Of a stretch of DNA of 64,000 nt, positions 1 through 64,000 are shown one piece after another. Position 1 is the first letter of the stretch. Each line of letters starts with the position of its first letter. The translations under genes and the position numbers were made by a program. The stretch comes from Sinorhizobium terangae (GTDB lineage Bacteria; Pseudomonadota; Alphaproteobacteria; Rhizobiales; Rhizobiaceae), in contig NZ_CP121659.1 of NCBI RefSeq assembly GCF_029714365.1, forward strand, positions 1,860,001-1,924,000. The letters are read 5' to 3'. The notes below the pieces were generated by a model, which worked only from the letters and a program-made list of their open reading frames with translations, was not told the DNA's origin and ran no database searches.

Positions 1-10
1 GATCTGCTCG

Positions 11-1216
11 ATGCTCACGATCTTTCCCGACTTTCTCTTCCGCCGCTACGTCCAGGGCAAGCGCATCGGCCGAGAGATCAATCTCTATTCTATGTGGTTC
101 GAGCTGCGTTACGGCATCACCGCCTGCGTGATCCTCACCGTGTCGCTGATCACGATGATCTTCTACTTCCACCCCTCGACCACGAACGTCACGGCCGTCT
201 TCCGCACGGTCACCATCCTGCCAGAGTCGAATGGGCGGGTCGCCGAGGTCTTCGTCGGCACCAACGAGAAGGTCGCGGCCGGCGCGCCGCTTTTCCGCCT
301 CGACGATAAAGAACAGCGGGCGGCGCTTGAGACCGCACGTCGGCGCGTCGCGGAAATCGAAGCCGAGACGACCGTGGCACAGAGCGAGCTCGCCTCCGCC
401 GACGGGCTGATCGCCCAGGCCGAGGGCGCCTATCTCCAGGCGCTGAACGAACTTGAAACGCAGGTCGAATTGAACCAGCGCAACCCCAACATCGTCGCAA
501 GGCGGGAAATCGAGCGGCTGCAGGTCGCCGCCGACGGCCGCAAGGGCGCTCTTGCCGCCGCCGTCTCCAACAAGCAGACGCTCCAGACGAAGATCGCCTC
601 GCTGCTGCCGGCGCAGAAGGCAAGTGCCGAGGCCGCACTTGCCCAGGCACAGGTGGAATTGGACAAGACGACCGTGCGCGCCGGCGTGGCCGGGACCGTG
701 CAGCAATTCGGCCTTCGCGCCGGCGACATCGTCAATCCGATGATCCGCTCGGCCGGCATCCTCGTGCCCGAGGAACGGCGCATCGGCCTGATCGCCGGCT
801 TCGGCCAGATCGAGTCGCAGGTGATGAAGACGGGGATGATTGCCGAGGCGACCTGCATCGGCAAACCCTTCACCATCATTCCGATGGTGGTCACCGAGGT
901 CCAGGACGTCATCGCCGCCGGCCAGTTCCGGCCGACGGACCAGCTCGTCGACGTCCAGCAACTGGCGCGTCCCGGCACGCTGACGACCTATCTGGAACCG
1001 CTCTTCGAGGGTCAGCTAACCGGCATCCCGCCGGGCAGCAGCTGCATCGCCAACGCTTACACCAGCAATCATGACGCGCTTCATGAACCCGGCATCAGCA
1101 CGGGGCGCTGGCTCTACCTGCATGTCATCGACGCGGTCGCACTGGTGCATGCGGCGATCCTCCGGCTACAGGCGCTGCTCTTGCCCGTCCAGACGCTGGT
1201 GCTGACTGGCCATTGA
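11..1216 (+). CDS. HlyD-family membrane-fusion (periplasmic adaptor) protein
   Basis: Adaptor that would link an inner-membrane exporter to the envelope. A single membrane segment lies at about residues 35-53 after a cytoplasmic N-terminus. It is followed by a lipoyl-like strand region (about 65-100) with the motif SNGRVAEVFVGTNEKVAAG, a long Ala/Glu/Gln-rich coiled-coil hairpin (about 100-215) and a second lipoyl half (KTTVRAGVAGTV). At 401 aa it is close to the usual EmrA/YibH size. The C-terminus is unusually hydrophobic (about 370-398). The next gene begins 17 bases downstream. Its exporter partner is not recognisable here and may lie upstream of the window. The start is the first ATG and lies only 10 bases from the window edge, so the true N-terminus could be longer. 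Confidence 0.85.
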   Translation: MLTIFPDFLFRRYVQGKRIGREINLYSMWFELRYGITACVILTVSLITMIFYFHPSTTNVTAVFRTVTILPESNGRVAEVFVGTNEKVAAGAPLFRLDDKEQRAALETARRRVAEIEAETTVAQSELASADGLIAQAEGAYLQALNELETQVELNQRNPNIVARREIERLQVAADGRKGALAAAVSNKQTLQTKIASLLPAQKASAEAALAQAQVELDKTTVRAGVAGTVQQFGLRAGDIVNPMIRSAGILVPEERRIGLIAGFGQIESQVMKTGMIAEATCIGKPFTIIPMVVTEVQDVIAAGQFRPTDQLVDVQQLARPGTLTTYLEPLFEGQLTGIPPGSSCIANAYTSNHDALHEPGISTGRWLYLHVIDAVALVHAAILRLQALLLPVQTLVLTGH

Positions 1217-1232
1217 TCCGGAGGTGACGGGG

Positions 1233-2933
1233 ATGCAACTCACCCTCCCTCGTCTGCCACTGCTTGCCAACCTTGCCGGCTACCAGGCGAGCTGGCTGCG
1301 CAACGACGTTTCCGCCGGGCTCGCCATTGCCGCGGTCGGCCTCCCGAGCGCCATCGCCTATCCGGCCATCGCCGGCCTGCCTCCGGAAACCGGTCTCTAC
1401 GCCAGCATCACGCCCCTCGTCGCCTATGCGCTCTTCGGCCCCTCGAGACGCCTGATCGTCGGGCCCGACGCCGCAACGATGACGGTGCTGGCCGCGGTGC
1501 TCACCACGGTCTATGCCGTGCCCGGCGTCACTGCGGATCGAGTCGCGGTGGCCGCGTTGCTGGCGCTCGCCGTCGGCGCATTGTGCCTGATCGCACGCGC
1601 CGTGCGACTCGGCGTGCTCGCGACGTTCCTGTCGCGGCCGATCCTGATCGGCTTCTTCGCCGGCATTTCACTCTCGATCCTGATCGGCCAGATCGACCGG
1701 GTCACCGGGATCGACATCGAGGCTGACGGCCTGATCGCCCCCGTCTTCGAACTCGTCGGCAAGGTCGGATCGATCCATTGGCCATCGCTGCTGCTTGCCG
1801 CGGTGTCTTTCGCGCTCCTGCAGGCGGCGCGCATCATGCAAACGCGCATCCCCGGGCCGGTACTGGTTGTCGCGCTCGCCGTCTTGCTGTCGGCCCTGTT
1901 CGATTTCGAAGGGCACGGTATCAAGGTGGTCGGTGATATCCCGCGCGGCCTGCCATCGCTGACGCTGCCGCCGGTTTCGGGCCTCCCCGTGCAGGCGCTC
2001 CTGCTCGGCGCCGGGGCCATCTTTCTGGTGAGCTTCGGCTCCGGCATCATCGGCGCTCGCAGCTTCGGGGCCAAGGGCGGCTATCTCGTCGATCCCAACC
2101 GCGAACTCGAAGGCTTCGGTGCGGCGAACATCGCCGCTGGGCTCTTTGGGACCTTCCCCGTCACGGCTTCGGACTCGCGCACGGCCGTGAACTTCAGCGT
2201 CGGCGGCCGGTCGCAGATCGCGAGCATCGTGGCGGCCGCGGCGCTTATGACGGTTCTCCTGTTTTTAGGCGATGTGCTGCGCATCCTCCCGATCCCCACA
2301 CTCGGCGCGGTGCTGGTGGCAACCGCGCTCAGCCTGATCGATGTTTCCGCGCTCAAGGAGATCTGGCGCATCAGCCGCATCGAGTTCGTCTTCGCGCTGA
2401 TCGCGATGTCCGGCCCTATCAGCTTCGGCGTTCTGGAAGGCGTGGTTACGGCCATCGCCGCGACGCTCGTCTATGTCTTGCACAAGACCATGTTTCCGCG
2501 CGACGCCCTGCTTGGCCGGCTTGTCGGCCACGACGGTTTCTACAAGCTCCACCGCAACCCGGCGGCGCGGCCGGTGCCGGGCCTTACCGTTTTCATGGTT
2601 CAGGGCAGCCTTCTTTTCTTCAACACCGACTATGTCCGAGAACGCCTGCGCGCCGTCACCGACGCGCTACCTGCCGATACCAAATGGTTCGTGATGGACG
2701 CGAGCGCCATCGCCCAGATCGACAGCTCGGCAGCAGCCATGCTCGATGAAGTTCACGACGACCTTCGGAGGCGCGGCATCGCGCTTGCGATCGCCGAGCT
2801 GCATTTCGAGGCGCGCGAGATCCTCGAACGGGCCGGCGTGATCGCGAAGATCGGCCCCAACATGATCTTCGAGGATCTCGATGACGCGCTGGACGCCTTC
2901 GAGAAAAGTGCTGCGGAAACGGCCGCGCAGTAG
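1233..2933 (+). CDS. SulP-family anion permease with C-terminal STAS domain
   Basis: Inner-membrane transporter of the SLC26/SulP family, which moves sulfate, bicarbonate or similar anions. About 400 hydrophobic residues form the transport core, including the family stretch VGPDAATMTVLAAV near residue 85. A cytoplasmic STAS domain occupies the last 120 residues with the signature DASAIAQIDSSAAAML. Length (566 aa) is normal. A GTG at 1224 would add three residues, but GGAGG at 1220-1224 is placed for the ATG at 1233, so that start is used. It follows the HlyD gene by 16 bases, so cotranscription is likely. The substrate cannot be told from sequence. Confidence 0.9.
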   Translation: MQLTLPRLPLLANLAGYQASWLRNDVSAGLAIAAVGLPSAIAYPAIAGLPPETGLYASITPLVAYALFGPSRRLIVGPDAATMTVLAAVLTTVYAVPGVTADRVAVAALLALAVGALCLIARAVRLGVLATFLSRPILIGFFAGISLSILIGQIDRVTGIDIEADGLIAPVFELVGKVGSIHWPSLLLAAVSFALLQAARIMQTRIPGPVLVVALAVLLSALFDFEGHGIKVVGDIPRGLPSLTLPPVSGLPVQALLLGAGAIFLVSFGSGIIGARSFGAKGGYLVDPNRELEGFGAANIAAGLFGTFPVTASDSRTAVNFSVGGRSQIASIVAAAALMTVLLFLGDVLRILPIPTLGAVLVATALSLIDVSALKEIWRISRIEFVFALIAMSGPISFGVLEGVVTAIAATLVYVLHKTMFPRDALLGRLVGHDGFYKLHRNPAARPVPGLTVFMVQGSLLFFNTDYVRERLRAVTDALPADTKWFVMDASAIAQIDSSAAAMLDEVHDDLRRRGIALAIAELHFEAREILERAGVIAKIGPNMIFEDLDDALDAFEKSAAETAAQ

Positions 2934-3001
2934 CGCCATACTCCGCTGCGCCGACATTGCAGTTGCTGGACGAAACAAGCGATTGGAGATGGGAGGACAG
3001 C

Positions 3002-3874
3002 ATGGCCAAGAATGGCAAGAACGGCAAAAAAGATAAGGAAAAGAACAAGAACAAAAACAAGGAGAAGATCGGGAAAATCGCCGAGTTGCACGAGACTGAG
3101 ACGAAATCGAGCGGCGACTATGCCAAGGAGCTCGCCCGGCTTCACGTCGAACTCGCCCATCTCCAGGCCTGGGTGAAGAAGACTGGAGCCCGCGTCGTCA
3201 TCGTGTTCGAGGGCCGTGACGCGGCTGGCAAGGGCGGCGTGATCAAGCGGCTCACCGAGTGCGTCAGCCCGCGCGTCTTCCGCGTCGTCGCCCTGCCCGC
3301 TCCGACCGACCGGGAGAAGACCCAGATCTACATGCAGCGCTATATCCAACACCTGCCGGCGGCTGGCGAGGTCGTGATCTTCGACCGCTCCTGGTACAAC
3401 CGCCCGGGCGTCGAGCGCGTCATGGGCTTCTGCACCGAGGAGAAGGCGCGGCGCTTCCTCGAACTTGCACCGCGGTTCGAGGCGGCAATGATCGAGAGCG
3501 GCATCGTGCTGCTCAAATATTTCCTCGATGTCAGCGAAGAGGAACAGGAACGGCGTTTCCGCCAGCGCGTTGACGACCCGACCCGCCAGTGGAAATTAAG
3601 CCCGATGGACGTTGAATCCTATCGCCGCTGGTGGGACTATACCCGCGCCTATGACGAAATGATCCGCATGACCGATACCGACTTTGCCCCGTGGTGGATC
3701 GTGCCCTCCAACGACAAGAAGCGCGCGCGGATCAACTGCATCTCGCACATCCTGGCCTCGATCCCCTACGAGCGGGTGAAGTTCCCGGAACCCGAGTTCG
3801 GCAAGCGGCAGAAGCGCCCGAACGACTACGTCGACGACACGCATGTCCGCCGGACCGTGCCGGATGTTTTCTGA
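3002..3874 (+). CDS. ppk2: Polyphosphate kinase 2 (PPK2 family)
   Basis: Transfers phosphate between polyphosphate and nucleotides. Walker A is EGRDAAGKGG (residues 70-79) and the Walker B region is FDRSWYNR (127-134), both diagnostic of single-domain PPK2. Length is 290 aa from the ATG at 3002, which has GGGAGG at 2991-2996. A longer frame from TTG at 2957 lacks such a site. The first 25 residues are a low-complexity Lys/Asn/Gly tract (NKNKNKEK and similar) not needed for catalysis, perhaps for binding polyphosphate or nucleic acid (inference). Rhizobia usually carry several ppk2 paralogues. Nucleotide preference (ADP or GDP) cannot be read here. Confidence 0.93.
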   Translation: MAKNGKNGKKDKEKNKNKNKEKIGKIAELHETETKSSGDYAKELARLHVELAHLQAWVKKTGARVVIVFEGRDAAGKGGVIKRLTECVSPRVFRVVALPAPTDREKTQIYMQRYIQHLPAAGEVVIFDRSWYNRPGVERVMGFCTEEKARRFLELAPRFEAAMIESGIVLLKYFLDVSEEEQERRFRQRVDDPTRQWKLSPMDVESYRRWWDYTRAYDEMIRMTDTDFAPWWIVPSNDKKRARINCISHILASIPYERVKFPEPEFGKRQKRPNDYVDDTHVRRTVPDVF

Positions 3875-3880
3875 ACGGAG

Positions 3881-3896
3881 GCGTCTGATCAGACGC
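3881..3896. terminator. Palindrome between convergent genes, possible bidirectional terminator
   Basis: Perfect 16-base palindrome gcgtctgatcagacgc, 7 bases after the ppk2 stop and 36 bases after the 3' end of the convergent gene. The core matches the first arm of the rhizobial mosaic repeat seen elsewhere in the window (for example 43710, 25163), so it may be a repeat reused as a transcription stop. No U-run follows. Confidence 0.45.
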
Positions 3897-3931
3897 GCGC
3901 CGCTGCAGGCGCTGCGCGGGAACCGGCCGCC

Positions 3932-4402
3932 TCAGGCCTTGTCGGACGACCAGTCCAGAAAGAAGCCGACATCACCCGGCATGCCGCCGGGAAAATTGAT
4001 GATCATCGCCTTCAGCTTGTAGCCCTGCGGCTTGCCGAAGGTCTGATAGCGCTCGTAGAACTCCCTGGCCTTGCCCTGCAGGGTTTGCGGCCAGTCGCGG
4101 TCGGCACTGTTGATCGCCCGCCCGCTGTCGGTGCAGAGCGAGGACGGGAAGCTGTAGACCATGGCTTCGAATTTGCCGTCCTTGACCGCGTTGGCGACAA
4201 GCCGGCGAACAACCGCGATTTCCTGCTCCGTGACGTGTTTTTCGAGGAAATCTGCGGCGAAATCGGCAAGCTTCTGTTCCTGCAGCGACCGGAGCTTTCG
4301 CTCCTTTTCCATCTCCGCCATCTCCCGCTCCAGCATCTGCATGCGAAGCTGTGCGGCGCTAATGGGTGCTTCGCTTGAAACGGCGTCTTTGTTTTCCGGC
4401 AT
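3932..4402 (-). CDS. Hypothetical protein with acidic coiled-coil N-terminus
   Basis: 156 aa, family not recognised. Residues 15-50 are a charged heptad-like stretch (LEREMAEMEKERKLRSLQEQ) suggesting a coiled coil. The C-terminal half contains YSFPSSLCTDSGRAIN and INFPGGMPGDVGFFLDW, which look like a compact alpha/beta domain. No signal peptide or membrane segment. The start is the ATG at 4402, preceded by GAGGAGGG. An upstream ATG would add 11 residues without a ribosome site. It is monocistronic, convergent with ppk2, and followed upstream by about 240 non-coding bases. Confidence 0.75.
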   Translation of the reverse strand: MPENKDAVSSEAPISAAQLRMQMLEREMAEMEKERKLRSLQEQKLADFAADFLEKHVTEQEIAVVRRLVANAVKDGKFEAMVYSFPSSLCTDSGRAINSADRDWPQTLQGKAREFYERYQTFGKPQGYKLKAMIINFPGGMPGDVGFFLDWSSDKA

Positions 4403-4644
4403 GTTGGTGACCCTCCTCGTATAAATGGAGAACACAGTCTAGAAATGCTGGACTCAAGCGCACTAAGCCACGCCTCACTGACAAAACCGCTAAACGGGGC
4501 TACTGCGGATAAGAAAAAACGGAGTGCCGTCGCCGCAAAATCACGAGCGGACGCGCAGAAGGAATTTTGCACCATACCCCTAGGAATTCAAGCGCATCTT
4601 GCCTCTGCCAGGAAGCGCCCTGCTCCCCGGGGTTCCTGTATCGT

Positions 4645-5112
4645 TCACGCGGGCGGAACGCCAGCCTGCTTTCGGTATTCCTCCAACAGCCCCTCATAGG
4701 CCTCCAACGGCGGCAGCGTCTCGTAGCTATGGACGGCGGGTGTCGTTGCCCAGGGCAGCTTCTCGCTCGTCCAGGTCTCGATGAACGGCGAAAACCAGCT
4801 CGGATCGTCGAGCATCGTCGCGCGGACGTTGACGAACCAGTCCATGCCCTCCGGCCGCGTGAACATCCAGCTCATGCAGTGCGGGCAGAAGTAGTGCCGG
4901 GTCGCGCCGTGCACACCCCCGATCACCGGCTCGCCCTTCGTCACGGCAAACCCTTCGCTTGGGATGGCGACGCTCAGCGAGAAGGCGCTGGCGGTCATCC
5001 GCTGGCAACCGGTGCAGTGGCAGGCCATGGTGAGTAGCGGCGGAGCGCTGACCTTGAACCGCACCCCGCCGCAGCGGCATCCCCCTTCCCAAGACAAGCT
5101 GTTCTCGTTCAC
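4645..5112 (-). CDS. GFA-family (CENP-V/GFA domain) zinc protein
   Basis: 155 aa, cytoplasmic, of the glutathione-dependent formaldehyde-activating enzyme-like superfamily. The zinc ligands are visible: GGCRCGGVRF near the N-terminus, CHCTGCQRM about 20 residues later, and CPHCMSW in the middle. The superfamily has diverse, mostly unproven roles, so catalytic activity on formaldehyde-glutathione adducts is not asserted. The start is a GTG at 5112 with GGAGG 5 bases upstream; the longer frame running to 5601 overlaps the next gene and is rejected. It lies 35 bases downstream of the DUF924 gene on the same strand, so the two may be cotranscribed. Confidence 0.85.
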   Translation of the reverse strand: MNENSLSWEGGCRCGGVRFKVSAPPLLTMACHCTGCQRMTASAFSLSVAIPSEGFAVTKGEPVIGGVHGATRHYFCPHCMSWMFTRPEGMDWFVNVRATMLDDPSWFSPFIETWTSEKLPWATTPAVHSYETLPPLEAYEGLLEEYRKQAGVPPA

Positions 5113-5147
5113 GGTTTCCTCCGTTGATGTCGTTCGGCAGCAGGCGC

Positions 5148-5708
5148 TTAAAACCCCGCGCCCGGCTGCGCCAGGTAGGCTTCCTCGGCCGGTGTCGAAA
5201 CCCGGCCGAGAATGGCGTTGCGATGCGGAAAGCGGCCGAATTGCTCGATCACCTGGCGGTGCCGGATGGCATAATCCAGATAGTCGGCGTCGCCGAGCTC
5301 GGTGAAGAGTTTTACCGCCATCGTCTGGTCGGTCAGGTTTTCCGAATGCTCGAAGGGCATGTAGAAGAAGGCGCGCCACTCCTTCGGCACCGCCAGATCG
5401 GCGCTCGCGCCGATGGCGAGGTTCGCCTCGCGCAACGCCAGACAATCGGTGGCAAAGGCGAGCGGCGAGCCGCGATACATGTTGCGCGGCAACTGGTCGA
5501 AGAGAAGGATGACCGCAAGCCAGTGCTCTGGCGTTGCCCGCCAGACGTCGTCGAGCTTTCGCGAAAGCGCCAGATGCGAGGCCTGGAAGCGCTGCGCGCA
5601 TTGCCGGTCGAGCTCAACACTCGGCGTGAACCATTCGTCGTAGGAAAGCTCCGTGAACCAAAATTTCAGGACCTCTTCCGGCGTGCAGATCGCGATCTCG
5701 TCAGTCAT
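5148..5708 (-). CDS. DUF924 family protein
   Basis: 186 aa soluble helical protein. The family hallmarks are visible: EEVLKFWFTEL near the N-terminus, FDQLPRNMYRGSPLAFATD in the middle, and the C-terminal FGRFPHRNAILGRVST with the conserved FPHRN. The fold is TPR-like and the function is unknown. The gene precedes the GFA gene on the minus strand with a 35-base gap. Upstream lies a 201-base intergenic space. Confidence 0.88.
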   Translation of the reverse strand: MTDEIAICTPEEVLKFWFTELSYDEWFTPSVELDRQCAQRFQASHLALSRKLDDVWRATPEHWLAVILLFDQLPRNMYRGSPLAFATDCLALREANLAIGASADLAVPKEWRAFFYMPFEHSENLTDQTMAVKLFTELGDADYLDYAIRHRQVIEQFGRFPHRNAILGRVSTPAEEAYLAQPGAGF

Positions 5709-5909
5709 TCAGCGCCTCTCGTGAACTCCGGCATCAGATAGGAGTTGATCATGCTGTTTCCACAGTCGGTCGGCAACGGTCGTTCCGATCGAAGGCGAAG
5801 AATTGCCGGAGGCACAGTGGCTTCATTGCCCAACGACTCCTCCATCATGTCATTCTAGCCGTGACGCACGGCTGGAGCGTTCCTATGGCCCGACCTGCGC
5901 ACTCTCGGC

Positions 5910-6374
5910 TCAGCGCCGCTGGAGCAGCGGTCGCCCGATGGGTTTCGGCGGCTCCGCGCGCAGCACCAGCGAGGTCGTCACCGCCCCGAATCTCGCGATC
6001 GAGTCGACAATCGTTTCCAGTTCTCCAGGCGACGGAACGAGCACCTTCAGCAGAAAACAATCCTCCCCGGTGAGCCGCAGCACTTCCACGATGTGCGGCA
6101 TCTCGGCAAACTGCTTGAGACAGGGCCGGATGTTTTCATGCGTCGTGCGCAGCCGGATGACCGCCATCATGCCCAGTCCGAGCGCAACGGCATCGACGCG
6201 GGCGCCGTAGCCGAGAATGAAGCCGCGCTCTTCCAGCCGCCTGACGCGCTCGGACGTTGCCGGCTGGGAGAGACCCACCCGGCGCCCGAGTTCCGAGATC
6301 GCGATGCGCCCGTCCTCCTGCAGCGTTTCGAGGATGGCGATGTCGGTTGGATCGAGGATGCGATGATTTTCCAA
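5910..6374 (-). CDS. Lrp/AsnC-family transcriptional regulator
   Basis: 154 aa. An N-terminal winged helix-turn-helix (LQEDGRIAISELGRRVGLSQ, about 18-37, then ERVRRLEERGFI) is followed by a RAM ligand-binding domain (about 65-145) with the usual ending. The start has to be the TTG at 6374, because an in-frame TGA lies close upstream and no ATG or GTG falls between; no strong ribosome site is seen. It is divergent from the alpha/beta hydrolase gene, with 112 bases between them, so that hydrolase is a possible target together with autoregulation. The effector is unknown. Confidence 0.88.
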   Translation of the reverse strand: MENHRILDPTDIAILETLQEDGRIAISELGRRVGLSQPATSERVRRLEERGFILGYGARVDAVALGLGMMAVIRLRTTHENIRPCLKQFAEMPHIVEVLRLTGEDCFLLKVLVPSPGELETIVDSIARFGAVTTSLVLRAEPPKPIGRPLLQRR

Positions 6375-6486
6375 AGTGATAACCGGCCTTCAATTCATCG
6401 GAAATCGGAGCTGTTTTCCGATAGTTCTGCATTCCCGCCGAAAAGGAAAGCCGTCATCCTCGCTCTGCACAACCATAGGAGAAATC

Positions 6487-7044
6487 ATGACGAGCATCAT
6501 CATCCTGCCGGGGATCGGCGGCTCCGGCGAGGCCCACTGGCAGACGCTCTGGGAGAAAGAAGATCCGCGAATGGAGCGCTTCCAGCCAACGAACTGGGAA
6601 AAGCCTGATCTAACAGACTGGATTTCCGCGCTGGAGCGCTCGGTCGCCGCGGCGCCTAAGCCGCCGATCCTCGTGGCGCACAGCCTCGCCTGCCTCCTCG
6701 TCGCGCACTGGCAGCAGGTTTCCGCGCTGCCGGTCACCGGCGCATTCCTCGTGGCGGTCCCCGATCCGCAAGGAGCCGCCTTCCCCAACGAGGCGAAGAG
6801 CTTCGCGAACCCGCCGACGGAAGCGCTTCGTTTCCCCTCCCTCATCGTCGCCAGCGCCGACGACCCCTACGGCAGCCTCGACTACGCCCGCCTCCGCGCC
6901 CGCCAATGGCAAAGTCGCCTCGCCGAAATCGGCGCATGCGGCCACATCAATGGTGAAAGCGGGCTGGGTAACTGGACGGAGGGCTTTGGCCTGCTGACGT
7001 CGTTTGCCACGGAATCCGCGAAGATGGCGCCGCCGAAGATGTGA
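6487..7044 (+). CDS. RBBP9/YdeN-type alpha/beta hydrolase
   Basis: 185 aa small serine hydrolase. The nucleophile elbow is VAHSLAC (Ser in the GxSxG-like position) at about residue 75. An Asp follows in SADDPYGS, and the His is in GHINGESGLGNW near the C-terminus, giving a full catalytic triad. The N-terminus reads ILPGIGGSGEAHWQTLWE, typical of the RBBP9 group. Start at 6487 with AGGAG 4 bases upstream; an ATG at 6376 would add 37 poorly conserved residues. Divergent from the Lrp regulator. The natural substrate is unknown. Confidence 0.87.
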   Translation: MTSIIILPGIGGSGEAHWQTLWEKEDPRMERFQPTNWEKPDLTDWISALERSVAAAPKPPILVAHSLACLLVAHWQQVSALPVTGAFLVAVPDPQGAAFPNEAKSFANPPTEALRFPSLIVASADDPYGSLDYARLRARQWQSRLAEIGACGHINGESGLGNWTEGFGLLTSFATESAKMAPPKM

Positions 7045-7074
7045 GAAACCAACCTCCTACGCTGACAACGCACC

Positions 7075-8079
7075 TTACCCCTGCCGCTTGAGGATGGCGA
7101 TGAAAGCGAGGCCGCCGGCAAGGCCGGTGACGACGCCGATCGGCATGTCCTCGGGCGCCATGACGACGCGGGAAACGAGGTCGGCAATGATCAGGGTAAG
7201 TGCGCTGGCAAAGGCCGACAGCGGGACGACGCGGACATTGTCGCTGCCGGCGAAGAGGCGGACGAAATGGGGGATCATCAGCCCGACGAAGCCGATCGCG
7301 CCGGAGAATGCCACCATGACGCCGGTAAGCAGCGCGGTGACGACGAAAAGCATCAGGCGGAAGCGGCGCACCGGAATGCCGAGCGTCATCGCCGTCTCGT
7401 CGCCCATGGCAAGCGCGTTGATCTCGCGCGCCCGGATGGTGAGCCAGCCAAGGCAGACGGCGAGCGCCAGCGCCGGATAGACGAGATGCGGCCACTGCGC
7501 GAGGCCGAGACCGCCGAGCATCCAAAAGATGACGGTGTGAACGGCACGCGGATCGCCGAGAAAAATCAGGAGATTGCCGGCCGCCGTGAGCGTGAAGGCG
7601 ACCGCGACCCCGGAAAGCACGAGGCGATCGGCACCGGTGCCGAGTACGCGGGTGACGAGCGCCACCAGTGCCGTGGCGCCGAGCGCGCCGCCGAAGGCGA
7701 ACAATGGGACCGTCGCGAGGCCGAGGATAAGGCCGGTGTGGAGCAGCGCGACGATCGCGCCGAGCGCCCCGCCGGCCGAAACTCCGAGCAGATGCGGGTC
7801 GGCAAGCGGATTACGCGTCACCGATTGCAGTACTGCGCCGGTGACGGCAAGCCCGGCGCCAACGAGCCCGGCGAGCGCCACCCGCGGCAGACGCACATCC
7901 CAGACGATGCTTTCGCGGCCGGTCGACCATAGCACCTCGACGCTGCCCGGCACGATCTTGGAAGCAATAATCGACCAGACGGTCTCGACCGGGATCGGCG
8001 CCGAACCAAGCGAAACGCCGGCGGTGACGGTCAGGCAGAGCAGAAGCAGCGCCGCGAGGATGAAGAGTGCGGTTTTCAC
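7075..8079 (-). CDS. FecCD/BtuC-family ABC importer permease
   Basis: 334 aa polytopic inner-membrane subunit of an iron-chelate or cobalamin type importer. About ten hydrophobic segments. Family motifs include RLPRVALAGLVGAGLAVTGA near residue 48, GVSAGGALGAI near 100 and FVGLMIPHFVRL near 255. It is the last gene of the riboswitch-led operon (DUF1636, ATPase, binding protein, permease), separated from the binding-protein gene by 302 bases. The start is a GTG at 8079; the ribosome site is weak. The operon's cobalamin riboswitch suggests corrinoid or a related metal chelate as substrate (inference). Confidence 0.88.
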   Translation of the reverse strand: MKTALFILAALLLLCLTVTAGVSLGSAPIPVETVWSIIASKIVPGSVEVLWSTGRESIVWDVRLPRVALAGLVGAGLAVTGAVLQSVTRNPLADPHLLGVSAGGALGAIVALLHTGLILGLATVPLFAFGGALGATALVALVTRVLGTGADRLVLSGVAVAFTLTAAGNLLIFLGDPRAVHTVIFWMLGGLGLAQWPHLVYPALALAVCLGWLTIRAREINALAMGDETAMTLGIPVRRFRLMLFVVTALLTGVMVAFSGAIGFVGLMIPHFVRLFAGSDNVRVVPLSAFASALTLIIADLVSRVVMAPEDMPIGVVTGLAGGLAFIAILKRQG

Positions 8080-8381
8080 GTCGGTTGGAGCTTTTACGGG
8101 TATCTCGGAGTGGAGAGGATGATGCAGCCAGATGCGGCATCATCGTTGAGAATCATAGGGTTGCCAGCCCTTCTTCATGCGATTGCATCGTCTGTCGCTC
8201 TCCGTAAATAACGGTGCGCGCTCAATGAGCTGCCAGGATCTTCCCCGCGCCACCGACGCGGCGCTGCTAGGTTCCTGTGACGAGCGCAGAAATGAGCCAA
8301 GCTGGGGCCCTGGCTGAGTGAGATCGCGCCGCCGAGAACCGTCCAGCGATTGAGGCTGGTTTTTGCACACGCCACGGCCCC
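8080..8381. other. 302-base gap inside the importer operon
   Basis: Lies between the binding-protein and permease genes of one leftward operon, where a gap of a few bases would be expected. Short reading frames exist but none has a ribosome site plus protein-like composition. The stretch has no B12-box sequence (agccaggagacctgcc-like), so a second cobalamin riboswitch is not supported. Nothing else is recognised. Confidence 0.5.
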
Positions 8382-9332
8382 TCACATCGCCTCGGCATGA
8401 AAACTCTCCGCCAGCCGACGGATCGCCTCGATATTGCGAGGGCCCGGCGTCGCCTCGACATAGTCGAGCACGACGAAGCGGTCGTTTTTCACCGCGTCCA
8501 CGTTCTTGAAGGCCCGATTGTTTTTCATGAAGGCGATCTTCTGCTCCGCGGTCACCTCGCCGTAGTTGACGATGACAACCACTTCCGGATTGCGGTCGAT
8601 CACCGGCTCCCAGGAGATCTCCGTCCAGCTCTTCTCGACGTCGTCCATGATGTTGACGCCGCCGGCTGCCTCGATCATCGCGGTCGGGATGCCGTAACGC
8701 CCGGAGGTGAAGGGCTTTTCCTCGCCGGAATCGTAGACGAAGACACGCGCCGGCCGCCGCTCGGCGCCCTTGATCCTGGCCGTGATCTCGGCGAGCTCGC
8801 CGCGATAGCCGGCAACCAGCGCTTCCGCCCTGTCCTCGACGCCGAAGATGCGGCCGAGGTTCAGGAGGTCGACAAACATGTCCTCCATCGTCGGCTTGCC
8901 CTTCGCCATGATGTGGACGCAGCTTTCTGTGAGTTCGTAGACCTTGATGCCAAAGGGCGCGAGCGTCTCCGGTGTCACGTCGCCGCCAACCTTCATGCCG
9001 TAGTTCCAGCCGGCGAAGTAAAAATCGGCGTCGGCGTTCAGCAGCACCTCCTTCGTCGGATATTTTTCCGCAAGCTCCGGCAGCTCCCTGATACCCTCGC
9101 GCAGACGCTCGTCCAGCGTCTTCCAGCCGGAAACGCCGGTGTAACCGACCATGCGATCCTGCAGCTTCAAGGCCAGCATCATCTCCGTGAGATTGACGTC
9201 GTTGGAGACCGCACGCTGCGGCGCCGCGTCGAAAGCGACCTCGCGGTTGCAGCTCTTGACGGTGACGGGATGAGCGAGCGCAGGCACGGCGGCGAGGACA
9301 AGCACGCCGGCGGCGAAAAGAAGTTTGTTCAT
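8382..9332 (-). CDS. Periplasmic chelate-binding protein of a FecCD-type ABC importer
   Basis: 316 aa. An N-terminal signal peptide (about 1-20, ending ALA) is followed by a cluster A-2/BtuF-FhuD-like binding fold. The typical first strand contains RAVSNDVNLTEMMLALKLQD, then DADFYFAGWNYG and the long connecting helix around residues 160-185. The ATG at 9332 overlaps the ATPase stop (ATGA), so translation is coupled. As part of the riboswitch-controlled operon it probably delivers a corrinoid or metal chelate to the FecCD permease. The ligand is not proven by sequence. Confidence 0.87.
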   Translation of the reverse strand: MNKLLFAAGVLVLAAVPALAHPVTVKSCNREVAFDAAPQRAVSNDVNLTEMMLALKLQDRMVGYTGVSGWKTLDERLREGIRELPELAEKYPTKEVLLNADADFYFAGWNYGMKVGGDVTPETLAPFGIKVYELTESCVHIMAKGKPTMEDMFVDLLNLGRIFGVEDRAEALVAGYRGELAEITARIKGAERRPARVFVYDSGEEKPFTSGRYGIPTAMIEAAGGVNIMDDVEKSWTEISWEPVIDRNPEVVVIVNYGEVTAEQKIAFMKNNRAFKNVDAVKNDRFVVLDYVEATPGPRNIEAIRRLAESFHAEAM

Positions 9333-10228
9333 CGGATGGCTCCTGTGGAACGGGAAGATCGCGCGACGGGCATTGCGTCGGGCTGCGAGAGCGCGAAGGA
9401 AAAGCGGGAAACATGGCCCGCGGCATCGCCATGCGCGGTGGCATGGACGCCGAAGGCGGCCGAAAGCGCCGCGGGCTTCAATACGGTCTCCGGCGGGCCG
9501 AAGGCGGCAAGCCGCCCCTCTGTCAGGATCGCGACATCGGTCGCGAATTCGGCCGCGAGATTGATGTCGTGCAGCGTCGTAACGATTGTCAGCTTCAGCG
9601 TCTGCAACAGGTCGAGAATTTCGAGCTGATGGCGGATGTCGAGGTGGTTGGTCGGCTCGTCGAGGATGATGATCTTCGGTTCCTGGGCAAGCGCCCGGGC
9701 AATGAGCACCCGCTGCTTCTCGCCGCCCGAAAGCGTGGCGAATTGGCGGGGCGCGAGATGGGTAAGGTCGAGATGCTCGAGCGCTTGCGCCACCCGCTCA
9801 CGGTCGCGATCGCTCCAGCCGCTGATCCCCTCCCGGCGCGGGATCCGCCCCATCATCACGACGTCACGGACGCTGAAAGGGAAATCGCCCGGCATTTCCT
9901 GCAAGACAACGGCAATCGTTCTTGCCGCCTCGCGCGCACTCATCGCCCAGAGGTTCACGCCGTCGATCCCGATACGGCCGGCAGTCGGTTCAACCGCGCG
10001 GTAGAGGCAGCGCAAGAGCGAGGTCTTGCCGGCGCCGTTCGGGCCGATAATCGCGAGTCGGCTGCCAGGCGCGATCGAAAAGCCGATATCGCGGACAAGC
10101 CGAAGGCCGGGGCGCGGCCCCCACTCCAGTTTTTCGACGCTGAGGCTGGCGCCCGCGCCGGTCTGAAGAAAAGCATGAAGCGATTCTTCGCCCGCTTTTC
10201 GCTGCAAACTACTGAATTCATCGCTCAT
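9329..10228 (-). CDS. ABC importer ATP-binding protein (FecE/BtuD type)
   Basis: 299 aa cytoplasmic ATPase. Walker A is GPNGAGKTSLL, followed by the Q-loop (VLQEMPG), the signature LSGGEKQRVLIARAL, Walker B IIILDEPTNHLD, and the H-loop His in TLHDINLA. Length exceeds the usual 255 aa because of a C-terminal tail of about 30 residues. The start is the ATG at 10228 with GGAGGG upstream; an earlier in-frame ATG at 10306 runs into the DUF1636 gene and is rejected. It follows DUF1636 by 19 bases and overlaps the binding-protein start by 4 bases. Confidence 0.92.
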   Translation of the reverse strand: MSDEFSSLQRKAGEESLHAFLQTGAGASLSVEKLEWGPRPGLRLVRDIGFSIAPGSRLAIIGPNGAGKTSLLRCLYRAVEPTAGRIGIDGVNLWAMSAREAARTIAVVLQEMPGDFPFSVRDVVMMGRIPRREGISGWSDRDRERVAQALEHLDLTHLAPRQFATLSGGEKQRVLIARALAQEPKIIILDEPTNHLDIRHQLEILDLLQTLKLTIVTTLHDINLAAEFATDVAILTEGRLAAFGPPETVLKPAALSAAFGVHATAHGDAAGHVSRFSFALSQPDAMPVARSSRSTGAIR

Positions 10229-10247
10229 GAAAATGCCCTCCCCGCAC

Positions 10248-10658
10248 TCACTGCAGCCACCCCGCCGTCTCCTCGGAAACGAGGACTGCCGCCGGAATGC
10301 GCGCAAGGCCCTTGCCCGTCAGGCTCAAGGCGGGACGCGGAAAGGGGTCAAACGCCTGGCCTTCGGCATAGGCGGCGGCGAAGCTGACAAGATCGTCGAT
10401 GTCTTCCTCCGGCGAGATGTCGCCGAAGAGATAGGTCGCCCTGGCGGTCGCCTGGAAGGCGATGGTGCAAGGCCGCGTGCAGGCCGCCATCGCAACTGTG
10501 CCGGCGATCGAAAAATCCCGGTCGAGCGGCCGGCCAAGCGCGGAAACGCTGTGGTTCAACTGAGCGAGCAGCTCGGTGCCGGGACGGCATGGGCCCCCGG
10601 GGAAGCGGCAATCGGTGCAGAGAGTTATCTTGTGCTGTCGGAAGTCTGAATTCGCCAT
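10248..10658 (-). CDS. DUF1636 predicted metal-binding protein
   Basis: 136 aa. Cysteines occur as LCTDCRFPGGPCRPG near the N-terminus and AACTRPCTIAF in the middle, an arrangement suited to a metal or Fe-S site. A C-terminal helical part follows (about 75-115). The family is known from alphaproteobacteria and is repeatedly associated with B12 regulation. Here it is the first gene behind the cobalamin riboswitch. The ATG at 10658 has GGAG upstream; the long upstream frame overlaps the riboswitch and is rejected. A role in corrinoid or cobalt handling is inferred. Confidence 0.85.
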   Translation of the reverse strand: MANSDFRQHKITLCTDCRFPGGPCRPGTELLAQLNHSVSALGRPLDRDFSIAGTVAMAACTRPCTIAFQATARATYLFGDISPEEDIDDLVSFAAAYAEGQAFDPFPRPALSLTGKGLARIPAAVLVSEETAGWLQ

Positions 10659-10779
10659 GGCTTGTCTCCGCCGGGCTGGGCCGGAGAGAAAATGGCGAAG
10701 ATGCAAGGAGACGGTTGCCCGCCAAGCAGAAGCCAGTTCTTTTCCATCGGAACACCCCGTCCGTTGTGGTTGATCGGTT

Positions 10780-10965
10780 CGATGGCAGGTCTCCTGGCTC
10801 GCGGGTCGCCGCGCATCCACGTCTTCCCGGCTTTTCGCCAGTGACATGGTGTGAATGCGCTTTCCGCTCACAGTTGCGGGGGCAGCCACGGTTTCGGCCC
10901 CTCCTGGGTCGTCCTCACCGTGTTCCCTTTTCAGCCGCTTCCGGGTCAGGAAAGCAGCACCATCG
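10780..10965 (-). promoter_or_regulatory. Cobalamin (AdoCbl) riboswitch
   Basis: On the minus strand the conserved elements occur in the right order: GGTGCTGCTTTCCTGACCCGG (P2 side, near 10962), aaagggaacacggtg, GCTGCCCCCGCAACTGT (near 10875-10891), TCACTGGcgaaaagccgggaag, and the B12 box GAGCCAGGAGACCTGCC (near 10785-10801). It ends about 120 bases before the DUF1636 start codon. Adenosylcobalamin binding normally lowers expression of the downstream genes, so the importer operon should be on when B12 is scarce. The exact 5' and 3' edges are approximate. Confidence 0.96.
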
Positions 10966-11302
10966 CCGCCTTGGTGGCACGAATCGCGGCGCGAGGCAAC
11001 CGGGGATGGATGGCGAAAGGACATATCATGGGTGGTATCCCGTTGAGGCTAGCCGTTCTGTTACTTAATAACATAACATCGCACAAGACAGAAAATTCGC
11101 CATGGGCGTTAATTTGCCGTTGTCATTGACTGTGAACCGAGCAACGCACGCCTTCGCAGAGGACAGCCGACGCACCAGAGCATTCCCAGCGCTAGAGCAT
11201 TTTGCAGTCAGGTGGGAAACGAGGCGCAGGTGGCGAGATCGCCAACTGGTACATAAGGAACTGTCTGAAGGACCCGGCGCGGTCCCGGTATCGTCAATGC
11301 GC
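10966..11302. other. Upstream region of the riboswitch operon
   Basis: No gene is seen. The AT-rich stretch near 11045-11100 (gttatgttattaag on the minus strand) is the best place for the promoter of the leftward B12 operon, but no strong -35/-10 pair is clear. The part near 11170-11210 resembles a decayed mosaic repeat (two 'agagcatt' blocks). Confidence 0.4.
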
Positions 11303-13081
11303 TCAGCGCAGCGGCCAGACCCACATCAGCATCGGCACGGCGACGAGCACAATGACGATCGAAAGCGGCAGACCGAGGCGCGGGTAGTCGCTGAAGCGGT
11401 AGCCGCCCGGCCCCATGACCAGCGTGTTGCACTGGTGGCCGATCGGGGTGAGGAAATCTGAGCCTGCGCCGATCGCCACCGCCATCAGAAAGGCATCCGG
11501 CTTGTAGCCGAGCGCCGCGGCAAAACTCGCGGCGATCGGTGCCATGACGAGCACCGTGGCGGCATTGTTGAGGAAGGGCGTGACCGCCATTGCGGCGATG
11601 AGGATGAGCGCAAGTGCGCCCGCGGGCGGCAGGCCGGCAGCGATGCCGCTCAGCCAGCCGGCGATAAGGTCCGACCCACCGGTGGTGCGCAACGTGTCGC
11701 TGACCGGGATCAGCGCCGCCAGCATGACGAGGATCGGCCCGTCGACCGCACGGTAGACGTCGCGCAGCGGGATGACGCGGAAGATCACCATGGCGAGCGC
11801 CGCCGCGAAGAAGGCGACCGGCACAGGCACGACTCCGATCGCCGTTGCCCCCATGGCGGCTGCGAGAACGAGCAGCGGCACCGTCGCGCGTCGGATGGTA
11901 CCGAGCAGGATTTCCCGCTGGGCGAGCGGCAGGCAGCCGAATTCCTGCAGGAACGGCGGCAGGTCGCGCCGTGTCCCCTGCAGCACGACAATGTCGCCGG
12001 CCCGCAGCCGGATGCTGCCGAGTCGCTGCTTCAGCCGCTCGCCCTGGCGGCTGACGGCAAGCAGGTTGATGTTGTGATTGTTGAAGAGCGCAAGCCGCTG
12101 CGCAGACATGCCGATGAGCGGAGAGCCGCTGGCGATCACCGCCTCGATCGCCTCGATGTCGGCCGGCGTCTTGCCGTTGTTGGCCGTGGGCGACCTGTCG
12201 CCGGAAATCTTGAGCTTCGCCTGGGAGACGATACGGTCGAGCGCCGCCGGCCCGCCTTCGAGCAGCAGGATATCGTCGGCCTCGATGATGGCGTCCGGCA
12301 GCGGCGCCAGATGCGTGCCGCGGCGGAAGATGGCGAGGACGACCGCACCGCCGTCGCCGAGTTTGACGAGGTTGCCGAGCGGCTTGCCGATCATCGGCGA
12401 ACCGTTCGCTACGACCGCTTCAGAGGTATAGTCGGTGATCTCGATCGCCTGGTTGACGGAAACCTGCTGGCTTTTGCGCTCCGGCACCAGGCGATAGGCG
12501 AAAAGCAGGAACACCGCGCCGACCACGGCCAGCGAGGCGCCGACCGGGGTAAAGTCGAACATGCTGAAGCTCTCGCCGGTCAGGTCCTGCCGCATCCTCG
12601 ACACGACCACATTGGGCGAGGTGCCGACCTGGGTCATCAGCCCGCCGATCAGCGAACCGAAGGCCATCGGCATCAGGAAGACCGAGGGCTGGACGCCCGA
12701 CCGCCGGGCGAACTGGAAAGCGACCGGGATCATGATCGCCAGCGCGCCGATATTCTTGATGAAGGCGGAAAGCATCGTGACGGTCACGACAAGAAGCGCA
12801 AGCTGCGCCCTTACCGAGGTCAGGTCCGGCAGGAAGCGCTGTATCGCCGCATCGACCACGCCGGAGCGGGCAACACCGGCGCTGACGATCAGCGCGCTGC
12901 CGACGATGATGACGATATCATCGCTGAAGCCTGTAAAGGCGCGGTCGAAGGGAACGATGCCGACCGCGACCGAGAGCATCAGCGCCGAACAGGCAATGAG
13001 GTCGTAGCGGAAACGGTCCCAGATGAAAAAGGCCATCATGGCGCCGATTACGAGAAACGAAAGCGACTGTTCGGCGGTCAT
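11303..13081 (-). CDS. SLC13-type permease with two TrkA-C (RCK_C) domains
   Basis: 592 aa. The N-terminal half has membrane helices of the ArsB/SLC13 transporter fold. Two soluble TrkA-C domains then follow: SPMIGKPLGNLVKLGDG with ADDILLLEG, and SPLIGMSAQRLALFNNHN with RAGDIVVLQG. Five or six more helices end in AVAIGAGSDFLTPIGHQCN. This arrangement is common in putative sulfate, citrate or Na+-coupled anion transporters. The start at 13081 begins directly before the first helix; a TTG at 13138 would add 19 residues, and the ribosome site is weak for both. Monocistronic. Substrate unknown. Confidence 0.85.
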   Translation of the reverse strand: MTAEQSLSFLVIGAMMAFFIWDRFRYDLIACSALMLSVAVGIVPFDRAFTGFSDDIVIIVGSALIVSAGVARSGVVDAAIQRFLPDLTSVRAQLALLVVTVTMLSAFIKNIGALAIMIPVAFQFARRSGVQPSVFLMPMAFGSLIGGLMTQVGTSPNVVVSRMRQDLTGESFSMFDFTPVGASLAVVGAVFLLFAYRLVPERKSQQVSVNQAIEITDYTSEAVVANGSPMIGKPLGNLVKLGDGGAVVLAIFRRGTHLAPLPDAIIEADDILLLEGGPAALDRIVSQAKLKISGDRSPTANNGKTPADIEAIEAVIASGSPLIGMSAQRLALFNNHNINLLAVSRQGERLKQRLGSIRLRAGDIVVLQGTRRDLPPFLQEFGCLPLAQREILLGTIRRATVPLLVLAAAMGATAIGVVPVPVAFFAAALAMVIFRVIPLRDVYRAVDGPILVMLAALIPVSDTLRTTGGSDLIAGWLSGIAAGLPPAGALALILIAAMAVTPFLNNAATVLVMAPIAASFAAALGYKPDAFLMAVAIGAGSDFLTPIGHQCNTLVMGPGGYRFSDYPRLGLPLSIVIVLVAVPMLMWVWPLR

Positions 13082-13398
13082 GAGCTGTACCTGAAGCAAC
13101 GCGGATCGTACGAAAGCCTCTACTGCATTTCCCCCCAAACCGAAATCGACTGAAGGAATAAAAACACGCAGCGGCGAGTCTGATCCACTACATCGTCCAA
13201 AGCGTCTATCGAATGCAACTGAAATACCGACAGATTCATGTCGCAGCGCTGTGGATTACCAGAAACTCAACCGAAACTCGTTGGTTCCTTTGACCGTTGT
13301 TGAAGAAGGAATATGATGTCGCAGCCAGTTTAGCGTGTACCAACGGGCCTTCGCGCAACGGAGGGGGCGCAATCGCCGGAGCCAAGGAAAACGCAGCC

Positions 13399-13689
13399 AT
13401 GAAGACCGCCCTGCCCGCCATTTGCGCGGGTCTCCTGCTCGCCGCCTGTGCTTCCACCGCCCCGCCCTCAGTTGGCTACTCGCGCAATCTCGAACCCATT
13501 CCGGGCAGCATCACCTATGGCGGCCAGCCCCGCACGAGGCTGACCAAGGCGCCCGTCGGCAGCATCGTGCCGCACCGGTTCCGCGACAGTTTCGGCCGCC
13601 AGGTCTCCGAAACTTACGTTATCGAGCCCGACCGCTCTCTGCGGCTTATAAGCCGCCGTATCGACTATGATCTTATGACCGACCGGTAA
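13399..13689 (+). CDS. Small lipoprotein, tandem family copy 1
   Basis: 96 aa. A lipoprotein signal peptide ends LLLAACAST (lipobox LAAC). A conserved core follows: PIPGSITYGGQPRTRLTKAP, VGSIVPHRF, then ETYVIEPDRSLRLISRRIDY. Start ATG at 13399; the frame opens further upstream but without a ribosome site. First of four adjacent paralogues in the same direction. Probably attached to the outer membrane facing the periplasm. Family function not known to me. Confidence 0.82.
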   Translation: MKTALPAICAGLLLAACASTAPPSVGYSRNLEPIPGSITYGGQPRTRLTKAPVGSIVPHRFRDSFGRQVSETYVIEPDRSLRLISRRIDYDLMTDR

Positions 13690-13755
13690 GTGGGATAAGG
13701 AAACCGCGCACGGTTTCTCCGCGCCGTTTCTCACAAATGGAATGAGAGTATCGCC

Positions 13756-14055
13756 ATGAAAGATGCCTTGCCCACCCTTTTTGCCGCCCTTCTGCTGTGC
13801 GCCTGCTCGACTACCGCTCGGCCGCCGTCGGTCGGCTACGGACGCTATCTCGAGCCCATCCCCGGCAGCATCACCTATGGCGGCCAACCGCGCACGAGGC
13901 TGACCAAGGCGCCGGTCGGCAGCATCGTGCCGCATCAGTTCTTCGATAGTTTCGGCCACAAGGTCTACGAGACCTATGTGATCGAACCCGACCGCTCGCT
14001 GCGGCTTGTCGGCCGTCGCATCGACTACGATATCTTCGGCGACATGGACCGTTGA
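13756..14055 (+). CDS. Small lipoprotein, tandem family copy 2
   Basis: 99 aa. Lipobox region LLLCACST, then SVGYGRYLEPIPGSITYGG, TKAPVGSIVPHQF and KVYETYVIEPDRSLRLVGRR. It is closest to copy 1: the stretch from the SVGY motif through TKAPVGSIVPH is nearly identical, and much of the DNA is identical too, so this is a recent duplication. The ATG is 66 bases after the stop of copy 1. Its C-terminus ends in acidic residues (DIFGDMDR). Confidence 0.83.
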   Translation: MKDALPTLFAALLLCACSTTARPPSVGYGRYLEPIPGSITYGGQPRTRLTKAPVGSIVPHQFFDSFGHKVYETYVIEPDRSLRLVGRRIDYDIFGDMDR

Positions 14056-14092
14056 TGTCCGGTACGCCAAGGCATTACCGAGGGGCGCCACG

Positions 14093-14368
14093 ATGAAACT
14101 TGGCTCGATCGCCTGCGCAGCCGCGCTCCTTCTTGCGGCCTGCACCACCACCGCGCCGGAGCTGGAGCCGATCCCCGGCAGCATCACCTATGGCGGCCAG
14201 CCACGCACGAAACTCACCAAGGCGCCGGTCGGCAGCATCGTGCCGCACCAGTTCTTCACTCAAGGCGGACTGGCCCGGGAAACCTATGTGATCCAACCGG
14301 ACCGCTCGCTGAAGCTGATCCGCCGCCACATAGATTATGACTTTATCACGAGGCACTCTCGCCGCTAG
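14093..14368 (+). CDS. Small lipoprotein, tandem family copy 3
   Basis: 91 aa. The lipobox LLLAACTTT is followed almost at once by the core LEPIPGSITYGGQPRTKLTK, with the SVGYxR spacer of copies 1 and 2 deleted. The core continues VGSIVPHQFFTQGGLARETY and ends basic (RRHIDYDFITRHSRR). The start at 14093 lies 37 bases after the stop of copy 2, with GGGG shortly upstream. The shortened linker between lipid anchor and core would hold the domain nearer the membrane. Confidence 0.82.
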   Translation: MKLGSIACAAALLLAACTTTAPELEPIPGSITYGGQPRTKLTKAPVGSIVPHQFFTQGGLARETYVIQPDRSLKLIRRHIDYDFITRHSRR

Positions 14369-14537
14369 GATGGCAAAAGCAATGTCGCCGGACATCACGT
14401 GCTGTTCGGCGGCCGGCGGCTGGGGCATGGGTAGTCCAAGGACGCGGCACGGAACCCTGCACATTTAAAACGCGTTGTTTGCGACCGGCCGACGCTTAAA
14501 GGCGCTTCAGCCTCACTTCGAGCGATGAGAAAACACC

Positions 14538-14849
14538 ATGAGGCCCCTCCTGCCAGCGATGTCGCCCGCGGTCCTGTCCGTCATGCTGCTCGCGTCGAGC
14601 GTGAGCGGCTGCACGGCCACCGCGGTCACCTTCGGCTATTCACCCTACCTGGAGCCGATACCGGGCAGCATCACCTACGGCGGCAAGCCGCGGACAGGGC
14701 TTAGGCGGGCGCCGGTCGGCAGCATCGTGCCGCACCAGTTCAACGATCGCGCGGGGCGCACGGTCTATGAGACCTACGTGGTAGAGCCGGACGGCTCGCT
14801 CCGCCTCGTCAGCCGGCGTTACAGGTATGATTTCTTCGACTTCGACTGA
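14538..14849 (+). CDS. Small lipoprotein, tandem family copy 4
   Basis: 103 aa, the most divergent copy. Longer signal sequence with lipobox SSVSGCTAT, then FGYSPYLEPIPGSITYGGKP, LRRAPVGSIVPHQFNDRAGR, TVYETYVVEPDGSLRLVSRR and an aromatic, acidic tail (YDFFDFD). It is separated from copy 3 by 169 bases, so it may have its own promoter. The core glycines and prolines are conserved in all four copies, which points to a real domain under selection. Confidence 0.83.
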   Translation: MRPLLPAMSPAVLSVMLLASSVSGCTATAVTFGYSPYLEPIPGSITYGGKPRTGLRRAPVGSIVPHQFNDRAGRTVYETYVVEPDGSLRLVSRRYRYDFFDFD

Positions 14850-14936
14850 TTGCGCACGCCTACAACAGCCGGGACCGGGCCGCCGCTTCCAGGTGAAGGC
14901 AGCGGGTCGCGCCTGACCTGCGAACGTTCCGTCGTC

Positions 14937-15185
14937 TTAGGAGAATCCGGCCCGCCGGAACCAGTCCTTCACGCCCGCCAGCACTTGCGCCTGGGCCGCG
15001 TCGAGCGTGGTGGCATGACGGAAATCGTCGCTGCCGGTCCCGTTGCAATGCCAGATCGTCCAGGCCCAGTCTCCGCGCGCCTGGCGCTTCAAGACAAAGC
15101 CCATTTCGTGGTCACCAAGTTTGGCGCAATAGGCATCCGCCCGCTTCTGCACCCATGTCAGATTGATGTCGGCGACAGTCACCAT
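14937..15185 (-). CDS. Hypothetical small protein
   Basis: 82 aa, no family recognised. Contains WVQKRADAYCAKLGDHEMGF, then a Trp-rich middle (WAWTIWHCNG), and ends VKDWFRRAGFS. No signal peptide. The start is the ATG at 15185 with GGGGGAGGG upstream; the frame extends to 15356 without a better site. Convergent with lipoprotein copy 4. It may be the last gene of the leftward prophage remnant or an unrelated host gene. Confidence 0.6.
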   Translation of the reverse strand: MVTVADINLTWVQKRADAYCAKLGDHEMGFVLKRQARGDWAWTIWHCNGTGSDDFRHATTLDAAQAQVLAGVKDWFRRAGFS

Positions 15186-15468
15186 CCCCGTGGCCCTCCC
15201 CCGGTGAAAAGGTAACCACAATCGCTTTGACCGCATCCATGGAATTTTATGAAAGCGACACATAGAGAGCTCGATATCCACAGCCATCGCGAGCCGAGCT
15301 AAGCTGCCAGGCTCGGTTAACGATTGTTTCGACAGAAACACAACCTGGACTACCAAATTTCTCCTATTCCGGCCGGCTCGCCGCGACCACGGCGGGCGCT
15401 GCCGGCCGCCAAACGCAGCGCACTTGCACCCAATTCGGGGGCGAAGCGAATCACCGGCATTCCCCCGA

Positions 15469-15804
15469 CTAGCCGCGCAACAACATCAGCATGCGCTTCG
15501 CCGCGTCCGCAAAGGTCACACCGAGTGCCGCGCCGCCGATGCCGATGACGCCGAGCGCGCCCATTCCGATCAGCTTCCATTTGCGCACGTCCTCGGTCAC
15601 CGGCTTCATATCGGCAATGTCCTCCTTGGTCAGCGACATCGCCCCTTCAAGCGTCCCCACCCGCTCGAAAAGCTCGTCCATGCGGCGGACCGTCGAGGCC
15701 AAGCTTGCGTCCGCCCGGTCTTCGGTCCGCCGAAAATCCTCGCGCAGGTTCTTCACTTCGGCGATCAGCGTCCCGAGCTGCTGGTGAACGCTCCCATCAA
15801 TCAT
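15469..15804 (-). CDS. DUF1515-like phage-associated protein
   Basis: 111 aa. The N-terminal two thirds are a coiled coil (QQLGTLIAEVKNLREDFRRT to RRMDELFERVGTLEGAM). One membrane segment follows near 80-97 (IGMGALGVIGIGGAALG), with a short basic tail. This layout matches DUF1515 proteins found in rhizobial prophages. It overlaps the end of the upstream lipoprotein gene by 8 bases and closes the lysis cassette. A regulatory or holin-related role is possible but unproven. Confidence 0.75.
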   Translation of the reverse strand: MIDGSVHQQLGTLIAEVKNLREDFRRTEDRADASLASTVRRMDELFERVGTLEGAMSLTKEDIADMKPVTEDVRKWKLIGMGALGVIGIGGAALGVTFADAAKRMLMLLRG

Positions 15805-16066
15805 CGCCGCCCGCTCCCATCACCACCACTCTATGTCCTTCGCATTCGGCCTTCGCCCATACTGCCGCGGCGCACAGGCCGACGACGGTGCGGTCGATCC
15901 GCCGTTGGTCCGCCTGCGTTGCACCGCGGGCGCCGGCAAGATCAGTGCCGACGACGCGTCTCAGGCCCGTCACATCGGCCGGCCCCGAAATCCCACAACC
16001 CGCCAAAAGCAAGGCAGGCATCATAAGCGCGACGCTTCGCGTCAGCGCGGTCTGCAGCTTCATCAT
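15797..16066 (-). CDS. Small phage lipoprotein, candidate outer spanin
   Basis: 89 aa. The lipoprotein signal ends MPALLLAGCGIS (lipobox LAGC), followed by a short soluble region with GATQADQRRIDRTVVGLCAA. The ATG at 16066 has AAAGG upstream. The gene starts inside the preceding gene (15942-16187), in another frame. That overlapping membrane-protein plus lipoprotein pair, directly after a lysozyme, is the layout of Rz/Rz1 spanin genes that fuse inner and outer membranes at lysis. Spanins evolve fast, so the assignment rests on position and topology. Confidence 0.65.
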   Translation of the reverse strand: MMKLQTALTRSVALMMPALLLAGCGISGPADVTGLRRVVGTDLAGARGATQADQRRIDRTVVGLCAAAVWAKAECEGHRVVVMGAGGDD

Positions 16067-16187
16067 TTTGCCTTTCGATTGCGTGTCTCACTGCTTGTGC
16101 CCCCTCCTCTCGGATGGCGAGCACGGCCCAAAATGCGGCGGCGAGGACGAGCCCGCCGGCAAGGATCCTTCCCCAGAACATCGTCAC
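15942..16187 (-). CDS. Small membrane protein, candidate inner spanin
   Basis: 81 aa. One N-terminal membrane segment (about 7-24, ILAGGLVLAAAFWAVLAI) is followed by a charged helix (EEGAQAVRHAIERQNDEAAD) and a Cys-containing tail. This resembles a short Rz-like inner-membrane spanin. The GTG start at 16187 overlaps the lysozyme stop by 4 bases; an ATG at 16181 is an alternative. The last 125 bases are shared with the lipoprotein gene in a different frame. Confidence 0.6.
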   Translation of the reverse strand: MTMFWGRILAGGLVLAAAFWAVLAIREEGAQAVRHAIERQNDEAADRADAKRRAYDACLAFGGLWDFGAGRCDGPETRRRH

Positions 16188-17014
16188 TTGAGACCCAGCG
16201 CCTCGCGCACCACCGGCATGGAGGAGATGGCGTAGACGGCAAAGCCGACGATCACGGTGAGGATCGCGAGTTGCACCCGCCAGTCGAGCGTCACGAGATT
16301 GAGTTCCTTCAACGCGGTGACGAGGCTGCCGCCGGCCGTCAGCAGCCAGGTCCAGAAGCGCCCGGATCTCGCGACAGCCCTGCGCTTCGACGCAGCGTGC
16401 GATGCCGGCGCGGCTTTCTCCCGTGCCGCCCGCACGGCCGCTTGCCCTTCGGGCTCTACGCGACGACGCGCGACGGCCAGCACCTCACGCAGCACAGCTT
16501 CGACCTTCTCCGGCTTGACCAGGACCTTGTTGAGCCCGTCGCCGGCGTAATAGGATTGCCCGCGCTTCACCTGCTGCTGATTCCCCCTGGTGTCGGCCAG
16601 CACCGGCAGCGACGCCCACTCCTGCGCCAGCCGCTTCCCGAATTCGACGAGCGACAATTCGCCGGTTACGAAGGCCTGATAACCACGGCGCTTCAGGAGG
16701 TGAAAACCAAGGCGGTCCTGCAGATCCGGCGTGAAGACATCGGTTCCCTCGAGCGAGGGGATTTCTTTCGCCAACCCGAGAAGCGTCGCCCGCATAAACT
16801 GATAGGCGCCGGCGGCGCTCGACCCATGGCTCTTCGACCACGCCTCCTGCGCGTGGACGACATCGCCGAAGCTCATCGTCGTCAGCGGCTGCTTGAGCCT
16901 GTTCTGCCTGTTGGCATAGATCACGTCATAAGATGCGCGGTCTTTCCGTCCGACCTCGGTCTCCCGAATGAAGTCGAGCAGAATCGCCGCGCCGGCAGGC
17001 ACGGTTTTATTCAT
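16184..17014 (-). CDS. Phage endolysin (lambda-R/lysozyme-like) with C-terminal membrane segments
   Basis: 276 aa. Residues 1-150 match the phage lysozyme/transglycosylase fold: a Glu in FIRETEVGRKDRASYDVIYA, then SAAGAYQFMRATLLGLAK and LQDRLGFHLLKRRGYQAF. After a basic Ala/Arg linker (about 185-220) come two hydrophobic stretches (WTWLLTAGGSLVTAL and VQLAILTVIVGFAVYAI). Many endolysins have an N-terminal signal-anchor; membrane segments at the C-terminus are unusual and could tether the enzyme or act like a holin. Start ATG at 17014 with AAAGGA. First gene of the lysis cassette. Confidence 0.82.
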   Translation of the reverse strand: MNKTVPAGAAILLDFIRETEVGRKDRASYDVIYANRQNRLKQPLTTMSFGDVVHAQEAWSKSHGSSAAGAYQFMRATLLGLAKEIPSLEGTDVFTPDLQDRLGFHLLKRRGYQAFVTGELSLVEFGKRLAQEWASLPVLADTRGNQQQVKRGQSYYAGDGLNKVLVKPEKVEAVLREVLAVARRRVEPEGQAAVRAAREKAAPASHAASKRRAVARSGRFWTWLLTAGGSLVTALKELNLVTLDWRVQLAILTVIVGFAVYAISSMPVVREALGLK

Positions 17015-17077
17015 TTTGATTTTTCCTTTAGGAACGCCCTACACGGGACATAGACATTCTACGGCACCCAATGCCTT

Positions 17078-17106
17078 AGGAATGTATCGTGGCGTGATAC
17101 ATTCCT
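17078..17106. promoter_or_regulatory. Perfect 11-base inverted repeat, candidate operator
   Basis: aggaatgtatc and gatacattcct, separated by 7 bases. It lies 64 bases upstream of the leftward endolysin start and 40 bases upstream of the rightward higA remnant. The position and symmetry suit a repressor site, for instance for HigA autoregulation or control of the lysis genes. No U-run follows on either strand, so a terminator is less likely. Confidence 0.5.
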
Positions 17107-17145
17107 TCAGGAGCAGGGTGTGTTCCGAGCACGGAGAGATAAGCC

Positions 17146-17442
17146 ATGAGTTCCAATTTGCCGCCGGTCCACCCGGGCGAAATCCTGCGGGAGGAGTTTC
17201 TTGTGCCACTATGAGTGCAGGCTCTCTGGCAAAAATGCTCAGGGTTCCGCGCACCCGGATCGAGCGCCTCGCAACCGAATAAACCGCTGTCACTGCAGAC
17301 AGGGCACTGCGACTCGGGAAATTCTTCCGCACAACTCCCGAATACTGGTTGAACCTTCAGGCGAGCTATGACTTGAAAAATTGCTGCCGCGGCTTTGGAG
17401 GACGAACTGGCCGAAATTCCGGAACTCGAGGTCGCGGCCTAG
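17146..17442 (+). pseudogene. HigA-type antitoxin, inactivated
   Basis: The start reads MSSNLPPVHPGEILREEFL, the classic HigA N-terminus, but the frame meets a stop after residue 22. The continuation in the next frame (MSAGSLAKMLRVPRTRIERL) hits TAA, then resumes as TAVTADRALRLGKFFRTT and PEYWLNLQASYDLK. After another shift the tail reads AAALEDELAEIPELEVAA before TAG. So at least two frameshifts and one nonsense codon are present. No higB toxin gene is seen on the 5' side. A decayed toxin-antitoxin relic. Confidence 0.85.
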
Positions 17443-17732
17443 CTGAGGTTCGTTCGGCTGCAATCCGCCAGTCATCAACTGCCGAACGAAACCAGTTCTT
17501 CATTCAGCTGGACGAGACGATGTCGCCTCTCCTGAGCCTCGATCCGAAGCGCATCGATAATCGTTGGAAACGCCGGGCCGTCGACCTTCGGTTTCCTTTT
17601 CCGAGGCGGAAATCCGAGGATCCTGCGAATCTTGGCTCTGATGTGCTTGCGCCGTTCACGGCTGCTAAGTCGATATGAAGAAAGCCCATTTTCCGCGCGG
17701 TTTTTTCCATCCGATCGAGAAGCGGTGCGACG

Positions 17733-17999
17733 TCCTTCTGGCTTGCCCTGAACAGTATCGGCGCCCTCATCTTCGAGTTTTTCCTTTACGAAACCGCGCG
17801 GATCGTCGTGCCGCTGCTGAGCTTTGGCAAAGTAGTGGTCGACAATTTCTACATTGAAGATTCCGGCTTCAACTGGGTTGGGCTGAAGCGCCGGGAGGAC
17901 GGCCGCTACCTCATGAATTCCGACGTCAGCAAGTTGGCCGCCGTGGTTTTCTGGGTGCTTTGCGCTCTCGCCTACGTCTCCTTCACGCGCGGCCTTTGA
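17733..17999 (+). pseudogene. Truncated duplicate of the gene at 18068
   Basis: Reads ALIFEFFLYETARIVVPLLS, then FNWVGLKRREDGRYLMNSD and AAVVFWVLCALAYVSFTRGL, matching the downstream gene residue for residue in most positions. The frame is open upstream to 17683 but has no start codon, and the N-terminal 20 residues of the intact copy are not recognisable, so the 5' end was lost. The two copies lie in direct tandem orientation, 68 bases apart. Confidence 0.75.
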
Positions 18000-18067
18000 C
18001 GCAAGACGAGCCTCGTGCATCCTCCTAGCCCGCCCACTTTTCCACTCAACCGGGAAGCAAACGAAAC

Positions 18068-18367
18068 ATGAGCAGGAAAAAACTCTTCGCGCTCGATGCC
18101 GCTTTCTCCGCAATCACCAATTTGTTCGAACTCCTCGTCGTCGAGTTCTTTCTCTATGGAACCGCGCGGATCGTCGTGCCTTTGTTGAGCTTCGGCAGGA
18201 TTGTCGTCGGCGATTTCTATCTTGAAGAACCCGGCTTCAACTGGTTCGGACTGAAGCGCCGGGAGGACGGCCGCTATCAGATGAGCCGCGACGCCGGCAA
18301 GTGGTCCGCTGTGGTCTTCTGGGTGCTTTGCCTTACGGCCTATGCCGTCTATGCACGCGGGTTTTGA
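18068..18367 (+). CDS. Hypothetical two-segment membrane protein
   Basis: 99 aa. A hydrophobic stretch (about 19-40) and a C-terminal one (about 79-97, AVVFWVLCLTAYAVYA) flank a conserved loop, FNWFGLKRREDGRYQMSRD. The loop is the best conserved part of the tandem pair, so it is probably the functional core. Start ATG at 18068 with GGGAAG upstream. Family not recognised. It sits inside the prophage remnant but on the opposite strand, as cargo genes often do. Confidence 0.72.
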   Translation: MSRKKLFALDAAFSAITNLFELLVVEFFLYGTARIVVPLLSFGRIVVGDFYLEEPGFNWFGLKRREDGRYQMSRDAGKWSAVVFWVLCLTAYAVYARGF

Positions 18368-18378
18368 CCGCGCTAGGG

Positions 18379-18732
18379 TTATTCGCGCCAGTCTTCCTGT
18401 GCTCGTCTCAGGGAAACGCGTCCCGGAAACAGTTTCTCCCATAGCCCCCTTCCCTCCGGAGCACCGGGAGGGGCGGCAAGCAGCCGGGAGGTACGCGTGA
18501 CCGGCGCCATTTTCGGGGCGTTGCGGGGGTCGTTTGGGTCACCCTTGTAGGACTTTTCCCAAAACCCCGGATTCTGCTGGTACGCGTCACGGGCATCATG
18601 CCAATTGATGCCGAAGTCTCTCGCTATGCGATCCGCATAGGCTTCATCCGGGTTGAGGGTGTCGTTGAACATCGACTTACCCAATTTATCGCCGATCTGC
18701 TTCAGTCCAAACTTGATCAAGAATGGATACAT
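18379..18732 (-). CDS. Hypothetical protein ending in a WRE motif
   Basis: 117 aa from the ATG at 18732, preceded by AAGGAG; the longer frame to 18828 lacks a site. Begins MYPFLIKFGLKQIGDKLGKS and contains RIARDFGINWHDARDAYQQN and GFWEKSYKGDPNDPRNAPK. Ends with RAQEDWRE. The 12-base leader gcaccaaggaga and the terminal WRE recur in the gene at 28162-28776, so the two may be related. Soluble, Pro-rich in the middle. Unknown function, probably part of the remnant prophage. Confidence 0.65.
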   Translation of the reverse strand: MYPFLIKFGLKQIGDKLGKSMFNDTLNPDEAYADRIARDFGINWHDARDAYQQNPGFWEKSYKGDPNDPRNAPKMAPVTRTSRLLAAPPGAPEGRGLWEKLFPGRVSLRRAQEDWRE

Positions 18733-18897
18733 GTAACTCTCCTTGGTGCGCGACGCCCGGCGCCGCCCACCGCGTGTCGGAAGCGGGCGGATACGGGGTT
18801 CGTCGCTGTGCTTAGAATGGCGTTCCACAAGCGTCCCACCGATGGGGTGGACGCCTGGCTGTTTGGTAAAGGTCCGGAAGGCTTACTGGAGTGTGCT

Positions 18898-19707
18898 ATG
18901 ACGGCTGCATCGACCTTCAACGCCAGCACGGGCAATGGTTACGAGCTGCAGATGGGGCGTTGGAGCCGCCGGCTTGCTGTTCCGTTCCTGGCATTCGCGG
19001 GGATCTCGAGCGGTGAACGGGTGCTGGACGTGGGCTGCGGCACTGGCAGCTTGACGTTTCTGCTGTCCGAGCGCTCCGACCTGGCGGCTATATGCGGGAT
19101 CGACTACGCGCCACCCTACATCGAACATGCGACGCACAGAAACTCAGATCCGCGTATCTCCTTTCGTGTCGGCGACGCATGTGCTTTGCCTTTCCCTGAC
19201 GCGGCATTCGACCGGGTTCTGTCGCTCCTGATGCTCCACTTCGTCTCCGAGCCGCACCGAGCCGTGGCAGAAATGCGCCGTGTCGCGCGACCTGGAGCGA
19301 CGGTTGCAGCCACCGTATGGGACGCTCGCGGCGGCTTCGTTGCCGGTCGGGTGTTCTTGGATACCGCAGCCGCGCTTGATCCCGCCGCTGGATTGCTTCG
19401 GGCGCGCGCCTGCACCCGCCCCATGACACGGCCGGGCGAGTTGGAGTCGGCCTGGCGTCAAGCCGGCCTCACCAACATTGAGACGGCGGAGCTTGCCATC
19501 CGCATGGAGTACGCGTCCTTCGACGATTACTGGGCGCCATACCTTGGCAAGGATGGACCGGGTGCCGAATATGTCGCGACGCTCGACGAGCGGGCACGCG
19601 TGAGGCTTCGCGATGCTGTCCGTTCTGCCTACCTCGACGGCGATGTCGACGGTCCACGGTCCTACCTAGCCGTTGCTTGGGCCGTGAAGGGGATCGTGAC
19701 GCCTTGA
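18898..19707 (+). CDS. Class I SAM-dependent methyltransferase
   Basis: 269 aa. Motif I is VLDVGCGTGSLTFLL (about residues 40-54), followed by the acidic post-I residue in CGIDYAPPYIEHA, then GDACALPFPDAAFDRVLSLL and a UbiE-like RVARPGATVAATVW. The C-terminal domain suits small-molecule substrates. Start ATG at 18898, preceded by GGAG. Its last 42 bases overlap the convergent tail of the truncated portal gene, so its arrival may have cut the prophage. Substrate unknown. Confidence 0.87.
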   Translation: MTAASTFNASTGNGYELQMGRWSRRLAVPFLAFAGISSGERVLDVGCGTGSLTFLLSERSDLAAICGIDYAPPYIEHATHRNSDPRISFRVGDACALPFPDAAFDRVLSLLMLHFVSEPHRAVAEMRRVARPGATVAATVWDARGGFVAGRVFLDTAAALDPAAGLLRARACTRPMTRPGELESAWRQAGLTNIETAELAIRMEYASFDDYWAPYLGKDGPGAEYVATLDERARVRLRDAVRSAYLDGDVDGPRSYLAVAWAVKGIVTP

Positions 19708-21297
19708 GCGCATAAAGACTTGTCGCACACTCGCAACTCGTCGGACGACGCCTCTTTCACTCGCGGGTTCTAAAGACGCCACCCATTGCCCGCGCAGCCT
19801 GACTACGCGCGGCCGGTCCTGGTGCTTGATGACGAGGCGAAGCAGCCCCTTGAACACGCGCCGCAACCCTTGCGCAAAGGTGCGCACCATCAGCTCCGTC
19901 TGGCCGATCCCCGCCTGCTCGATCAGCGCCGTCGCCCGCGCCGTCATGTTCTGAAGCGCGTCCGGCGCAAGCCCGCTCGAGGCGTCGGAAATGCCGGTGC
20001 GGTCCGTCGCCTCCTGGTCGAGATAGGAGAGCATCGCGAAGGACTCTTTCGCGACGAACGGCACCATGGTGTAGCCGAGCGCCGCGCGCGCATCGATGCC
20101 CTGGCTGACGCGGATCGGCTGCCCGAACTTTGGGTTGAGCACGGCTTCCGGATTGGCGATCGCGCCTTCTTGGACGATCGGCTGCTGGTTGTTCTGCCAG
20201 TAGAGATTGTCGAGCGTCTGACGCATCAACACGGTCTTCACCCGCTGGATTTCCGCCACGTCGTCGGTCACCGAGCCGCCCTCGCGCTGGTGCGGCCGCC
20301 GTTCGACGATGAGATCCGCGAAGGGCACCTCGTCCCATTCGTCGTTCGAAAGCAGGTTTTCCGCGCCCGTGCCGCCGGCAAAGACGAGCCGCCGCAGTTC
20401 CGCAATGCCGTCGTCGTCCGCGTCCACCTTCACGTAGAGCTCGTAGTAATCCACCTCTTCCAGCGCTTTCGGCACCGCATCGCGCGCCGCGAAGGCATCG
20501 CGCCGGCGGGTGAACTCCTCGTCGTCGTCGCCACTGTCGCCGGTCGAAGCCGGCACGCCTTCGATCAGGTCGCGGTCATGCCCCATCGCAATGAGATCCG
20601 AACGGCGCATGCGCGTGGCAATGCCGGCGATCGGGCTCTCCTCGATCGAGAGCGCGTCCGGATGGATCAGAAATTCTTCGAGCGGCACCGCCGCCAGCCG
20701 CGGCGTGCCTCGCTCCACCTTGCGGCGGATCTTCACGCTGTAGCTCGGCTGCTCGATCACACCCTCGAGTGTCTGGATCTTCTCGATCGTCTGCGACTGC
20801 TCCAGCACCTCCACCGCGTCGTCGCCGACGAGCTGCACCAATGCCGCCTCGTCGAGCCCAGTATGGGTCGAGACCGCGATCGACACCTTGTTCTCGTACC
20901 ACCAGCGGATCACGCCGTTGCGGAGCTTCAAGGCGTCGTGCGCCGCGTCCTGCACGGCGTCATAGCCATCGCTTTCGGGAAAGACGACGTAGTTGATGTA
21001 GTCGGTCGCTTGGCTCGCCGCCGCCTCGTCGCCCTCGTTGACGGGCGCGTATTCCACCACCTTGTCGTTGCCGAGGATGGTCCGGATCAGCGACGGCAGC
21101 ACCTTCTTGATCGCCGCGCGGCAATCGCGCGAAACCACTTTCGAGCGGTTGGCGTCGGCCGGCACGTCCTTCATCGTGCCGTCGTAATATTCCATCGCCT
21201 TGATGCGATCGACCGCGAGCGTGTCGCGATAGTCTTCGCAGTCCTTCACCAGTTGGCTGACCAGTGCGGCCAGCCGTTCATCGGTCATTGCAGCCAT
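19666..21297 (-). pseudogene. Phage portal protein, 3'-truncated
   Basis: The first ~505 residues read as a P22-like portal protein: DYRDTLAVDRIKAMEYYDG, RSKVVSRDCRAAIKKVLPSL, DEVPFADLIVERRPHQREG, IQRVKTVLMRQTLDNLYWQN, then GLAPDALQNMTARATALIEQ. After RLRGQWVAS near 19775 the sequence loses portal character and runs into an Arg-rich tail that overlaps the convergent methyltransferase. Typical relatives are 650-720 aa, so over 100 C-terminal residues are missing. Start is the ATG at 21297 or at 21288. Packaging would not work without the crown. Confidence 0.85.
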
Positions 21298-21544
21298 CGG
21301 AGAACCTTTCGGGCCGTGGAGTTCGATTTTGAATTGTTGGGTGACAGTCGGCCAGTTCGCGCGAATCGGAGAGAGATGCGTTTCCGCTCGTGGCATGGCG
21401 GTAGGAAAGTGTCGGACGATTTGAACGTCGGCTAGCAGTCCGTCATCTTGCAGCGGAATGCCATCTTCGGTAGCAGGCCTTCCCTTCTGCAAAACCTCCC
21501 ATAGTTAAGCTTTTATCGGAAGCTTTCGTCGGGAGTGCGCGTCA

Positions 21545-21706
21545 ATGTCGATCCTCATCAGCATCTTGATCACGTTCCTGGTCGTCATCCTGGTGCTTTA
21601 TCTCGTTAATCGGCTTCCGTTGGACGCGCGTGCCAAACAGATTGTCCAAGCGATCGTGATCATCATCGGCATCCTGTCGTTGCTGCGGTATCTGGCGGTC
21701 TTCTGA
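21545..21706 (+). CDS. Thivi_2564-like small membrane protein
   Basis: 53 aa with two hydrophobic stretches, MSILISILITFLVVILVLYL and AIVIIIGILSLLRYLAVF, joined by the short loop NRLPLDARAKQIVQ. Size, two helices and the VN-P--- loop match the Thivi_2564 family of tiny membrane proteins. Start at 21545. It is divergent from the portal remnant. Function unknown. Confidence 0.75.
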   Translation: MSILISILITFLVVILVLYLVNRLPLDARAKQIVQAIVIIIGILSLLRYLAVF

Positions 21707-22070
21707 TCGTGCGCCTCGACACGATCGGCACGCCTCGGGCCTGCATTTGTATAGCTTGTTGAGCTGTGAAAAATGCGCTCGAAATGACGAGCATCGTCCT
21801 GAACGTTTCTGACCAACCAGCGGGCTGGTCTCGACCGAAACGCTGGTTGGTCGTGCTTGCCCGCCACCAAAAATAGCTACGAACGGACAGTGAACCAGCG
21901 GCGGCAGAAAACTGCCATCACCCGTAATCACCGGCCATAAGCTGAGGAGCATGGTATAATGCTGTCACGTTACAACGCCTCAACCCTTGTTATCGCTGAC
22001 CAACCATCGTGCAGGAACCAGTCGCACCGATGGCACGTTCTCGTATGTGCATAGAGTGGAGTTCGTTACG

Positions 22071-22250
22071 ATGGTTGGAAAAGATTACCGAGGGCCGGAA
22101 TATCACGCTTCGTCCGGCCTGCCTGTCGCCATTCTGGTGCTGTCTGTGCTCGGCATAACCGCTTATCTTTTACTCGCAGGATCGCTGACCAGCGAAGAGC
22201 ACGCCTCGGCCAGGGTTTACCTGCCGGCTGCCCAGACCCAGATGCGATAG
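22071..22250 (+). CDS. Small single-span membrane protein
   Basis: 59 aa from the ATG at 22071: polar N-terminus MVGKDYRGPEYHASSG, a membrane segment LPVAILVLSVLGITAYLLLA, and a polar C-terminus with SEEHASARVYLP. The longer frame from 21987 lacks a ribosome site; GGAG lies 10 bases before 22071. No family recognised. A mosaic repeat follows within 20 bases. Confidence 0.6.
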   Translation: MVGKDYRGPEYHASSGLPVAILVLSVLGITAYLLLAGSLTSEEHASARVYLPAAQTQMR

Positions 22251-22269
22251 CGGGCAGTGGGACTGCTAC

Positions 22270-22317
22270 TGCATGATTCCTTAAGATCGGAACCGATCTA
22301 AGGACAAAATCATGCAG
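22270..22317. repeat. Rhizobial mosaic palindrome (catgattt... type)
   Basis: Imperfect inverted repeat ctgcatgatt-ccttaagatcgg-aa-ccgatctaaggac-aaaatcatgcag. Related copies of the same module are at 40800, 34101 and 62821 in this window. Typical of intergenic mosaic elements of Sinorhizobium and Rhizobium. Confidence 0.85.
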
Positions 22318-22444
22318 AAACTCAAAGCTTTACAGCGACCATTGCGCGTCTGGTTGGACGCGTGGCGCCGTAGAGACCGAGGCACTTGTCGGGCCTGCTC
22401 CCGAATGCCTCGAAATTCTCACATTCGGCTCCCCATGATGGGGA

Positions 22445-22573
22445 ATGGACAAGAGCGGCATCGCCTTCCTGGCGCTTATTCTCATCCTCATCGCTCTCGT
22501 GCTGAGTATCCTGGCGTTCAATCCCGAAGCAGTGGCGCCGCCGAGTACACCGCCAATCGCTCCGAGCAACTAG
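22445..22573 (+). CDS. Small single-span membrane peptide
   Basis: 42 aa: MDKSGIAFLALILILIALVL and SILAF form one hydrophobic helix, followed by a Pro-rich tail (PEAVAPPSTPPIAPSN). A run of four G lies just before the start. Composition is protein-like with high GC at third positions. Too short for family assignment. Confidence 0.5.
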   Translation: MDKSGIAFLALILILIALVLSILAFNPEAVAPPSTPPIAPSN

Positions 22574-22730
22574 AGCAATCCCAGGAAAAGTGCGGAGTGG
22601 TTTTCCGTACGGGACTGCGTGGTTTCTAAAGCAATTCCAGAGAAAGTGTGGAGCGGTTTCCGTTCGGAATTGCGTAGCGTCAAAAGCAATTCCAGAGAAA
22701 GTGTGGAGCGGTTTCCGTTCGGAACTTTGC
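22573..22730. repeat. Three tandem copies of a 45-base palindromic repeat
   Basis: Copies at 22573-22619, 22631-22674 and 22686-22730. The unit begins gcaattcc and ends ggaattgc (perfect 8-base arms in the middle copy) around the core agagaaagtgtggagcgg. Copies 2 and 3 are almost identical, copy 1 more diverged. Single copies occur at 30191 and, decayed, at 33391. Confidence 0.9.
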
Positions 22731-23295
22731 TTCAAGTGCCGGCTCGTTTCCCTGCGGCAAACTCGATCCGGCTGCCTGCGCCCCCACGCCACTTATGCAA
22801 ACAACGGCTCAAGTAATTACGAACACCGGAGAACGCTTCGGGAACGAAGCATGGACATCTACCCCCTGTGGGCTAAGCCTCATCCGCTGGGCAGAAGGCA
22901 GGTTTACCTCCTCCGGGCAGTGCCTATTCGGCAATGAGGAGAAGCAGCAGCAGGACGCAAGCGGCAGAGGCGACGATCGCCAGCGCACTGCCAGAACCAC
23001 GCAAGTGGCGCACCTGCCTCGGCCAGCGCGGGAAACGGGTGGCTTCGATGACATCGCCGGATCAACATGCTCCATCAATCAATGGAGGCAGCCATGAGAT
23101 CCCTCCTCGCACTCCACAGCATCGCGCTCGCAACGCGGCGATGGCCTTCGGCGCGAACTCGTCGCTGCCTTCAAACAAGAAAAGCCGCACGGGCTCGCGC
23201 TGCGCGGCGCCCTTGCGCCGACAGAAACGGCCACCCGACGTTCGGTGAGACAAATGCGCGCAAGACGAACGGAGCCAGGCGTCTAAACGACATCC
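22731..23295. other. 565-base stretch with no convincing gene
   Basis: Lies between the tandem repeats and the terminase 3' end. Several frames are open but none has both a ribosome site and protein-like sequence. Two weak minus-strand possibilities are a 29-codon hydrophobic frame (22924-23013) and a 63-codon frame at 23062-23253. This is where the missing prophage head genes would be expected, so the DNA may be deletion debris. Confidence 0.5.
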
Positions 23296-24749
23296 TCAAA
23301 CAACCTTCCGATCCGTGAACTTCCACGCCGCGGCATCCGCCCTCACCCTCGCGAACCGCTTCATCATCAGCGCGTAACGCGAGGCGGAGAGAAGGTCGTC
23401 GCGTTCCTTGACGACACGGCCGTCCTTGCGGTGGTAGAGGCGGAATTCCTCAAACCAGTCGGTCAGCGTGGTAAACACCTTCCAGCGCCCGGTCTGCATC
23501 CGCTGCAGCATATCCGATAGCCCCGCCTCCACGCCGTTGGTGCCGTCGTCGAAGGTCGCCCGCTCGGCAAGCAGCGCCAATCCCTGCGCGCGATATTGCG
23601 CGGCAAGCTGTTCGCCGCTGCCCTTGTCGTGCTGCAGGCCGTCATGTGGCCAGGCAAAGGGCAGCCACGTCCCCCAGGGTTTTATCGCCGCCGCGTGGAT
23701 GATCGGCGTCGCCTCGCGCTCGCGATAGGTCTTCGTCACATAGAAGACGTCGGCGTCCCGGTCCCACGCGCAGGCCGTGGCGGCGAAGGGGTGGTCCCAG
23801 CCGAAATCGAGCCCGCCGATCTGCACCCAGTGCTTCGGGATCTCGAACGGATCGACGCGGATCGCCTCCTCCGCCACCGGAAAGATGCGCCCCGAACCGA
23901 GTGCAGGGACGCCCTTTGTGCGGGCCTCCCGTTCATGCGCCGGATAGCTGTCGATGATCCGCTGCCGCTCCTCCGCCGTATAGTGTTCCGCATCCTCGAT
24001 CGTCATGGTGATGACCTCGCGATCCGGCGACTGTTCCATCAGATACCGCGCCACGACGCTGCTTAACCCTTTGAGCGGTGTGAACGTGACGGCGACCGCA
24101 CCGCGCGTCGCATTGGTGCGGGTGATCCCCTCGAAATAGACATCCTCCGGCGGCTCCTCGTCGAACCACACATAGTCGACCGTATTGGCCTGCCACTTAC
24201 CGCGCCCCTGCTCGTAGGCCTTGAAGAGTAGCGTCGAGGCGCCTCCCGTGACATGGCGCACCGTCACGCTGTCGAGCGCGCCGGACGCGCCGGAACGCCG
24301 CGTGGTCGCCTGGATTGCCGCCTTCGGAATGAAGCCGGTGCCCCAATCCTCCTCGTTGAGCGGCGGACCGATCAGCAGCCGCTGCACGCCGTCGCGAGTC
24401 AGCTCGTAGGATTCCGAGCCCGCCAGCAGTACGACCGGTCGGTCGAACCGCCGGCCCCGCCACCAGTCCGGTAGCGCCCTGTCAGGTGCATCGCCGCCTC
24501 CGCCGCGCCGGCAAGCGTCTTGCCCAGTTGATTGCCGGCCATGAACAGCCGTTCGCGCACCGCGGCACCCGCATCATGGAATTCGCGTTGCTTCGCATAG
24601 GGCCGGTAACCGGCGAGAATATTGGTGCGCCGCCGCCGGTCGAGCTCGGCCATAAGCACCGCCTGTTCCTTGAGCAACGCGCGCAGATCGCGCGGCCGCG
24701 CGGAGGCGCCAGCCATCGCCGCTGCAGGCCCGGTCGATCGATTTGGCAT
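23296..24749 (-). pseudogene. Phage terminase large subunit, frameshifted
   Basis: The N-terminal part from the ATG at 24749 (CGGAGAAAA upstream) has Walker A MAGNQLGKT (about 70-78) and runs to AAMHLTGRY. Near 24469 one base is missing: the next frame continues DWWRGRRFDRPVVLLAGSES, ELTRDGVQRLLIGPPL, then the Walker B region VDYVWFDEEPP and the nuclease part with GGLDFGWDHPFAATA. All other parts are intact, so this is a single-base deletion or a sequencing error. The enzyme would cut and package phage DNA as ATPase and nuclease. Confidence 0.9.
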
Positions 24750-24824
24750 TTTTTCTCCGCCGGTTCGCGCATTGTTCCATCTTTGGCTCTTGCCTTTGGC
24801 GAGAAGTCGTGGAAATTCCACCGC

Positions 24825-25070
24825 ATGAGAATCAGCCGTACGCTATTGATTACGCTCTGCCTCTCGGCGCTGGCGTCCTCGTGCACCGAGACCGCGGAGG
24901 CGCCCGCACCCGCGCGCCGTTCCAAGATAGCCGCCGCTGTCGTCGATAATTCGCCGCGCCTATGCAAGACCCCCCAGACGCAGTGCTACTACGGCACCGG
25001 TCCGGCCGGCGAACCCTGCTCCTGCTGGTCGAATGAAGGCGCTCCCGCCCACGGCATCACCACCAAATAA
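24825..25070 (+). CDS. Small secreted lipoprotein
   Basis: 81 aa. The signal peptide has a lipobox-like end (SALASSCTET). The mature part is Cys-rich: LCKTPQTQCYYGTGPAG and EPCSCWSNEGAP. Start ATG at 24825, divergent from the terminase gene with 75 bases between starts. The family is common in rhizobia without known function. Disulfide bonding in the periplasm is likely given the four mature cysteines. Confidence 0.72.
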   Translation: MRISRTLLITLCLSALASSCTETAEAPAPARRSKIAAAVVDNSPRLCKTPQTQCYYGTGPAGEPCSCWSNEGAPAHGITTK

Positions 25071-25162
25071 GCCGAGAGCTTGAACTGTCGCGAAAATCGC
25101 TCGGCCGCCCCACGGCCGGCAATCCCGCCACTGCAATAACAACCGCACTATGGCCGCCACGC

Positions 25163-25178
25163 GCGTCTTATCAGACGC
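25163..25178. repeat. Mosaic-repeat arm gcgtct...agacgc
   Basis: Near-perfect palindrome gcgtcttatcagacgc, the first module of the rhizobial mosaic element, standing alone here. Confidence 0.6.
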
Positions 25179-25335
25179 ACGAGGCACGCCAGTTCGACGC
25201 GCGACTGCCGCCATAAACCGGCCGTTAACCGTATTTCACGTTACCGGGGGAACATCTCAATCGGCGCCACATGATTAACGTCATCCCACGCTCTGAAGAG
25301 ACGGACGACAACAACGCGCTTGAAAGGGGATGGAG

Positions 25336-25482
25336 ATGGTCAAAACTGGTCTTGGCGCTTCGATAGCTGCTCTCACCTTCTCCATTGCCGTGTCCGCGGT
25401 TCTTCATGTCGCCTTGGCCCAAAATCGCACACCAGCCGTCCCGGCGGTGTCGACTGAGATAACCTCGTCGATCTCCAGATGA
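25336..25482 (+). CDS. Small exported or membrane peptide
   Basis: 48 aa with a signal-like N-terminus (MVKTGLGASIAALTFSIAVS, then AVLHVALA) and a short polar tail rich in Pro, Val, Thr and Ser. GGGGATGGAG sits just before the ATG at 25336. If cleaved after ALA, the mature peptide is only about 20 residues. Unknown function. Confidence 0.55.
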   Translation: MVKTGLGASIAALTFSIAVSAVLHVALAQNRTPAVPAVSTEITSSISR

Positions 25483-25550
25483 AGTGAATTGCCCCGTCCG
25501 GGAAGGCCCGACTGGATGGGGCTGACGCGGTTGCCTGCGCGTCTCGCGGC

Positions 25551-25626
25551 GCTCTACACGTCCGATCGGACGCGCAAAAGCTGTGACACTTTCATCTGCT
25601 GCATGATTTTGTCCTCATGCAGCAGG
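25551..25626. repeat. Rhizobial mosaic element, two modules
   Basis: First module gtccgatcggacgcgcaaaagctgtgaca followed by gctgcatgattttgtcctcatgcagc, a shortened second palindrome with the loop deleted. Same module order as at 43697 and 62783. Confidence 0.8.
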
Positions 25627-25766
25627 CCGCGCTGGGCCTTCGTACTTGCCCTGAAAACGCCTGGGTTGCGGTCTCGGTTCCGCCTCCGGCCGGTTTCCAC
25701 CCTTGCGCTTCCGTCCGCGCTGGCCAATGCTTGAAGCGAGCCGGCTTACTGAAGGAGGCACGCCCC

Positions 25767-26108
25767 ATGATAGAAGGTCATTGCCATTGCAGGTCGGTGC
25801 GCATCACCGTTCCCATCCGCCCCGAGACGCTTGGCGATTGCAACTGCTCGATCTGCAGCCGGCTCGGCGCCCTCTGGGGCTATTATCCTGCGAGCGACGT
25901 CACCGTCATCGACGAACAGAAAACGCTCGTCGGCTATGTCCAGGGCGACGCAACACTCACGATGCATCATTGCGGCCGCTGCGGCTGCACGACGCATTGG
26001 TCGCCGCGCGGGCGCAACGCCTCGCGCATGGGGGTCAACATGCGGATGTTCGACCGCGCCGTCTGGGAGGAAATCCCGCACCGATTGATCGATGGTGCAA
26101 GCTGGTAA
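25767..26108 (+). CDS. GFA-family zinc protein, short form
   Basis: 113 aa. Zinc ligands as in the longer GFA at 4645: GHCHCRSVRI at the N-terminus, CNCSICSRLGALWGYY, then HHCGRCGCTTHWSPRG. The ATG at 25767 has AAGGAGG upstream. Cytoplasmic. It lies between phage packaging remnants and reads against them, so it is probably cargo or host DNA between separated prophage pieces. Activity not predictable beyond zinc binding. Confidence 0.88.
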   Translation: MIEGHCHCRSVRITVPIRPETLGDCNCSICSRLGALWGYYPASDVTVIDEQKTLVGYVQGDATLTMHHCGRCGCTTHWSPRGRNASRMGVNMRMFDRAVWEEIPHRLIDGASW

Positions 26109-26135
26109 CAGCACCATCCACCCCCGCGAGGTTGC

Positions 26136-26291
26136 TCAGATCCTGCCCATTAACAGCAGGACCACCAGCACGACCACCAGGACGCCGAGAATGCCGGAAG
26201 GGCCGTAGCCCCAGCCGCTCGAATAGGGCCAGGAGGGAAACGCGCCGATCAGGAGCAGGATCAAAATAACGAGAAGTACGGTTCCAAGCAT
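26136..26291 (-). CDS. DUF3309 small hydrophobic protein
   Basis: 51 aa: MLGTVLLVILILLLIGAFP, then WPYSSGWGYGPSG, then ILGVLVVVLVVLLLMGRI. The order of hydrophobic helix, Gly/Tyr/Trp loop and second helix is the DUF3309 signature. Start ATG at 26291. It ends 28 bases from the convergent GFA gene. Function unknown; often linked to stress-induced loci in rhizobia. Confidence 0.85.
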   Translation of the reverse strand: MLGTVLLVILILLLIGAFPSWPYSSGWGYGPSGILGVLVVVLVVLLLMGRI

Positions 26292-26622
26292 ATTGCGATC
26301 CTCCGCCGCATAATTCGATCCGCGGATGGAATTACGCAGCAATTACAAGCTGCCACTGTGACATTGGCGCGTGCGCGCCGCCGCGGATGGTTTGTCATTC
26401 CTACCGAATGCCCATAACCGCAATAAGTTCCGATGAGACTGCGTCGGCCGACCGCTAAACCTCACGTCTCAGAGGATAATTCTGCGCCGCGCCGCTGTCC
26501 CCGCCAATATTTCGACTGTATCATTGGTAACAGCGCCGGCGCGCCAAAGATCCTTGTATGCATTTGTTCTCAGCTTCTTGAGAACATGCTAGATTTCCTA
26601 CGGCTACAGAGGGGGAGAACCA
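26292..26622. other. 331-base intergenic stretch
   Basis: No gene is seen. Holds the promoter regions of the divergent DUF3309 gene and the four-helix gene at 26623. AGGGGGAGAACC at about 26609-26620 is the ribosome site for the latter. No repeat recognised. Confidence 0.5.
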
Positions 26623-27027
26623 ATGCCACGTATCGCAAATCTTTACTTCAAGACCGCCATCATTTTCCTGATTGCCGGCATCTCGATCGGCCTTCACATG
26701 TCGATTTCAGGCAACCACGCGCCGACCGGCGCCCATGCCCACGCCAACCTGCTCGGCTGGGTCACCATGGCGCTCTTCGGCGTTTACCACGCACTCAACC
26801 CACGCAAGGCCGAGAAGCGCCTGGCGGTGATCCAGTACGTCGTCTACACGTTCGGCGTCGCCGTGCTGATCCCGTCGCTTTATCTCATGCTTTCCGGAAA
26901 CACAGCGATGGAACCGATCGTCGCCATTTCCTCGCTTATCGCCTTCGCCGGCGTACTGATGTTCGCAGTCATCATCTTCTCGGGCAGCGAGGCCGCAGTT
27001 CCCGCCGGCGTCTCACGGGCGCGCTGA
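26623..27027 (+). CDS. Four-helix membrane protein resembling part of haem-copper oxidase subunit I
   Basis: 134 aa with four hydrophobic helices. Helix 1 and the loop after it carry several His: IGLHMSISGNHAPTGAHAHA followed by NLLGWVTMALFGVYHALNP. The His-x-His-x-N-x-x-GW pattern resembles the N-terminal helices of cytochrome oxidase/NO reductase subunit I, and such mini-proteins are commonly labelled cytochrome-c oxidase in rhizobia. A full catalytic subunit would be four times longer. Haem or copper binding is possible but inferred. Strong ribosome site GGGGGAG. Confidence 0.72.
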   Translation: MPRIANLYFKTAIIFLIAGISIGLHMSISGNHAPTGAHAHANLLGWVTMALFGVYHALNPRKAEKRLAVIQYVVYTFGVAVLIPSLYLMLSGNTAMEPIVAISSLIAFAGVLMFAVIIFSGSEAAVPAGVSRAR

Positions 27028-27133
27028 TGCAATCGGGATGAGGTGGCTTCCACCTCATTCTTGCCCAACCTGCGGCGGCATACGTCTTCCATACATTCAA
27101 AACTCGCCACAACACTTTGAATTGCTGCAGGAC

Positions 27134-27538
27134 TCAGCCCTGCTCCGGTCCGGAACGCCGTCCCGCCGGCCGCCGCGTCCGTACGGACTTCCGCGCCGTC
27201 CTGCTCTTCGCCGGCGCCTCGATCAGCGGCCGGATCGTCTGATCGAGCATCCGGATGCGCCGGACAAGCTCCTCATCCGTCAGCTCGTCCAGCGCGTTGG
27301 CATTCGCCGAAAGATCCTTGGGCAAGATCGAGGCCAGGAGCTTCAGATAGGATTCCGGCTTCTCCTCGCGCAGCCGCGCGATCACGTCGACGCCATGCGC
27401 CTCGAAGTCCGCCTGCACCGCTTCGAGGAAGGCCCCGCCGAGCCGCGTGCGCGAGCCCTTCGTCACCCCCGCCATACCGGCGCTAGGCTCGTCGCCCGCT
27501 TCGCCCGAGGGCGTGCTCGAGACATCGTCGTCGATCAT
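27134..27538 (-). CDS. Phage small-terminase-like protein
   Basis: 134 aa. The central part GAFLEAVQADFEAHGVDVIA, then LREEKPESYLKLLASILPKD is the helix pair found in proteins encoded just before the large terminase in many alphaproteobacterial phages. The C-terminus is very basic (SRTARKSVRTRRPAGRRSG), suiting DNA recognition. Start ATG at 27538 with GGGAGG; a further ATG at 27568 has none. It is separated from the large terminase by 2.4 kb of unrelated genes, evidence of insertion or rearrangement. Confidence 0.75.
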   Translation of the reverse strand: MIDDDVSSTPSGEAGDEPSAGMAGVTKGSRTRLGGAFLEAVQADFEAHGVDVIARLREEKPESYLKLLASILPKDLSANANALDELTDEELVRRIRMLDQTIRPLIEAPAKSRTARKSVRTRRPAGRRSGPEQG

Positions 27539-27682
27539 CTGCACCGCCTCCCTTGTATTTGTCTCCACCCGCCGGAAGTTCCCATGATTGAGCGTGCAAC
27601 GATTCCCGTTTCGCTACCCACAATTGCGCCAGAATCGCGAATCAGTTTGAATTGCAGTGCAATAGCGACCTCGAGAGATACC

Positions 27683-28147
27683 ATGCGCAGTTTCGTTACT
27701 GTATTCCTGCTCGCCATATCGGCCACAGTTCTTGCCGCCAAGGAAAAGTTAGATGACCCATCCTATCAAGTCAGAATATGGATCGAAAAATTCGATGGAA
27801 ACTATTCGCAAGCAACCGGCAGGTGCGGCTCTAGTTATTACTGCACCATAAAGGTCGGAAAGCATGAGGTCACTATCAGCGGCGCTTCCAGCAACTACTA
27901 TTACCTCAGCGTGCACGGGGATCCGGAGGAGCCGGCCTATTGTTGTCTTTTTGCCGACAAGTCATATCAAGTGCCAGTACGGGTGGAGGGCAAACTCCAT
28001 ATCGAAACCCTTTACTATAAACTGCCTCGGTATTTAGCTCTCCGGGGCAAGGTCGAGTTCGGAAAGATCTACATCGAATACCAGGACCCGCGGGCCAACG
28101 AACGTCGCCAGCGAGTAAGCGGTACAGAGGGAGTCCAGGACCTTTGA
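27683..28147 (+). CDS. Hypothetical exported protein
   Basis: 154 aa. A cleavable signal peptide (MRSFVTVFLLAISATVLA) is followed by a beta-rich mature part: YQVRIWIEKFDGNYSQ, CGSSYYCTIKVGKHEVTISG, YYLSVHGDPEEPAYCCLFAD. The four cysteines suggest disulfides in the periplasm. No family recognised. DNA around it is less GC-rich than neighbouring genes, which hints at transfer. It sits between the small-terminase-like gene and the hypothetical gene at 28162, convergent with the latter. Confidence 0.75.
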   Translation: MRSFVTVFLLAISATVLAAKEKLDDPSYQVRIWIEKFDGNYSQATGRCGSSYYCTIKVGKHEVTISGASSNYYYLSVHGDPEEPAYCCLFADKSYQVPVRVEGKLHIETLYYKLPRYLALRGKVEFGKIYIEYQDPRANERRQRVSGTEGVQDL

Positions 28148-28161
28148 TAATCCGGCGGACA

Positions 28162-28776
28162 TCACTCTCGCCACGTTCTAAGCGCTTCCAGCAAGGTGGT
28201 TCCAAACATCCTCGATAGCTTCTGAGCGCCGATCTTGCGGTTCTCTGCGTCAACCCAAGGATAATCACCCGTAGGCGAATACGGTATCTTGCGCTCCGCT
28301 CCCCGGCCAGACCTTTCGAGGCGCCGTTGAGCCAGCGAGCCTTCTTCAATGTTCGGTTCCCTCACATAAGGATCTTCGTAAAATCTCCGTTTCTCGTCGT
28401 CATCGAGTTTCTCCTGCATAGCCTGAATGCTGGACAAGACGGAAGCTCCATCCGGGTTGGTAATCTTAGGTATGAGATAGGTCAGCTCGATTTTTGCGTC
28501 TTCAAGATTCTTCTGCATCCCGCTTAAGCCTTTTCGCGGCCCTGGTGGTAAAGTGCCGAAGTGTTCCCTTTTGTCGCCGGAAAGCGCGCCGAGCGATTTC
28601 CTGGTCCCTTCTGGCAAATAGGAGCTTGGTCCATACAAGGCACTTTCAAGCAGGCTTTCTGCATAAGCTCTCGCATCCTCCGGACTGATGTATCCAGGGC
28701 TTGGCGCGAGTAGCGTTTGCCGCTGAATATTTCCGGCAGTAGTATTTTTCCTCAAAGGGAATGTCCGGTCGCTCAT
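28162..28776 (-). CDS. Hypothetical protein of the prophage-remnant strand
   Basis: 204 aa, soluble, charged. Contains YISPEDARAYAESLLESALY, GGxRK-free helical parts such as LIPKITNPDGASVLSSIQAM, and ends LLEALRTWRE. Two start codons overlap the leader: the ATG at 28776 has AAGGAG at the proper distance and is preferred to 28782. The leader gcaccaaggaga and the terminal WRE recur at 18379-18732. Lower GC than neighbours. Function unknown. Confidence 0.7.
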   Translation of the reverse strand: MSDRTFPLRKNTTAGNIQRQTLLAPSPGYISPEDARAYAESLLESALYGPSSYLPEGTRKSLGALSGDKREHFGTLPPGPRKGLSGMQKNLEDAKIELTYLIPKITNPDGASVLSSIQAMQEKLDDDEKRRFYEDPYVREPNIEEGSLAQRRLERSGRGAERKIPYSPTGDYPWVDAENRKIGAQKLSRMFGTTLLEALRTWRE

Positions 28777-28803
28777 GAGCATCTCCTTGGTGCGTTTTGG
28801 CTG

Positions 28804-28962
28804 TTACGCTCGCCCGACCGTCGCAAGACCGAAGAAGTTCTCGTCGGCGGAGGTTTGCCCCTCGCCGAGCAGCTCTATTTCCAGTTCCCCGACGCGGTCG
28901 CGAACAAAGGCCGCGTCGAATTCGGCACGCTCTTCGCCGAATTGGAGGATTTGCGGTAGCAT
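28804..28962 (-). CDS. Small hypothetical protein, 52 residues
   Basis: Begins MLPQILQFGEERAEFDAAFV and continues RDRVGELEIELLGEGQTSAD, ending ENFFGLATVGRA. Acidic, soluble, helical. GGAGGGCGG lies before the ATG at 28962. It stops 28 bases before the next gene start (28776) on the same strand, so the two probably form an operon. Not recognised. Confidence 0.6.
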   Translation of the reverse strand: MLPQILQFGEERAEFDAAFVRDRVGELEIELLGEGQTSADENFFGLATVGRA

Positions 28963-29865
28963 TTCGATTTCCGCCCTCCGCAGCCCGCCCGGCCGTCGCG
29001 TTGCGCCTCTGTGTCAACGTCGTTCAAGCGTCTTGCGCCTTGCGTTCGGTCGGGCGGCTGCGGGGGCGGCCGGTGACGCTGCCAAGGCCGCAGCGCCGCG
29101 CATCCTCTCGGACGCCTCAAGGTCGCTGTTCCATCAAGGCGCATCACCGGCCGCATACGGCGCCGCGCCGCATCGTGAGACGCGCGGCGGCTGCCGTAAT
29201 CCGTTGTTTGACGATGGTTTGATAAGCTCAGAAATCGAAACGGCTGCCAAAAGCAGCCGTCGCATCAGGACAAAATTCCTATCCTTGATTTATGGAATAA
29301 TCCAATTCACCCGCGGACCGCAAGAGCGGGCAAAACGAAAAGCTTCCGATCGCCGATTTAGCGACAGCATTTTGGCTACTTGTAACCCACCTTCCGGAAG
29401 CCGCCCGTTGCCCAACCCGCCCGCACCACCGACACAATCGCCCACGGCACCCGCCTGCAAAATCCGGCCCAAGCCCTTGCTATACAAACGTATATTATAA
29501 TTTCCTTGCATAAGACAGAGCCCTCTGCTTCAATCGAAACGGGTCGATGCTCAAGGGGCTTGGGCATGATTGTATTGGTGGCATTTCCGCAAGCAAAGCG
29601 AGAGACGAATGATCATCGCGCCGTAAGGCCGGTGGTTGGCTGTCGCGCACGCCGAGGGAAAAACCATTGCCCCGACCTGCCGGTAAAAAAGACGTGAGCG
29701 AGGCTAGAAAAACCGGCAAGCCGACAAATATTTATACTGTAACAGCAAGAAATGACGGTGCGGCACTTATTTTTTAGACTTTGATCAACCCTTGGCTCCC
29801 GGACCGATACCGGGGAACCAGACAAGCCCTCACGCATTTGCCTTCCGACAGAAGGAGCTTCAGTC
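28963..29865. other. 903-base stretch without a convincing gene
   Basis: The first 300 bases are extremely GC-rich with open frames in several registers, and may hold decayed coding DNA for the minus-strand pair. A hairpin cggctgc-caaaa-gcagccg lies at 29241-29259. The part 29480-29770 is AT-rich (tatacaaacgtatattataattt) with no frame of note. The last 20 bases hold the ribosome site (gaaggag) of the gene at 29866. Confidence 0.5.
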
Positions 29866-30063
29866 ATGCGTAATCACTGGATCTATGTTGCCATCGGATT
29901 TGTTGCCGGCGCTGGCCTGTTTCTCACCACCTCCTGGCAGCAGCACACGCAGCCAGCCGAAATGCCGACGGTAAAACTCGAAAAGACCGACCGCCTCCAG
30001 GGCCCCGCCGTCCAGACCTCGTTCATCATGGAACGCTTCGGCCCAGTCCACGCGGTGGAATAG
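29866..30063 (+). CDS. Small membrane-anchored protein
   Basis: 65 aa: one N-terminal membrane helix (HWIYVAIGFVAGAGLFLTTS) followed by a polar tail with VKLEKTDRLQGPAVQTSFIM. GAAGGAG sits 8 bases before the ATG. The tail would face the periplasm or cytoplasm depending on orientation. Not recognised; likely a single-gene unit. Confidence 0.7.
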   Translation: MRNHWIYVAIGFVAGAGLFLTTSWQQHTQPAEMPTVKLEKTDRLQGPAVQTSFIMERFGPVHAVE

Positions 30064-30190
30064 GCCCCGCATCCGTAGTCTCCTGAATCCACAGCAATGT
30101 CGCCGGAAACGTCACGCGTATTTCCGGCGGCATCGCGGCGTGACATGAACCTTTATCCTCGCTGAACGTTTCCCTGCCAGCCTGAACAGA

Positions 30191-30235
30191 GCAATTCCAG
30201 GAAAAGTGCGTAACGGTTTTCCGTCCGGGAATTGC
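30191..30235. repeat. gcaattcc/ggaattgc palindromic repeat
   Basis: Single copy of the 45-base unit that is tandem at 22573-22730, with core aggaaaagtgcgtaacgg. It lies between two small membrane-protein genes and could form a hairpin in the transcript. Confidence 0.85.
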
Positions 30236-30260
30236 GCAGTTTCAAAGCGGAGGACTGCCG

Positions 30261-30359
30261 ATGGTCCCTGTCCCGCGTGCGAGGATGGTCGAGTGGGTCG
30301 TGGTGATTGCCGCGTGCGCGCTGGTTGCGGCGTTCATGGTCGCGACGTTGATCCCCTGA
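30261..30359 (+). CDS. Tiny membrane peptide, 32 residues
   Basis: MVPVPRARMVEWVVVIAACA then LVAAFMVATLIP. A basic N-terminus leads into a single helix that fills the rest of the peptide. GCGGAGGA lies 6 bases before the ATG, an ideal spacing, which is the main evidence that it is translated. Function unknown. Confidence 0.6.
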   Translation: MVPVPRARMVEWVVVIAACALVAAFMVATLIP

Positions 30360-30372
30360 TCGAAGTCGCCGA

Positions 30373-30648
30373 TCAGACAATGCCCGAAAACTTCCGCTGC
30401 TCGCGGATGTAGGCGATTGCAGCAACTTCCAGAGCTCTGCACTTTGCCTCGAACTGGAGCAAGCTTTCATCGTCTTTGTCGGAAGCGCATCGCAGAACAT
30501 CGCGTTGGAGGCACGCGTGCTCGTATACCTCGCATAGATGCAGAAACACGAGATCCTGCATCATCCAAGCGCTGTCCCTCAACTCCGGGGCTGCCAAAAG
30601 CAGCCTGGCCATTCCTGCCTTCTGCACATCCATGCCGAACGCTCGCAT
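30373..30648 (-). CDS. Hypothetical soluble helical protein
   Basis: 91 aa, all-helical prediction by composition: LLLAAPELRDSAWMMQDLVF, HLCEVYEHACLQRDVLRCAS, LLQFEAKCRALEVAAIAYI. Four cysteines, no signal. Several ATGs lie near the 5' end (30648, 30633, 30612) and none has an ideal ribosome site, so the N-terminus is uncertain by up to 12 residues. Convergent with the tiny peptide gene. Not recognised. Confidence 0.6.
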   Translation of the reverse strand: MRAFGMDVQKAGMARLLLAAPELRDSAWMMQDLVFLHLCEVYEHACLQRDVLRCASDKDDESLLQFEAKCRALEVAAIAYIREQRKFSGIV

Positions 30649-30823
30649 TCTTCGACGAGCCGAGCAAATTTAACGGCCTACGCGGGGAGAAGGTTCCAGA
30701 AGCATCTCCGGCGTACCCGCTACGACGGAATTCTTCACGCCCACAAGGCAGGACGTCCCGAAGAAGAAAAGAAATCAGATGGATGTTTTCAGTGAGACGC
30801 GCAGCGCTGCAGCCGACCGCCCT

Positions 30824-30943
30824 TCATTTGACAACCGCCGTAACGAAAAAGGCGGCGATCGCACCGCAGAGCACCGCATAGGCGCAGGCGCGCAACATTT
30901 TCATTCGGCGCGTTCTCTCGCCGGTCCAATCGTAGCCCATCAT
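30824..30943 (-). CDS. Small membrane protein, 39 residues
   Basis: MMGYDWTGERTRRMKMLRAC followed by AYAVLCGAIAAFFVTAVVK: a basic N-terminus and one membrane helix. GGAG precedes the ATG pair at 30943/30940. The helix and positive-inside N-terminus support translation over a chance frame; the opposite strand frame through the same DNA looks random. Confidence 0.6.
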   Translation of the reverse strand: MMGYDWTGERTRRMKMLRACAYAVLCGAIAAFFVTAVVK

Positions 30944-30958
30944 GTGCTCCGAACCGCC

Positions 30959-31030
30959 TTACAGCATCAAGCGTCTCATGACGCGCGAATGCCTGCTGTA
31001 ATGCTTTGAATTGCCACATGATCCCTCAAC
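30959..31030. repeat. Rhizobial mosaic element
   Basis: ttacagcatcaagcgtctcatgacgcgcgaatgcctgctgtaatgctttgaattgccacatgat: first palindromic module plus the linker that normally joins the second module, which is lost here. Confidence 0.75.
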
Positions 31031-31249
31031 TCGACGTCGACTTGAGAAATCTCGAGTAACTTGCCGGCTTCTTCTTAAAAAATGGCGAATCGAGGCAAGA
31101 AAATCTGATCGACAGTGCCCCAACGTCTGCGGCAATGACGCTCCAACATGTGTGGACGGCATGCAGCCCTTCCCGTCTTGCCTTTCACTCGCGAATGCGC
31201 AAGTTACACTCCAACGGGCTTGCCCGACAAAACTTTCGAGGAAACCGCT

Positions 31250-31429
31250 TTGAACTCCGACAACAAGCCCGATGCCACGATCAAGGTCGAGAAGCGATTG
31301 AACGGCCGCTGGGCCTTCGTCCTCACCTTCCGCGGCGTGACCTATCCGGCCGAGGGGCAATTTGCCTCCGAGTTCCAAGCGCAAGCCGCCGCCCACGCCG
31401 CGATGAAGTTCTTGCAACAACGCGGCTGA
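31250..31429 (+). CDS. Small hypothetical protein
   Basis: 59 aa from a TTG at 31250 with CGAGGAAA upstream; the longer frame from 31148 has a poor N-terminus. Sequence: IKVEKRLNGRWAFVLTFRGV, YPAEGQFASEFQAQAAAHAA, MKFLQQRG. It looks like a small beta-beta-alpha domain. The stop is 2 bases from the convergent end of the adenylate cyclase gene. Function unknown. Confidence 0.65.
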   Translation: MNSDNKPDATIKVEKRLNGRWAFVLTFRGVTYPAEGQFASEFQAQAAAHAAMKFLQQRG

Positions 31430-31431
31430 CC

Positions 31432-33162
31432 TCACTCCGGCAGACCGGCCAGGCGATAACCGTCGATAAAATACCGCCTGAGCTCTTCATCCCGGAACGG
31501 TTGCGAATCCGACCACTGCCGTATCGTGAAGTTCGGGTTGTTCATCATGAAGAGCTGCGCCTCCGTCCGCGCATCATCCAGCCGCCCGAGCCGCGCCAGG
31601 CTTGCCGCAAGCAGGCGGCGCGAGGTCGCGCGGTAGGTTTCCGGGCGGCGCAATGTCTGGACCGCCGCCTCGTAGTCGCGGCTCGCATACTGGGCCTGAC
31701 CCAGCATCCAATAATACCAGCCAGGCGGGTGAGGATTGAGCCGGAGGGCCTTTCGGACGTGCTCGATGGCTTCGCCGGGCCGCCCGGCGAGCACGATCAG
31801 ATCCGACCGCATCGCCCAGGCGTCGGCATGGTTGGGATCGAGCCTCAGAGCAAGGTCGAACTCCGCATCCGATTCCTCCCAGCGGCGCTCATGGCCGAGG
31901 ATGATGCCGAGCACCCAGCGGTTGCCGGCGTCATTGGGGTCGAGCGCGACCGCTTTTTGCGCTTCCGCGACGGCTCGCGGCCGGTTGGGATCGATCGGCT
32001 GATCCCAGAATTCCCAGCTCAGCCAAAGGTTGAGCGCCAGCAGCCGATGGGCCTCCGCATAGTCCGGATCGCGTGCGATTACCCGCTGCAGCAGGAAGAT
32101 CGCCTCCCTTGCGGCGCCGGCCGTCTGCAGGCCGAGCGAACGCGCCCGGACGCAGAGATCATAGGCCTCCATGTCCGTCGGCCTGTTTCGCGCCGGCGTC
32201 GCCGTCAATCGCCCGACCAGCGCCTCGACGATCTTGCTCGTCACCTCGTCCTGGACGGCAAAAATGTCCTCGAGCCCGCGGTCGAACCTCTCCGCCCACA
32301 GGTGGTCCCCCTGCATGGCGTCGATCAACTGGGCATTGATGCGAACCCGCCCGGCGGCACGGCGTGCGCTGCCTTCCAACACGTAACGAACTCCAAGCTC
32401 GCGGGCAATGCGGCGCACATCCGTGTGCCTGCCCTTGTAGGCGAAAACGGAATTGCTGGCGATGACGAACAGGCCGCTGGCCCTGGAGAGGTCGGTGATC
32501 AGGTCTTCGGTCAAGCCGTCGACAAAAACCTCCTGCTCCGGATCGTTGCTCATGTTGGTGAATGGCAGGACGGCAATGGAAGGCTTGGTCGGCAGCGGCA
32601 ACGGCGCCTTCGCGGCGCCATGCTGGCCCCAGGCCGAAGTCTCGATGCGATAAACGGAAACCGGCTCGGCCACGTTCTTGATGGCGTGCGGGCCAAGGTC
32701 GTCAAATTCGCAGTAGAGCCGCCGGCGGACCTGATCATAGATGCTGCTGGAGACGAAGATCTCTCCCGGACCGGCCATTGCCTCGAGCCGCGCGGCTATG
32801 ATGACGCCGTCGCCGTAGAGATCGCCGCTCTCGACGACGACGTCGCCTAGGTTGATCCCAATTCTCAGAAGAATTTGCCGGTCGTCTGCAAGTCCCTCGT
32901 TTGCCGCCTGCATCCGCCGCTGGAATTCGATCGCACAGGTCACGGCGTTGACCGCGCTTGCGAACTCGACCAGCACTCCATCGCCCATCGTCTTGACGAC
33001 ACGGCCATTATTCTCGCGTACCAGCGGTTCCAGGATCTGCTTGCGGCGTTCCTTCAACGTTGCCAGCGTGCCGCTCTCGTCCAGTTCGACGAGGCGGCTG
33101 TAACCGACCACATCGGCAGCCATTATGGCGGCAAGACGCCGTTGGGCGCGTTCCTCAGCCAT
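31432..33162 (-). CDS. Class III adenylate/guanylate cyclase with TolB-like and TPR regions
   Basis: 576 aa. The N-terminal cyclase homology domain (about 8-175) keeps both metal Asp: IMAADVVGYSRLVELDESG and KTMGDGVLVEFASAVNAV, plus GINLGDVVVESGDLYGDGV. Then a FlgO/TolB-like segment (IAVLPFTNMSNDPEQEVF, about 195-310) and TPR-like repeats to the C-terminus. No membrane segment, so cytosolic. Would make cAMP (or cGMP) in response to a signal sensed by the C-terminal part. Rhizobia have many such cyclases. A paralogue is at 58549 and a fragment at 33936. Confidence 0.92.
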   Translation of the reverse strand: MAEERAQRRLAAIMAADVVGYSRLVELDESGTLATLKERRKQILEPLVRENNGRVVKTMGDGVLVEFASAVNAVTCAIEFQRRMQAANEGLADDRQILLRIGINLGDVVVESGDLYGDGVIIAARLEAMAGPGEIFVSSSIYDQVRRRLYCEFDDLGPHAIKNVAEPVSVYRIETSAWGQHGAAKAPLPLPTKPSIAVLPFTNMSNDPEQEVFVDGLTEDLITDLSRASGLFVIASNSVFAYKGRHTDVRRIARELGVRYVLEGSARRAAGRVRINAQLIDAMQGDHLWAERFDRGLEDIFAVQDEVTSKIVEALVGRLTATPARNRPTDMEAYDLCVRARSLGLQTAGAAREAIFLLQRVIARDPDYAEAHRLLALNLWLSWEFWDQPIDPNRPRAVAEAQKAVALDPNDAGNRWVLGIILGHERRWEESDAEFDLALRLDPNHADAWAMRSDLIVLAGRPGEAIEHVRKALRLNPHPPGWYYWMLGQAQYASRDYEAAVQTLRRPETYRATSRRLLAASLARLGRLDDARTEAQLFMMNNPNFTIRQWSDSQPFRDEELRRYFIDGYRLAGLPE

Positions 33163-33516
33163 GTCAAACGCCTTCGCAGAACGCAGTGCCGTGGAATTGT
33201 AGGACGTCCATTGGAAATGTCTATCAACCGAATGCGTCTGGCGGCGGCAGGATGTTCATTGTCCGGGAGCGAGGCCATCGAGCAGGAAGTCAAGCCCTTT
33301 CCTGAAAGCGCCGTCTGAGGACCGCGAACAACGACCTTGGCAATTGACCCGATGCTCTTCGAGGTCGAAGCGGTCGTCATGCTGGATTAGAGCAATTCCG
33401 GGAAATGTGTGTAACGGCCGGAATCAGACCTACAGCTCCTGTCCGAGGCGCGACAGCGGGGGGCGTTTCGTCCCGTTGTCTCAACTGTCACATGCGCCTC
33501 CTAACTTCCGAGAATA
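33163..33516. other. 354-base intergenic stretch with a decayed repeat
   Basis: No gene seen. At 33391-33425 lies gcaattccgggaaatgtgtgtaacggccggaat, a decayed copy of the gcaattcc palindrome family. The rest presumably holds the cyclase promoter on the minus strand. Confidence 0.55.
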
Positions 33517-33819
33517 CTACTTCACGGGGCCACGCGTGATGGACGTGAGTTCCCCGATCACGTCAAACGCCTTGATGCTCAACGTCGGGTCACCTTTCAT
33601 CTCCGCAATAATTGGCCCGTCGACGAAGGCTTGCACTGCGGCGTCATCGTCGAACAGGTAGATCCCGCCGGCTTCACTTTGGGCCTCATTAATGATCCAG
33701 ACCTTCCAGCGCAGGCCAGGTATGTCCGCGATGGGTTGAGCATAGGGCAGATTTTCTTTCTCGTACTCGGCCCTCGGTCCGTTGAGCTTGTAGTTGATTT
33801 GCAGAATTTTGGCCGACAT
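33517..33819 (-). CDS. YdhR-like putative monooxygenase
   Basis: 100 aa ferredoxin-fold (ABM-like) protein. Contains AKILQINYKLNGPRAEYEKE, GLRWKVWIINEAQSEAGGIY, LFDDDAAVQAFVDGPIIAE, matching the YdhR family in size and motif order. These proteins may oxidise aromatics without cofactor, though the activity is unproven. GGGGAGG precedes the ATG at 33819. Monocistronic, with cyclase fragments on both sides. Confidence 0.88.
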   Translation of the reverse strand: MSAKILQINYKLNGPRAEYEKENLPYAQPIADIPGLRWKVWIINEAQSEAGGIYLFDDDAAVQAFVDGPIIAEMKGDPTLSIKAFDVIGELTSITRGPVK

Positions 33820-33935
33820 GTCTTTCCTCCCCTATTCTCTGTAGCAGTAGGCGTTACACGATCACAAGCGACCCTCCGCGTCCCCTTGTTTGGCGCCCCT
33901 TCAAGATACCACCTCAAGCGGCATCGTGGCGAGGG

Positions 33936-34049
33936 TACATCGGCGTTCCACTTGCGCATCTTGCGTTGGATTTCCATTGCGCAGGCCACCGCGTTCACCA
34001 CGCTTGAGAACTCGACCAGCATTCCGTCGCCGGTGAGCTTGACATCCAC
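33936..34049 (-). pseudogene. Fragment of an adenylate cyclase catalytic domain
   Basis: VKLTGDGMLVEFSSVVNAVA then CAMEIQRKMRKWNADVP matches the second metal-binding segment of the cyclase domains at 31432 and 58549. Nothing recognisable of the domain remains before or after: upstream lies a mosaic repeat, downstream unrelated sequence. A relic of a third paralogue, or of a partial duplication, next to the intact cyclase. Confidence 0.8.
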
Positions 34050-34100
34050 CCCCCGCGCTCAAATTGGCCCGAACCAGCCCCTCTCGCCGACGGCCGTATT

Positions 34101-34148
34101 GCTGCATGTTTTTGCCCCTGAAATCGGACACGATTTAGGAAAGCATGC
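34101..34148. repeat. Rhizobial mosaic palindrome
   Basis: gctgcatgtttttgcccctgaaatcggacacgatttaggaaagcatgc: inverted repeat of the catgattt...aaatcatg class with a gap. It borders the upstream side of the moc locus, just before the LacI gene. Confidence 0.75.
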
Positions 34149-34172
34149 AAAGCCCATCCGAGGGACCAGAAT

Positions 34173-35174
34173 GTGAGCAAGCCGAATTACCAGGACATCG
34201 CCCGCCGGGCCGGAGTGGGAACCGCAACGGTCGAGCGGGTCCTGAACGGGCGCGGAGGCGTTCGCCCGGAACTGGTCGAGAAGGTCGTCGTTGCCGCGCG
34301 CACTTTGAACTACCCGCGCACGCTTCCCGACGCTCATCGGGGACTGCTGCGTATCGAAGTGCTGATGGTTCGCCCCGAGACCACTTTCTACCGACGGCTC
34401 TCCAAGGCGTTCGAGAGGATTGCCGCGACCCTCGATCCTCTGGTGATCGTCCACCGGAGCTTCACCGAAGAGATGAAGCCGGACGAGATCGCAAGGCGCA
34501 TCCTTTCCACCGACCTGCCGCGTGCCGGTCTGATCCTTGCGGTTCCCAACAGCCCGCTGATCAGTGCGGCCGTGGAAGCGGTGGTTGCGCGAGGGGTGCC
34601 GGTCGTCCATGTCGTAACCCGAGCATCCGAGAGCACGGGGGAATTCGTCGGAATTGACAATTACGCCGCCGGACGGACGGCGGCTCACTTCATAGCCCGC
34701 ATGGCGCGGGCAGAGGGCCCGGTCATTGGGCTGTGTCATCCGATCTATCAGGTGCACCGCGATCGTATCCGCGGGTTCTCGGACTACTTTCATGAACACC
34801 CCGGCCCCATCGCCTTTGAATGGCTCGGCTTCAGCCGCGACGAAGAGCACTACAGCGCGGAGTCATTGTCCCTTGCGCTTGAAATGTATCCGGATCTCGT
34901 CGGGCTTTATAACGCCGGAGGCGCAAACTCCGCTCTGATCCAGGTCCTGCGCCGTCATCGCCGGGGCCGGGACGTGTTGTTCGTCGGGCACGAATTGACC
35001 GACTACACCAGCACCGCCTTGCGAGAGGGCATCATGGACGTGGTGTTGGATCAGGCTCCCGAGGCGCAGGCCCAGCGTGCGCTCGATTTGATCCTGCGTC
35101 GCATCGGCTTGACTGCGATCGAGCCGGATCGCGCTCCCATTCGCTTCGTTACCATCACCGCCGAGGCGCTTTGA
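34173..35174 (+). CDS. LacI-family transcriptional regulator of the moc locus
   Basis: 333 aa. N-terminal LacI helix-turn-helix and hinge helix: YQDIARRAGVGTATVERVLN. The rest is a periplasmic-binding-protein-like effector domain (from about 60) with GVPVVHVVTRA, GIDNYAAGRTAAHFIARMA and GLYNAGGANSALIQVL. The recognition helix reads GTATVERVLNGRGGV, a variant of the more usual VSxVLN. GTG start at 34173 with AGGGA upstream. The sensor fold is the same type as in the downstream sugar-binding protein, so an inositol-like inducer is plausible (inference). Confidence 0.9.
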   Translation: MSKPNYQDIARRAGVGTATVERVLNGRGGVRPELVEKVVVAARTLNYPRTLPDAHRGLLRIEVLMVRPETTFYRRLSKAFERIAATLDPLVIVHRSFTEEMKPDEIARRILSTDLPRAGLILAVPNSPLISAAVEAVVARGVPVVHVVTRASESTGEFVGIDNYAAGRTAAHFIARMARAEGPVIGLCHPIYQVHRDRIRGFSDYFHEHPGPIAFEWLGFSRDEEHYSAESLSLALEMYPDLVGLYNAGGANSALIQVLRRHRRGRDVLFVGHELTDYTSTALREGIMDVVLDQAPEAQAQRALDLILRRIGLTAIEPDRAPIRFVTITAEAL

Positions 35175-35341
35175 TCTAATTTGATCAAGGAAGGTTTCGG
35201 TGTTCAGAAAGCCTCCTGATATTTGTCAAGTCAGGGAGGAGAGACGGAGCGTCGAAACGGAGCGACACCGGATCAGGCGCGCGACGCGCTCTCCTTTGAT
35301 CGAGAGAATCTGTGCGGGCGCGACCGCCCAGGGAGAGCGCA

Positions 35342-36376
35342 ATGGACGACCTACAATATGGAACGCGCAACAAGCGCGGCGACTGGGCGCCGAACCGGCC
35401 GGTCGAAACCGCGCCGCTGTTCGTCTTTCCGCCCCGGTTGATGGCAATTCTGAAGTGGCTGCCGCACTACTTCCTTCCCTGGAACGTGATCTTCGCGGCA
35501 TCGGCGGTGGCCTACTGGGCATGGGTGATTCCGACGATCAACACGATGCAGACTTTCGCCATCGGCTGGATCGCCTGGCTTTACGCCGTCAATGCGATTT
35601 GCGTGTTTTTCTTCTACGGCGCTTTCGAGCTTCATCTCTATGTCCTGAAGCGGCAGGAGAACCGCTTCAAGTACAACGGAAAGTTCCCGGCCGAGCAGAA
35701 GAGCAAGGCATTCTGGTTCGAGAGCCAGAGCGTCGACAATATTCTGCGCACGTTTCTCTCGGGCGTGACCGTCTGGACCGCGGTCGAAGTCGCCATGCTG
35801 TGGGCCTATGCCAACGGCTATGCGCCCTGGCTGAGCTTCACGGAAAATCCGTGGACGCTTGCCGTTGTCGCGCTGGTGGTGCCGATCATTCACGAGTTCC
35901 ACTTCTTCTGCATCCACCGGCTCATCCACACGCCCTTCCTCTACAAGAGGGTGCATTCGGTCCACCACAATTCGGTGAACCCCTCGCCCTGGTCTTCGCT
36001 GTCGATGCATCCGGTCGAGCACCTGCTCTACTTCGGAACGGCGTTCTATCACCTGATCCTGCCCTCCAACCCTATCCTCATGCTCTATCAGCTCCACTAT
36101 GCGGGCTTCGGAGCCATTCCCGGCCATGTCGGCTTCGACAAGGTCGAGATCGGGGAGGACAAGCTCATCGATAGCCATGCCTATGCGCACTACCTGCACC
36201 ACAAATACTTCGAGGTGAACTACGGCGACGCCCTGATCCCGCTCGATAAATGGTTCGGCACCTGGCACGACGGCTCTCCGGAAGGCGAAGCGCGGATGCA
36301 GGAACGCTATCGCAAGCGCAAGGAAAAACTCGCGGCCCGCAAGGCTCGCGTCGAATTCGGGGGAACCGCCCAATGA
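35342..36376 (+). CDS. mocD: MocD-like sterol desaturase/hydroxylase-family oxygenase
   Basis: 344 aa integral membrane di-iron oxygenase. Four to five hydrophobic segments and the His clusters of the fatty-acid hydroxylase superfamily: HEFHFFCIHRLIH (about 192-204), HSVHHNS with MHPVEH (about 212-235), and HYLHHKYFE (about 282-290). In rhizopine-degrading rhizobia MocD is the oxygenase proposed to act with the ferredoxin MocE and reductase MocF in O-demethylation of 3-O-methyl-scyllo-inosamine. All three occur here. ATG at 35342 with AGGGAGAG. It overlaps mocE by 4 bases. Confidence 0.85.
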   Translation: MDDLQYGTRNKRGDWAPNRPVETAPLFVFPPRLMAILKWLPHYFLPWNVIFAASAVAYWAWVIPTINTMQTFAIGWIAWLYAVNAICVFFFYGAFELHLYVLKRQENRFKYNGKFPAEQKSKAFWFESQSVDNILRTFLSGVTVWTAVEVAMLWAYANGYAPWLSFTENPWTLAVVALVVPIIHEFHFFCIHRLIHTPFLYKRVHSVHHNSVNPSPWSSLSMHPVEHLLYFGTAFYHLILPSNPILMLYQLHYAGFGAIPGHVGFDKVEIGEDKLIDSHAYAHYLHHKYFEVNYGDALIPLDKWFGTWHDGSPEGEARMQERYRKRKEKLAARKARVEFGGTAQ

Positions 36377-36684
36377 CCTGGATCTCTGCCTGCAAGCTTG
36401 ACGACATCGAACAGGAAGGAGCCATCCGCTTCGACCATGGCGGGCGCACCTACGCGATCTACCGCGGGCCAGACGACAGTGTCTACTGCACCGCCGGCCT
36501 CTGCACACACGAGGCGATCCATCTCGCCGACGGATTGGTGATGGATTTCGAGGTGGAATGTCCCAAGCATTCCGGCGCCTTCGATTATCGCACCGGCGAA
36601 GCGCTCAGGCTTCCCGCCTGCGAGAACCTGAAAACCTATCCGGCCGAGGTGGTGGACGGAGAAGTTCGCGTGGCCCTGGACTAG
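36373..36684 (+). CDS. mocE: MocE-like Rieske [2Fe-2S] ferredoxin
   Basis: 103 aa. The Rieske ligands are complete: CTHEAIHL (Cys, His) and CPKHSGAFDY (Cys, His) in residues about 43-67. Single-domain Rieske ferredoxin of the type that feeds electrons to oxygenases. The ATG overlaps the mocD stop (ATGA), so the two are translationally coupled, and the mocF-like reductase lies 1.2 kb downstream. Together they form a plausible electron chain from NAD(P)H through MocF and MocE to MocD. Confidence 0.9.
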   Translation: MTWISACKLDDIEQEGAIRFDHGGRTYAIYRGPDDSVYCTAGLCTHEAIHLADGLVMDFEVECPKHSGAFDYRTGEALRLPACENLKTYPAEVVDGEVRVALD

Positions 36685-36747
36685 AACGACCCGCTTTCAG
36701 GCGGAAATCGATAGAAGCGAATAAAACTCCATAAAATCAAACAGTTA

Positions 36748-36788
36748 GAGAGTTCTGCGTGTGTTCGTTCGAACGCACGGTGCTCTAA
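36748..36788. repeat. Mosaic-repeat palindrome inside the moc locus
   Basis: agagagttctgcgtgtgttcgttcgaacgcacggtgctct: inverted repeat around gtgttcgttcgaacgcac, matching the second half of the element at 57500-57545. It lies between mocE and the binding-protein gene and may alter the relative mRNA levels of the two parts. Confidence 0.7.
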
Positions 36789-36862
36789 GGCTGCGCGACA
36801 TTGGGCCCGATGGGCCTCCGGGATGCAACTGGGTGGTCCGGCACCCCCGAAGGGAGGATGAA

Positions 36863-37807
36863 ATGAAATCGACTGTTGCGGCGGCCGTTCTGGCTGCCTT
36901 GATGGCTGGTACCGCATCGGCCGAGACGATCGGCGTTTCGATGCAGAGTTTCGACAACAACTTCCAGACATTGCTGCGCCAGGGGCTCGACGCAAGGGCG
37001 TCCCAGGTGGGCGGGGTCACTCTCCAGATCGAGGATGCGCAGACCGACATCTCCAAGCAGATCAACCAGGTGAACAACTTCATCGCTGCGGGCGTGGATG
37101 GGATCATCATAACCCTGACGGACACCTCCGCCGCTCCCGGCATCAGCGAGGCGGCTCGGAAAGCTGGAATTCCCCTCGTCTACGTCAATCTCGAGCCGGA
37201 AAACATCGATAAGCTGCCGGAAAAGCAGGCTTATGTCGGTTCGAAGGAAATCGACTCCGGAAGGCTCGGTGCGGAGGCGGCCTGCGAACTGCTGAAAGAA
37301 ATGGGAAAGGCAGACGAGGCGCAGGTCTACATCTTAATGGGAGATCTGGCCCACCAGGCCTCGCGTGACCGTACGTCGTCGGTCAAGGAAACGCTGGCGG
37401 CAGGTGATTGCAAGGGCGTGACCATCGCCGACGAGCAGTCCGCCGCTTGGACGCGCACCAACGCGATGGATCTGACCACGAACTGGGTCACAGCCGGACA
37501 GCCGATCGATGTGATCTTTGCCAACAATGACGAGATGGCGATCGGCGCGATCCAGGCGCTCAAGGCCGCGGGCATGTCGATGGATGATGTGATCGTCGTC
37601 GGCATCGATGCGACGCAGGATGGCCTTGCCGCCATGGCCGCCGGTGATCTCGATGTGACGGTGTTCCAGAACGCCAGGGGACAGTCGGCGAGCGCCGTGG
37701 ATGCGGCCGTGGCGCTCGCTCGCGGCAAGAGCGTCGACAAGGAGGTCTGGGTGCCCTTCGAACTGGTCACGCCCAAGAACATGGCCGAATACGCCAAACA
37801 GAACTGA
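36863..37807 (+). CDS. mocB: MocB-like rhizopine/sugar-binding periplasmic protein
   Basis: 314 aa. Signal peptide to about residue 20 (ending ASA). Type I sugar-binding fold of the ribose/inositol group: ETIGVSMQSFDNNFQTLLRQ, VNNFIAAGVDGIIITLTD, PLVYVNLEPENID, then VDATQDxLAAM-type GIDATQDGLAAMAAGDLDVT and VFQNARGQSASAVDA. Resembles the rhizopine-binding protein MocB. AGGGAGG before the ATG at 36863. No ABC permease or ATPase gene is adjacent, so it must share a membrane complex encoded elsewhere or serve in sensing. Confidence 0.85.
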   Translation: MKSTVAAAVLAALMAGTASAETIGVSMQSFDNNFQTLLRQGLDARASQVGGVTLQIEDAQTDISKQINQVNNFIAAGVDGIIITLTDTSAAPGISEAARKAGIPLVYVNLEPENIDKLPEKQAYVGSKEIDSGRLGAEAACELLKEMGKADEAQVYILMGDLAHQASRDRTSSVKETLAAGDCKGVTIADEQSAAWTRTNAMDLTTNWVTAGQPIDVIFANNDEMAIGAIQALKAAGMSMDDVIVVGIDATQDGLAAMAAGDLDVTVFQNARGQSASAVDAAVALARGKSVDKEVWVPFELVTPKNMAEYAKQN

Positions 37808-37815
37808 TCCTCCCC

Positions 37816-37844
37816 GACCGGCGCCCCTGCTGGTTGCGCCGGTC
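37816..37844 (+). terminator. Strong hairpin between mocB and mocF
   Basis: gaccggcgc and gcgccggtc, perfect 9-base arms around an 11-base loop, starting 8 bases after the mocB stop and followed by ttctc. Hairpins in this position after binding-protein genes often stabilise the upstream message; partial termination is the alternative. mocF starts 20 bases later. Confidence 0.65.
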
Positions 37845-37864
37845 TTCTCACGATTGGAGAGCAC

Positions 37865-39070
37865 ATGGACGGTATCGTCATCATCGGTGCCGGGGAATGC
37901 GGCACCCGAGCAGCATTCGCCCTGCGAGAAGCGGGCTATTCCGGATCGGTCACGCTGGTCGGAGCCGAGCCTCACCTGCCCTATGAGCGCCCGCCGCTGT
38001 CGAAACCGGGAGACGGTGCGGTGCAGATGAAGCCGATCTGCGCAGCCGAAGCGCTGGCGGCGGCCGGCATCGACTATTTGCCCGGAGTGTCGGCCTCGAA
38101 ACTCGATGCCGACGCCGGAACCGTGACCTTAGGCGACGGGCGGGCGCTGAGGTATGAAAAGCTGCTTCTCGCCATAGGCGCGCGTCCGAGACGCCTGACA
38201 TGCCCGGGAGCGGACCACGCGCTCGATTTCCGCACCTATGCAGATGCGAAGATGGTTTTCTCCCATGCAGAAGCCGGCAGGCGCGTTGCGATCATTGGCG
38301 GCGGTTTGATCGGAATGGAGCTCGCGGCAGTCCTGCGTGGAAAAGGCATCGCCGTCAGCATTGTCGAAGCGGCACCGAAGCCGCTCGGACGTGCAGTTCC
38401 CGAGCGTTTTGCCGCAAAGCTGCATGCGAGGCATATGGACGAAGGCGTGCATTTCCACTTCGGACAGGGCGTTGCCGAAATCACGGATAACGCTGTTGTG
38501 CTCGCCGATGGCAGCGATGTGCCCGCCGACGTCGTCGTCGCGGCGATCGGCGTACTGCCCGATATCGCGCTGGCCGAGGCGGCAGGACTGGCAACCGGCA
38601 ACGGTGTCTTGGCGGACAGCTTTCTTCGTACCAGCGCCCCCGACATATTCGCTGCCGGCGATTGCGCGGCGGTGGCGCAACTAGGTGGCGGGCATGTTCG
38701 CTATGAAAGCTGGCGGAACGCAAGGACGCAGGCCGAAACCGCAGCGCGAAACATGGCCGGTGCAGCCGAGACCTTTGCCGCTATCCCGTGGTTCTGGTCC
38801 GACCAGTACGATCTTGGCTTGCAGGTAGCGGGGCTGCCGCAGCCAGCGCATCAGCGCGTCGTGCGCTCAGCCGCGGCCGGCGAACTCGAGTTCTATCTGG
38901 ACGATGGACGCCTCGTGGCTGCGGCGGGCCTCGGCTTCGGCAACAGCCTGGCCAAGGAGATCAAACTGGCTGAGATGTTGATTGCCGCAGGCGTCAGCCC
39001 CGACCCCGTGGCATTGGCCGACCCTGGCTTGAACCTCAAGACGCTTCTGAAAAGCCCGCGGGCGGCCTGA
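37865..39070 (+). CDS. mocF: MocF-like FAD/NAD-dependent ferredoxin reductase
   Basis: 401 aa. FAD-binding N-terminus IVIIGAGECGTRAAFAL, NAD-binding motif RVAIIGGGLIGMELAAVL near residue 140, and the second FAD motif DIFAAGDCAAVAQLG near 260. C-terminal reductase domain with PWFWSDQYDLGLQVAGLP, typical of ferredoxin reductases of Rieske oxygenase systems. Would move electrons from NAD(P)H to MocE. Fourth structural gene of the rightward moc group. Ends just before a convergent terminator-like hairpin. Confidence 0.9.
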   Translation: MDGIVIIGAGECGTRAAFALREAGYSGSVTLVGAEPHLPYERPPLSKPGDGAVQMKPICAAEALAAAGIDYLPGVSASKLDADAGTVTLGDGRALRYEKLLLAIGARPRRLTCPGADHALDFRTYADAKMVFSHAEAGRRVAIIGGGLIGMELAAVLRGKGIAVSIVEAAPKPLGRAVPERFAAKLHARHMDEGVHFHFGQGVAEITDNAVVLADGSDVPADVVVAAIGVLPDIALAEAAGLATGNGVLADSFLRTSAPDIFAAGDCAAVAQLGGGHVRYESWRNARTQAETAARNMAGAAETFAAIPWFWSDQYDLGLQVAGLPQPAHQRVVRSAAAGELEFYLDDGRLVAAAGLGFGNSLAKEIKLAEMLIAAGVSPDPVALADPGLNLKTLLKSPRAA

Positions 39071-39094
39071 TGCCCCTGAAGTTTCGAAACACTT

Positions 39095-39124
39095 GAGCTT
39101 GTCTTTCGTCTCAAGGGCAAGCTC
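39095..39124. terminator. Hairpin between convergent mocF and DUF2182 genes
   Basis: gagcttg and caagctc arms, with a nested cttgag/ctcaag pair, so alternative stems are possible. It lies between two convergent stops and overlaps the last bases of the leftward gene. No clear U-run. Confidence 0.45.
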
Positions 39125-39953
39125 ACACCAACTCCAGGAAGCGAAGCGGCGTCTCCCCCACCAGCACGGCCGCGCCCCATACGATTAGTGCTACGCCGAT
39201 AAGCTTGCCGAGCCGAGAGCCCATCGGAAGGACCTTTTCCAGCACAACGAATGTCATGAGACCCACCATCCAGAAGAGATTCATGACGCCGCCGAAGAAC
39301 AGGAGCCCCATCAGGAACCAGCAGCAGGCGACGCAATAAGCACCTTGCTCGATTCCCATGCGGAACGCTCCGGTCGTTCCCCCGCGCCAATGGGTGAGGA
39401 TGAAATGCAGCGGAGAGCGACACTGGCGCAGGCAAGCTCGCTTGAGCGGGGTCAGTTGGTAAATACCCGCTGCCAGCAACAGCGTGCCGTCGAGCGTCGC
39501 GCTTGCACTATCCAGCATCGGCGACAATAGCGCCGAACGCTCCAGGCCCCACTGCAAACCGACTGCCACAACGCTGAAGCCCGCCCAGGCAATCAGGTAG
39601 GCTGAGGCAAAGAGCGAGGTTGGGACAAAGGGATTGCCCTTTTCCTTTTGCCGGCGGCTCATCGCCCCGAACAGAAGCACCGCGGGTGCCGTCGAGGGGA
39701 GCATCATGGCGGCCATCATCACCCACCACATGATGAACATCAGCGCGGCGTGGCTCATGTCCCAGACGGCGGGCGTCATCATCGGCATGCCTGCTCTGCC
39801 CGGGGTGACGCAGATCGTCCCGAGGGCTGACACACCCATGCCCGCCCCGGCCAGAACATATGTCCACGCGATCACAACGACGGTGGAAAGTGCAGTGAGG
39901 ACAACAATCCTGTCGCGCTTGAACGCGCTCTCGACGGCGGCATCGATCGACAT
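39123..39953 (-). CDS. DUF2182 membrane protein
   Basis: 276 aa, about seven hydrophobic segments. Conserved parts: MFIMWWVMMAAMMLPSTAPA (Met-rich helix), LLLAAGIYQLTPLKRACLRQ, CRSPLHFILTHWR and GIEQGAYCVACCWFLM, all typical of DUF2182, a predicted metal-binding integral membrane family. The Met- and Cys-rich helices suggest handling of a soft metal such as copper (inference). Second gene of a two-gene operon, 24 bases after DUF1326. Confidence 0.88.
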   Translation of the reverse strand: MSIDAAVESAFKRDRIVVLTALSTVVVIAWTYVLAGAGMGVSALGTICVTPGRAGMPMMTPAVWDMSHAALMFIMWWVMMAAMMLPSTAPAVLLFGAMSRRQKEKGNPFVPTSLFASAYLIAWAGFSVVAVGLQWGLERSALLSPMLDSASATLDGTLLLAAGIYQLTPLKRACLRQCRSPLHFILTHWRGGTTGAFRMGIEQGAYCVACCWFLMGLLFFGGVMNLFWMVGLMTFVVLEKVLPMGSRLGKLIGVALIVWGAAVLVGETPLRFLELV

Positions 39954-39977
39954 CTCTTTATGCCCTTTGGCTCGATA

Positions 39978-40643
39978 CTATCCGAGCCATGCCGTGAGCC
40001 TTGATCTTTCCCGGACCAGGCCATCCTGATTGAAGTGGTGAACGCAAAAATCGGCCCATGAATCTTCGAACGCCATTTCCATATCACCGGTGACCGTGGT
40101 CGTGCCGAGCCCGAGTTCCGCGTAGGTGAACTCGAAGCTGCCGCTCGGCCGTGCCAGCGCGATGTGGAACGGCTCGCCCGTGAACTCGTTGATTTTCGGG
40201 CTGGCGCTGCTCGTCAAGACGCCCGGGATCCTGACCTTCGCGGTTCGGGCATCGAAGTCCGCCTTGAGATCGATCGGCAGGAACAACGTTTCGCAAAAAT
40301 CGGAACAGGTGCTGGCGAAGACTGCGAAGAGATTGCTCAAGGGCGGGCAGGCCCCGCCCGAGATAATCGTTTCAAGCGCGATCCGTTGGGCCTTGTCCGC
40401 ACGCTCGTCGATGATGATCTGACGCCGGCCGTTTCCGTCCTTGATTTCACCGGGCCACTTGTAGAGCGCCGCCCAGGTCAGGCCCGCTAGCGGCGTGTCG
40501 TTGAAGTGGCCTTCAACGATGTTGCCGGTGTAGGCGGACTGGCAATAGCCATGTGTACTTGGCAAATTGAACTGGCAGCCGCAATTCATGGCGCAATTGC
40601 AGTTATCGTAGGTTTCGCTCTTGAATACCCATTGGTCTCCCAT
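39978..40643 (-). CDS. DUF1326 protein
   Basis: 221 aa soluble protein. The N-terminus has the family's Cys cluster YDNCNCAMNCGCQFNLPS, plus ACPPLSNLFAVFASTCSDFC in the middle. DUF1326 genes are regularly paired with DUF2182 genes, as here, which argues that the two proteins work together, possibly as soluble and membrane parts of one metal-related complex. Start ATG at 40643, with GGAG-like sequence upstream. Function unknown. Confidence 0.88.
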   Translation of the reverse strand: MGDQWVFKSETYDNCNCAMNCGCQFNLPSTHGYCQSAYTGNIVEGHFNDTPLAGLTWAALYKWPGEIKDGNGRRQIIIDERADKAQRIALETIISGGACPPLSNLFAVFASTCSDFCETLFLPIDLKADFDARTAKVRIPGVLTSSASPKINEFTGEPFHIALARPSGSFEFTYAELGLGTTTVTGDMEMAFEDSWADFCVHHFNQDGLVRERSRLTAWLG

Positions 40644-40799
40644 TCCCGGATCCTCCCATCCTTGCGCCGACGTTGGCGCAACGATTACGGAGATCGCACA
40701 AGAGAGGTCGCGCGCTCTAGTTCAGGAACTGAAGCGCCCCGGTTTAGAATCTGAACTAGCCAGGACAGCCCACCTGCCGTAGCGTATGGTGAACCGACT

Positions 40800-40843
40800 G
40801 CATGTTTCTCTGGATCGTAGTCGATCTAAGGATAAAAACATGC
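40800..40843. repeat. Rhizobial mosaic palindrome
   Basis: gcatgtttctctggatcgtagtcgatctaaggataaaaacatgc: imperfect inverted repeat of the catgattt class, 70 bases upstream of the regulator gene at 40916. Confidence 0.85.
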
Positions 40844-40915
40844 ATTAAAACAAAGACCTAGACTGCGTCGCATGGCTCCAGTCGAATGCGGCGCGCTTTG
40901 GGGAGGAGGTTCACC

Positions 40916-41617
40916 ATGACACAGGCAAGCTATGGACAGTTCTGTCCGGTGGCCCTGGCTGCCGAGGTGCTGTGCACACGCTGGACGATGCTGCTCCTGC
41001 GTGAGCTGATGGCCGGCTCGACGCGCTTCAACGATCTGCGCCGAGGCGTGCCGCGCATGTCCCCGGCCCTCCTGATCAAGCGGCTGCGCGATCTCGAGGA
41101 CGCCGGTATCGTCCGTCGCGTTGCTTCGCAGACCGAGCCGGGAATTCTTGAGTATCACCTGACGTCTGCCGGACGGGACTTGAAGCCGGTGGTCGAGACG
41201 ATGGGCATATGGGGCCAGCGCTGGTTCGAGGCCGATGTGTCGCTGCAACATCTCGATCCGTCGCTATTGATGTGGGACATACACCGCAATCTCGATCCCA
41301 CGACGTTGCCGCCGCGGCGCTGCGTGATTCAGTTCCTCTATCCTGAACTGCCTGCCGCTCGCCGGCGGTGGTGGCTTCTCGTCGAGCCCGGCGCCGGGGT
41401 GGATCTCTGCGCAGTCGATCCCGGCTTCGATATCGACCTCTACGTCACCACCGACCTGCGTACCATGACTGCGATCTGGATGGGACTGACGACGGTCCGT
41501 CAGGCGATGGGCGATGGAAAGCTTGTGCTCACGGGCGATCGTCAGGTGGCGAGCCAGATGCAGACCTGGCTTGGCCTGAGCCCTTTCGCGGCGGAAAAGA
41601 AGCTGGTTTCTGCATAG
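40916..41617 (+). CDS. HxlR-type winged-helix regulator with SCP2-like C-terminal domain
   Basis: 233 aa. N-terminal HxlR domain: CPVALAAEVLCTRWTMLLLR, STRFNDLRRGVPRMSPALLI, with ILEYHLTSAGRDLKPVV (about 1-105). The C-terminal half (FDIDLYVTTDLRTMTAIWMG, KLVLTGDRQVASQMQTWL) resembles the SCP2 lipid-binding fold and probably binds a ligand. The ATG at 40916 has GGAGGAGG. It lies head to head with DUF1326 across 272 bases, so that operon is a candidate target. Confidence 0.87.
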   Translation: MTQASYGQFCPVALAAEVLCTRWTMLLLRELMAGSTRFNDLRRGVPRMSPALLIKRLRDLEDAGIVRRVASQTEPGILEYHLTSAGRDLKPVVETMGIWGQRWFEADVSLQHLDPSLLMWDIHRNLDPTTLPPRRCVIQFLYPELPAARRRWWLLVEPGAGVDLCAVDPGFDIDLYVTTDLRTMTAIWMGLTTVRQAMGDGKLVLTGDRQVASQMQTWLGLSPFAAEKKLVSA

Positions 41618-41732
41618 CGGTGTGGCAGGGCTCATCGTTGTGGCGACTCAGGGCATGGCGCAATGCCGACAACAGCGGCGCTTGCACGAACTTCGGCTTG
41701 GCCCCCGAAGCGGTCATTGTCAAGAGCTTGAC

Positions 41733-42191
41733 CTACGCTGCGGGAGCCTCATGCCATTGCGTCCGAATTTGCTGCTCTAGGATGTCGATCATGTCGAACT
41801 CATCTCCTTCAAGCCCTTCGTAAGCGAGATGAGAAACCACTGCCAGCGCAGCATACTGTCCATCAGCCGCTGCTACCTGGTGCATTAGGGCTAATGCTTC
41901 TTCTGTTGTTACAACACCCCCGTTGAACACGTGGCGGGCAAAAATGACAATCGAAGCTGCAAGGGGGGACGCCGCACTGTCGACCCACATGGTTAGCAAC
42001 TCTTGTTGAGTTTCCCTCGATATCTCTGCAGAGGATGGCGGACACGCGATCTGGTACAGGACGCAAAATGCGGCGTTGGCAGAAATCGATCGCGCTTCTT
42101 CAATGAGAGCGGCCGCCTCGCCGAGGTTTCGATATGGGAAGCTGCAGTCAAACTTATCCGAAAAAGCCTGCTCGCGCTCGAAGACATCCAT
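41733..42191 (-). CDS. Hypothetical protein behind a TetR-like palindrome
   Basis: 152 aa, soluble, helical and acidic. Segments: LGEAAALIEEARSISANAAF, RETQQELLTMWVDSAASPLA, EEALALMHQVAAADGQYAAL. The repeated helix pairs hint at a HEAT/TPR-like fold. Lower GC than neighbours. No family recognised. The 16-base palindrome at 42205 sits 14 bases upstream of its start codon, so it is probably under repression by a TetR-like protein encoded elsewhere. Confidence 0.68.
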   Translation of the reverse strand: MDVFEREQAFSDKFDCSFPYRNLGEAAALIEEARSISANAAFCVLYQIACPPSSAEISRETQQELLTMWVDSAASPLAASIVIFARHVFNGGVVTTEEALALMHQVAAADGQYAALAVVSHLAYEGLEGDEFDMIDILEQQIRTQWHEAPAA

Positions 42192-42204
42192 GACGCGCTC
42201 CTAG

Positions 42205-42220
42205 TCAACCGTACGGTTGA
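42205..42220. promoter_or_regulatory. Perfect 16-base palindrome tcaaccgtacggttga
   Basis: Symmetric site of the kind bound by TetR-family repressors, overlapping the expected promoter or leader of the gene starting at 42191. No tetR gene is adjacent; the only TetR-like sequence in the window is a C-terminal fragment at 54928. It is not part of the mosaic repeat families seen elsewhere. Confidence 0.6.
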
Positions 42221-42437
42221 TAACAGGGCTAATGGATGTTCGCATTTGGCGCAAGACAGCCGTCAGCGCTTTCGCGTCTCTCGGGCATGCTCCGGCGTCG
42301 GGAGAGGACGAGGCAGTGCTCATCGTCTTCCTCGGGTCTGGCCACCCAATTCCAGCGGCGACCGGCTACGCTCTCCAGGCTCCGGTCATGACCGCCATGG
42401 GCGAGTCGGTCGCCTGCCCCGCAGATACTCAGAACAG

Positions 42438-43685
42438 CTACGGCGAGCCCTCCCGCATCAGCGCGGCAACGACGACGCCGGAGAGGAATGTGAGGGCGGC
42501 GACCGATGCGATCGCCGCGCCAAGGCCGAAACGGTCCGCGATCAGCCCCGCCATGAGCGCCCCGATCGCGTAGCCGAGGTCGCGCCAGAAGCGGTAGACG
42601 CTGAGCGCGCGGGCACGCCAGGCGGGATGCGCGGCATCGGAGACGGCGACGATCAGGCTCGGATAGACCATGGCGGTGCCGAGGCCGATGAGGAGGCTCG
42701 CGACCAGCCACCATTCGAATTGCCGGGTCAGCGCCGTCAGGAACAGTCCGGCGGCCTGCACCCACATGCCGCAGACGATCAGCCCCTTGCGCCCCCAGCG
42801 GTCGCTCAAGGGACCGGTCGCGATCTGGAGGATGCCCCAGGTCGCCGGGTAGATCGCCTTGAGAATGCCGATCCGTTCGACGCCGAGGCCGAAGGAGGCG
42901 AAGAACAGCGGGAAGATGCCCCAGCTCATGCCGTCGTTGAGGTTGTTGACGAGGCCGGCCTGCGAGGCAGCGAAAAGATTGCGGTCCCGGAAAGAGGTCA
43001 GCGTGAAAACTTCGCGGAAGCCGATTGAGGGCGGCTGTTCCGGGCGTGACGAGGCCTCGAGCCGCACGTGATCGCGCGTGTCGCGAACAGCGAGGATCGA
43101 AAGCAGCGCCCCGAGCACCGCGTAGCCGATGCCGAGATAGATCGGCGCCGGCCGCAGCCCATATTCCGAAGCGAGGTAACCCGTGACGAATGCCGTCACC
43201 CCGACTGCGAGATAGCCCGCGAACTCGTTCAGCCCCACCGCGAGCCCGCGTGACCTCGGCCCCACCAGATCGACCTTCATGATCACGGTCATCGACCAGG
43301 CAAGTCCCTGGTTGATGCCGAGCAGCGCATTGGCCGCGATGATCCAGCTCCAGCTCGGCGCAGCAATGATCATGAACGGGACCGGCAGGCCGAAAAGCCA
43401 TCCAAGCACAAGCACGCGCTTGCGCCCCCAGTGATCCGCCAATTGGCCGGAGACGAGGTTGGCCAACGCCTTCACCATCCCGAAGCTGACGATGAAGGAG
43501 ACGACGAGCGTCGTCGAAGCGATATGGAACTCTTCCGCCCCGATCAGCGGCACGACGGTGCGCTCGATCCCGACCATGCCGCCGACAAAGGCGTTGATCA
43601 GAACGAGCAGCGCAAACTGCGGCCAATTCTCGGCAAGGCCGAGCTGGATACCGGGCGTAGTCGTCGCGCCGTTCTTCGTGGCCAT
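42438..43685 (-). CDS. Major facilitator superfamily transporter
   Basis: 415 aa, twelve hydrophobic segments. The MFS signature between helices 2 and 3 is GQLADHWGRKRVLVLG, repeated in the second half as GPLSDRWGRKGLIVCG. ATG at 43685 with GGAG at proper spacing; the GTG two codons upstream has none. The substrate is unknown. Monocistronic or followed by the hypothetical gene on the same strand. Confidence 0.88.
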   Translation of the reverse strand: MATKNGATTTPGIQLGLAENWPQFALLVLINAFVGGMVGIERTVVPLIGAEEFHIASTTLVVSFIVSFGMVKALANLVSGQLADHWGRKRVLVLGWLFGLPVPFMIIAAPSWSWIIAANALLGINQGLAWSMTVIMKVDLVGPRSRGLAVGLNEFAGYLAVGVTAFVTGYLASEYGLRPAPIYLGIGYAVLGALLSILAVRDTRDHVRLEASSRPEQPPSIGFREVFTLTSFRDRNLFAASQAGLVNNLNDGMSWGIFPLFFASFGLGVERIGILKAIYPATWGILQIATGPLSDRWGRKGLIVCGMWVQAAGLFLTALTRQFEWWLVASLLIGLGTAMVYPSLIVAVSDAAHPAWRARALSVYRFWRDLGYAIGALMAGLIADRFGLGAAIASVAALTFLSGVVVAALMREGSP

Positions 43686-43696
43686 GGTCACGCTCC

Positions 43697-43765
43697 GCTA
43701 CAGCACGCGCGTCTGATCAGGCGCGCAAAGAACGCTGTAGCACTTGAATTGCCGCATGTTCCTGT
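43697..43765. repeat. Rhizobial mosaic element
   Basis: gctacagcacgcgcgtctgatcaggcgcgcaaagaacgctgtagcacttgaattgccgcatgttcctg: full first module with stem ctacagc/gctgtag and inner gcgtct palindrome, then the linker and a shortened second module. Confidence 0.85.
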
Positions 43766-43774
43766 TCTTGAACG

Positions 43775-44428
43775 TCATTCGCCCGGGGCGTCGGGGAAAA
43801 GGACCGTCAAACTTTCTTCGGCCGCCGCCCAGGCATTCAGATGATAGCGCCGCAGCAGCAGGATGCTCACAGCGAAAACCAGAAGCCCGGCGCACACGCT
43901 GAGCAGGACCGGCAGGCTGAGCGCCGATTGCGCGACAACGCCCGCGAAAACGCCGGCGATCGCGCCATTGATGGTGCTCACCATTCCCGCCGTCGTCACG
44001 AAGAATTGCCATGGCGACGACTTGAGACCCTTGTGGACAAGCACGGCCGAGCGATCGTCGTGAATGGCATGAATGAGAAAGCGCCGCATGACCGGCGCGC
44101 TTTCGACGTAGTAGTGCCGTATTCGCGCCATGCCGCGCGCATGCACCATGTCCTCGATCGCGACCTGCACGGCACGCACGAAAGTGACAAGGCCGATGAA
44201 ATAAAGGCAAGGAAGCAGGATCAGGCTGAACAGCACGAACGGCATACCCATCTGCGTGACCTGCGCGACGAAAGCAAGCGCGATCGTCGCGCTCGAAACC
44301 GAGGTGAGGAACAGGTTCGCGCGCTGGTTCGCTTCCTGGATGGTGCCCGACCGCGCGGTTTGAAGCACGAAGTGCTCCGTCGTCATGATCTGCAGGACCT
44401 GGTCCTCGCCTTCATTCGCCTCTGCCAT
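43775..44428 (-). CDS. Hypothetical membrane protein
   Basis: 217 aa. Polar N-terminus ending TARSGTIQEANQRANLFLT, two helices (SSATIALAFVAQ and FVLFSLILLPCLYFIGLVTF), a cytosolic stretch with MARIRHYYVESAPVMRRFLI, then two more helices and the polar end RRYHLNAWAAAEESLT. The EANQRANLFL entry into the first helix resembles that of small membrane effector families (Pycsar/SLATT-like), but no nucleotide cyclase partner is adjacent. GGAGGAG precedes the ATG at 44428. Function unknown. Confidence 0.75.
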   Translation of the reverse strand: MAEANEGEDQVLQIMTTEHFVLQTARSGTIQEANQRANLFLTSVSSATIALAFVAQVTQMGMPFVLFSLILLPCLYFIGLVTFVRAVQVAIEDMVHARGMARIRHYYVESAPVMRRFLIHAIHDDRSAVLVHKGLKSSPWQFFVTTAGMVSTINGAIAGVFAGVVAQSALSLPVLLSVCAGLLVFAVSILLLRRYHLNAWAAAEESLTVLFPDAPGE

Positions 44429-44466
44429 GGCGGTCTCCTCCGGACGATTGCTCGTGGCGTTGCTCG

Positions 44467-44517
44467 GCTACAGCGCCGCGCGTCTCATCCGACGCCACGG
44501 TGCACGGCAGCAGTGTA
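44467..44517. repeat. Mosaic-element fragment
   Basis: gctacagcgccgcgcgtctcatccgacgcc..., the first module with decayed right arm. It lies between two same-strand genes. Confidence 0.65.
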
Positions 44518-44614
44518 ATGCCGCCCCGTCGGTTGCGGTACAGTAACGCATCTCCCTCCCCGCATTCCTCGTCACAGGTCGGCAACTGCTCGCATGGCCG
44601 CGAAAGACGAGCTC

Positions 44615-45841
44615 TCAGGCGAGGCCGATCAGCACGCCACCGATCGCCGCCACGACGACCACGATCCAGGGTGGACATTTCCAGGCCATGAGAAGTACGA
44701 AGCAGGTCAGCGCGAGCGCGAATTCGTGCGGACCGATGATCGCGCTGGTCCAGACCGGCTGGTAGAGCGCCGCCCCGAGAACGCCCACCACCGCAGCGTT
44801 TGCACCGCGCATCAACGCCTGCGCCGTGGGCCTTGCGCGAAACGAATCCCAGAATGGAATGGTGCCGATCAAGAGCAGAAAGCCCGGCAGGAAGACGGCA
44901 ACAAGCGCGATGATGGCACCAAGCAGGCCATTAGGTTCGGGGCCGAGCACCGTGCCGAGATAGGCGGCGAAGGTGAAGAGCGGCCCCGGCACCGCCTGTG
45001 CCGCGCCGTATCCCGCAAGGAACTGGTCGGCCGTGACCCAGCGGGGCTGCACGACCTCCACCTGAAGGAGCGGCAGCACGACGTGCCCTCCCCCGAAGAC
45101 GAGCGATCCGGCGCGATAGAACGAATCAAAGACCGCGAGCCCCTGCGACGAGGTGGCCGCGACCGCGACCGGCAGGCCGAAGAGCAGGCAGAAGAGCAGG
45201 ACGAGCGCCATCCAACCCGTGGCGTGCGACACTGGGAAGCTGACATGCCCGGAAATCGCCTCGCCCTTCGTCCGGCAGAGCCACAGTCCGGCGAGCCCGC
45301 CGGCCACGATCGCCGCCAGCTGGCCAATCCCGCCGGAAACGATGACGACGATCAGCACCGCGGCAAGCGCAATGCTTGCGCGTTCCCGGTCCGGGCAGAG
45401 GTTCCTCGCCATGCCCCACACTGCCTGGGCGACGATTGCGACGGCAACGACCTTCAGGCCGTGGATGATGCCCGACGCGATCGGTCCGCCGAACGACGCC
45501 GCCCCGAAGGCAAAGAGCACGAGCAGGATCGCCGATGGCAGCGTGAAGGCGGCCCAGGCGGCCGCCGCACCCAACGGCCCTCCACGCAGGAGCCCAAGCG
45601 CGAAACCGGCCTGGCTCGAGGCTGGACCGGGCAGAAACTGGCAGAGCGCCACGAGATCCGCATAACCCTTCTCGTCGATCCAGCGCCGGCGGACGACAAG
45701 CTCGTCGCGAAAATAGCCGAGATGCGCGATCGGACCGCCGAAGGAGGTCAAGCCGAGCTTCAGGAACGCCGCAAAGACCTCGCCGGCGCTCCCCCTGCGG
45801 TGATCCGCGCCTCCGGTCGCCTCGATTGCCCTGTCATCCAT
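44615..45841 (-). CDS. chrA: ChrA-family chromate efflux transporter
   Basis: 408 aa. Two homologous CHR domains: LKLGLTSFGGPIAHLGYFRD and FLPGPASSQAGFALGLLRGG in the first half; LVFGGGHVVLPLLQVEVVQP and GYGAAQAVPGPLFTFAAYLG in the second. These FGGP, GPASSQ, FGGGHVVLP and PGPLFTF motifs are diagnostic for long-chain ChrA, an inner-membrane exporter of chromate coupled to proton motive force. The start overlaps the small upstream gene by 8 bases. Confidence 0.95.
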   Translation of the reverse strand: MDDRAIEATGGADHRRGSAGEVFAAFLKLGLTSFGGPIAHLGYFRDELVVRRRWIDEKGYADLVALCQFLPGPASSQAGFALGLLRGGPLGAAAAWAAFTLPSAILLVLFAFGAASFGGPIASGIIHGLKVVAVAIVAQAVWGMARNLCPDRERASIALAAVLIVVIVSGGIGQLAAIVAGGLAGLWLCRTKGEAISGHVSFPVSHATGWMALVLLFCLLFGLPVAVAATSSQGLAVFDSFYRAGSLVFGGGHVVLPLLQVEVVQPRWVTADQFLAGYGAAQAVPGPLFTFAAYLGTVLGPEPNGLLGAIIALVAVFLPGFLLLIGTIPFWDSFRARPTAQALMRGANAAVVGVLGAALYQPVWTSAIIGPHEFALALTCFVLLMAWKCPPWIVVVVAAIGGVLIGLA

Positions 45842-46040
45842 CGATCATCGTTCCCGTTCCAAATGCCCGCCGGTCTTGCGAGCGCCGCCTCAAAATTTCC
45901 CGATACAGCGCCTCCGGCGATACGCCAATCTCTTCCGCCAGCGCCCTCCGGTCGCCTTTGGCCGGCAACGTGCCATCGCTCCATGTCATCCATGCGTCGA
46001 GCCGGGCGCTGACGCTCGCCGGCGAAGCCGCGTTGGACAT
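45834..46040 (-). CDS. Small putative helix-turn-helix protein coupled to chrA
   Basis: 68 aa. Contains LAEEIGVSPEALYREILRRR, which reads as a helix-turn-helix. It overlaps chrA by 8 bases and reads into it, so cotranscription and coupling are likely. It is too short to be ChrB, the usual chromate regulator. The upstream DNA does not extend the frame sensibly, so it could be a C-terminal remnant of a Crp-type or similar regulator that now starts at an internal ATG. Confidence 0.55.
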   Translation of the reverse strand: MSNAASPASVSARLDAWMTWSDGTLPAKGDRRALAEEIGVSPEALYREILRRRSQDRRAFGTGTMIDG

Positions 46041-46300
46041 GGCATTCCGCGAGAGCGCGATTGCTTCGCCGGATCGAGGCGAGCCGGGCGAACCTCCGTT
46101 ACGTCCACCTTGCAGCCCATCTGCAGATGGCGCAGATCCTGAAGGAGCCAGACATCAACCGTAGACGATGCGGCCCATAGCAGGTAGCCCCGCTGCGTCC
46201 CTTCCCCAAACCCGGGCCGCAAACCAACGTATACCTAGTCTTGAACCGCCTATTCATCGATTAGATCGCAGCAGGAGCCCATACATAGAGGAGACATCTG

Positions 46301-46711
46301 ATGTTCAGGCCCATTGCTGCTGCCTTTTCCTTCGCACTGATTACCGCCGCACCTGCACTCGCCGACGAGCCGTACAATGCCAAGATCACGACGGTATTCG
46401 ATCAGAAGCTGCCCCATGTTCCCGGCAAGAGCATGCGGGGCGTCCTGGTGGAATACGGGCCCGGCGGACACAACCCGTCGCACACGCATGCCAAGAGCGC
46501 CTTCATCTATGCAACGGTGATCGAGGGGCGCATCAAGAGCCAGGTCAATGGCGGCGAGGTCAAGATCTACAACACCGGCGAAAACTGGGTTGAATCTCCT
46601 GGCGACCACCATCAGGTCAGCGCCAATGCCAGCGATACCAAAGACGCCAAAATTCTGGCAGTCTTCGTCGTCGACACGGACGAAACTGAACTGACGATCC
46701 CCGACGATTGA
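46301..46711 (+). CDS. Exported cupin-domain protein
   Basis: 136 aa. Signal peptide about 1-21 (ending ALA). Cupin motif 1: GHNPSHTHAKSAFIYATVIEG (HxH with a missing Glu spacing typical of simple cupins) and motif 2: GENWVESPGDHHQVSANAS with His ligands. A periplasmic metal-dependent or small-molecule-binding protein. GAGGAG sits 7 bases before the ATG. Divergent from the chrA group across about 260 bases. Substrate unknown. Confidence 0.85.
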   Translation: MFRPIAAAFSFALITAAPALADEPYNAKITTVFDQKLPHVPGKSMRGVLVEYGPGGHNPSHTHAKSAFIYATVIEGRIKSQVNGGEVKIYNTGENWVESPGDHHQVSANASDTKDAKILAVFVVDTDETELTIPDD

Positions 46712-46948
46712 TCGGCTTCCTCACCGCCGACTCTGGGAGTTCTGTTCAGCAGCCCCAGGGCGGCTCGATTTTTGGAAGAAGAGCGCCTCGTGCTCAAGGC
46801 GGCGCCTTTTCATGGCCATCCGTGAGGGTGCCCAAATCGCACTGAAGCCGGTGTGCGCTTTCGTCACGCAATATTGACAGGCCGAGCCGTTGCAGAGCGG
46901 GCGCCGCGCCTTGTGTTTCACGGAAATCGGCGCAATTGTTCTGCTGCC

Positions 46949-47374
46949 ATGCAGCAGTGTTTGATCCGACGGCTGCATGCCGCCTGGAAGCGCAGAGTGC
47001 TTTTGGCACGACGGCATGCACCAAGACAAATCGCCACCTTTCTCCTCGCGGTCTTCCTCGCCGTGGGTATGGGCGCGTCTTTCGCCGAGGCGAGCAGCAT
47101 GGCCGCTAGAATGGCGACGATGTCCAACATGATCATGTCCGACATGGTGGAGAATGGCGACTGCCAGGGTTGCCCGGACCAGCCGGACGATAGCGGTATG
47201 AAGGCCATGGCCTGCGGCAATGTCTGTGCCGCCCCGATCATTGCGCCGCTCCCTCTTGCGGCAGTCGTGCCGGACGGCGAGACGCCGATTTCGGTCGTCG
47301 CTCCCGATCTGGCCCTCGACGGCCAGACGCCGCCGCCCGATCCCGCCCCGCCACGAACCACCGACATCGGTTGA
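46949..47374 (+). CDS. Met/Cys-rich exported or membrane protein, metal-associated
   Basis: 141 aa from the ATG at 46949; the frame extends to 46853 and the start is uncertain. After a basic N-terminus, one hydrophobic segment (ATFLLAVFLAVGMGASFAEA) leads into a Met-rich part (RMATMSNMIMSDMVENG) and cysteines in CQGCPDQPDD and MACGNVCAAP. A Pro-rich end follows. The pattern is like DUF2946 or CopL-type copper-linked proteins. The next genes (DUF411, GDCC protein) are also Cys-rich, supporting a copper or heavy-metal role (inference). Confidence 0.6.
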   Translation: MQQCLIRRLHAAWKRRVLLARRHAPRQIATFLLAVFLAVGMGASFAEASSMAARMATMSNMIMSDMVENGDCQGCPDQPDDSGMKAMACGNVCAAPIIAPLPLAAVVPDGETPISVVAPDLALDGQTPPPDPAPPRTTDIG

Positions 47375-47565
47375 TCTCCGGCTGTCGCTACCGCGACGGG
47401 CCGGACGAGCGAACGCGTACATTTTTCGTGCCGAAGCGGACTTCGAGATGAGAACACACATCCACGGCCCCATGTCGTCGAAGTCCCCGGCAGTCCCGGC
47501 GGCAGGATGCTGCGCGTCGCCTGAAACAAACGGAACTCACGCAGATTTACCCATGGAGAATTGAA

Positions 47566-48006
47566 ATGAGACGCATGATCCGCCTCACGAGCCTCGCGGC
47601 TCTCATCGCCTTCGCCACGCCGGCGCTCGCCCAGTCGCAGCAGGCAACGCTCTATAAAAGTCCGGAATGTGGCTGCTGCGAGGGCTATGTCGCCTATCTG
47701 CGCGACAACGGCTTCAAGGTTGATGTCAAGGAAACCGAAGAACTCGCCGCGATCAGCCACAAGGCCGGCGTACCGGAAGACATGCAGGGGTGCCACACCA
47801 CCTTCATTGACGGCTATGTCATCGACGGCCACGTACCGATCAACGTCGTGCGCAAGCTCCTCAAGGAAAAACCCCCGATCGCCGGCATCACGCTCCCGGG
47901 AATGCCGATGGGCTCGCCCGGCATGAGCGGCACAAAGACTGAAAAATTCGTGATCTACACCGTGCCCAAGGATGGCAAGGCACCGGAGGTCTACGCGACC
48001 GAATGA
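47566..48006 (+). CDS. DUF411 (CopG-like) periplasmic metal-binding protein
   Basis: 146 aa. Signal peptide ending TPALA. The family core reads YKSPECGCCEGYVAYLRDNG, then VPEDMQGCHTTFIDGYVIDG, HVPINVVRKLLKEKPPIAGI and LPGMPMGSPGM. The CGCC motif and the Met-rich GMPMGSPGM are expected to bind copper. DUF411 proteins occur in copper-resistance clusters. ATG at 47566 with GGAG upstream. Downstream of the Met/Cys-rich gene and 110 bases before the GDCC gene. Confidence 0.9.
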   Translation: MRRMIRLTSLAALIAFATPALAQSQQATLYKSPECGCCEGYVAYLRDNGFKVDVKETEELAAISHKAGVPEDMQGCHTTFIDGYVIDGHVPINVVRKLLKEKPPIAGITLPGMPMGSPGMSGTKTEKFVIYTVPKDGKAPEVYATE

Positions 48007-48115
48007 CCATGAACTGATTTGCAACGGACGACACATCGAAGGCGGAACGGCGACCGGCGTCGCCTTCCGCCCCTCTGCGAGAGTGAATTGCGTAACCTGA
48101 AGGAAGGTCTACTGC

Positions 48116-48328
48116 ATGAAGACTGTCGTACATGAATCCGTGCTAACCTGCCCGCATTGCGGTTTCACCCGGCAGGAGACAATGCCGACCGATGCCTGCC
48201 AGTTCTATTACGAGTGCGCCAACTGCAAGACGCTGCTGCGTCCCCGCCCAGGAGATTGCTGCGTGTTCTGCTCGTATGGTTCGGTGAAGTGCCCGCCGGT
48301 ACAGCAGCAACTTCAATGCTGCGAATAG
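48116..48328 (+). CDS. GDCC-motif small cysteine-rich protein
   Basis: 70 aa, nine cysteines: LTCPHCGFTRQETMPTDACQ, YECANCKTLLRPRPGDCCVF, CSYGSVKCPPVQQQLQCCE. The GDCCVFCSYG---CPP pattern marks a small family often found next to mercury or copper genes. CPHC and CANC look like a zinc ribbon; the GDCC and terminal CC may bind another metal. GAAGG upstream of the ATG. Third gene of the metal-associated group. Confidence 0.8.
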   Translation: MKTVVHESVLTCPHCGFTRQETMPTDACQFYYECANCKTLLRPRPGDCCVFCSYGSVKCPPVQQQLQCCE

Positions 48329-48382
48329 TTTCCAGTCCCAGCAGCCGTTCCGGCAAATGGCGCCGGCTGAGCCTCGCGACGA

Positions 48383-48748
48383 CTACACCGCGAACCGAAG
48401 AAGCCTCTTGGTTCCATAAAGCATCCAACCAAGGCAGTGGCCGAGAAAGTAGATCGTCAGCACCATATAGGTGATCAACACCACCGTGACCGTCGTGCCG
48501 GCACCAAGGCTGTCGAAGGGCGATAGCTGATGGAGCAAATCGGCCCACCAGCCGACGTTCGGGCTCCATTCGCAGGCAACCTCGTCACAGGCCGAAACAA
48601 TGAATGGCAGGGTCATTGCCGACCAGGCGAGGAAAATGAAGCCGGCGCTTTTCCAGCTGTAGCTACGGCTGCGAAGCAGCCTGTGCACCTGCCGTCCCTT
48701 GGCAATAATCATGGCAATACCCAGCAGTATATAAATTGATATCTGCAT
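48383..48748 (-). CDS. Hypothetical small membrane protein
   Basis: 121 aa from the ATG at 48748 (a frame to 48766 is possible). Three hydrophobic parts: ISIYILLGIAMIIAKG, SAGFIFLAWSAMTLPFIVSA, TTVTVVLITYMVLTIYFLG, and a loop with CDEVACEWSPNVGWW. Basic C-terminus (YGTKRLLRFAV). Family not recognised. Convergent with the GDCC gene across 54 bases. Confidence 0.7.
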   Translation of the reverse strand: MQISIYILLGIAMIIAKGRQVHRLLRSRSYSWKSAGFIFLAWSAMTLPFIVSACDEVACEWSPNVGWWADLLHQLSPFDSLGAGTTVTVVLITYMVLTIYFLGHCLGWMLYGTKRLLRFAV

Positions 48749-48905
48749 CTCAGCGCCCAAGCCCACCTATGAAGAGCCACTATTAGCGGAGAGATGTTGC
48801 TGCGAGGTTCAGTCGATAGGTAAATAGTTTATGGCCGAGCTTGTTCGTCTGGCTCCCGGCACTGTGCATGTTGCCCTGGCAAGGATTCACGGCCGGGATA
48901 TCCAG

Positions 48906-49517
48906 TTACTTCGGCCGGGCGCTGCCTTCGTACATGAAGGTCATCGGCTTCGGCCCGCGCATATAGCCGGTCTCGACCCGGTCGACCCGAAACCCGCCCT
49001 CCTCTATCAGCGACCGGATTGGACGGTTGAGATTGCAGCCGCCGCTGATGCGCCGCCAAATCGGGTTGAGGCAATCCTGGCACCAGCGCACGCCGCGGTC
49101 GGGTGAAAGCCCGTGCTCGACGAACAGCAGCCTGCCCCCGGGCTTGAGCACGCGGCGCATTTCCGAAAGTGCCTCGGCCGCCTCGGGAATGGTGCACAGG
49201 GTCCACGTGGTCACCACCGTGTCGACGCTCCCGTCATCGAGCGGAATCGCCTCGGCGGAGGCTTCGATGAAGTTGACGGGTATGGCGGAATGCGGCACGC
49301 GACGTGCCATGGCCACGAGACCAGGGGAAGGCTCGAGCGCCAGAATTTCGCGGACCACCGGGCGGTAGTGCGGCAGATTGAGGCCGGATCCGCAGCCGAT
49401 CTCAAGCACGCGCCCCTCCGCCGCGCCGATCACCCGCTCGCGATAGGGAAGCAGGCGCTCGTTGCGCATGGACAGATCGCAGAGTTTCGGCAGGACGACG
49501 TCACGGTAGATGCCCAT
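48906..49517 (-). CDS. Class I SAM-dependent methyltransferase
   Basis: 203 aa. N-terminus YRDVVLPKLCDLSMRNERLL, motif I VLEIGCGSGLNLPHY (about 36-50), motif post-I ALEPSPGLVAMARR, then EASAEAIPLDDGSVDTVVTT and RVLKPGGRLLFVEHG. Ends with a membrane-phospholipid-methyltransferase-like GYMRGPKPMTFMYEGSARPK. Two adjacent ATGs (49520 and 49517) follow GGGAGG; 49517 has the better spacing. Substrate unknown; similar proteins methylate small lipophilic compounds. Confidence 0.9.
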   Translation of the reverse strand: MGIYRDVVLPKLCDLSMRNERLLPYRERVIGAAEGRVLEIGCGSGLNLPHYRPVVREILALEPSPGLVAMARRVPHSAIPVNFIEASAEAIPLDDGSVDTVVTTWTLCTIPEAAEALSEMRRVLKPGGRLLFVEHGLSPDRGVRWCQDCLNPIWRRISGGCNLNRPIRSLIEEGGFRVDRVETGYMRGPKPMTFMYEGSARPK

Positions 49518-49671
49518 CATGTCCTCCCTGGCTGCTGCATCCGTGGCGCAGGATTACATTCTGTTGCAGAGGCGGAAAATTTGCAAAGGGTGCGCCCCCG
49601 GCAGTTCACGCCCGCACCCGCGCCGCGCGTGTTCAGACGCACGACGCTGGCATCATCGCATGTAGTCGACT

Positions 49672-50997
49672 TCACCCAGCCGTTGGCTCAGCCGGCTGCC
49701 ATATGCTGACCTGACGCGTCTCGGGCATCAGGAACACGGCGAGCACGAAGCAGATGGCGGGAACGACGATCGGGTAGAGCAGCGCATAGCCGATGCTGCC
49801 TGTGGCCGCGAACGCTGCCGAGGTGATGAAGGGCACCAGCCCGCCGCCCCAGCCGTTGCCGATGTGATAGGGCACCGACACCGACGTGTAGCGGATCCTC
49901 CCGGGGAAATATTCCGCCAGGAATGCCCCGACCGGCCCATAGACCATCCCGACGTAGCAGACGAGGATGAAGATGATGAAGATCGCGATCGGGAAGTTGA
50001 TGTTGTCCGGCTGCGTCACTGTTCCGAGCCACAGATACAGCGGGTAATAGGTGATCGCGGCGAGTAACATACCTCCGAGGATCACGGGCTTGCGGCCGAC
50101 GATGTCAGAGAGCCACCCGAAGAGGATCAGGCTCGGCGTTGCAAGGAGCAGCGCTGCGCCGACGATGTAGGACGAACTCAGCGGGTCCACCTTGGAAACC
50201 TGCTGCAGGAAGTACAGGGCCCAGAACTGGCCGCTGTACCAGACCACTCCCTGCCCGATCAGCACGATGGTGGCAATCCCCACATATTTGGCGTTGGCGC
50301 TCAGGAACGCTTCCTTCCAGGGATTCCGGGTCATCTGTCCCTTGGCCTTGATCTCCGCGAAGATCGGCGTTTCCTGGAGCTGGAGCCTTATGTAGATGGC
50401 AATCGCAACCAGAAGGAACGACAGCAGGAACGGCACGCGCCATGCCCACGCCTCGAAGACTTCATTGCCGAAGTAGGTGCGCGTGGCGATGACCACGGCC
50501 AGCGACACGACGATCCCGAGCGTCGGAGAAGTCTGGAGCCAGCCGGTATAGTAGCCGCGGCGTTCATCCGGCACATGCTCGGCCACATAGGTGATGGCGC
50601 CGCCATACTCGCCGCCGAGGCACAGGCCCTGGATCATCCTGAGGCCGAAGAGCAGGAACGCGGCGGTAAGCCCGATCGCATCATAGGTCGGGATCAGGCC
50701 GATCGCTCCAGTGCCGAGGCCCATGCCGCTCAGCGTAATCAGGAACGTGTATTTGCGGCCGACCCTGTCACCCATCCAGCCGAAGAGAAACGCCCCCAGC
50801 GGACGGATCAGGAAGCCTGCAGTAAACAGCGCAATCGTGCTCAGGAGCGCTGCGACCGGATGCGATGGTTCGAAGAACTTGACCGACAGCACTGCGGCCA
50901 GGCTCCCGAAAATATAGAAGTCATACCATTCGATGATGTTTCCGACCGACGCGGCAACAATCACGCGCCGGAAATCCGTCGGGACCTGGATAGCCAT
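49672..50997 (-). CDS. MHS-family MFS transporter (ShiA/KgtP-like)
   Basis: 441 aa, twelve hydrophobic segments. Metabolite:H+ symporter features: ASVGNIIEWYDFYIFGSLAA at the N-terminus, RPLGAFLFGWMGDRVGRKYT, then LRMIQGLCLGGEYGGAITYV and GWLSDIVGRKPVILGG. These proton symporters import organic acids or osmolytes such as 2-oxoglutarate, shikimate or betaine. GGGAGG precedes the ATG at 50997. Monocistronic. Exact substrate not predictable. Confidence 0.92.
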   Translation of the reverse strand: MAIQVPTDFRRVIVAASVGNIIEWYDFYIFGSLAAVLSVKFFEPSHPVAALLSTIALFTAGFLIRPLGAFLFGWMGDRVGRKYTFLITLSGMGLGTGAIGLIPTYDAIGLTAAFLLFGLRMIQGLCLGGEYGGAITYVAEHVPDERRGYYTGWLQTSPTLGIVVSLAVVIATRTYFGNEVFEAWAWRVPFLLSFLLVAIAIYIRLQLQETPIFAEIKAKGQMTRNPWKEAFLSANAKYVGIATIVLIGQGVVWYSGQFWALYFLQQVSKVDPLSSSYIVGAALLLATPSLILFGWLSDIVGRKPVILGGMLLAAITYYPLYLWLGTVTQPDNINFPIAIFIIFILVCYVGMVYGPVGAFLAEYFPGRIRYTSVSVPYHIGNGWGGGLVPFITSAAFAATGSIGYALLYPIVVPAICFVLAVFLMPETRQVSIWQPAEPTAG

Positions 50998-51130
50998 GTT
51001 TCTTCCTCCCGTTTCTACACATGGCCCCCAAATTTTTATGGCACTTTAGCACGAAAACAGCCGAAACACGAAAACAGCCGATCAAAACCGCCTCTTCTCC
51101 GGCAAGCGGCTCTCCGACGTCACCGGATTG

Positions 51131-52351
51131 CTATTGCGGAATTTTACTTTGTGGCGCCCGTGCCGCGAACAAAGCGGCCGTGAGCATCAGCCCGGCTGCC
51201 GCCAGTGGCAGCATGAAGAAGCCGTTTGCGGAATAGGCCGCGCCGAAGCCGATCGTACCGGCGAAGAGGGCTAGATAGGTGACGCCGCTGTTGAGCCCCA
51301 TGATGGCGCCGCGTTTTGCGGGATCGAGCGCGGTCAGTCGCATGATGAGCACGTTGAGCCCGAAGTGGTTGACGAGCCCCCAGAGAAACACCACCGCCAG
51401 GATCGCGATGTAGGAGCCGCTCGCCGCCACCATCGCAACATAGACGCCGGCGACGGCGAGAAAAATGAGCGGCAGCAACCTGCCTGCACCGAAGCGATCG
51501 ATCAGCCGGTCGAGAAAGGCCGCGCCGCCGAAGCCGAACCCGTAGGAGACCGCGACGAGGCCGTTGGCACTGACAGGCAGGCCGAGTGCGGCATGGAGAT
51601 GGTCGCCAATATAGCCGTAGACGCCATAGAAGGCCGCCATGAACGCCGCGCAGGCGGAAAGAAGCGGCGCGACGCCGCAAACGCCAAGCGCCGCGAGCGG
51701 CGATGTAGCCCTGCCCTCGCCGACATGCCTGCCCTCAGAATCCCCGGTGACCGCAACCCTCGTGACCGCGGCGAGCCGGACGGCGGCGCAGGCGAGAACG
51801 GTCGCGGTCGCGACGACGACATAAACCGTGCGCCACCCGGCGAAATCGGCGATGGCGGCCGAGAGCGGCACACCGGCCACCATGCTCAGCGTCCAGCCGG
51901 TCAGCACCAGGCCGATCGTCTCGCTCTCGCGCCCGGCGGGCGCGATGATCGAGGCCAGCGTATAGATCGAGGGAAGCGCGATGCCTGCGGCGATGCCGAC
52001 GATGAGTTGGAAAGCGACCAGCAGCGGCAGCGTCGGCGCGGCCGCGCTGCCGCCAAGGCCGACGGCAAGCAGGATCAGCGCCGCCGCCAGCATGCGGCGC
52101 GGGCCATGACGGTCGATGAGGCGGCCAAGGAAAATGGCGCTCGCCGCCGTGCCGAGACCGAAGGCGCCAGAGGCCGTCATCACGGCGGGAACGTCCGCAC
52201 CGAGGCTCCGCGCCACTTCCGGCGCAATCGGACCGAGCGCCAGCGAGTTGGAGCCGATGACGCCAATGCAGGTGGTCAGCACGAAGGCGAAGGGCGGGAT
52301 ACGCGCCCTCTCCGCGGACAGGTTTGGAATGGATTGATTGATGTTCGCCAT
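51131..52351 (-). CDS. MFS exporter (arabinose-efflux/DHA1 type)
   Basis: 406 aa, twelve hydrophobic segments. GRLIDRHGPRRMLAAALILL is the loop 2-3 signature; GLVLTGWTLSMVAGVPLSAA is the DHA1-type motif C of exporters in helix 5. Start ATG at 52351; 57 more bases are open upstream, overlapping the divergent lrp gene. It is paired head to head with an Lrp/AsnC regulator across 48 bases, a typical arrangement for amino-acid or metabolite efflux under Lrp control. Confidence 0.9.
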   Translation of the reverse strand: MANINQSIPNLSAERARIPPFAFVLTTCIGVIGSNSLALGPIAPEVARSLGADVPAVMTASGAFGLGTAASAIFLGRLIDRHGPRRMLAAALILLAVGLGGSAAAPTLPLLVAFQLIVGIAAGIALPSIYTLASIIAPAGRESETIGLVLTGWTLSMVAGVPLSAAIADFAGWRTVYVVVATATVLACAAVRLAAVTRVAVTGDSEGRHVGEGRATSPLAALGVCGVAPLLSACAAFMAAFYGVYGYIGDHLHAALGLPVSANGLVAVSYGFGFGGAAFLDRLIDRFGAGRLLPLIFLAVAGVYVAMVAASGSYIAILAVVFLWGLVNHFGLNVLIMRLTALDPAKRGAIMGLNSGVTYLALFAGTIGFGAAYSANGFFMLPLAAAGLMLTAALFAARAPQSKIPQ

Positions 52352-52399
52352 TCCCGCATAATCGCAGAACGATATTCGGCAACAAGAGGCAATTTCGGA

Positions 52400-52930
52400 A
52401 TGGACCAAAATACAGATGACATTCGGCGGAAGCGCCCCGCCGACCGTGAACTCGACGCGATGGACCGAAAGCTGTTAGGCGTTCTGGTCGAGGACGCCAC
52501 CACGAGCTACGCCGAACTCGGCGAACGCGTCGGCCTTTCGCCGCCGGCCGCGCACGAGCGCGTGAAACGCCTCAGGCGCTCGGGCGTAATCCGCCGCGTC
52601 GCGGCTCTGGTCGACCCCGAGGCGCTGGGCAAGACCCTGCTCGCCTTTGTCCATGTCGACACGACCGGCTGGGGCAAGACGCCGGCGCTGCTTGCGATCG
52701 AGCAGCATCCTGAAGTCGAGGAGATCCACTCGGTCGCGGGCGACACCTGCATGCTGCTCAAGGTTCGCACCGAAAGCACCCATGCGCTCGAAGGACTGCT
52801 GGCGCGCCTCTACGACACGCCCGGCGTGAAGGCAACACGCAGCTATGTCGTGCTTTCGACCTATCTGGAGCGGCCGGTGCAGCCGGGCACCACGAGCGAA
52901 TGGCCGACACTGGTGAAAGGCCAGGAATAA
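52400..52930 (+). CDS. Lrp/AsnC-family transcriptional regulator
   Basis: 176 aa. Winged helix at about 20-70 (LLGVLVEDATTSYAELGERV, GLSPPAAHERVKRLRRSGVI), RAM domain after it with EVEEIHSVAGDTCMLLKVRT. The frame is open far upstream because it runs antisense through the exporter, so the ATG at 52400 is chosen from the fold boundary. Divergent from the MFS exporter, which it likely regulates. The effector is probably an amino acid (family knowledge). Confidence 0.88.
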   Translation: MDQNTDDIRRKRPADRELDAMDRKLLGVLVEDATTSYAELGERVGLSPPAAHERVKRLRRSGVIRRVAALVDPEALGKTLLAFVHVDTTGWGKTPALLAIEQHPEVEEIHSVAGDTCMLLKVRTESTHALEGLLARLYDTPGVKATRSYVVLSTYLERPVQPGTTSEWPTLVKGQE

Positions 52931-53031
52931 TCCGGCCGCCCGGCTTTCCGATCCGGGCCCGAGTATGTCAAAACCCGCTCTGCGCCGGGCGCGGTGCGGG
53001 CGGAAAAACCGCGCGCCCTTCCCTCGTCCCG

Positions 53032-53154
53032 CTAATGTTCGGAGAGTTCCTCCGCCGTGGCGGCGATTGGTGCATTGCCCAATGACCTATCGGCGTATTT
53101 GAAGGCCAGTATGCTGATGACGGAAAGAACTATAACTATCAAGATCAAACGCAT
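53032..53154 (-). CDS. Small membrane protein, 40 residues
   Basis: MRLILIVIVLSVISILAFKY followed by ADRSLGNAPIAATAEELSEH: one membrane helix and a polar tail. Ribosome site weak (GGTAAG). Charge and hydrophobic pattern are good; the complementary strand gives nothing sensible. It lies in an otherwise empty stretch between lrp and the first DUF1801 gene. Confidence 0.55.
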   Translation of the reverse strand: MRLILIVIVLSVISILAFKYADRSLGNAPIAATAEELSEH

Positions 53155-53470
53155 GTGTGCTTACCAGGGTCTTTTATATTGGTCTAGCAACACTCGCGGG
53201 ATGCTTGTTGTTCCCTGGGTATCAGGTTGACCGGTCAGGTTGACCGATCGCTTATCACGTCTGCCAATACAGAGCATCCCCTTGCCGCGCCGCGCCGTAA
53301 CTCCCCGCCGACGGCCCTGAGCTGGTCTGGTGCTCGATAACGCCGCACGGCGGGACTGCCCAGCGGGTCGACATCACCGGAAATCAACGTATCCTTGGCG
53401 CCGTCCGTTACTGCGACCCGCGTCTTTTGAGACGCGCAAAGGTCGATTCCGACTGAGGAACCATGCAGCA
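53155..53470. other. 316-base stretch with mosaic repeat
   Basis: No gene seen. ttgaccggtcaggttgaccgatc near 53227 is a short direct repeat (ggttgaccg twice). At 53408-53471 lies a mosaic element: ttactgcgacccgcgtcttttgagacgcgcaaaggtcg, then a linker and catgcagcag, the edge of the second module. Confidence 0.6.
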
Positions 53471-54013
53471 GTGGAGCGAGCGCATGCCAGACAAGACGTC
53501 CATCAAGTCAGCGAAGGCGAGAAGCCCGCCGGACCCCGGAAGTCGATCGCCAGGTCATCAGCCAGCAAATCCGAAAATGCTGCGGCGAAGGAGTATCCGG
53601 CGGCGGCCACGGAGCCGACCCTGCTTTCGGGCGGCAATCCACAGATCGCCAAGGGCTACGGCGACGCGCCCGTGCAGGCCTATATCGCGGCCATGCCGGG
53701 CTGGAAGAGCGACGTCGGGCGCCGGCTCGACGCGCTCATCGTGCGCACCGTCCCCGACGTACAGAAGGCGGTCAAGTGGAACTCGCCGCTCTACGGAATG
53801 GACGGCCAGAGCTGGTTCCTCGGCATTCATTGCTTCACAAAGTACATCAAGCTGACCTTCTTCCGCGGCGCCTCGCTGAACCAGCCTCCCCCCGTCGCGT
53901 CCAAGATGGAGCACGCGCGCCATTTCCACATCCACGAGAACGATCAGCTCGACGAGGCCCAGCTCGCCGCCTGGTTCAAGCAGGCGAGCGAAATACCCGG
54001 CGAACGAATGTGA
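53471..54013 (+). CDS. DUF1801 protein with irregular N-terminus
   Basis: The C-terminal 120 residues are a clear DUF1801 domain: IAAMPGWKSDVGRRLDALIV, VPDVQKAVKWNSPLYGMDGQ, FTKYIKLTFFRGASLNQPPP. The best start codon by ribosome site (ATG at 53484, MPDKTSIKSAKA) is in another frame and would need a frameshift near 53515 within a Lys/Ala/Ser-rich linker. A GTG at 53471 keeps one frame but gives an odd N-terminus. Either the gene is recently frameshifted or starts at the GTG. Function of DUF1801 is not known. Confidence 0.7.
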   Translation: MERAHARQDVHQVSEGEKPAGPRKSIARSSASKSENAAAKEYPAAATEPTLLSGGNPQIAKGYGDAPVQAYIAAMPGWKSDVGRRLDALIVRTVPDVQKAVKWNSPLYGMDGQSWFLGIHCFTKYIKLTFFRGASLNQPPPVASKMEHARHFHIHENDQLDEAQLAAWFKQASEIPGERM

Positions 54014-54032
54014 GCGGGAGTGAGCCGCGGTC

Positions 54033-54422
54033 ATGACAAGAGCCGAACTTTCCGACCTCTATCGAGGCTACATTCAGTGCCTGAATAGCCATGATTGGCC
54101 GAATCTGGGGGCCTTCGTTCACGAGGACGTTCACTACAACGGCAAGCGGATCGGACTGTCAGGATATCGCAGCATGCTCGAAGACGATTTCGCCGCGATT
54201 CCCGATCTCTATTTCGACGTAGAACTGCTGGTTTCAGAGCCGCCCCGCATTGCGAGCCGCTTACGTTTCGATTGCACCCCAAGAGGCATGCTGTTCGGCC
54301 TCGCCGTCAACGGCCGAAAAGTCCAGTTTGCCGAAAATGTCTTCTACGAATTTGTGGACGGCCGGATCGAAACGGTCTGGTCTATCATCGACAAGGCGGC
54401 CATTGAGTCTCAGCTGGAGTAG
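54033..54422 (+). CDS. SnoaL/NTF2-like ester-cyclase-family protein
   Basis: 129 aa. The cone-shaped NTF2 fold pattern is visible: LSDLYRGYIQCLNSHDWPNL, HEDVHYNGKRIGLSGYRSML, IPDLYFDVELLVSEPPRIAS, FYEFVDGRIETVWSIIDKAA. SnoaL relatives are polyketide cyclases or general small-molecule enzymes; here without polyketide genes the role is open. It begins 19 bases after the first DUF1801 gene and is followed 41 bases later by another, suggesting one operon. Confidence 0.85.
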   Translation: MTRAELSDLYRGYIQCLNSHDWPNLGAFVHEDVHYNGKRIGLSGYRSMLEDDFAAIPDLYFDVELLVSEPPRIASRLRFDCTPRGMLFGLAVNGRKVQFAENVFYEFVDGRIETVWSIIDKAAIESQLE

Positions 54423-54463
54423 TTCCAGAAATAAGCTTCAACAACCACGAAGAAAGGCGACCG

Positions 54464-54880
54464 ATGGACGGAAAAGCAGAAGACTCTCCCTCTCGGCTGA
54501 TCGATGCCAGAATCGAAGAGCTCGGCGATTGGCGGGGCGAAACGCTCGCCCGGGTCCGGTCGCTCATCCGGGAGGCCGACCCCGAAGTCGTCGAGGAGTG
54601 GAAGTGGCGAGGCGTTCCGGTGTGGTCGCATGCCGGAATCATCTGCACCGGCGAGACCTACAAGCAGGTCGTGAAGCTGACCTTCGCCAAGGGCGCTTCG
54701 CTCGAGGACCCCGCCAGCCTCTTCAACTCCAGCCTCGAAGGCAACACCCGGCGTGCGATCGATATCCGCGAGGGCGAAACGATCGATGAAGAGGCGCTGA
54801 AGTTGCTCATCCGCGCCGCGGTGGCGCTGAACACGTCTGCCAAAGCTGTCCGTTCGCAGAAGAAACCGAAGAGCGCCTGA
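54464..54880 (+). CDS. DUF1801 protein
   Basis: 138 aa. IDARIEELGDWRGETLARVR, then EADPEVVEEWKWRGVPVWSH, YKQVVKLTFAKGASLEDPAS and GNTRRAIDIREGETIDEEAL. The WKW-x-G-x-P and KLTFAKGASLEDP motifs match DUF1801. A Lys-rich C-terminus. Shares the KLTFxxGASL segment with the gene at 53471, so the two are paralogues flanking the SnoaL-like gene. Confidence 0.88.
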   Translation: MDGKAEDSPSRLIDARIEELGDWRGETLARVRSLIREADPEVVEEWKWRGVPVWSHAGIICTGETYKQVVKLTFAKGASLEDPASLFNSSLEGNTRRAIDIREGETIDEEALKLLIRAAVALNTSAKAVRSQKKPKSA

Positions 54881-54927
54881 TCTGTCTGCGCGAAGGCGCA
54901 GCCCGCATCTAGTCCGGTCGTTCTTCC

Positions 54928-55120
54928 CGCAGATCAGGTCGACCGCCGCGTTGCTGAGCCTGTCGAGCGCATCTCTCGGCTCGCCGGCGCGCGCTCGAAT
55001 AGCGAGCGAATGCATGATGGCCGAGGCCACGGATGCGAGCCCGGCAGCGTCGGCTTCCGGTCCGAGCTCGCGGTCGTCAATGGCCTTGCGGATACGCTCC
55101 TGCAGAACGGCATAATCCGG
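54928..55120 (-). pseudogene. TetR-family regulator, C-terminal fragment
   Basis: DYAVLQERIRKAIDDRELGP, EADAAGLASVASAIMHSLAI, RARAGEPRDALDRLSNAAVD is the ligand-domain end of a TetR-type regulator, including the usual helix ending in AVDLI. The N-terminal helix-turn-helix is absent; upstream is an in-frame stop and unrelated DNA, and the 3' end runs antisense into the DUF1801 gene. A 5'-deleted relic. Confidence 0.75.
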
Positions 55121-55156
55121 CGAGGCTCGACATCCACGTCCCCCTAGCCCTTGCCG

Positions 55157-55537
55157 TCAGACGTCCGGATGGATCCGGTAAAAATAATCCATCGGAAGTC
55201 GCGTATCCGCGCCGTCGAGCCACCGCGCCCTCCGCGCAACGCGGCAGACACCCAGATCACGCACCTGTCCGTCGCTCAAATCGTCGATCTCTGCCCGAAT
55301 TGCCCGGCTACCTCGCCAGGTTCTCCAATGCGTGGCCAAGGTGCCGAGAAGCCGAAAGAGACCGTTGGCTGCGGTGTGTTCAGCCAAGGGTTTGGCGATC
55401 TCCGCCTCGGTCTCATGTCTCGTGCCTCGCAGGGCCGGAAGGCTGTGGTGCCGTCGCGACACTTCCGCCAGTCCCGCAGGCGTTGCCGGCAGCGCCGCCT
55501 GATACCGGGCTTTCGCAAGGGTCAGAGTATCGTTCAT
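55157..55537 (-). CDS. DUF1127-like protein, extended
   Basis: 126 aa. The C-terminal part contains WRTWRGSRAIRAEIDDLSDG and QVRDLGVCRVARRARWLDG, the DUF1127 motif (RELxxLSDxxLxDIGL-like with an Arg-rich end). Typical DUF1127 proteins have 45-100 residues; this one has an extra N-terminal 60. GGAGG sits 6 bases before the ATG. DUF1127 small proteins affect RNA turnover and phosphate or nutrient responses in some alphaproteobacteria (family knowledge). Confidence 0.75.
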   Translation of the reverse strand: MNDTLTLAKARYQAALPATPAGLAEVSRRHHSLPALRGTRHETEAEIAKPLAEHTAANGLFRLLGTLATHWRTWRGSRAIRAEIDDLSDGQVRDLGVCRVARRARWLDGADTRLPMDYFYRIHPDV

Positions 55538-55671
55538 GGCAACCTCCATATGCTTTGGAGGTTGAATTCTGCAGGCTACGAACCGCTTCGTAATTAAGCG
55601 CTCCCAAATAGTTCTCAAAACTTCCAAATGGACCATAGACGCGCCGAAAACAGCGGCGCACCTGAACGGGA

Positions 55672-56280
55672 TTACATCCCGCTCAACAGCCTGTAGGCGA
55701 TCGTCCACATGACGGCGGCGATCGCGAGATCCAGCACCCGCCATGCCGAGGGCCGAGAGAAAACCGGGCGCAGCCACTTGGCACCGTAGCCAAGCGCGAA
55801 GAAAAACAGGAAGGAAGCCGACATGGCGCCGGCAGCAAACAGCATTTCCTGCCCGGGAAAGCGTGTCGCAATGGTGCCGAGAAGCACGACTGTATCCAGG
55901 TAGACATGCGGATTGAGCCAGGTGAGCGCGAGGCAGGTCGCAAAGGTCGGCCAGAACCTGGAAGAGACTTCTTCTTCAACCGTCAGGGCTCCGGAAGATC
56001 GAACTGCAGAATGTAGGCTTTTTGCGCCGTACCAGATGAGAAAGGCCGCTCCCCCAAATCGCATTGCGGGGTCAAGCCAGGGCAGCATGGCCGCAATTTG
56101 CCCGAGGCTGGTGACGCCCAAGAGGATCAGGATGGCATCGGAGACGCCGCATGTGAGGCACACGGCGAACACGTGCTCGCGCCGCAATCCCTGGCGCAGG
56201 ATGAAGGCGTTTTGCGCACCGATTGCGACGATCAGGCTCAAGCCCATCATCAGGCCAGTCATATAGATCGGAAGGTCCAT
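55672..56280 (-). CDS. argO: LysE/ArgO-family amino-acid exporter
   Basis: 202 aa, about six helices. The family N-terminus is MGLSLIVAIGAQNAFILRQG, followed by LRREHVFAVCLTCGVSDAIL and FATCLALTWLNPHVYLDTVV. LysE/ArgO proteins export lysine, arginine or canavanine. Start ATG at 56280 (36 further bases are open). Divergent from an ArgP-like LysR regulator across 104 bases, exactly the arrangement of argP-argO and lysG-lysE pairs, which supports basic amino-acid export. Confidence 0.92.
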   Translation of the reverse strand: MDLPIYMTGLMMGLSLIVAIGAQNAFILRQGLRREHVFAVCLTCGVSDAILILLGVTSLGQIAAMLPWLDPAMRFGGAAFLIWYGAKSLHSAVRSSGALTVEEEVSSRFWPTFATCLALTWLNPHVYLDTVVLLGTIATRFPGQEMLFAAGAMSASFLFFFALGYGAKWLRPVFSRPSAWRVLDLAIAAVMWTIAYRLLSGM

Positions 56281-56347
56281 GCTGACGAAATGCTCCGCAA
56301 ACGAAAGAGTCGGCATTTCTCTAGCGGACGTCCGGGACTTAGGATAA

Positions 56348-56370
56348 TTAAATGAGATAAACTCAATTAA
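56348..56370. promoter_or_regulatory. LysR-type operator between argO and argP
   Basis: ttaaatgag-ataaa-ctcaattaa: near-perfect inverted repeat (one mismatch) in the AT-rich intergenic space, with the T-N11-A core of LysR sites. It lies 15 bases before the argP-like start and 68 bases before the exporter start, placed to control both. Confidence 0.75.
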
Positions 56371-56384
56371 GTAGAGCTAATGCC

Positions 56385-57284
56385 ATGCTCGATTACCCTG
56401 CGCTTCACGCAGTGGCGACCGTCGTCCAGACCGGCAGCTTCGAAAAGGCAGCTGCCGCGTTGAACGTCACGCCGTCGGCCGTCTCCCAGCGGGTGAAGCA
56501 GTTGGAAGAGCGCCTCGGCGTGGTCTTGATCGTCCGGGGAAATCCGTGCACGGCAACCGAGAAGGGGGCATGGCTCTGCCGGCACATGGAAAATGTCGGC
56601 ATGCTCGAAGGCGAGTTGATGGAGCTTCTTCCGGCGCTTGCCGATCCTGACAAGCCGCGCGAGCAAGTGACGCTTTACATCGCGACCAGCGCCGACAGCC
56701 TTGGAACATGGTTCCTGCCGGCCATCTCGAATTTTTCCAAGCGATCCCGGTATCTTCTGAATGTTGCAATCGACGACGAAGAGCATACGGCCGAATGGCT
56801 GCAGCGCGGCCGCGTGCTCGCGGCTGTCACCAGCGTAGAGAAGCCGATCCCGGGCTGCCGGCGCACCTCCCTCGGAGCACTGCGCTATCATGCAACGGCA
56901 AGTCCCGAATTTGTGGCGAAATACTTCGCCGATGGTGTCACGACAGAGGCGATCGGCCGCGCGCCCGCGCTGACCTTCAATCAGAAAGACAGGCTGCAAA
57001 GTCGCTGGATTCGTCAGGCCTTTGGCCAGGATCTTGCCTACCCCACCCATTGGCTGCCATCGACGCAGAGCTTTCTCGATGCGAGCCTCTCCGGCATGGG
57101 CTGGTGCATGAACCCTGCCCTCCTCGCCGGAGAGCACCTGGCTTCCGGGCGGCTCGTCGAGCTCATCCCCCACACTCCGCTGGACGTGCCGCTTTTCTGG
57201 CAGATCAGCCGCCTCGCCGCCGACCGGCTGGTAGACCTGACGCACGAAGTGGCTGCAACGGCGAAGGCGCGACTTCTCGGGTGA
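56385..57284 (+). CDS. argP: ArgP/LysG-like LysR-family regulator
   Basis: 299 aa. Helix-turn-helix AVATVVQTGSFEKAAAALNV, TPSAVSQRVKQLEERLGVVL. The effector part reads LYIATSADSLGTWFLPAISN and GAGWCMNPALL-like MGWCMNPALLAGEHLASGRL, as in ArgP/IciA, with the GRLVELIPHTPLDVPLFWQ end. ATG at 56385. In the known systems basic amino acids bound to ArgP switch on argO. Divergent gene order fits the same circuit here. Confidence 0.92.
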   Translation: MLDYPALHAVATVVQTGSFEKAAAALNVTPSAVSQRVKQLEERLGVVLIVRGNPCTATEKGAWLCRHMENVGMLEGELMELLPALADPDKPREQVTLYIATSADSLGTWFLPAISNFSKRSRYLLNVAIDDEEHTAEWLQRGRVLAAVTSVEKPIPGCRRTSLGALRYHATASPEFVAKYFADGVTTEAIGRAPALTFNQKDRLQSRWIRQAFGQDLAYPTHWLPSTQSFLDASLSGMGWCMNPALLAGEHLASGRLVELIPHTPLDVPLFWQISRLAADRLVDLTHEVAATAKARLLG

Positions 57285-57384
57285 AGCTTCAATGGCCGCC
57301 AATGCCGCATTCGACGCGCGGCGCTGTAAAGGGCTGCCGCGACGGCGACACCCACTTTCGCCGCTTAGGCCGGCGCCTTTTCTT

Positions 57385-57545
57385 CTAGAATCAAAGCGCT
57401 ACAGCACCGTGCGTCCTTTAGGACGCACAAAGGACGCTGTAACTCTTTGATTCCACGCATCGTGCTTTCCGAAAATCGGGTCCGATTTTCGGGCCGATGC
57501 GCTAGAGCGTCCTTTATGCGTTCATTTGAACGCACGGCGCTCTAA
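57385..57545. repeat. Long rhizobial mosaic element
   Basis: Three modules in a row: gctacagcaccgtgcgtcctttaggacgcacaaaggacgctgtaac, then gcatcgtgctttccgaaaatcgggtccgattttcgggccgatgc (perfect inner ccgaaaatcgg/ccgattttcgg), then agagcgtcctttatgcgttcatttgaacgcacggcgctct. The last module overlaps the stop codon of the next gene. The largest intact mosaic in the window. Confidence 0.9.
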
Positions 57546-58132
57546 TGAACGATGTAGCGATAGGCAACGAAAGCGAAGAAAGCCGCCATGCAGGCAGCGG
57601 TCGCGAGCTGTGTCAGCCGCCGCTCTACGAAATCGCGTACCGACTCGCCGTAGCGCTGCAAAAGCCAGGCTAGAAGCATGAACCGCGACCCGCGTGCGAG
57701 CGCGGCGGAAATGGCGAACAACCAGATGTTCACGTGAGCAACCCCAGACAGAATGGTCACGACCTTGATCGGCGGCAGGTGCGCAAAGCCCGAGGTAATC
57801 AGGAGCAGTACGATCGTCGAGAAGTCAACGGACTGGCTCAGGTGATCGAAAGTGTCGAGCTTCCCGTAAAACTCCAGTATCGGCCGGGCGACTGTCTCGA
57901 ATGCGTAATATCCGATAAGCCAGCCGGCGATACCGCCGAGCACGGACGCGACTGAGGCGATAAGCGCGTAGCGCCAAACCCGGTCCCGCCTTGCCAGGGC
58001 CATGGGCACAAAAAGAACGTCGGCTGGCACGAGAAAGATGGAGCTTTCGACAAAAGCAATGGCGGCGAGCCATCTTTCCGATGAGCCCTTCCCGGCAAGA
58101 GACATCGTCCAGTCGTATAAGGATCGGAGCAT
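57542..58132 (-). CDS. YqaA/DedA-like (SNARE-associated) membrane protein
   Basis: 196 aa, four to five hydrophobic segments. RWLAAIAFVESSIFLVPADV, LFVPMALARRDRVWRYALIA, VLGGIAGWLIGYYAFETVAR and SGFAHLPPIKVVTILSGVAH are the conserved blocks of the YqaA branch of the DedA superfamily. Such proteins may flip lipids or support membrane homeostasis. ATG at 58132 with AAAGG. The stop codon lies inside the mosaic element at 57545, so the repeat supplied the last bases of the gene. Confidence 0.88.
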   Translation of the reverse strand: MLRSLYDWTMSLAGKGSSERWLAAIAFVESSIFLVPADVLFVPMALARRDRVWRYALIASVASVLGGIAGWLIGYYAFETVARPILEFYGKLDTFDHLSQSVDFSTIVLLLITSGFAHLPPIKVVTILSGVAHVNIWLFAISAALARGSRFMLLAWLLQRYGESVRDFVERRLTQLATAACMAAFFAFVAYRYIVH

Positions 58133-58300
58133 GGAGCCACCTTTCAACTGCAGCAAATCCCGTCCGCGGCGTGTTCACGCCGGCCGGGATTGCGCGCGTG
58201 ACCTTTCATCGGGCGGAGAACACATCGTCAGCGACTTGAGCCAATCCTGGCGCCGCGGGGGGTAGAGCCATATCCATGTCGTCAAAAATCGTGTCGCAAT

Positions 58301-58552
58301 TCAGAGCACCATGAACGGGGAACCTGTCGAACGGCCGTCGAACACTGCAAACAGGCGCTCGTGGATTGACAGCCTACCCATCGATCGCACGCTGGTTGCA
58401 ACAGACCGATAACAGTCGCCCGTAAACCGCAAGCGGTTATTTCGGGAACGAATCTGGAGCAAGAAAAAGCTGCTCTCCCGCCAGCCGAACTCAATGTTGG
58501 CAATTTGCGCGTAGCGGGAAGTGCGCTCACGACGGCAAATGGTACCGATCAT
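58301..58552 (-). CDS. Possible small gene coupled to the cyclase gene
   Basis: 83 codons. The ATG at 58552 overlaps the cyclase stop (ATGA). Protein: FGWRESSFFLLQIRSRNNRL, then FTGDCYRSVATSVRSMGRLS and IHERLFAVFDGRSTGSPF. Third-position base use is less biased than in surrounding genes and no family is recognised, so it may be a chance frame in a decayed tail. Confidence 0.35.
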   Translation of the reverse strand: MIGTICRRERTSRYAQIANIEFGWRESSFFLLQIRSRNNRLRFTGDCYRSVATSVRSMGRLSIHERLFAVFDGRSTGSPFMVL

Positions 58553-60297
58553 GGAGGCAGCGGCAGCTTCCCGAGAGCGTTCGCCAGCGATTGTATCGAC
58601 GCGGGTCGAAAAGGCCCCATTCGGGTGAAGCCGCCGATCGTGAACGATGGCGCGATCTCGACAAGGCGCTTTGCAGCCTCTCCTGCCGCCTCGAAATTGT
58701 TCAACTCGACCTGTGCCGCCGCGAAGTAGGCATAGGCGACGCTGAAGTTCGGGTTCGCTCCGACAGCAAGCGCCGCATAGGTGGCGGCCTCCCCGAAGCG
58801 GCCGCTGAACCAGTGGGCCAGCGTTAGCGCACAGTAAGGATGATAATTCAGGGGATCGAACGGGCTGAGCCTCAGCGCAAGCAGTGCATGCTCGATGGCT
58901 CTTTCGTTTCGCTCGCTATGGGCATTTACCAGGGCACTGAAGCCGTATGCGAGGGCCGAATTGTGATTGAGCTCCAGCGCCCGATCCAGAACGATAATGG
59001 CCGCGTCGTAGTCATGCGTGAAATTGGACTTGACAAAGGCGGCGATGCTTAGGGCCTGCGGATCATCGACACCAAGGTTGAGCGCGGCATTGCAGTGTTC
59101 CAACGCAAGAGTTTTATCCCGTTCGTCAAATCCACAGCGGAAGTAACTTTGCTCATGGCACCACGCCGCATAGGCATGTGCCAGCGCATAGTTCGGGTCG
59201 CGCTTCAGGGCGGCCTCCAAAAGCAGCAGCGCTTTTTGCGTTTCAGCCGGCGAATTCGCATAGGTGTGCGGGAGTGCTTTCAAATAGAGGTCGTATGCGT
59301 CCAGTGCATCCGGCCGTTTTCGCAGCGCACGTTCAATTTCGGCTCGGCGTATCGACGGTTCCAGCGCACCGACGATGCTGGTCACGAAACGGTCTTGAAG
59401 ATCGAACAAGTCCTCGGCGAAGCCCTCGAGCCTATCTGCCCATACGTGCGTCGCACCCGTCCCCTCCAAAAGCTGTCCCGTGATGCGGATTCGGTTGGCG
59501 GATTGTCGGACACTGCCTTCGAGCACGTAGCGTACGCCCAATTCCCGAGCGACCTGCTTCACGTCAACAGGCCTTCCTTTGTAGAAATAGCTCGAGTTGC
59601 GCGCGATCACGAAGAGGCTGGGAATCTTGGCCAGTTCCGTGATGAGATCCTCGACCAGGCCGTCGGCAAAATAGTCTTGCTGCGGATCGCCGCTCATGTT
59701 TTCGAACGGCAACACTGCGATCGACGGTCGTTTCGGCAGGGCAAGGGGCGTGTCGATCAGGTTGGTTGCATCCGGCGTCTGCGCCTCCAGATGAAGCTGA
59801 TAGACGCGGATCGGCCGCGTGATGTTCTTGAGGTACTGGTCTCCAGTGTCTTCGAAGGTGATGTCCAGCCGTTCCCGGACAAGATCGCGCACAGCGGCCG
59901 ATACGGCGATTCCGCCTGGCCGTGCAATCCCCTCCAGCCTCGACGCGACGTTCACGCCGTCGCCGAAGATGTCGCCATTCTCCAAGATGACGTCTCCCAA
60001 ATTAATGCCGATCCGGAACTCAATGCGGTGATCCGGCGGAATTGGGTCATTTCGAATGATCATCGCGCGCTGTATGTCGACAGCACAGGCTACCGCTTCC
60101 AAAACACTTTGAAACTCGGCGAGAATGCCATCGCCGATGAGCTTTACGACCCGGCCGTTGTGCTCTGCAATCTTCGGGTTCAAGAGCTCGCTCTGGTGGG
60201 CCACCAACGAGCGGAGCGTCGTGGATTCGTCGGCCTCCATGAGCCGACTGAAGCTAACGACGTCAGCGGCGAGGATCGCTGCCAGTCTGCGGTCCAT
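58549..60297 (-). CDS. Class III adenylate/guanylate cyclase with TolB-like and TPR regions
   Basis: 582 aa. Cyclase domain: LAAILAADVVSFSRLMEADE and VVKLIGDGILAEFQSVLEAV keep both metal Asp; GINLGDVILENGDIFGDGVN follows. Then a TolB-like block IAVLPFENMSGDPQQDYFAD and TPR repeats (for instance EAALKRDPNYALAHAYAAWC). Ends FTIGGFTRMGPFR, as does the paralogue at 31432 in a similar form. AGGAGGG before the ATG at 60297. Cytosolic, would convert ATP to cAMP under unknown control. Confidence 0.92.
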   Translation of the reverse strand: MDRRLAAILAADVVSFSRLMEADESTTLRSLVAHQSELLNPKIAEHNGRVVKLIGDGILAEFQSVLEAVACAVDIQRAMIIRNDPIPPDHRIEFRIGINLGDVILENGDIFGDGVNVASRLEGIARPGGIAVSAAVRDLVRERLDITFEDTGDQYLKNITRPIRVYQLHLEAQTPDATNLIDTPLALPKRPSIAVLPFENMSGDPQQDYFADGLVEDLITELAKIPSLFVIARNSSYFYKGRPVDVKQVARELGVRYVLEGSVRQSANRIRITGQLLEGTGATHVWADRLEGFAEDLFDLQDRFVTSIVGALEPSIRRAEIERALRKRPDALDAYDLYLKALPHTYANSPAETQKALLLLEAALKRDPNYALAHAYAAWCHEQSYFRCGFDERDKTLALEHCNAALNLGVDDPQALSIAAFVKSNFTHDYDAAIIVLDRALELNHNSALAYGFSALVNAHSERNERAIEHALLALRLSPFDPLNYHPYCALTLAHWFSGRFGEAATYAALAVGANPNFSVAYAYFAAAQVELNNFEAAGEAAKRLVEIAPSFTIGGFTRMGPFRPASIQSLANALGKLPLPP

Positions 60298-60501
60298 AGA
60301 CGCCCTCCTACGGATTGCATCAAGCAGCATGCCATAGAATTCAGTTAAGGCATTCAAAATCCGCTCTTTGCGTGTCTGGGCGCTGCAAAAGTGACCGCTT
60401 CAGGTGCATCCGGGCGAACGCCGGCGACCGCACTTGTTCCAAGGCGGTCGCCTCTGTTTGCAATAGAGCGTCCTCTCTGGCGGGCGAGACCCGACGAAGC
60501 G

Positions 60502-60975
60502 TCAGCCGCGCCGGGCCGCTTCGATCGCGGCGACGTCGATTTTCCCCATGTCCATCATGGCATCAAAGGCGCGCTTAGCCTCGGCACCGCCAGCAGCAAG
60601 CGCTTCGGTCAGTACACGCGGCGTGATTTGCCAGGAAATCCCCCACTTGTCCTTGCACCAGCCGCACGCGCTCTCCTGCCCGCCATTGCCAACGATGGCG
60701 TTCCAGTAGCGGTCGGTCTCCTCCTGGTCGTCGGTGGCGATCTGGAATGAAAAGGCTTCGTTATGCTTGAACATGGGACCGCCGTTGAGGCCGAGGCAAG
60801 GAATGCCCGCAACCGTGAATTCGACCGTCAGCACGTCGCCCTCCTTGCCGGACGGGTAGTCGCTCGGTGCACGGTGCACGGCAGTCACCCTGGTGTCGGG
60901 AAAGACCTCTGAATAGAAGCGAGCGGCAGCCTCGGCGTCCTTGTCGAACCAGAGGCAAATCGTGTTCTTCGACAT
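60502..60975 (-). CDS. VOC-family protein (PhnB/3-demethylubiquinone methyltransferase-like)
   Basis: 157 aa. NTICLWFDKDAEAAARFYSE, VFPDTRVTAVHRAPSDYPSG, EFTVAGIPCLGLNGGPMFKH, then FSFQIATDDQEETDRYWNAI and KDKWGISWQITPRVLTEAL. The FW/GWCKDKWGxSWQ motif marks the PhnB-like branch of the vicinal oxygen chelate superfamily. AAAGGAA before the ATG at 60975. Likely a small metal-binding enzyme or resistance protein; substrate unknown. Confidence 0.9.
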   Translation of the reverse strand: MSKNTICLWFDKDAEAAARFYSEVFPDTRVTAVHRAPSDYPSGKEGDVLTVEFTVAGIPCLGLNGGPMFKHNEAFSFQIATDDQEETDRYWNAIVGNGGQESACGWCKDKWGISWQITPRVLTEALAAGGAEAKRAFDAMMDMGKIDVAAIEAARRG

Positions 60976-61235
60976 CACATGTTCCTTTCGCTTTTGAAGC
61001 AGCCACCCTCCGAAATAGGCAGCCAACCGTTTTTCTCCACCCCCAGGGCGGTCACCCCCTGAGGACGAATGAAGCACTCGGTTTCCGACAGGGAAAAGGT
61101 GGAACCCTGCGAAATTTTGCAACGGGTCGATCTTTCACGTCCCCCGGCGTCGCCTAGACTAAGCCCGACGGCCGTTCGTGATCCAAGGCGGTCGTCCACC
61201 TCAATCGACCCGGCGCAGACTTTCTGCGAAGACGC

Positions 61236-61736
61236 CTATATTGGTGCCGTGGCCGATGACCACGACGTGGCTACCGGCTGCCAAGCCCTGCCTGCCAGGA
61301 ACGCCGCAAATGCTCTGAGCGGCAGCCCTTGCAGATCAAGCGGTGAGTTGCAGCGACGGCCGCCATTACGGTCGACGTCTGCCACGGTAAAAGGGAGCTC
61401 CACCTGATGGCCTGCGATCAACGCAAGAATCATCGGAGCGGCGATGATGACGACGTTCTTTCCGAGAATGTAACCAATGAACGGAGCGGCGATGACCCCG
61501 ATAGCCTTCCTGAAGGGGCCGCCCGGAGCGATTTCCATGCCGTTCCGGGCAATCCAGAACAGCAGGGCAGCAGAGACCAGCCCAGTCGCAAGTCCTGAAA
61601 TGCTTGTCCTCGATACCCATTCGACAGATGGCAGGAAGTTATACCCGATCATCTTGGCAAATACAGGCAGCACACCAAGCTGCACCCAAACGAACAGTAA
61701 GATCCGGGCCGGCTTAATGCGCGGCTGCCCAGTCAT
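61236..61736 (-). CDS. Hypothetical membrane protein
   Basis: 166 aa. Three or four hydrophobic parts: ILLFVWVQLGVLPVFAKMIG, GLATGLVSAALLFWIARNGM, IGVIAAPFIGYILGKNVVII with APMILALIAGHQVELP. The C-terminal 45 residues (RNGGRRCNSPLDLQGLPLRA onward) look unlike a natural membrane-protein tail and may reflect a shift or a fused end. Start uncertain: ATG 61736 or GTG 61769. Not recognised. Confidence 0.6.
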   Translation of the reverse strand: MTGQPRIKPARILLFVWVQLGVLPVFAKMIGYNFLPSVEWVSRTSISGLATGLVSAALLFWIARNGMEIAPGGPFRKAIGVIAAPFIGYILGKNVVIIAAPMILALIAGHQVELPFTVADVDRNGGRRCNSPLDLQGLPLRAFAAFLAGRAWQPVATSWSSATAPI

Positions 61737-62011
61737 CTCCCCTTTTGAAGCACCCATTAAGCCACACACCGCATGTCCGATAGCGATCCTATCGGCAGAT
61801 CTGTGACACGCTATGGGTTGTGCTTCAAGGACACAGCGCAGTTATACCGCGAGTTCCACGCGTGGCGTAGGCCGTCGCGCCGCTCTCGCCGAAGTGATCG
61901 CAAAGGCGCGCCAACATTGCCGTCGCCATGCGCTTGGGTGGTGAGCGGAAGCCCGCAGTCAGCATGAGAGCGATTGCAATGCGGACATTGCGGTCGTCGC
62001 ATCCATTCTGC

Positions 62012-62500
62012 TTACCGCCTCGCCAGCATTGGCAAGATCAAGCCCCATCCGGTCTCTTGAGGTGGTCCAGACGGCTCGAACCCCAACTTCTTGTAGACGG
62101 CTATCGCCCTTGCATTGTTTGGATGCGGATCGGTCGCGATCACAGGTGCGCCCTCATCGAAAAGAGCCTGCATCCTCATTCCGATAAACGCTGAACCATG
62201 TCCAACGCCGACCATTTCGGGGTCTCCGATAAATTGATCAATTCCCCGCGAGCCTTTGGGAAGACCGGCAAAATGGTGATCTTCCCATCCGTGCACCGTG
62301 TAGTCCTGCAAGAACGCAAAGGGCCGTTCGTTGATTGAAATGATCCAGCGAGCCACCCGAGGATCAACCAGTTCTGCTTCACCATACGGCTCACCAGAAC
62401 CCCACCATTCCAGGACATGCGGGTTCGACCGCCACGCGTTCAGTAAAGCGAGATCATCAAGGGTCGCTCTGCGAAACTCGTAAGGATTGGTCGCGAACAT
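62012..62500 (-). CDS. GNAT-family N-acetyltransferase (AAC(6')-like branch)
   Basis: 162 aa. YEFRRATLDDLALLNAWRSN, PHVLEWWGSGEPYGEAELVD, then GIDQFIGDPEMVGVGHGSAF with IGMRMQALFDEGAPVIATDP and NNARAIAVYKKLGFEPSGPP. The VGVGHGSAF is the acetyl-CoA pyrophosphate loop (Q/RxxGxG/A variant). The arrangement is that of acetyltransferase family 8, to which aminoglycoside 6'-acetyltransferases and siderophore acetylases belong. Substrate not assignable from sequence. Confidence 0.85.
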   Translation of the reverse strand: MFATNPYEFRRATLDDLALLNAWRSNPHVLEWWGSGEPYGEAELVDPRVARWIISINERPFAFLQDYTVHGWEDHHFAGLPKGSRGIDQFIGDPEMVGVGHGSAFIGMRMQALFDEGAPVIATDPHPNNARAIAVYKKLGFEPSGPPQETGWGLILPMLARR

Positions 62501-62504
62501 TAGA

Positions 62505-62741
62505 TCACCATAGCAGATTGTGCGACGGTGAGTATGGGCTCGAAGCAGTCTTTGGCCCGTTGCATATCAACCGGCTGCACAAGGTCGAGAGAGCGGACCT
62601 GGCCGTTCCATCAAAGTCACCGGCAACAACGGGAGCCGCCGCGGCGGGCTGTGGCAAGAGACCGGTTCCGAGTGACGCAATGGCAACCAGGAATTCACGA
62701 CGACTGACGGAAAACTCGCGCTTCTCAAACTCGCCCCCCAT
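62505..62741 (-). CDS. Tat-signal-bearing short protein, probably truncated
   Basis: 78 codons. FSVSRREFLVAIASLGTGLL followed by PQPAAAAPVVAGDFDGTAR is a clear twin-arginine export signal with an AAAA cleavage region, normally leading a folded redox or cofactor enzyme. Here only about 40 residues follow, with no recognisable domain (SALSTLCSRLICNGPKTASS). Probably a 3'-deleted gene whose body was replaced by the 5' flank of the GNAT gene. Confidence 0.5.
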   Translation of the reverse strand: MGGEFEKREFSVSRREFLVAIASLGTGLLPQPAAAAPVVAGDFDGTARSALSTLCSRLICNGPKTASSPYSPSHNLLW

Positions 62742-62782
62742 GAGACCCTGCCGGGTTCGAGCAGCTATTGCCTACCTACAAG

Positions 62783-62870
62783 ACGTGCAAAGACGCCGCA
62801 GCACTTCGAATGCAGCATGACTTTGCTCCCAAAGCCTTTCCGATTTAAGGACAAAATCATGCGGTAGCAG
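62783..62870. repeat. Rhizobial mosaic element
   Basis: agacgtgcaaagacgccgcagcacttcgaatgcagcatgactttgctcccaaagcctttccgatttaaggacaaaatcatgcg: decayed first module, linker, and second module. It lies between divergent genes. Confidence 0.8.
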
Positions 62871-62898
62871 GATGGTATGAAAAAATTGACGCGAGCAG

Positions 62899-63762
62899 AT
62901 GGAGGCGCGCTTGCGGGCGAGTATCGTTCTACTCTCGGCCGGGTTCACCCTCGCCGCCAGCATCGTGATCGCGGGCGTTGCGGCGCCTCGCCGACAGATC
63001 GGGGCGGATTTGGTGCGGGAATTCGCGATTCCCGAGGCGACCCAAGGGGTAGGCGTGGATGCCGAACACCTCTACGCCGTCGACAACCGCATGATCGCCA
63101 AATATGACAAGGCGAGCGGCGAGCGGGTCGCGGTTTTCGAAGAGCAAAAGGGTGGGCCGATCAAGCACTTCAACAGCGCCGCCGTAGTTGACGGAAAAAT
63201 ATACGCGGCGCACTCGAATTTTCCCGAATGGCCGGCGGCCAACTCGGTAGAGGTCTTTAACGCAGCAACCATGCAGCACGTCGATACGCATGCCCTCGGC
63301 ATCGATCGCGGCTTCCTTACCTGGCTCGATTACCACGACGGTTCATGGTGGGGCGCATTCGCCAACTACAACCGGGTCTTCAGTCCAATCGCCTCTGGAA
63401 ATAAGGCGCAGGTCGTCCGCTTTGACCGCGACTGGCGGATTGCCGAGACTTGGGGTCTGCCGGATGAAGTACTCGAGAAATTCGGGGACATGAGCAATTC
63501 GGGCGGATCCTGGGGACCCGACGGTAGACTCTACTTGACTGGGCACGATGCCGCCGAGGCCTACATGATGGAGCGTCCGGAGACCGGGTCCGTGCTGAAA
63601 TGGATCGCGACGGTGCCATTGAAAAACACTGGCCAAGGCATCGCCTGGGATCGCGCGACGCCGGGTGTGCTTTATGGCATCATCCGCGGCAAAAGCCACG
63701 CAGATAACCGCATGACGGCCAACCGCATGGTGCTCGGCCAGCAAAGGACTGGATCTCAATAG
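62899..63762 (+). CDS. Hypothetical exported beta-propeller-like protein
   Basis: 287 aa. An N-terminal hydrophobic segment (IVLLSAGFTLAASIVIAGVA) is followed by repeated strands: VREFAIPEATQGVGVDAEHL, YAVDNRMIAKYDKASGERVA, VVDGKIYAAHSNFPEWPAAN, VEVFNAATMQHVDTHALGID. The spacing suits a propeller like glutamine cyclotransferase or SMP-30-type proteins, without their catalytic signatures. Probably periplasmic. Start ATG at 62899. Function unknown. Confidence 0.78.
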   Translation: MEARLRASIVLLSAGFTLAASIVIAGVAAPRRQIGADLVREFAIPEATQGVGVDAEHLYAVDNRMIAKYDKASGERVAVFEEQKGGPIKHFNSAAVVDGKIYAAHSNFPEWPAANSVEVFNAATMQHVDTHALGIDRGFLTWLDYHDGSWWGAFANYNRVFSPIASGNKAQVVRFDRDWRIAETWGLPDEVLEKFGDMSNSGGSWGPDGRLYLTGHDAAEAYMMERPETGSVLKWIATVPLKNTGQGIAWDRATPGVLYGIIRGKSHADNRMTANRMVLGQQRTGSQ

Positions 63763-63823
63763 CCGTTGGACGAGATCAGCCTGCGGGCGCTAACATCACA
63801 GAGAGGATAACCGGGAGCAAATC

Positions 63824-64000
63824 ATGTGCCGAAACATAAGAACCCTGTCCAATTTCGATCCGCCGGCGACGGACGAGGAAATCCACGATGCTGCGCTGCA
63901 GTTCGTGCGCAAGCTGAGCGGAACGACCAGACCGTCGAAACGGAATGAAGCGGCATTCGATCGCGCGGTGCGCTCAATCGCGCAATGCGCCCGCGAACTC
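63824..64000 (+). CDS. DUF2277 protein, 5' part only
   Basis: 59 codons before the window ends. MCRNIRTLSNFDPPATDEEI then HDAALQFVRKLSGTTRPSKR and FDRAVRSIAQCAREL match the whole start of DUF2277 proteins (about 85-95 aa). GGGAG lies 6 bases before the ATG. A start Cys-Arg-Asn-Ile is characteristic. Function unknown. 61 bases after the propeller gene on the same strand. Confidence 0.88.
   Translation, partial: MCRNIRTLSNFDPPATDEEIHDAALQFVRKLSGTTRPSKRNEAAFDRAVRSIAQCAREL

Follow-up and report, generated by a model that had tools for sequence, protein, structure and literature searches.

The window, a stretch of 64,000 nucleotides from Sinorhizobium terangae, carries between 34173 and 39070 five complete, open and co-directional reading frames, all of whose products show 100% identity to S. 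terangae proteins. An earlier note on this DNA had described them as an oxygenase, a ferredoxin, a binding protein and a reductase lying in one direction behind a LacI regulator; the reading frames and their Pfam domains bear this out, and the coordinates confirm the ATGA overlap of oxygenase and ferredoxin. The operon is flanked upstream by a YdhR-like gene and a cyclase-TPR gene and downstream by PpoB2, DUF1326 genes and an HxlR regulator. mocA, mocC and genes for an ATPase or a permease are, as previously stated, absent among the immediate neighbours.

Table 1. Genes and predicted features of the operon (window coordinates).
Feature	Position	Strand	Remarks
lacI, LacI-family regulator with Peripla_BP_4 sensor domain	34173-35174	+	PF00356 and PF13407; GTG start
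Predicted LacI operator TTGATC-TAATTT-GATCAA	35171-35188	.	Overlaps lacI stop codon; 153 bp 5' of oxygenase start
Membrane di-iron oxygenase, FA_hydroxylase/sterol-desaturase family, proposed methyl-inositol O-demethylase	35342-36376	+	PF04116, His clusters
Rieske ferredoxin, MocE family	36373-36684	+	TIGR02377; ATGA overlap with oxygenase
Periplasmic binding protein, clade near IbpA-like inositol-type binders, pocket Leu replacing Arg	36863-37807	+	Peripla_BP_4
FAD/NAD(P)H ferredoxin reductase, BphA4/TodA type	37865-39070	+	PF07992 and PF14759 (Pyr_redox_2 and Reductase_C)

The oxygenase matched PF04116 as its sole Pfam family (73.1 bits, cut-off 31). Its His clusters, HRLIH, HSVHH and HYLHH, had been called complete and did not vary among 40 aligned sequences, that of the window included. 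Searches for PDB relatives yielded no credible match by sequence (best E 0.093) and none by fold at E < 0.001 when a structure model was used. The ferredoxin passed the MocE family model TIGR02377 with 191.8 bits (cut-off 136.15), and the PDB relatives of the reductase include, by name, the ferredoxin reductases of biphenyl and toluene dioxygenase and putidaredoxin reductase. Both families are common to three-component aromatic dioxygenase chains (HcaCD, BphA3/A4, AndAb/Aa). However, the window proteins fell below the cut-offs of the HcaC, HcaD, AndAa and AndAb models, and the terminal oxygenase is a membrane di-iron enzyme in the window operon, but a Rieske non-heme iron enzyme in the aromatic dioxygenases. 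A further parallel occurs in the same genome at C2:1581.0-1586.8 kb, where an operon with a PF00487 oxygenase is located, of the type annotated in R. etli IE4803 as 'hydrocarbon oxygenase MocD-like'; the assignment of MocD to PF00487 is based on this annotation and not on the original MocD sequence. The two operons have the same electron chain, with ferredoxins 57% and reductases 50% identical, and both have a LacI regulator. They differ in that lacI is divergent in the PF00487 operon, which is accompanied by PF02548 and PurU-type one-carbon genes, and in that the two oxygenases are unrelated in sequence, displaying no BLASTP similarity.

The binding protein shares 57% identity with an IbpA-like protein of C2, and its best generic NCBIfam match was MglB (143.6 bits, cut-off 420). 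Its structural neighbours include 4irx, the myo-inositol-binding protein of Caulobacter, although by Z score this came no higher than 50th, behind binding proteins for glucose and ribose; for 4yo7 we take the ligand to be myo-inositol. The binding proteins of the demethylase operons form a single clade (45 rows, support 100/99) separate from the IbpA clade. In galactose-binding-protein numbering, the window protein and IbpA agree at 91 (N), 158 (R), 183 (W), 211 (N) and 236 (D). In contrast, the window protein has N/L/H at 14/92/152 where IbpA has D/R/N, the Leu at 92 being its residue Leu110, and does not group inside the IbpA clade. Throughout the demethylase-operon clade position 92 is L or I and position 152 is H, where the IbpA clade, with 32 rows, has R and N; the change to Leu/Ile at 92 is common by descent and thus counts as one event.

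Close relatives were defined as the 35 operons whose oxygenase has 80% or more identity to that of the window. Complete copies of the ferredoxin occur in all 35, of the reductase in 31 and of the binding protein in 25, and some LacI regulator was found in 33; three of these 33 are a downstream paralogue of 42-43% identity, and orthologous lacI lies 5' of the oxygenase in 30 of the 35. The linkage of the five genes exceeds chance. The binding protein was absent from eight close relatives and partial in two, one of them at a contig end. In L029 and L030 it is broken into two frames, and S. meliloti 1021 retains a remnant. Since it is absent, partial or broken in some relatives, the system can do without the binding protein. 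Of the 33 mid-distance operons, only 23 had the ferredoxin, and 3 the reductase, within about 8 kb. Whole or decayed, the locus is present in many Rhizobium, Sinorhizobium and Shinella as well as in Paracoccus yeei. Most relatives have a TIM-barrel gene added to the operon, and some a formaldehyde dehydrogenase. The former is known by record annotation only (sugar phosphate isomerase/epimerase or TIM barrel protein), and its product matched nothing in PDB, Pfam or NCBIfam. No match to it was obtained in the window genome in a search that had no positive control, and behind the window reductase no credible remnant was detected (best E 1.2).

The palindrome TTGATC-N6-GATCAA was found 5' of the oxygenase in 29 of the 35 close relatives, in 27 of these directly behind orthologous lacI. 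It also occurs at the lacI end of 16/33 mid-distance operons and 1/12 distant ones. The predicted operator, TTGATCTNATNNGATCAA, had a single exact match in the 6.63 Mb genome and one other site at one mismatch, while in a search of the window alone allowing three mismatches, its matches were not above chance. Promoter and terminator scans gave results at chance level only, and an Rfam search of 33900-39200 with E up to 1 returned nothing. The leader also bears a conserved CCTG...CAGG repeat, which was unconvincing as a hairpin: among 36 upstream regions, with L049 left out as a duplicate of the window, the motif was absent in 14/35, and the inner Watson-Crick pair was kept in 12 of the 21 regions bearing it (13 with G-T).

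The earlier note had called for a genome search for an inositol importer. An ATPase and a permease were indeed found on C2, where they and a TIM-barrel gene adjoin the IbpA-like gene; none adjoins the operon. The names IbpA, IatA and IatP are those of the myo-inositol ABC importer of Caulobacter and S. meliloti. Compared with IbpA-IatA-IatP, the window operon is without ATPase and permease, which are present with the C2 paralogue. On C1, iolC, iolD, iolE and one iolG scored above their family cut-offs; in this genome the modules are dispersed. Nine genome stretches around IbpA-like binding proteins were inspected. IbpA, ATPase and permease occur together in four, three of which also contain iolC and Gfo/Idh genes and one iolD; the presence of iolC and Gfo/Idh genes ties the importer to inositol. 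In L193 and L194, one island of about 18 kb comprises the PF00487 MocDEF-like operon, a LacI-TIM-IbpA-ATPase-permease-Gfo/Idh cluster and the PF04116 operon with TIM-barrel and formaldehyde dehydrogenase genes. In L076, importer, Gfo/Idh gene and oxygenase operon follow each other consecutively, again with a formaldehyde dehydrogenase. In all three genomes the operon is thus linked to genes for inositol import, for a Gfo/Idh dehydrogenase and for disposal of formaldehyde, and in L170, as in L193 and L194, the PF00487 operon is linked to the same importer. The formaldehyde dehydrogenase exceeds the cut-off of the S-(hydroxymethyl)glutathione dehydrogenase model TIGR02818 (723 bits, cut-off 544). 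Of the Gfo/Idh dehydrogenases, the one in the island scored 131 and the one next to the iol cluster 125, below the IolG cut-off of 355.

Across 394 genomes of the family, all 18 with an oxygenase at least 86% identical also encode IbpA, compared to 84 of the 376 others (Fisher 8e-12, uncorrected for phylogeny); IbpA is absent in 10 of the 43 family genomes carrying any oxygenase. Among distant oxygenase operons (below 64% identity), 5/12 have an IolG-like dehydrogenase, and one adjoins annotated iolD and iolE. Based on the linkage of the importer to iolC, the islands, the co-occurrence with IbpA and the iol-type genes beside distant operons, we propose that this LacI-controlled operon probably serves the use of an O-methylated inositol by O-demethylation (probability about 0.68). 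The candidate substrate is best read as a plant methyl-inositol of the pinitol, ononitol or sequoyitol class, whose product would feed the iol pathway. The earlier suggestions that the locus may demethylate another methoxy-inositol and depend on genes elsewhere are thus supported by the C2 importer, the C1 iol genes and the islands of relatives.

The binding protein would catch the methyl-inositol in the periplasm and hand it over to the IbpA-type ATPase/permease encoded on C2, the second replicon; the operon has no permease of its own. The FAD reductase and the MocE ferredoxin would relay electrons from NAD(P)H to the membrane di-iron oxygenase. By the chemistry of its family, this enzyme may hydroxylate the O-methyl carbon to a hemiacetal that would decay to formaldehyde and free inositol. 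The inositol would then be oxidised by IolG or another Gfo/Idh dehydrogenase and enter the iol pathway, whose genes iolC, iolD, iolE and iolG lie elsewhere, while a class III formaldehyde dehydrogenase of the kind located beside or inside the operon in some relatives may remove the formaldehyde. LacI, whose sensor has a binding-protein fold, is predicted to repress from its palindrome until released by the substrate or the product.

The operon might instead demethylate another methoxylated polyol or sugar, such as a methyl-hexose or part of a mycosporine. The fold of the binding protein is common to glucose, ribose and inositol binders, its generic match is MglB, and the top-scoring model for the island Gfo/Idh protein is levoglucosan dehydrogenase, although far under the cut-off (296 vs 650). 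However, the iolC linkage of the importer, the IolG-like, iolE and iolD genes beside distant operons and the genome-wide co-occurrence of oxygenase and IbpA make this unlikely. PF04116 enzymes commonly act on lipids, and the family includes lipid C-hydroxylases and desaturases. A cyclitol or lipid hydroxylase or desaturase that performs no demethylation would render the nearby formaldehyde dehydrogenase incidental, and that gene is indeed found near only 3/35 close relatives and is absent from the window operon. One-carbon genes nevertheless recur: the TIGR02818 dehydrogenase, a PF02548 hydroxymethyltransferase-like gene in 23/33 mid-distance operons, and PF02548-like and PurU genes adjoining the PF00487 operon. 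We therefore consider simple hydroxylation or desaturation quite improbable.

The earlier label of a rhizopine-like locus would make the oxygenase a functional MocD and the binding protein MocB, with 3-O-methyl-scyllo-inosamine as substrate. The known rhizopine operons are mocCABRDE(F) of Rhizobium leguminosarum bv. viciae and mocABRC of S. meliloti L5-30. The window shares with them a di-iron oxygenase, a MocE-type Rieske ferredoxin above its cut-off, a ferredoxin reductase and a sugar-type binding protein. The order oxygenase-ferredoxin-reductase resembles mocDEF, and the substrate, likely a methylated inositol derivative, would be of a near class. In contrast, the binding protein reached only 39.1 bits with the rhizopine-binding model NF052284, and no protein of the whole genome exceeded its cut-off of 420 (best 68.5). 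The oxygenase belongs to PF04116 whereas MocD-like proteins belong to PF00487, so the names mocB and mocD do not fit. The regulator is LacI (PF00356) and not the GntR-type MocR, mocA and mocC do not adjoin, and the importer is encoded elsewhere. Ten stretches of 13-20 kb around rhizopine-binding-protein matches in other genomes, seven of them above the cut-off, contained neither MocE nor either oxygenase type. Finally, the locus is more widely spread than rhizopine use is known to be. We therefore dropped the label and rejected membership among rhizopine loci, which appears very unlikely; a MocE-family ferredoxin in an operon is insufficient for the name rhizopine catabolism.

In many legumes and their nodules, pinitol, ononitol and other methylated inositols rank with the most abundant soluble compounds, and we know of no assigned rhizobial route for opening them. 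For the use of such compounds, the O-demethylation reading names a candidate enzyme, electron chain, binding protein, regulator and operator, and indicates an importer and downstream genes. At roughly even odds, a sterol-desaturase-type di-iron enzyme independently took the role held by a desaturase-type enzyme in MocDEF-like operons, so that the same kind of ferredoxin/reductase pair serves two non-homologous oxygenases, which flank one inositol importer in an island for methyl-inositol use. The operon would then have its dedicated IbpA-related binding protein, in which Leu in place of the pocket Arg may leave room for the methyl group.

A single-direction locus of five genes with an ATGA overlap had been read from the sequence, and this was borne out: all five genes are intact, and the ferredoxin is a member of the MocE family by the curated cut-off (191.8 versus 136.15). 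Each of the five proteins matches its counterpart in Sinorhizobium terangae USDA4894 (L049) at 100% identity, which assigns the window to this species or a near twin of it. The names mocD and mocB given in the earlier note proved wrong. The depositors' MocD-like protein is of the fatty-acid-desaturase type, whereas the window oxygenase belongs to PF04116; the PF00487 type of MocD is here taken from the depositors' 'MocD-like' label and not from the original MocD sequence. The window genome encodes a PF00487 protein that shares 80% identity with the MocD-like protein of R. etli IE4803, and BLASTP detected no similarity between this PF00487 protein and the window oxygenase. The binding protein scored 39.1 bits in the rhizopine model, which has a cut-off of 420. 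No protein of the whole window genome exceeded this cut-off, which was passed by 7 in 394 family genomes. We examined 10 stretches of 13 to 20 kb each, surrounding these 7 and a further 3 that scored under the cut-off; homologues of the MocE, PF04116 and PF00487 seeds (E 1e-6) occurred in 0 of the 10, and the seed search returned Gfo/Idh- and IolE-like matches. Several of these stretches contain neighbours that we take to be GntR/MocR-like, as recognised from N-terminal sequences and not by a family scan.

Genes of the operon and the PF00487 operon of the same genome
Feature	Position	Direction	Remarks
lacI	34173-35174	same as other four	intact; LacI/Peripla_BP_4 domains
oxygenase	35342-36376	co-directional	intact; FA_hydroxylase PF04116
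ferredoxin	36373-36684	co-directional	intact; Rieske; ATGA overlap with oxygenase
binding protein	36863-37807	co-directional	intact; Peripla_BP_4
reductase	37865-39070	co-directional	intact; Pyr_redox_2 + Reductase_C
MocDEF-like PF00487 operon (L033)	C2, about 1581.0-1586.8 kb	lacI divergent	own copy in window genome

The genome collection yielded at least 588 confirmed oxygenase relatives, and neighbourhoods were counted for the best 80 of these by tblastn with the seed proteins within about 8 kb. Where the oxygenase was at least 80% identical (n = 35), the ferredoxin was present in all 35 loci, a full LacI in 33 (30 orthologous), the reductase in 31 (plus 1 partial), a TIM-barrel gene in 28 (plus 1 partial) and the binding protein in 25 (plus 2 partial); formaldehyde dehydrogenase was found in 3, and ATPase and permease in 1. 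The right flank was shorter than 5.5 kb in 3 of these loci, which accounts for missing genes in one, L067. At 64-79% identity (n = 33), ferredoxin, LacI and a ketopantoate-hydroxymethyltransferase-like gene (PF02548) each occurred in 23 loci, the binding protein in 19 (plus 1 partial), the ATPase in 4 and the reductase in 3. The recurrence of the PF02548-like gene in these operons suggests an undescribed one-carbon step following demethylation. Below 64% (n = 12), we found the ferredoxin in 8 loci, the PF02548-like gene in 7, an IolG-like gene in 5, a binding protein and permease of another type in 9, and the window-type binding protein in none complete and 1 partial. Several lineages show decay of the operon. 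On pSymA of S. meliloti 1021 (L048), lacI, oxygenase and ferredoxin are kept, the binding protein is a remnant, and the fetched stretch has no match to reductase or TIM-barrel gene; the binding protein is broken into two frames in L029 and L030, and the operons of L077 and L070 carry internal deletions.

The earlier note had allowed for pathway parts elsewhere in the genome, and an inositol-type importer (IbpA-like binding protein, ATPase and permease) was indeed found on contig C2. Within this genome of 6.63 Mb in three contigs, where the window covers positions 1860001-1924000 of C1, the modules are scattered, with the operon on C1 and the PF00487 operon and importer about 150 kb apart on C2. 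The C2 operon encodes the PF00487 oxygenase, a MocE-family ferredoxin (186.4 bits), a reductase, the PF02548-like protein and PurU. On C1, iolC, iolD and iolE at 3.95 Mb and iolG at 2.58 Mb each exceeded their NCBIfam cut-offs; a Gfo/Idh gene adjoining the iol cluster fell under that for IolG.

In two family genomes (L193 and L194), one stretch of about 18 kb unites PF00487 operon, importer set and PF04116 operon. Its first part runs in one direction (PF02548-like gene, seen in L193 only as the L194 stretch stops short of its place; reductase, MocE, PF00487 oxygenase), the second in the opposite direction (LacI, IolI-like TIM, IbpA, ATPase, permease, Gfo/Idh), and the third is convergent with the second (formaldehyde dehydrogenase, above the TIGR02818 cut-off; TIM, reductase, binding protein, MocE, PF04116 oxygenase, LacI). 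In L076, the importer, Gfo/Idh, the PF04116 operon, TIM and the formaldehyde dehydrogenase stand consecutively, and in L170 the PF00487 operon is joined to the importer. The importer adjoins iolC in L162 (with iolD also present), L163 and L164, each with a second binding protein and with Gfo/Idh genes; in the remaining five stretches retrieved (L165-L169), the seeds matched one binding protein, from other clades, and detected no importer. An R. leguminosarum plasmid carries a more distant oxygenase together with Gfo/Idh, an oxygenase of the PF00487 type and genes annotated as iolE and iolD. Among the 394 family genomes, all 18 that have an oxygenase of at least 86% identity also encode an IbpA-like protein (threshold E 1e-117), as do 84 of the other 376 (Fisher 8e-12, kinship between genomes ignored). 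With the oxygenase at E at most 1e-100 (43 genomes), it was present in 33 and absent in 10. A third IbpA-like clade with His at position 92 (galactose-binding-protein numbering) has five members (L143, L162, L164, L165, L166), some adjoining iol genes and a complete importer; its ligand is possibly another cyclitol.

We propose that methyl-inositol would be taken up by the binding protein and a presumably shared importer, and that the di-iron oxygenase with MocE and reductase would strip the methyl group as formaldehyde, the freed inositol entering the iol pathway; the operon would presumably be induced. Since the binding protein is often lost while oxygenase and ferredoxin persist, the IbpA-like protein may have methyl-inositols among its ligands as well. 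The TIM-barrel gene is absent from the operons of the window clade (L049, L051), and the protein had no match in the whole window genome. This loss might point to myo-inositol as the product; alternatively, isomerisation might be done by the C2 IolI-like protein.

A palindrome, TTGATC-N6-GATCAA, lies 5' of the oxygenase gene in 29 of the 35 close relatives, directly behind lacI in 27 and without that lacI in 2 (L054, L075), and at the lacI end in 16 of 33 mid-distance and 1 of 12 distant loci. The only exact match to TTGATCTNATNNGATCAA in the whole window genome is this locus, with one other site at 1 mismatch, so this LacI is probably one regulator with one target. At 3 mismatches, in the window alone, the motif was not above chance; the weight of the predicted operator rests on conservation. 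L030 (Rhizobium sp. CIAT894), like L054 and L075, retains the palindrome, the orthologous lacI being missing from the fetched stretch. The leader of the oxygenase gene (35215-35235) contains CCTGATATTTGTCAAGTCAGG followed by GAGGAGA, partly kept in 21 of 35 relatives; CCTGATATTTGTCAAGTCAGG was not convincing as a hairpin.

Directly downstream and convergent, a PpoB2 (PF09948, 'copper chaperone') gene and a DUF1326 gene (39123-40643, minus strand) have, as far as seen, no relation to the operon. The window also holds two cyclase-TPR genes (PF00211 + TPR; 31432-33162 and 58549-60357), and just upstream of lacI an apparent cyclase fragment, judged by eye (33597-34049, minus strand), overlaps a YdhR-like gene (33517-33819).
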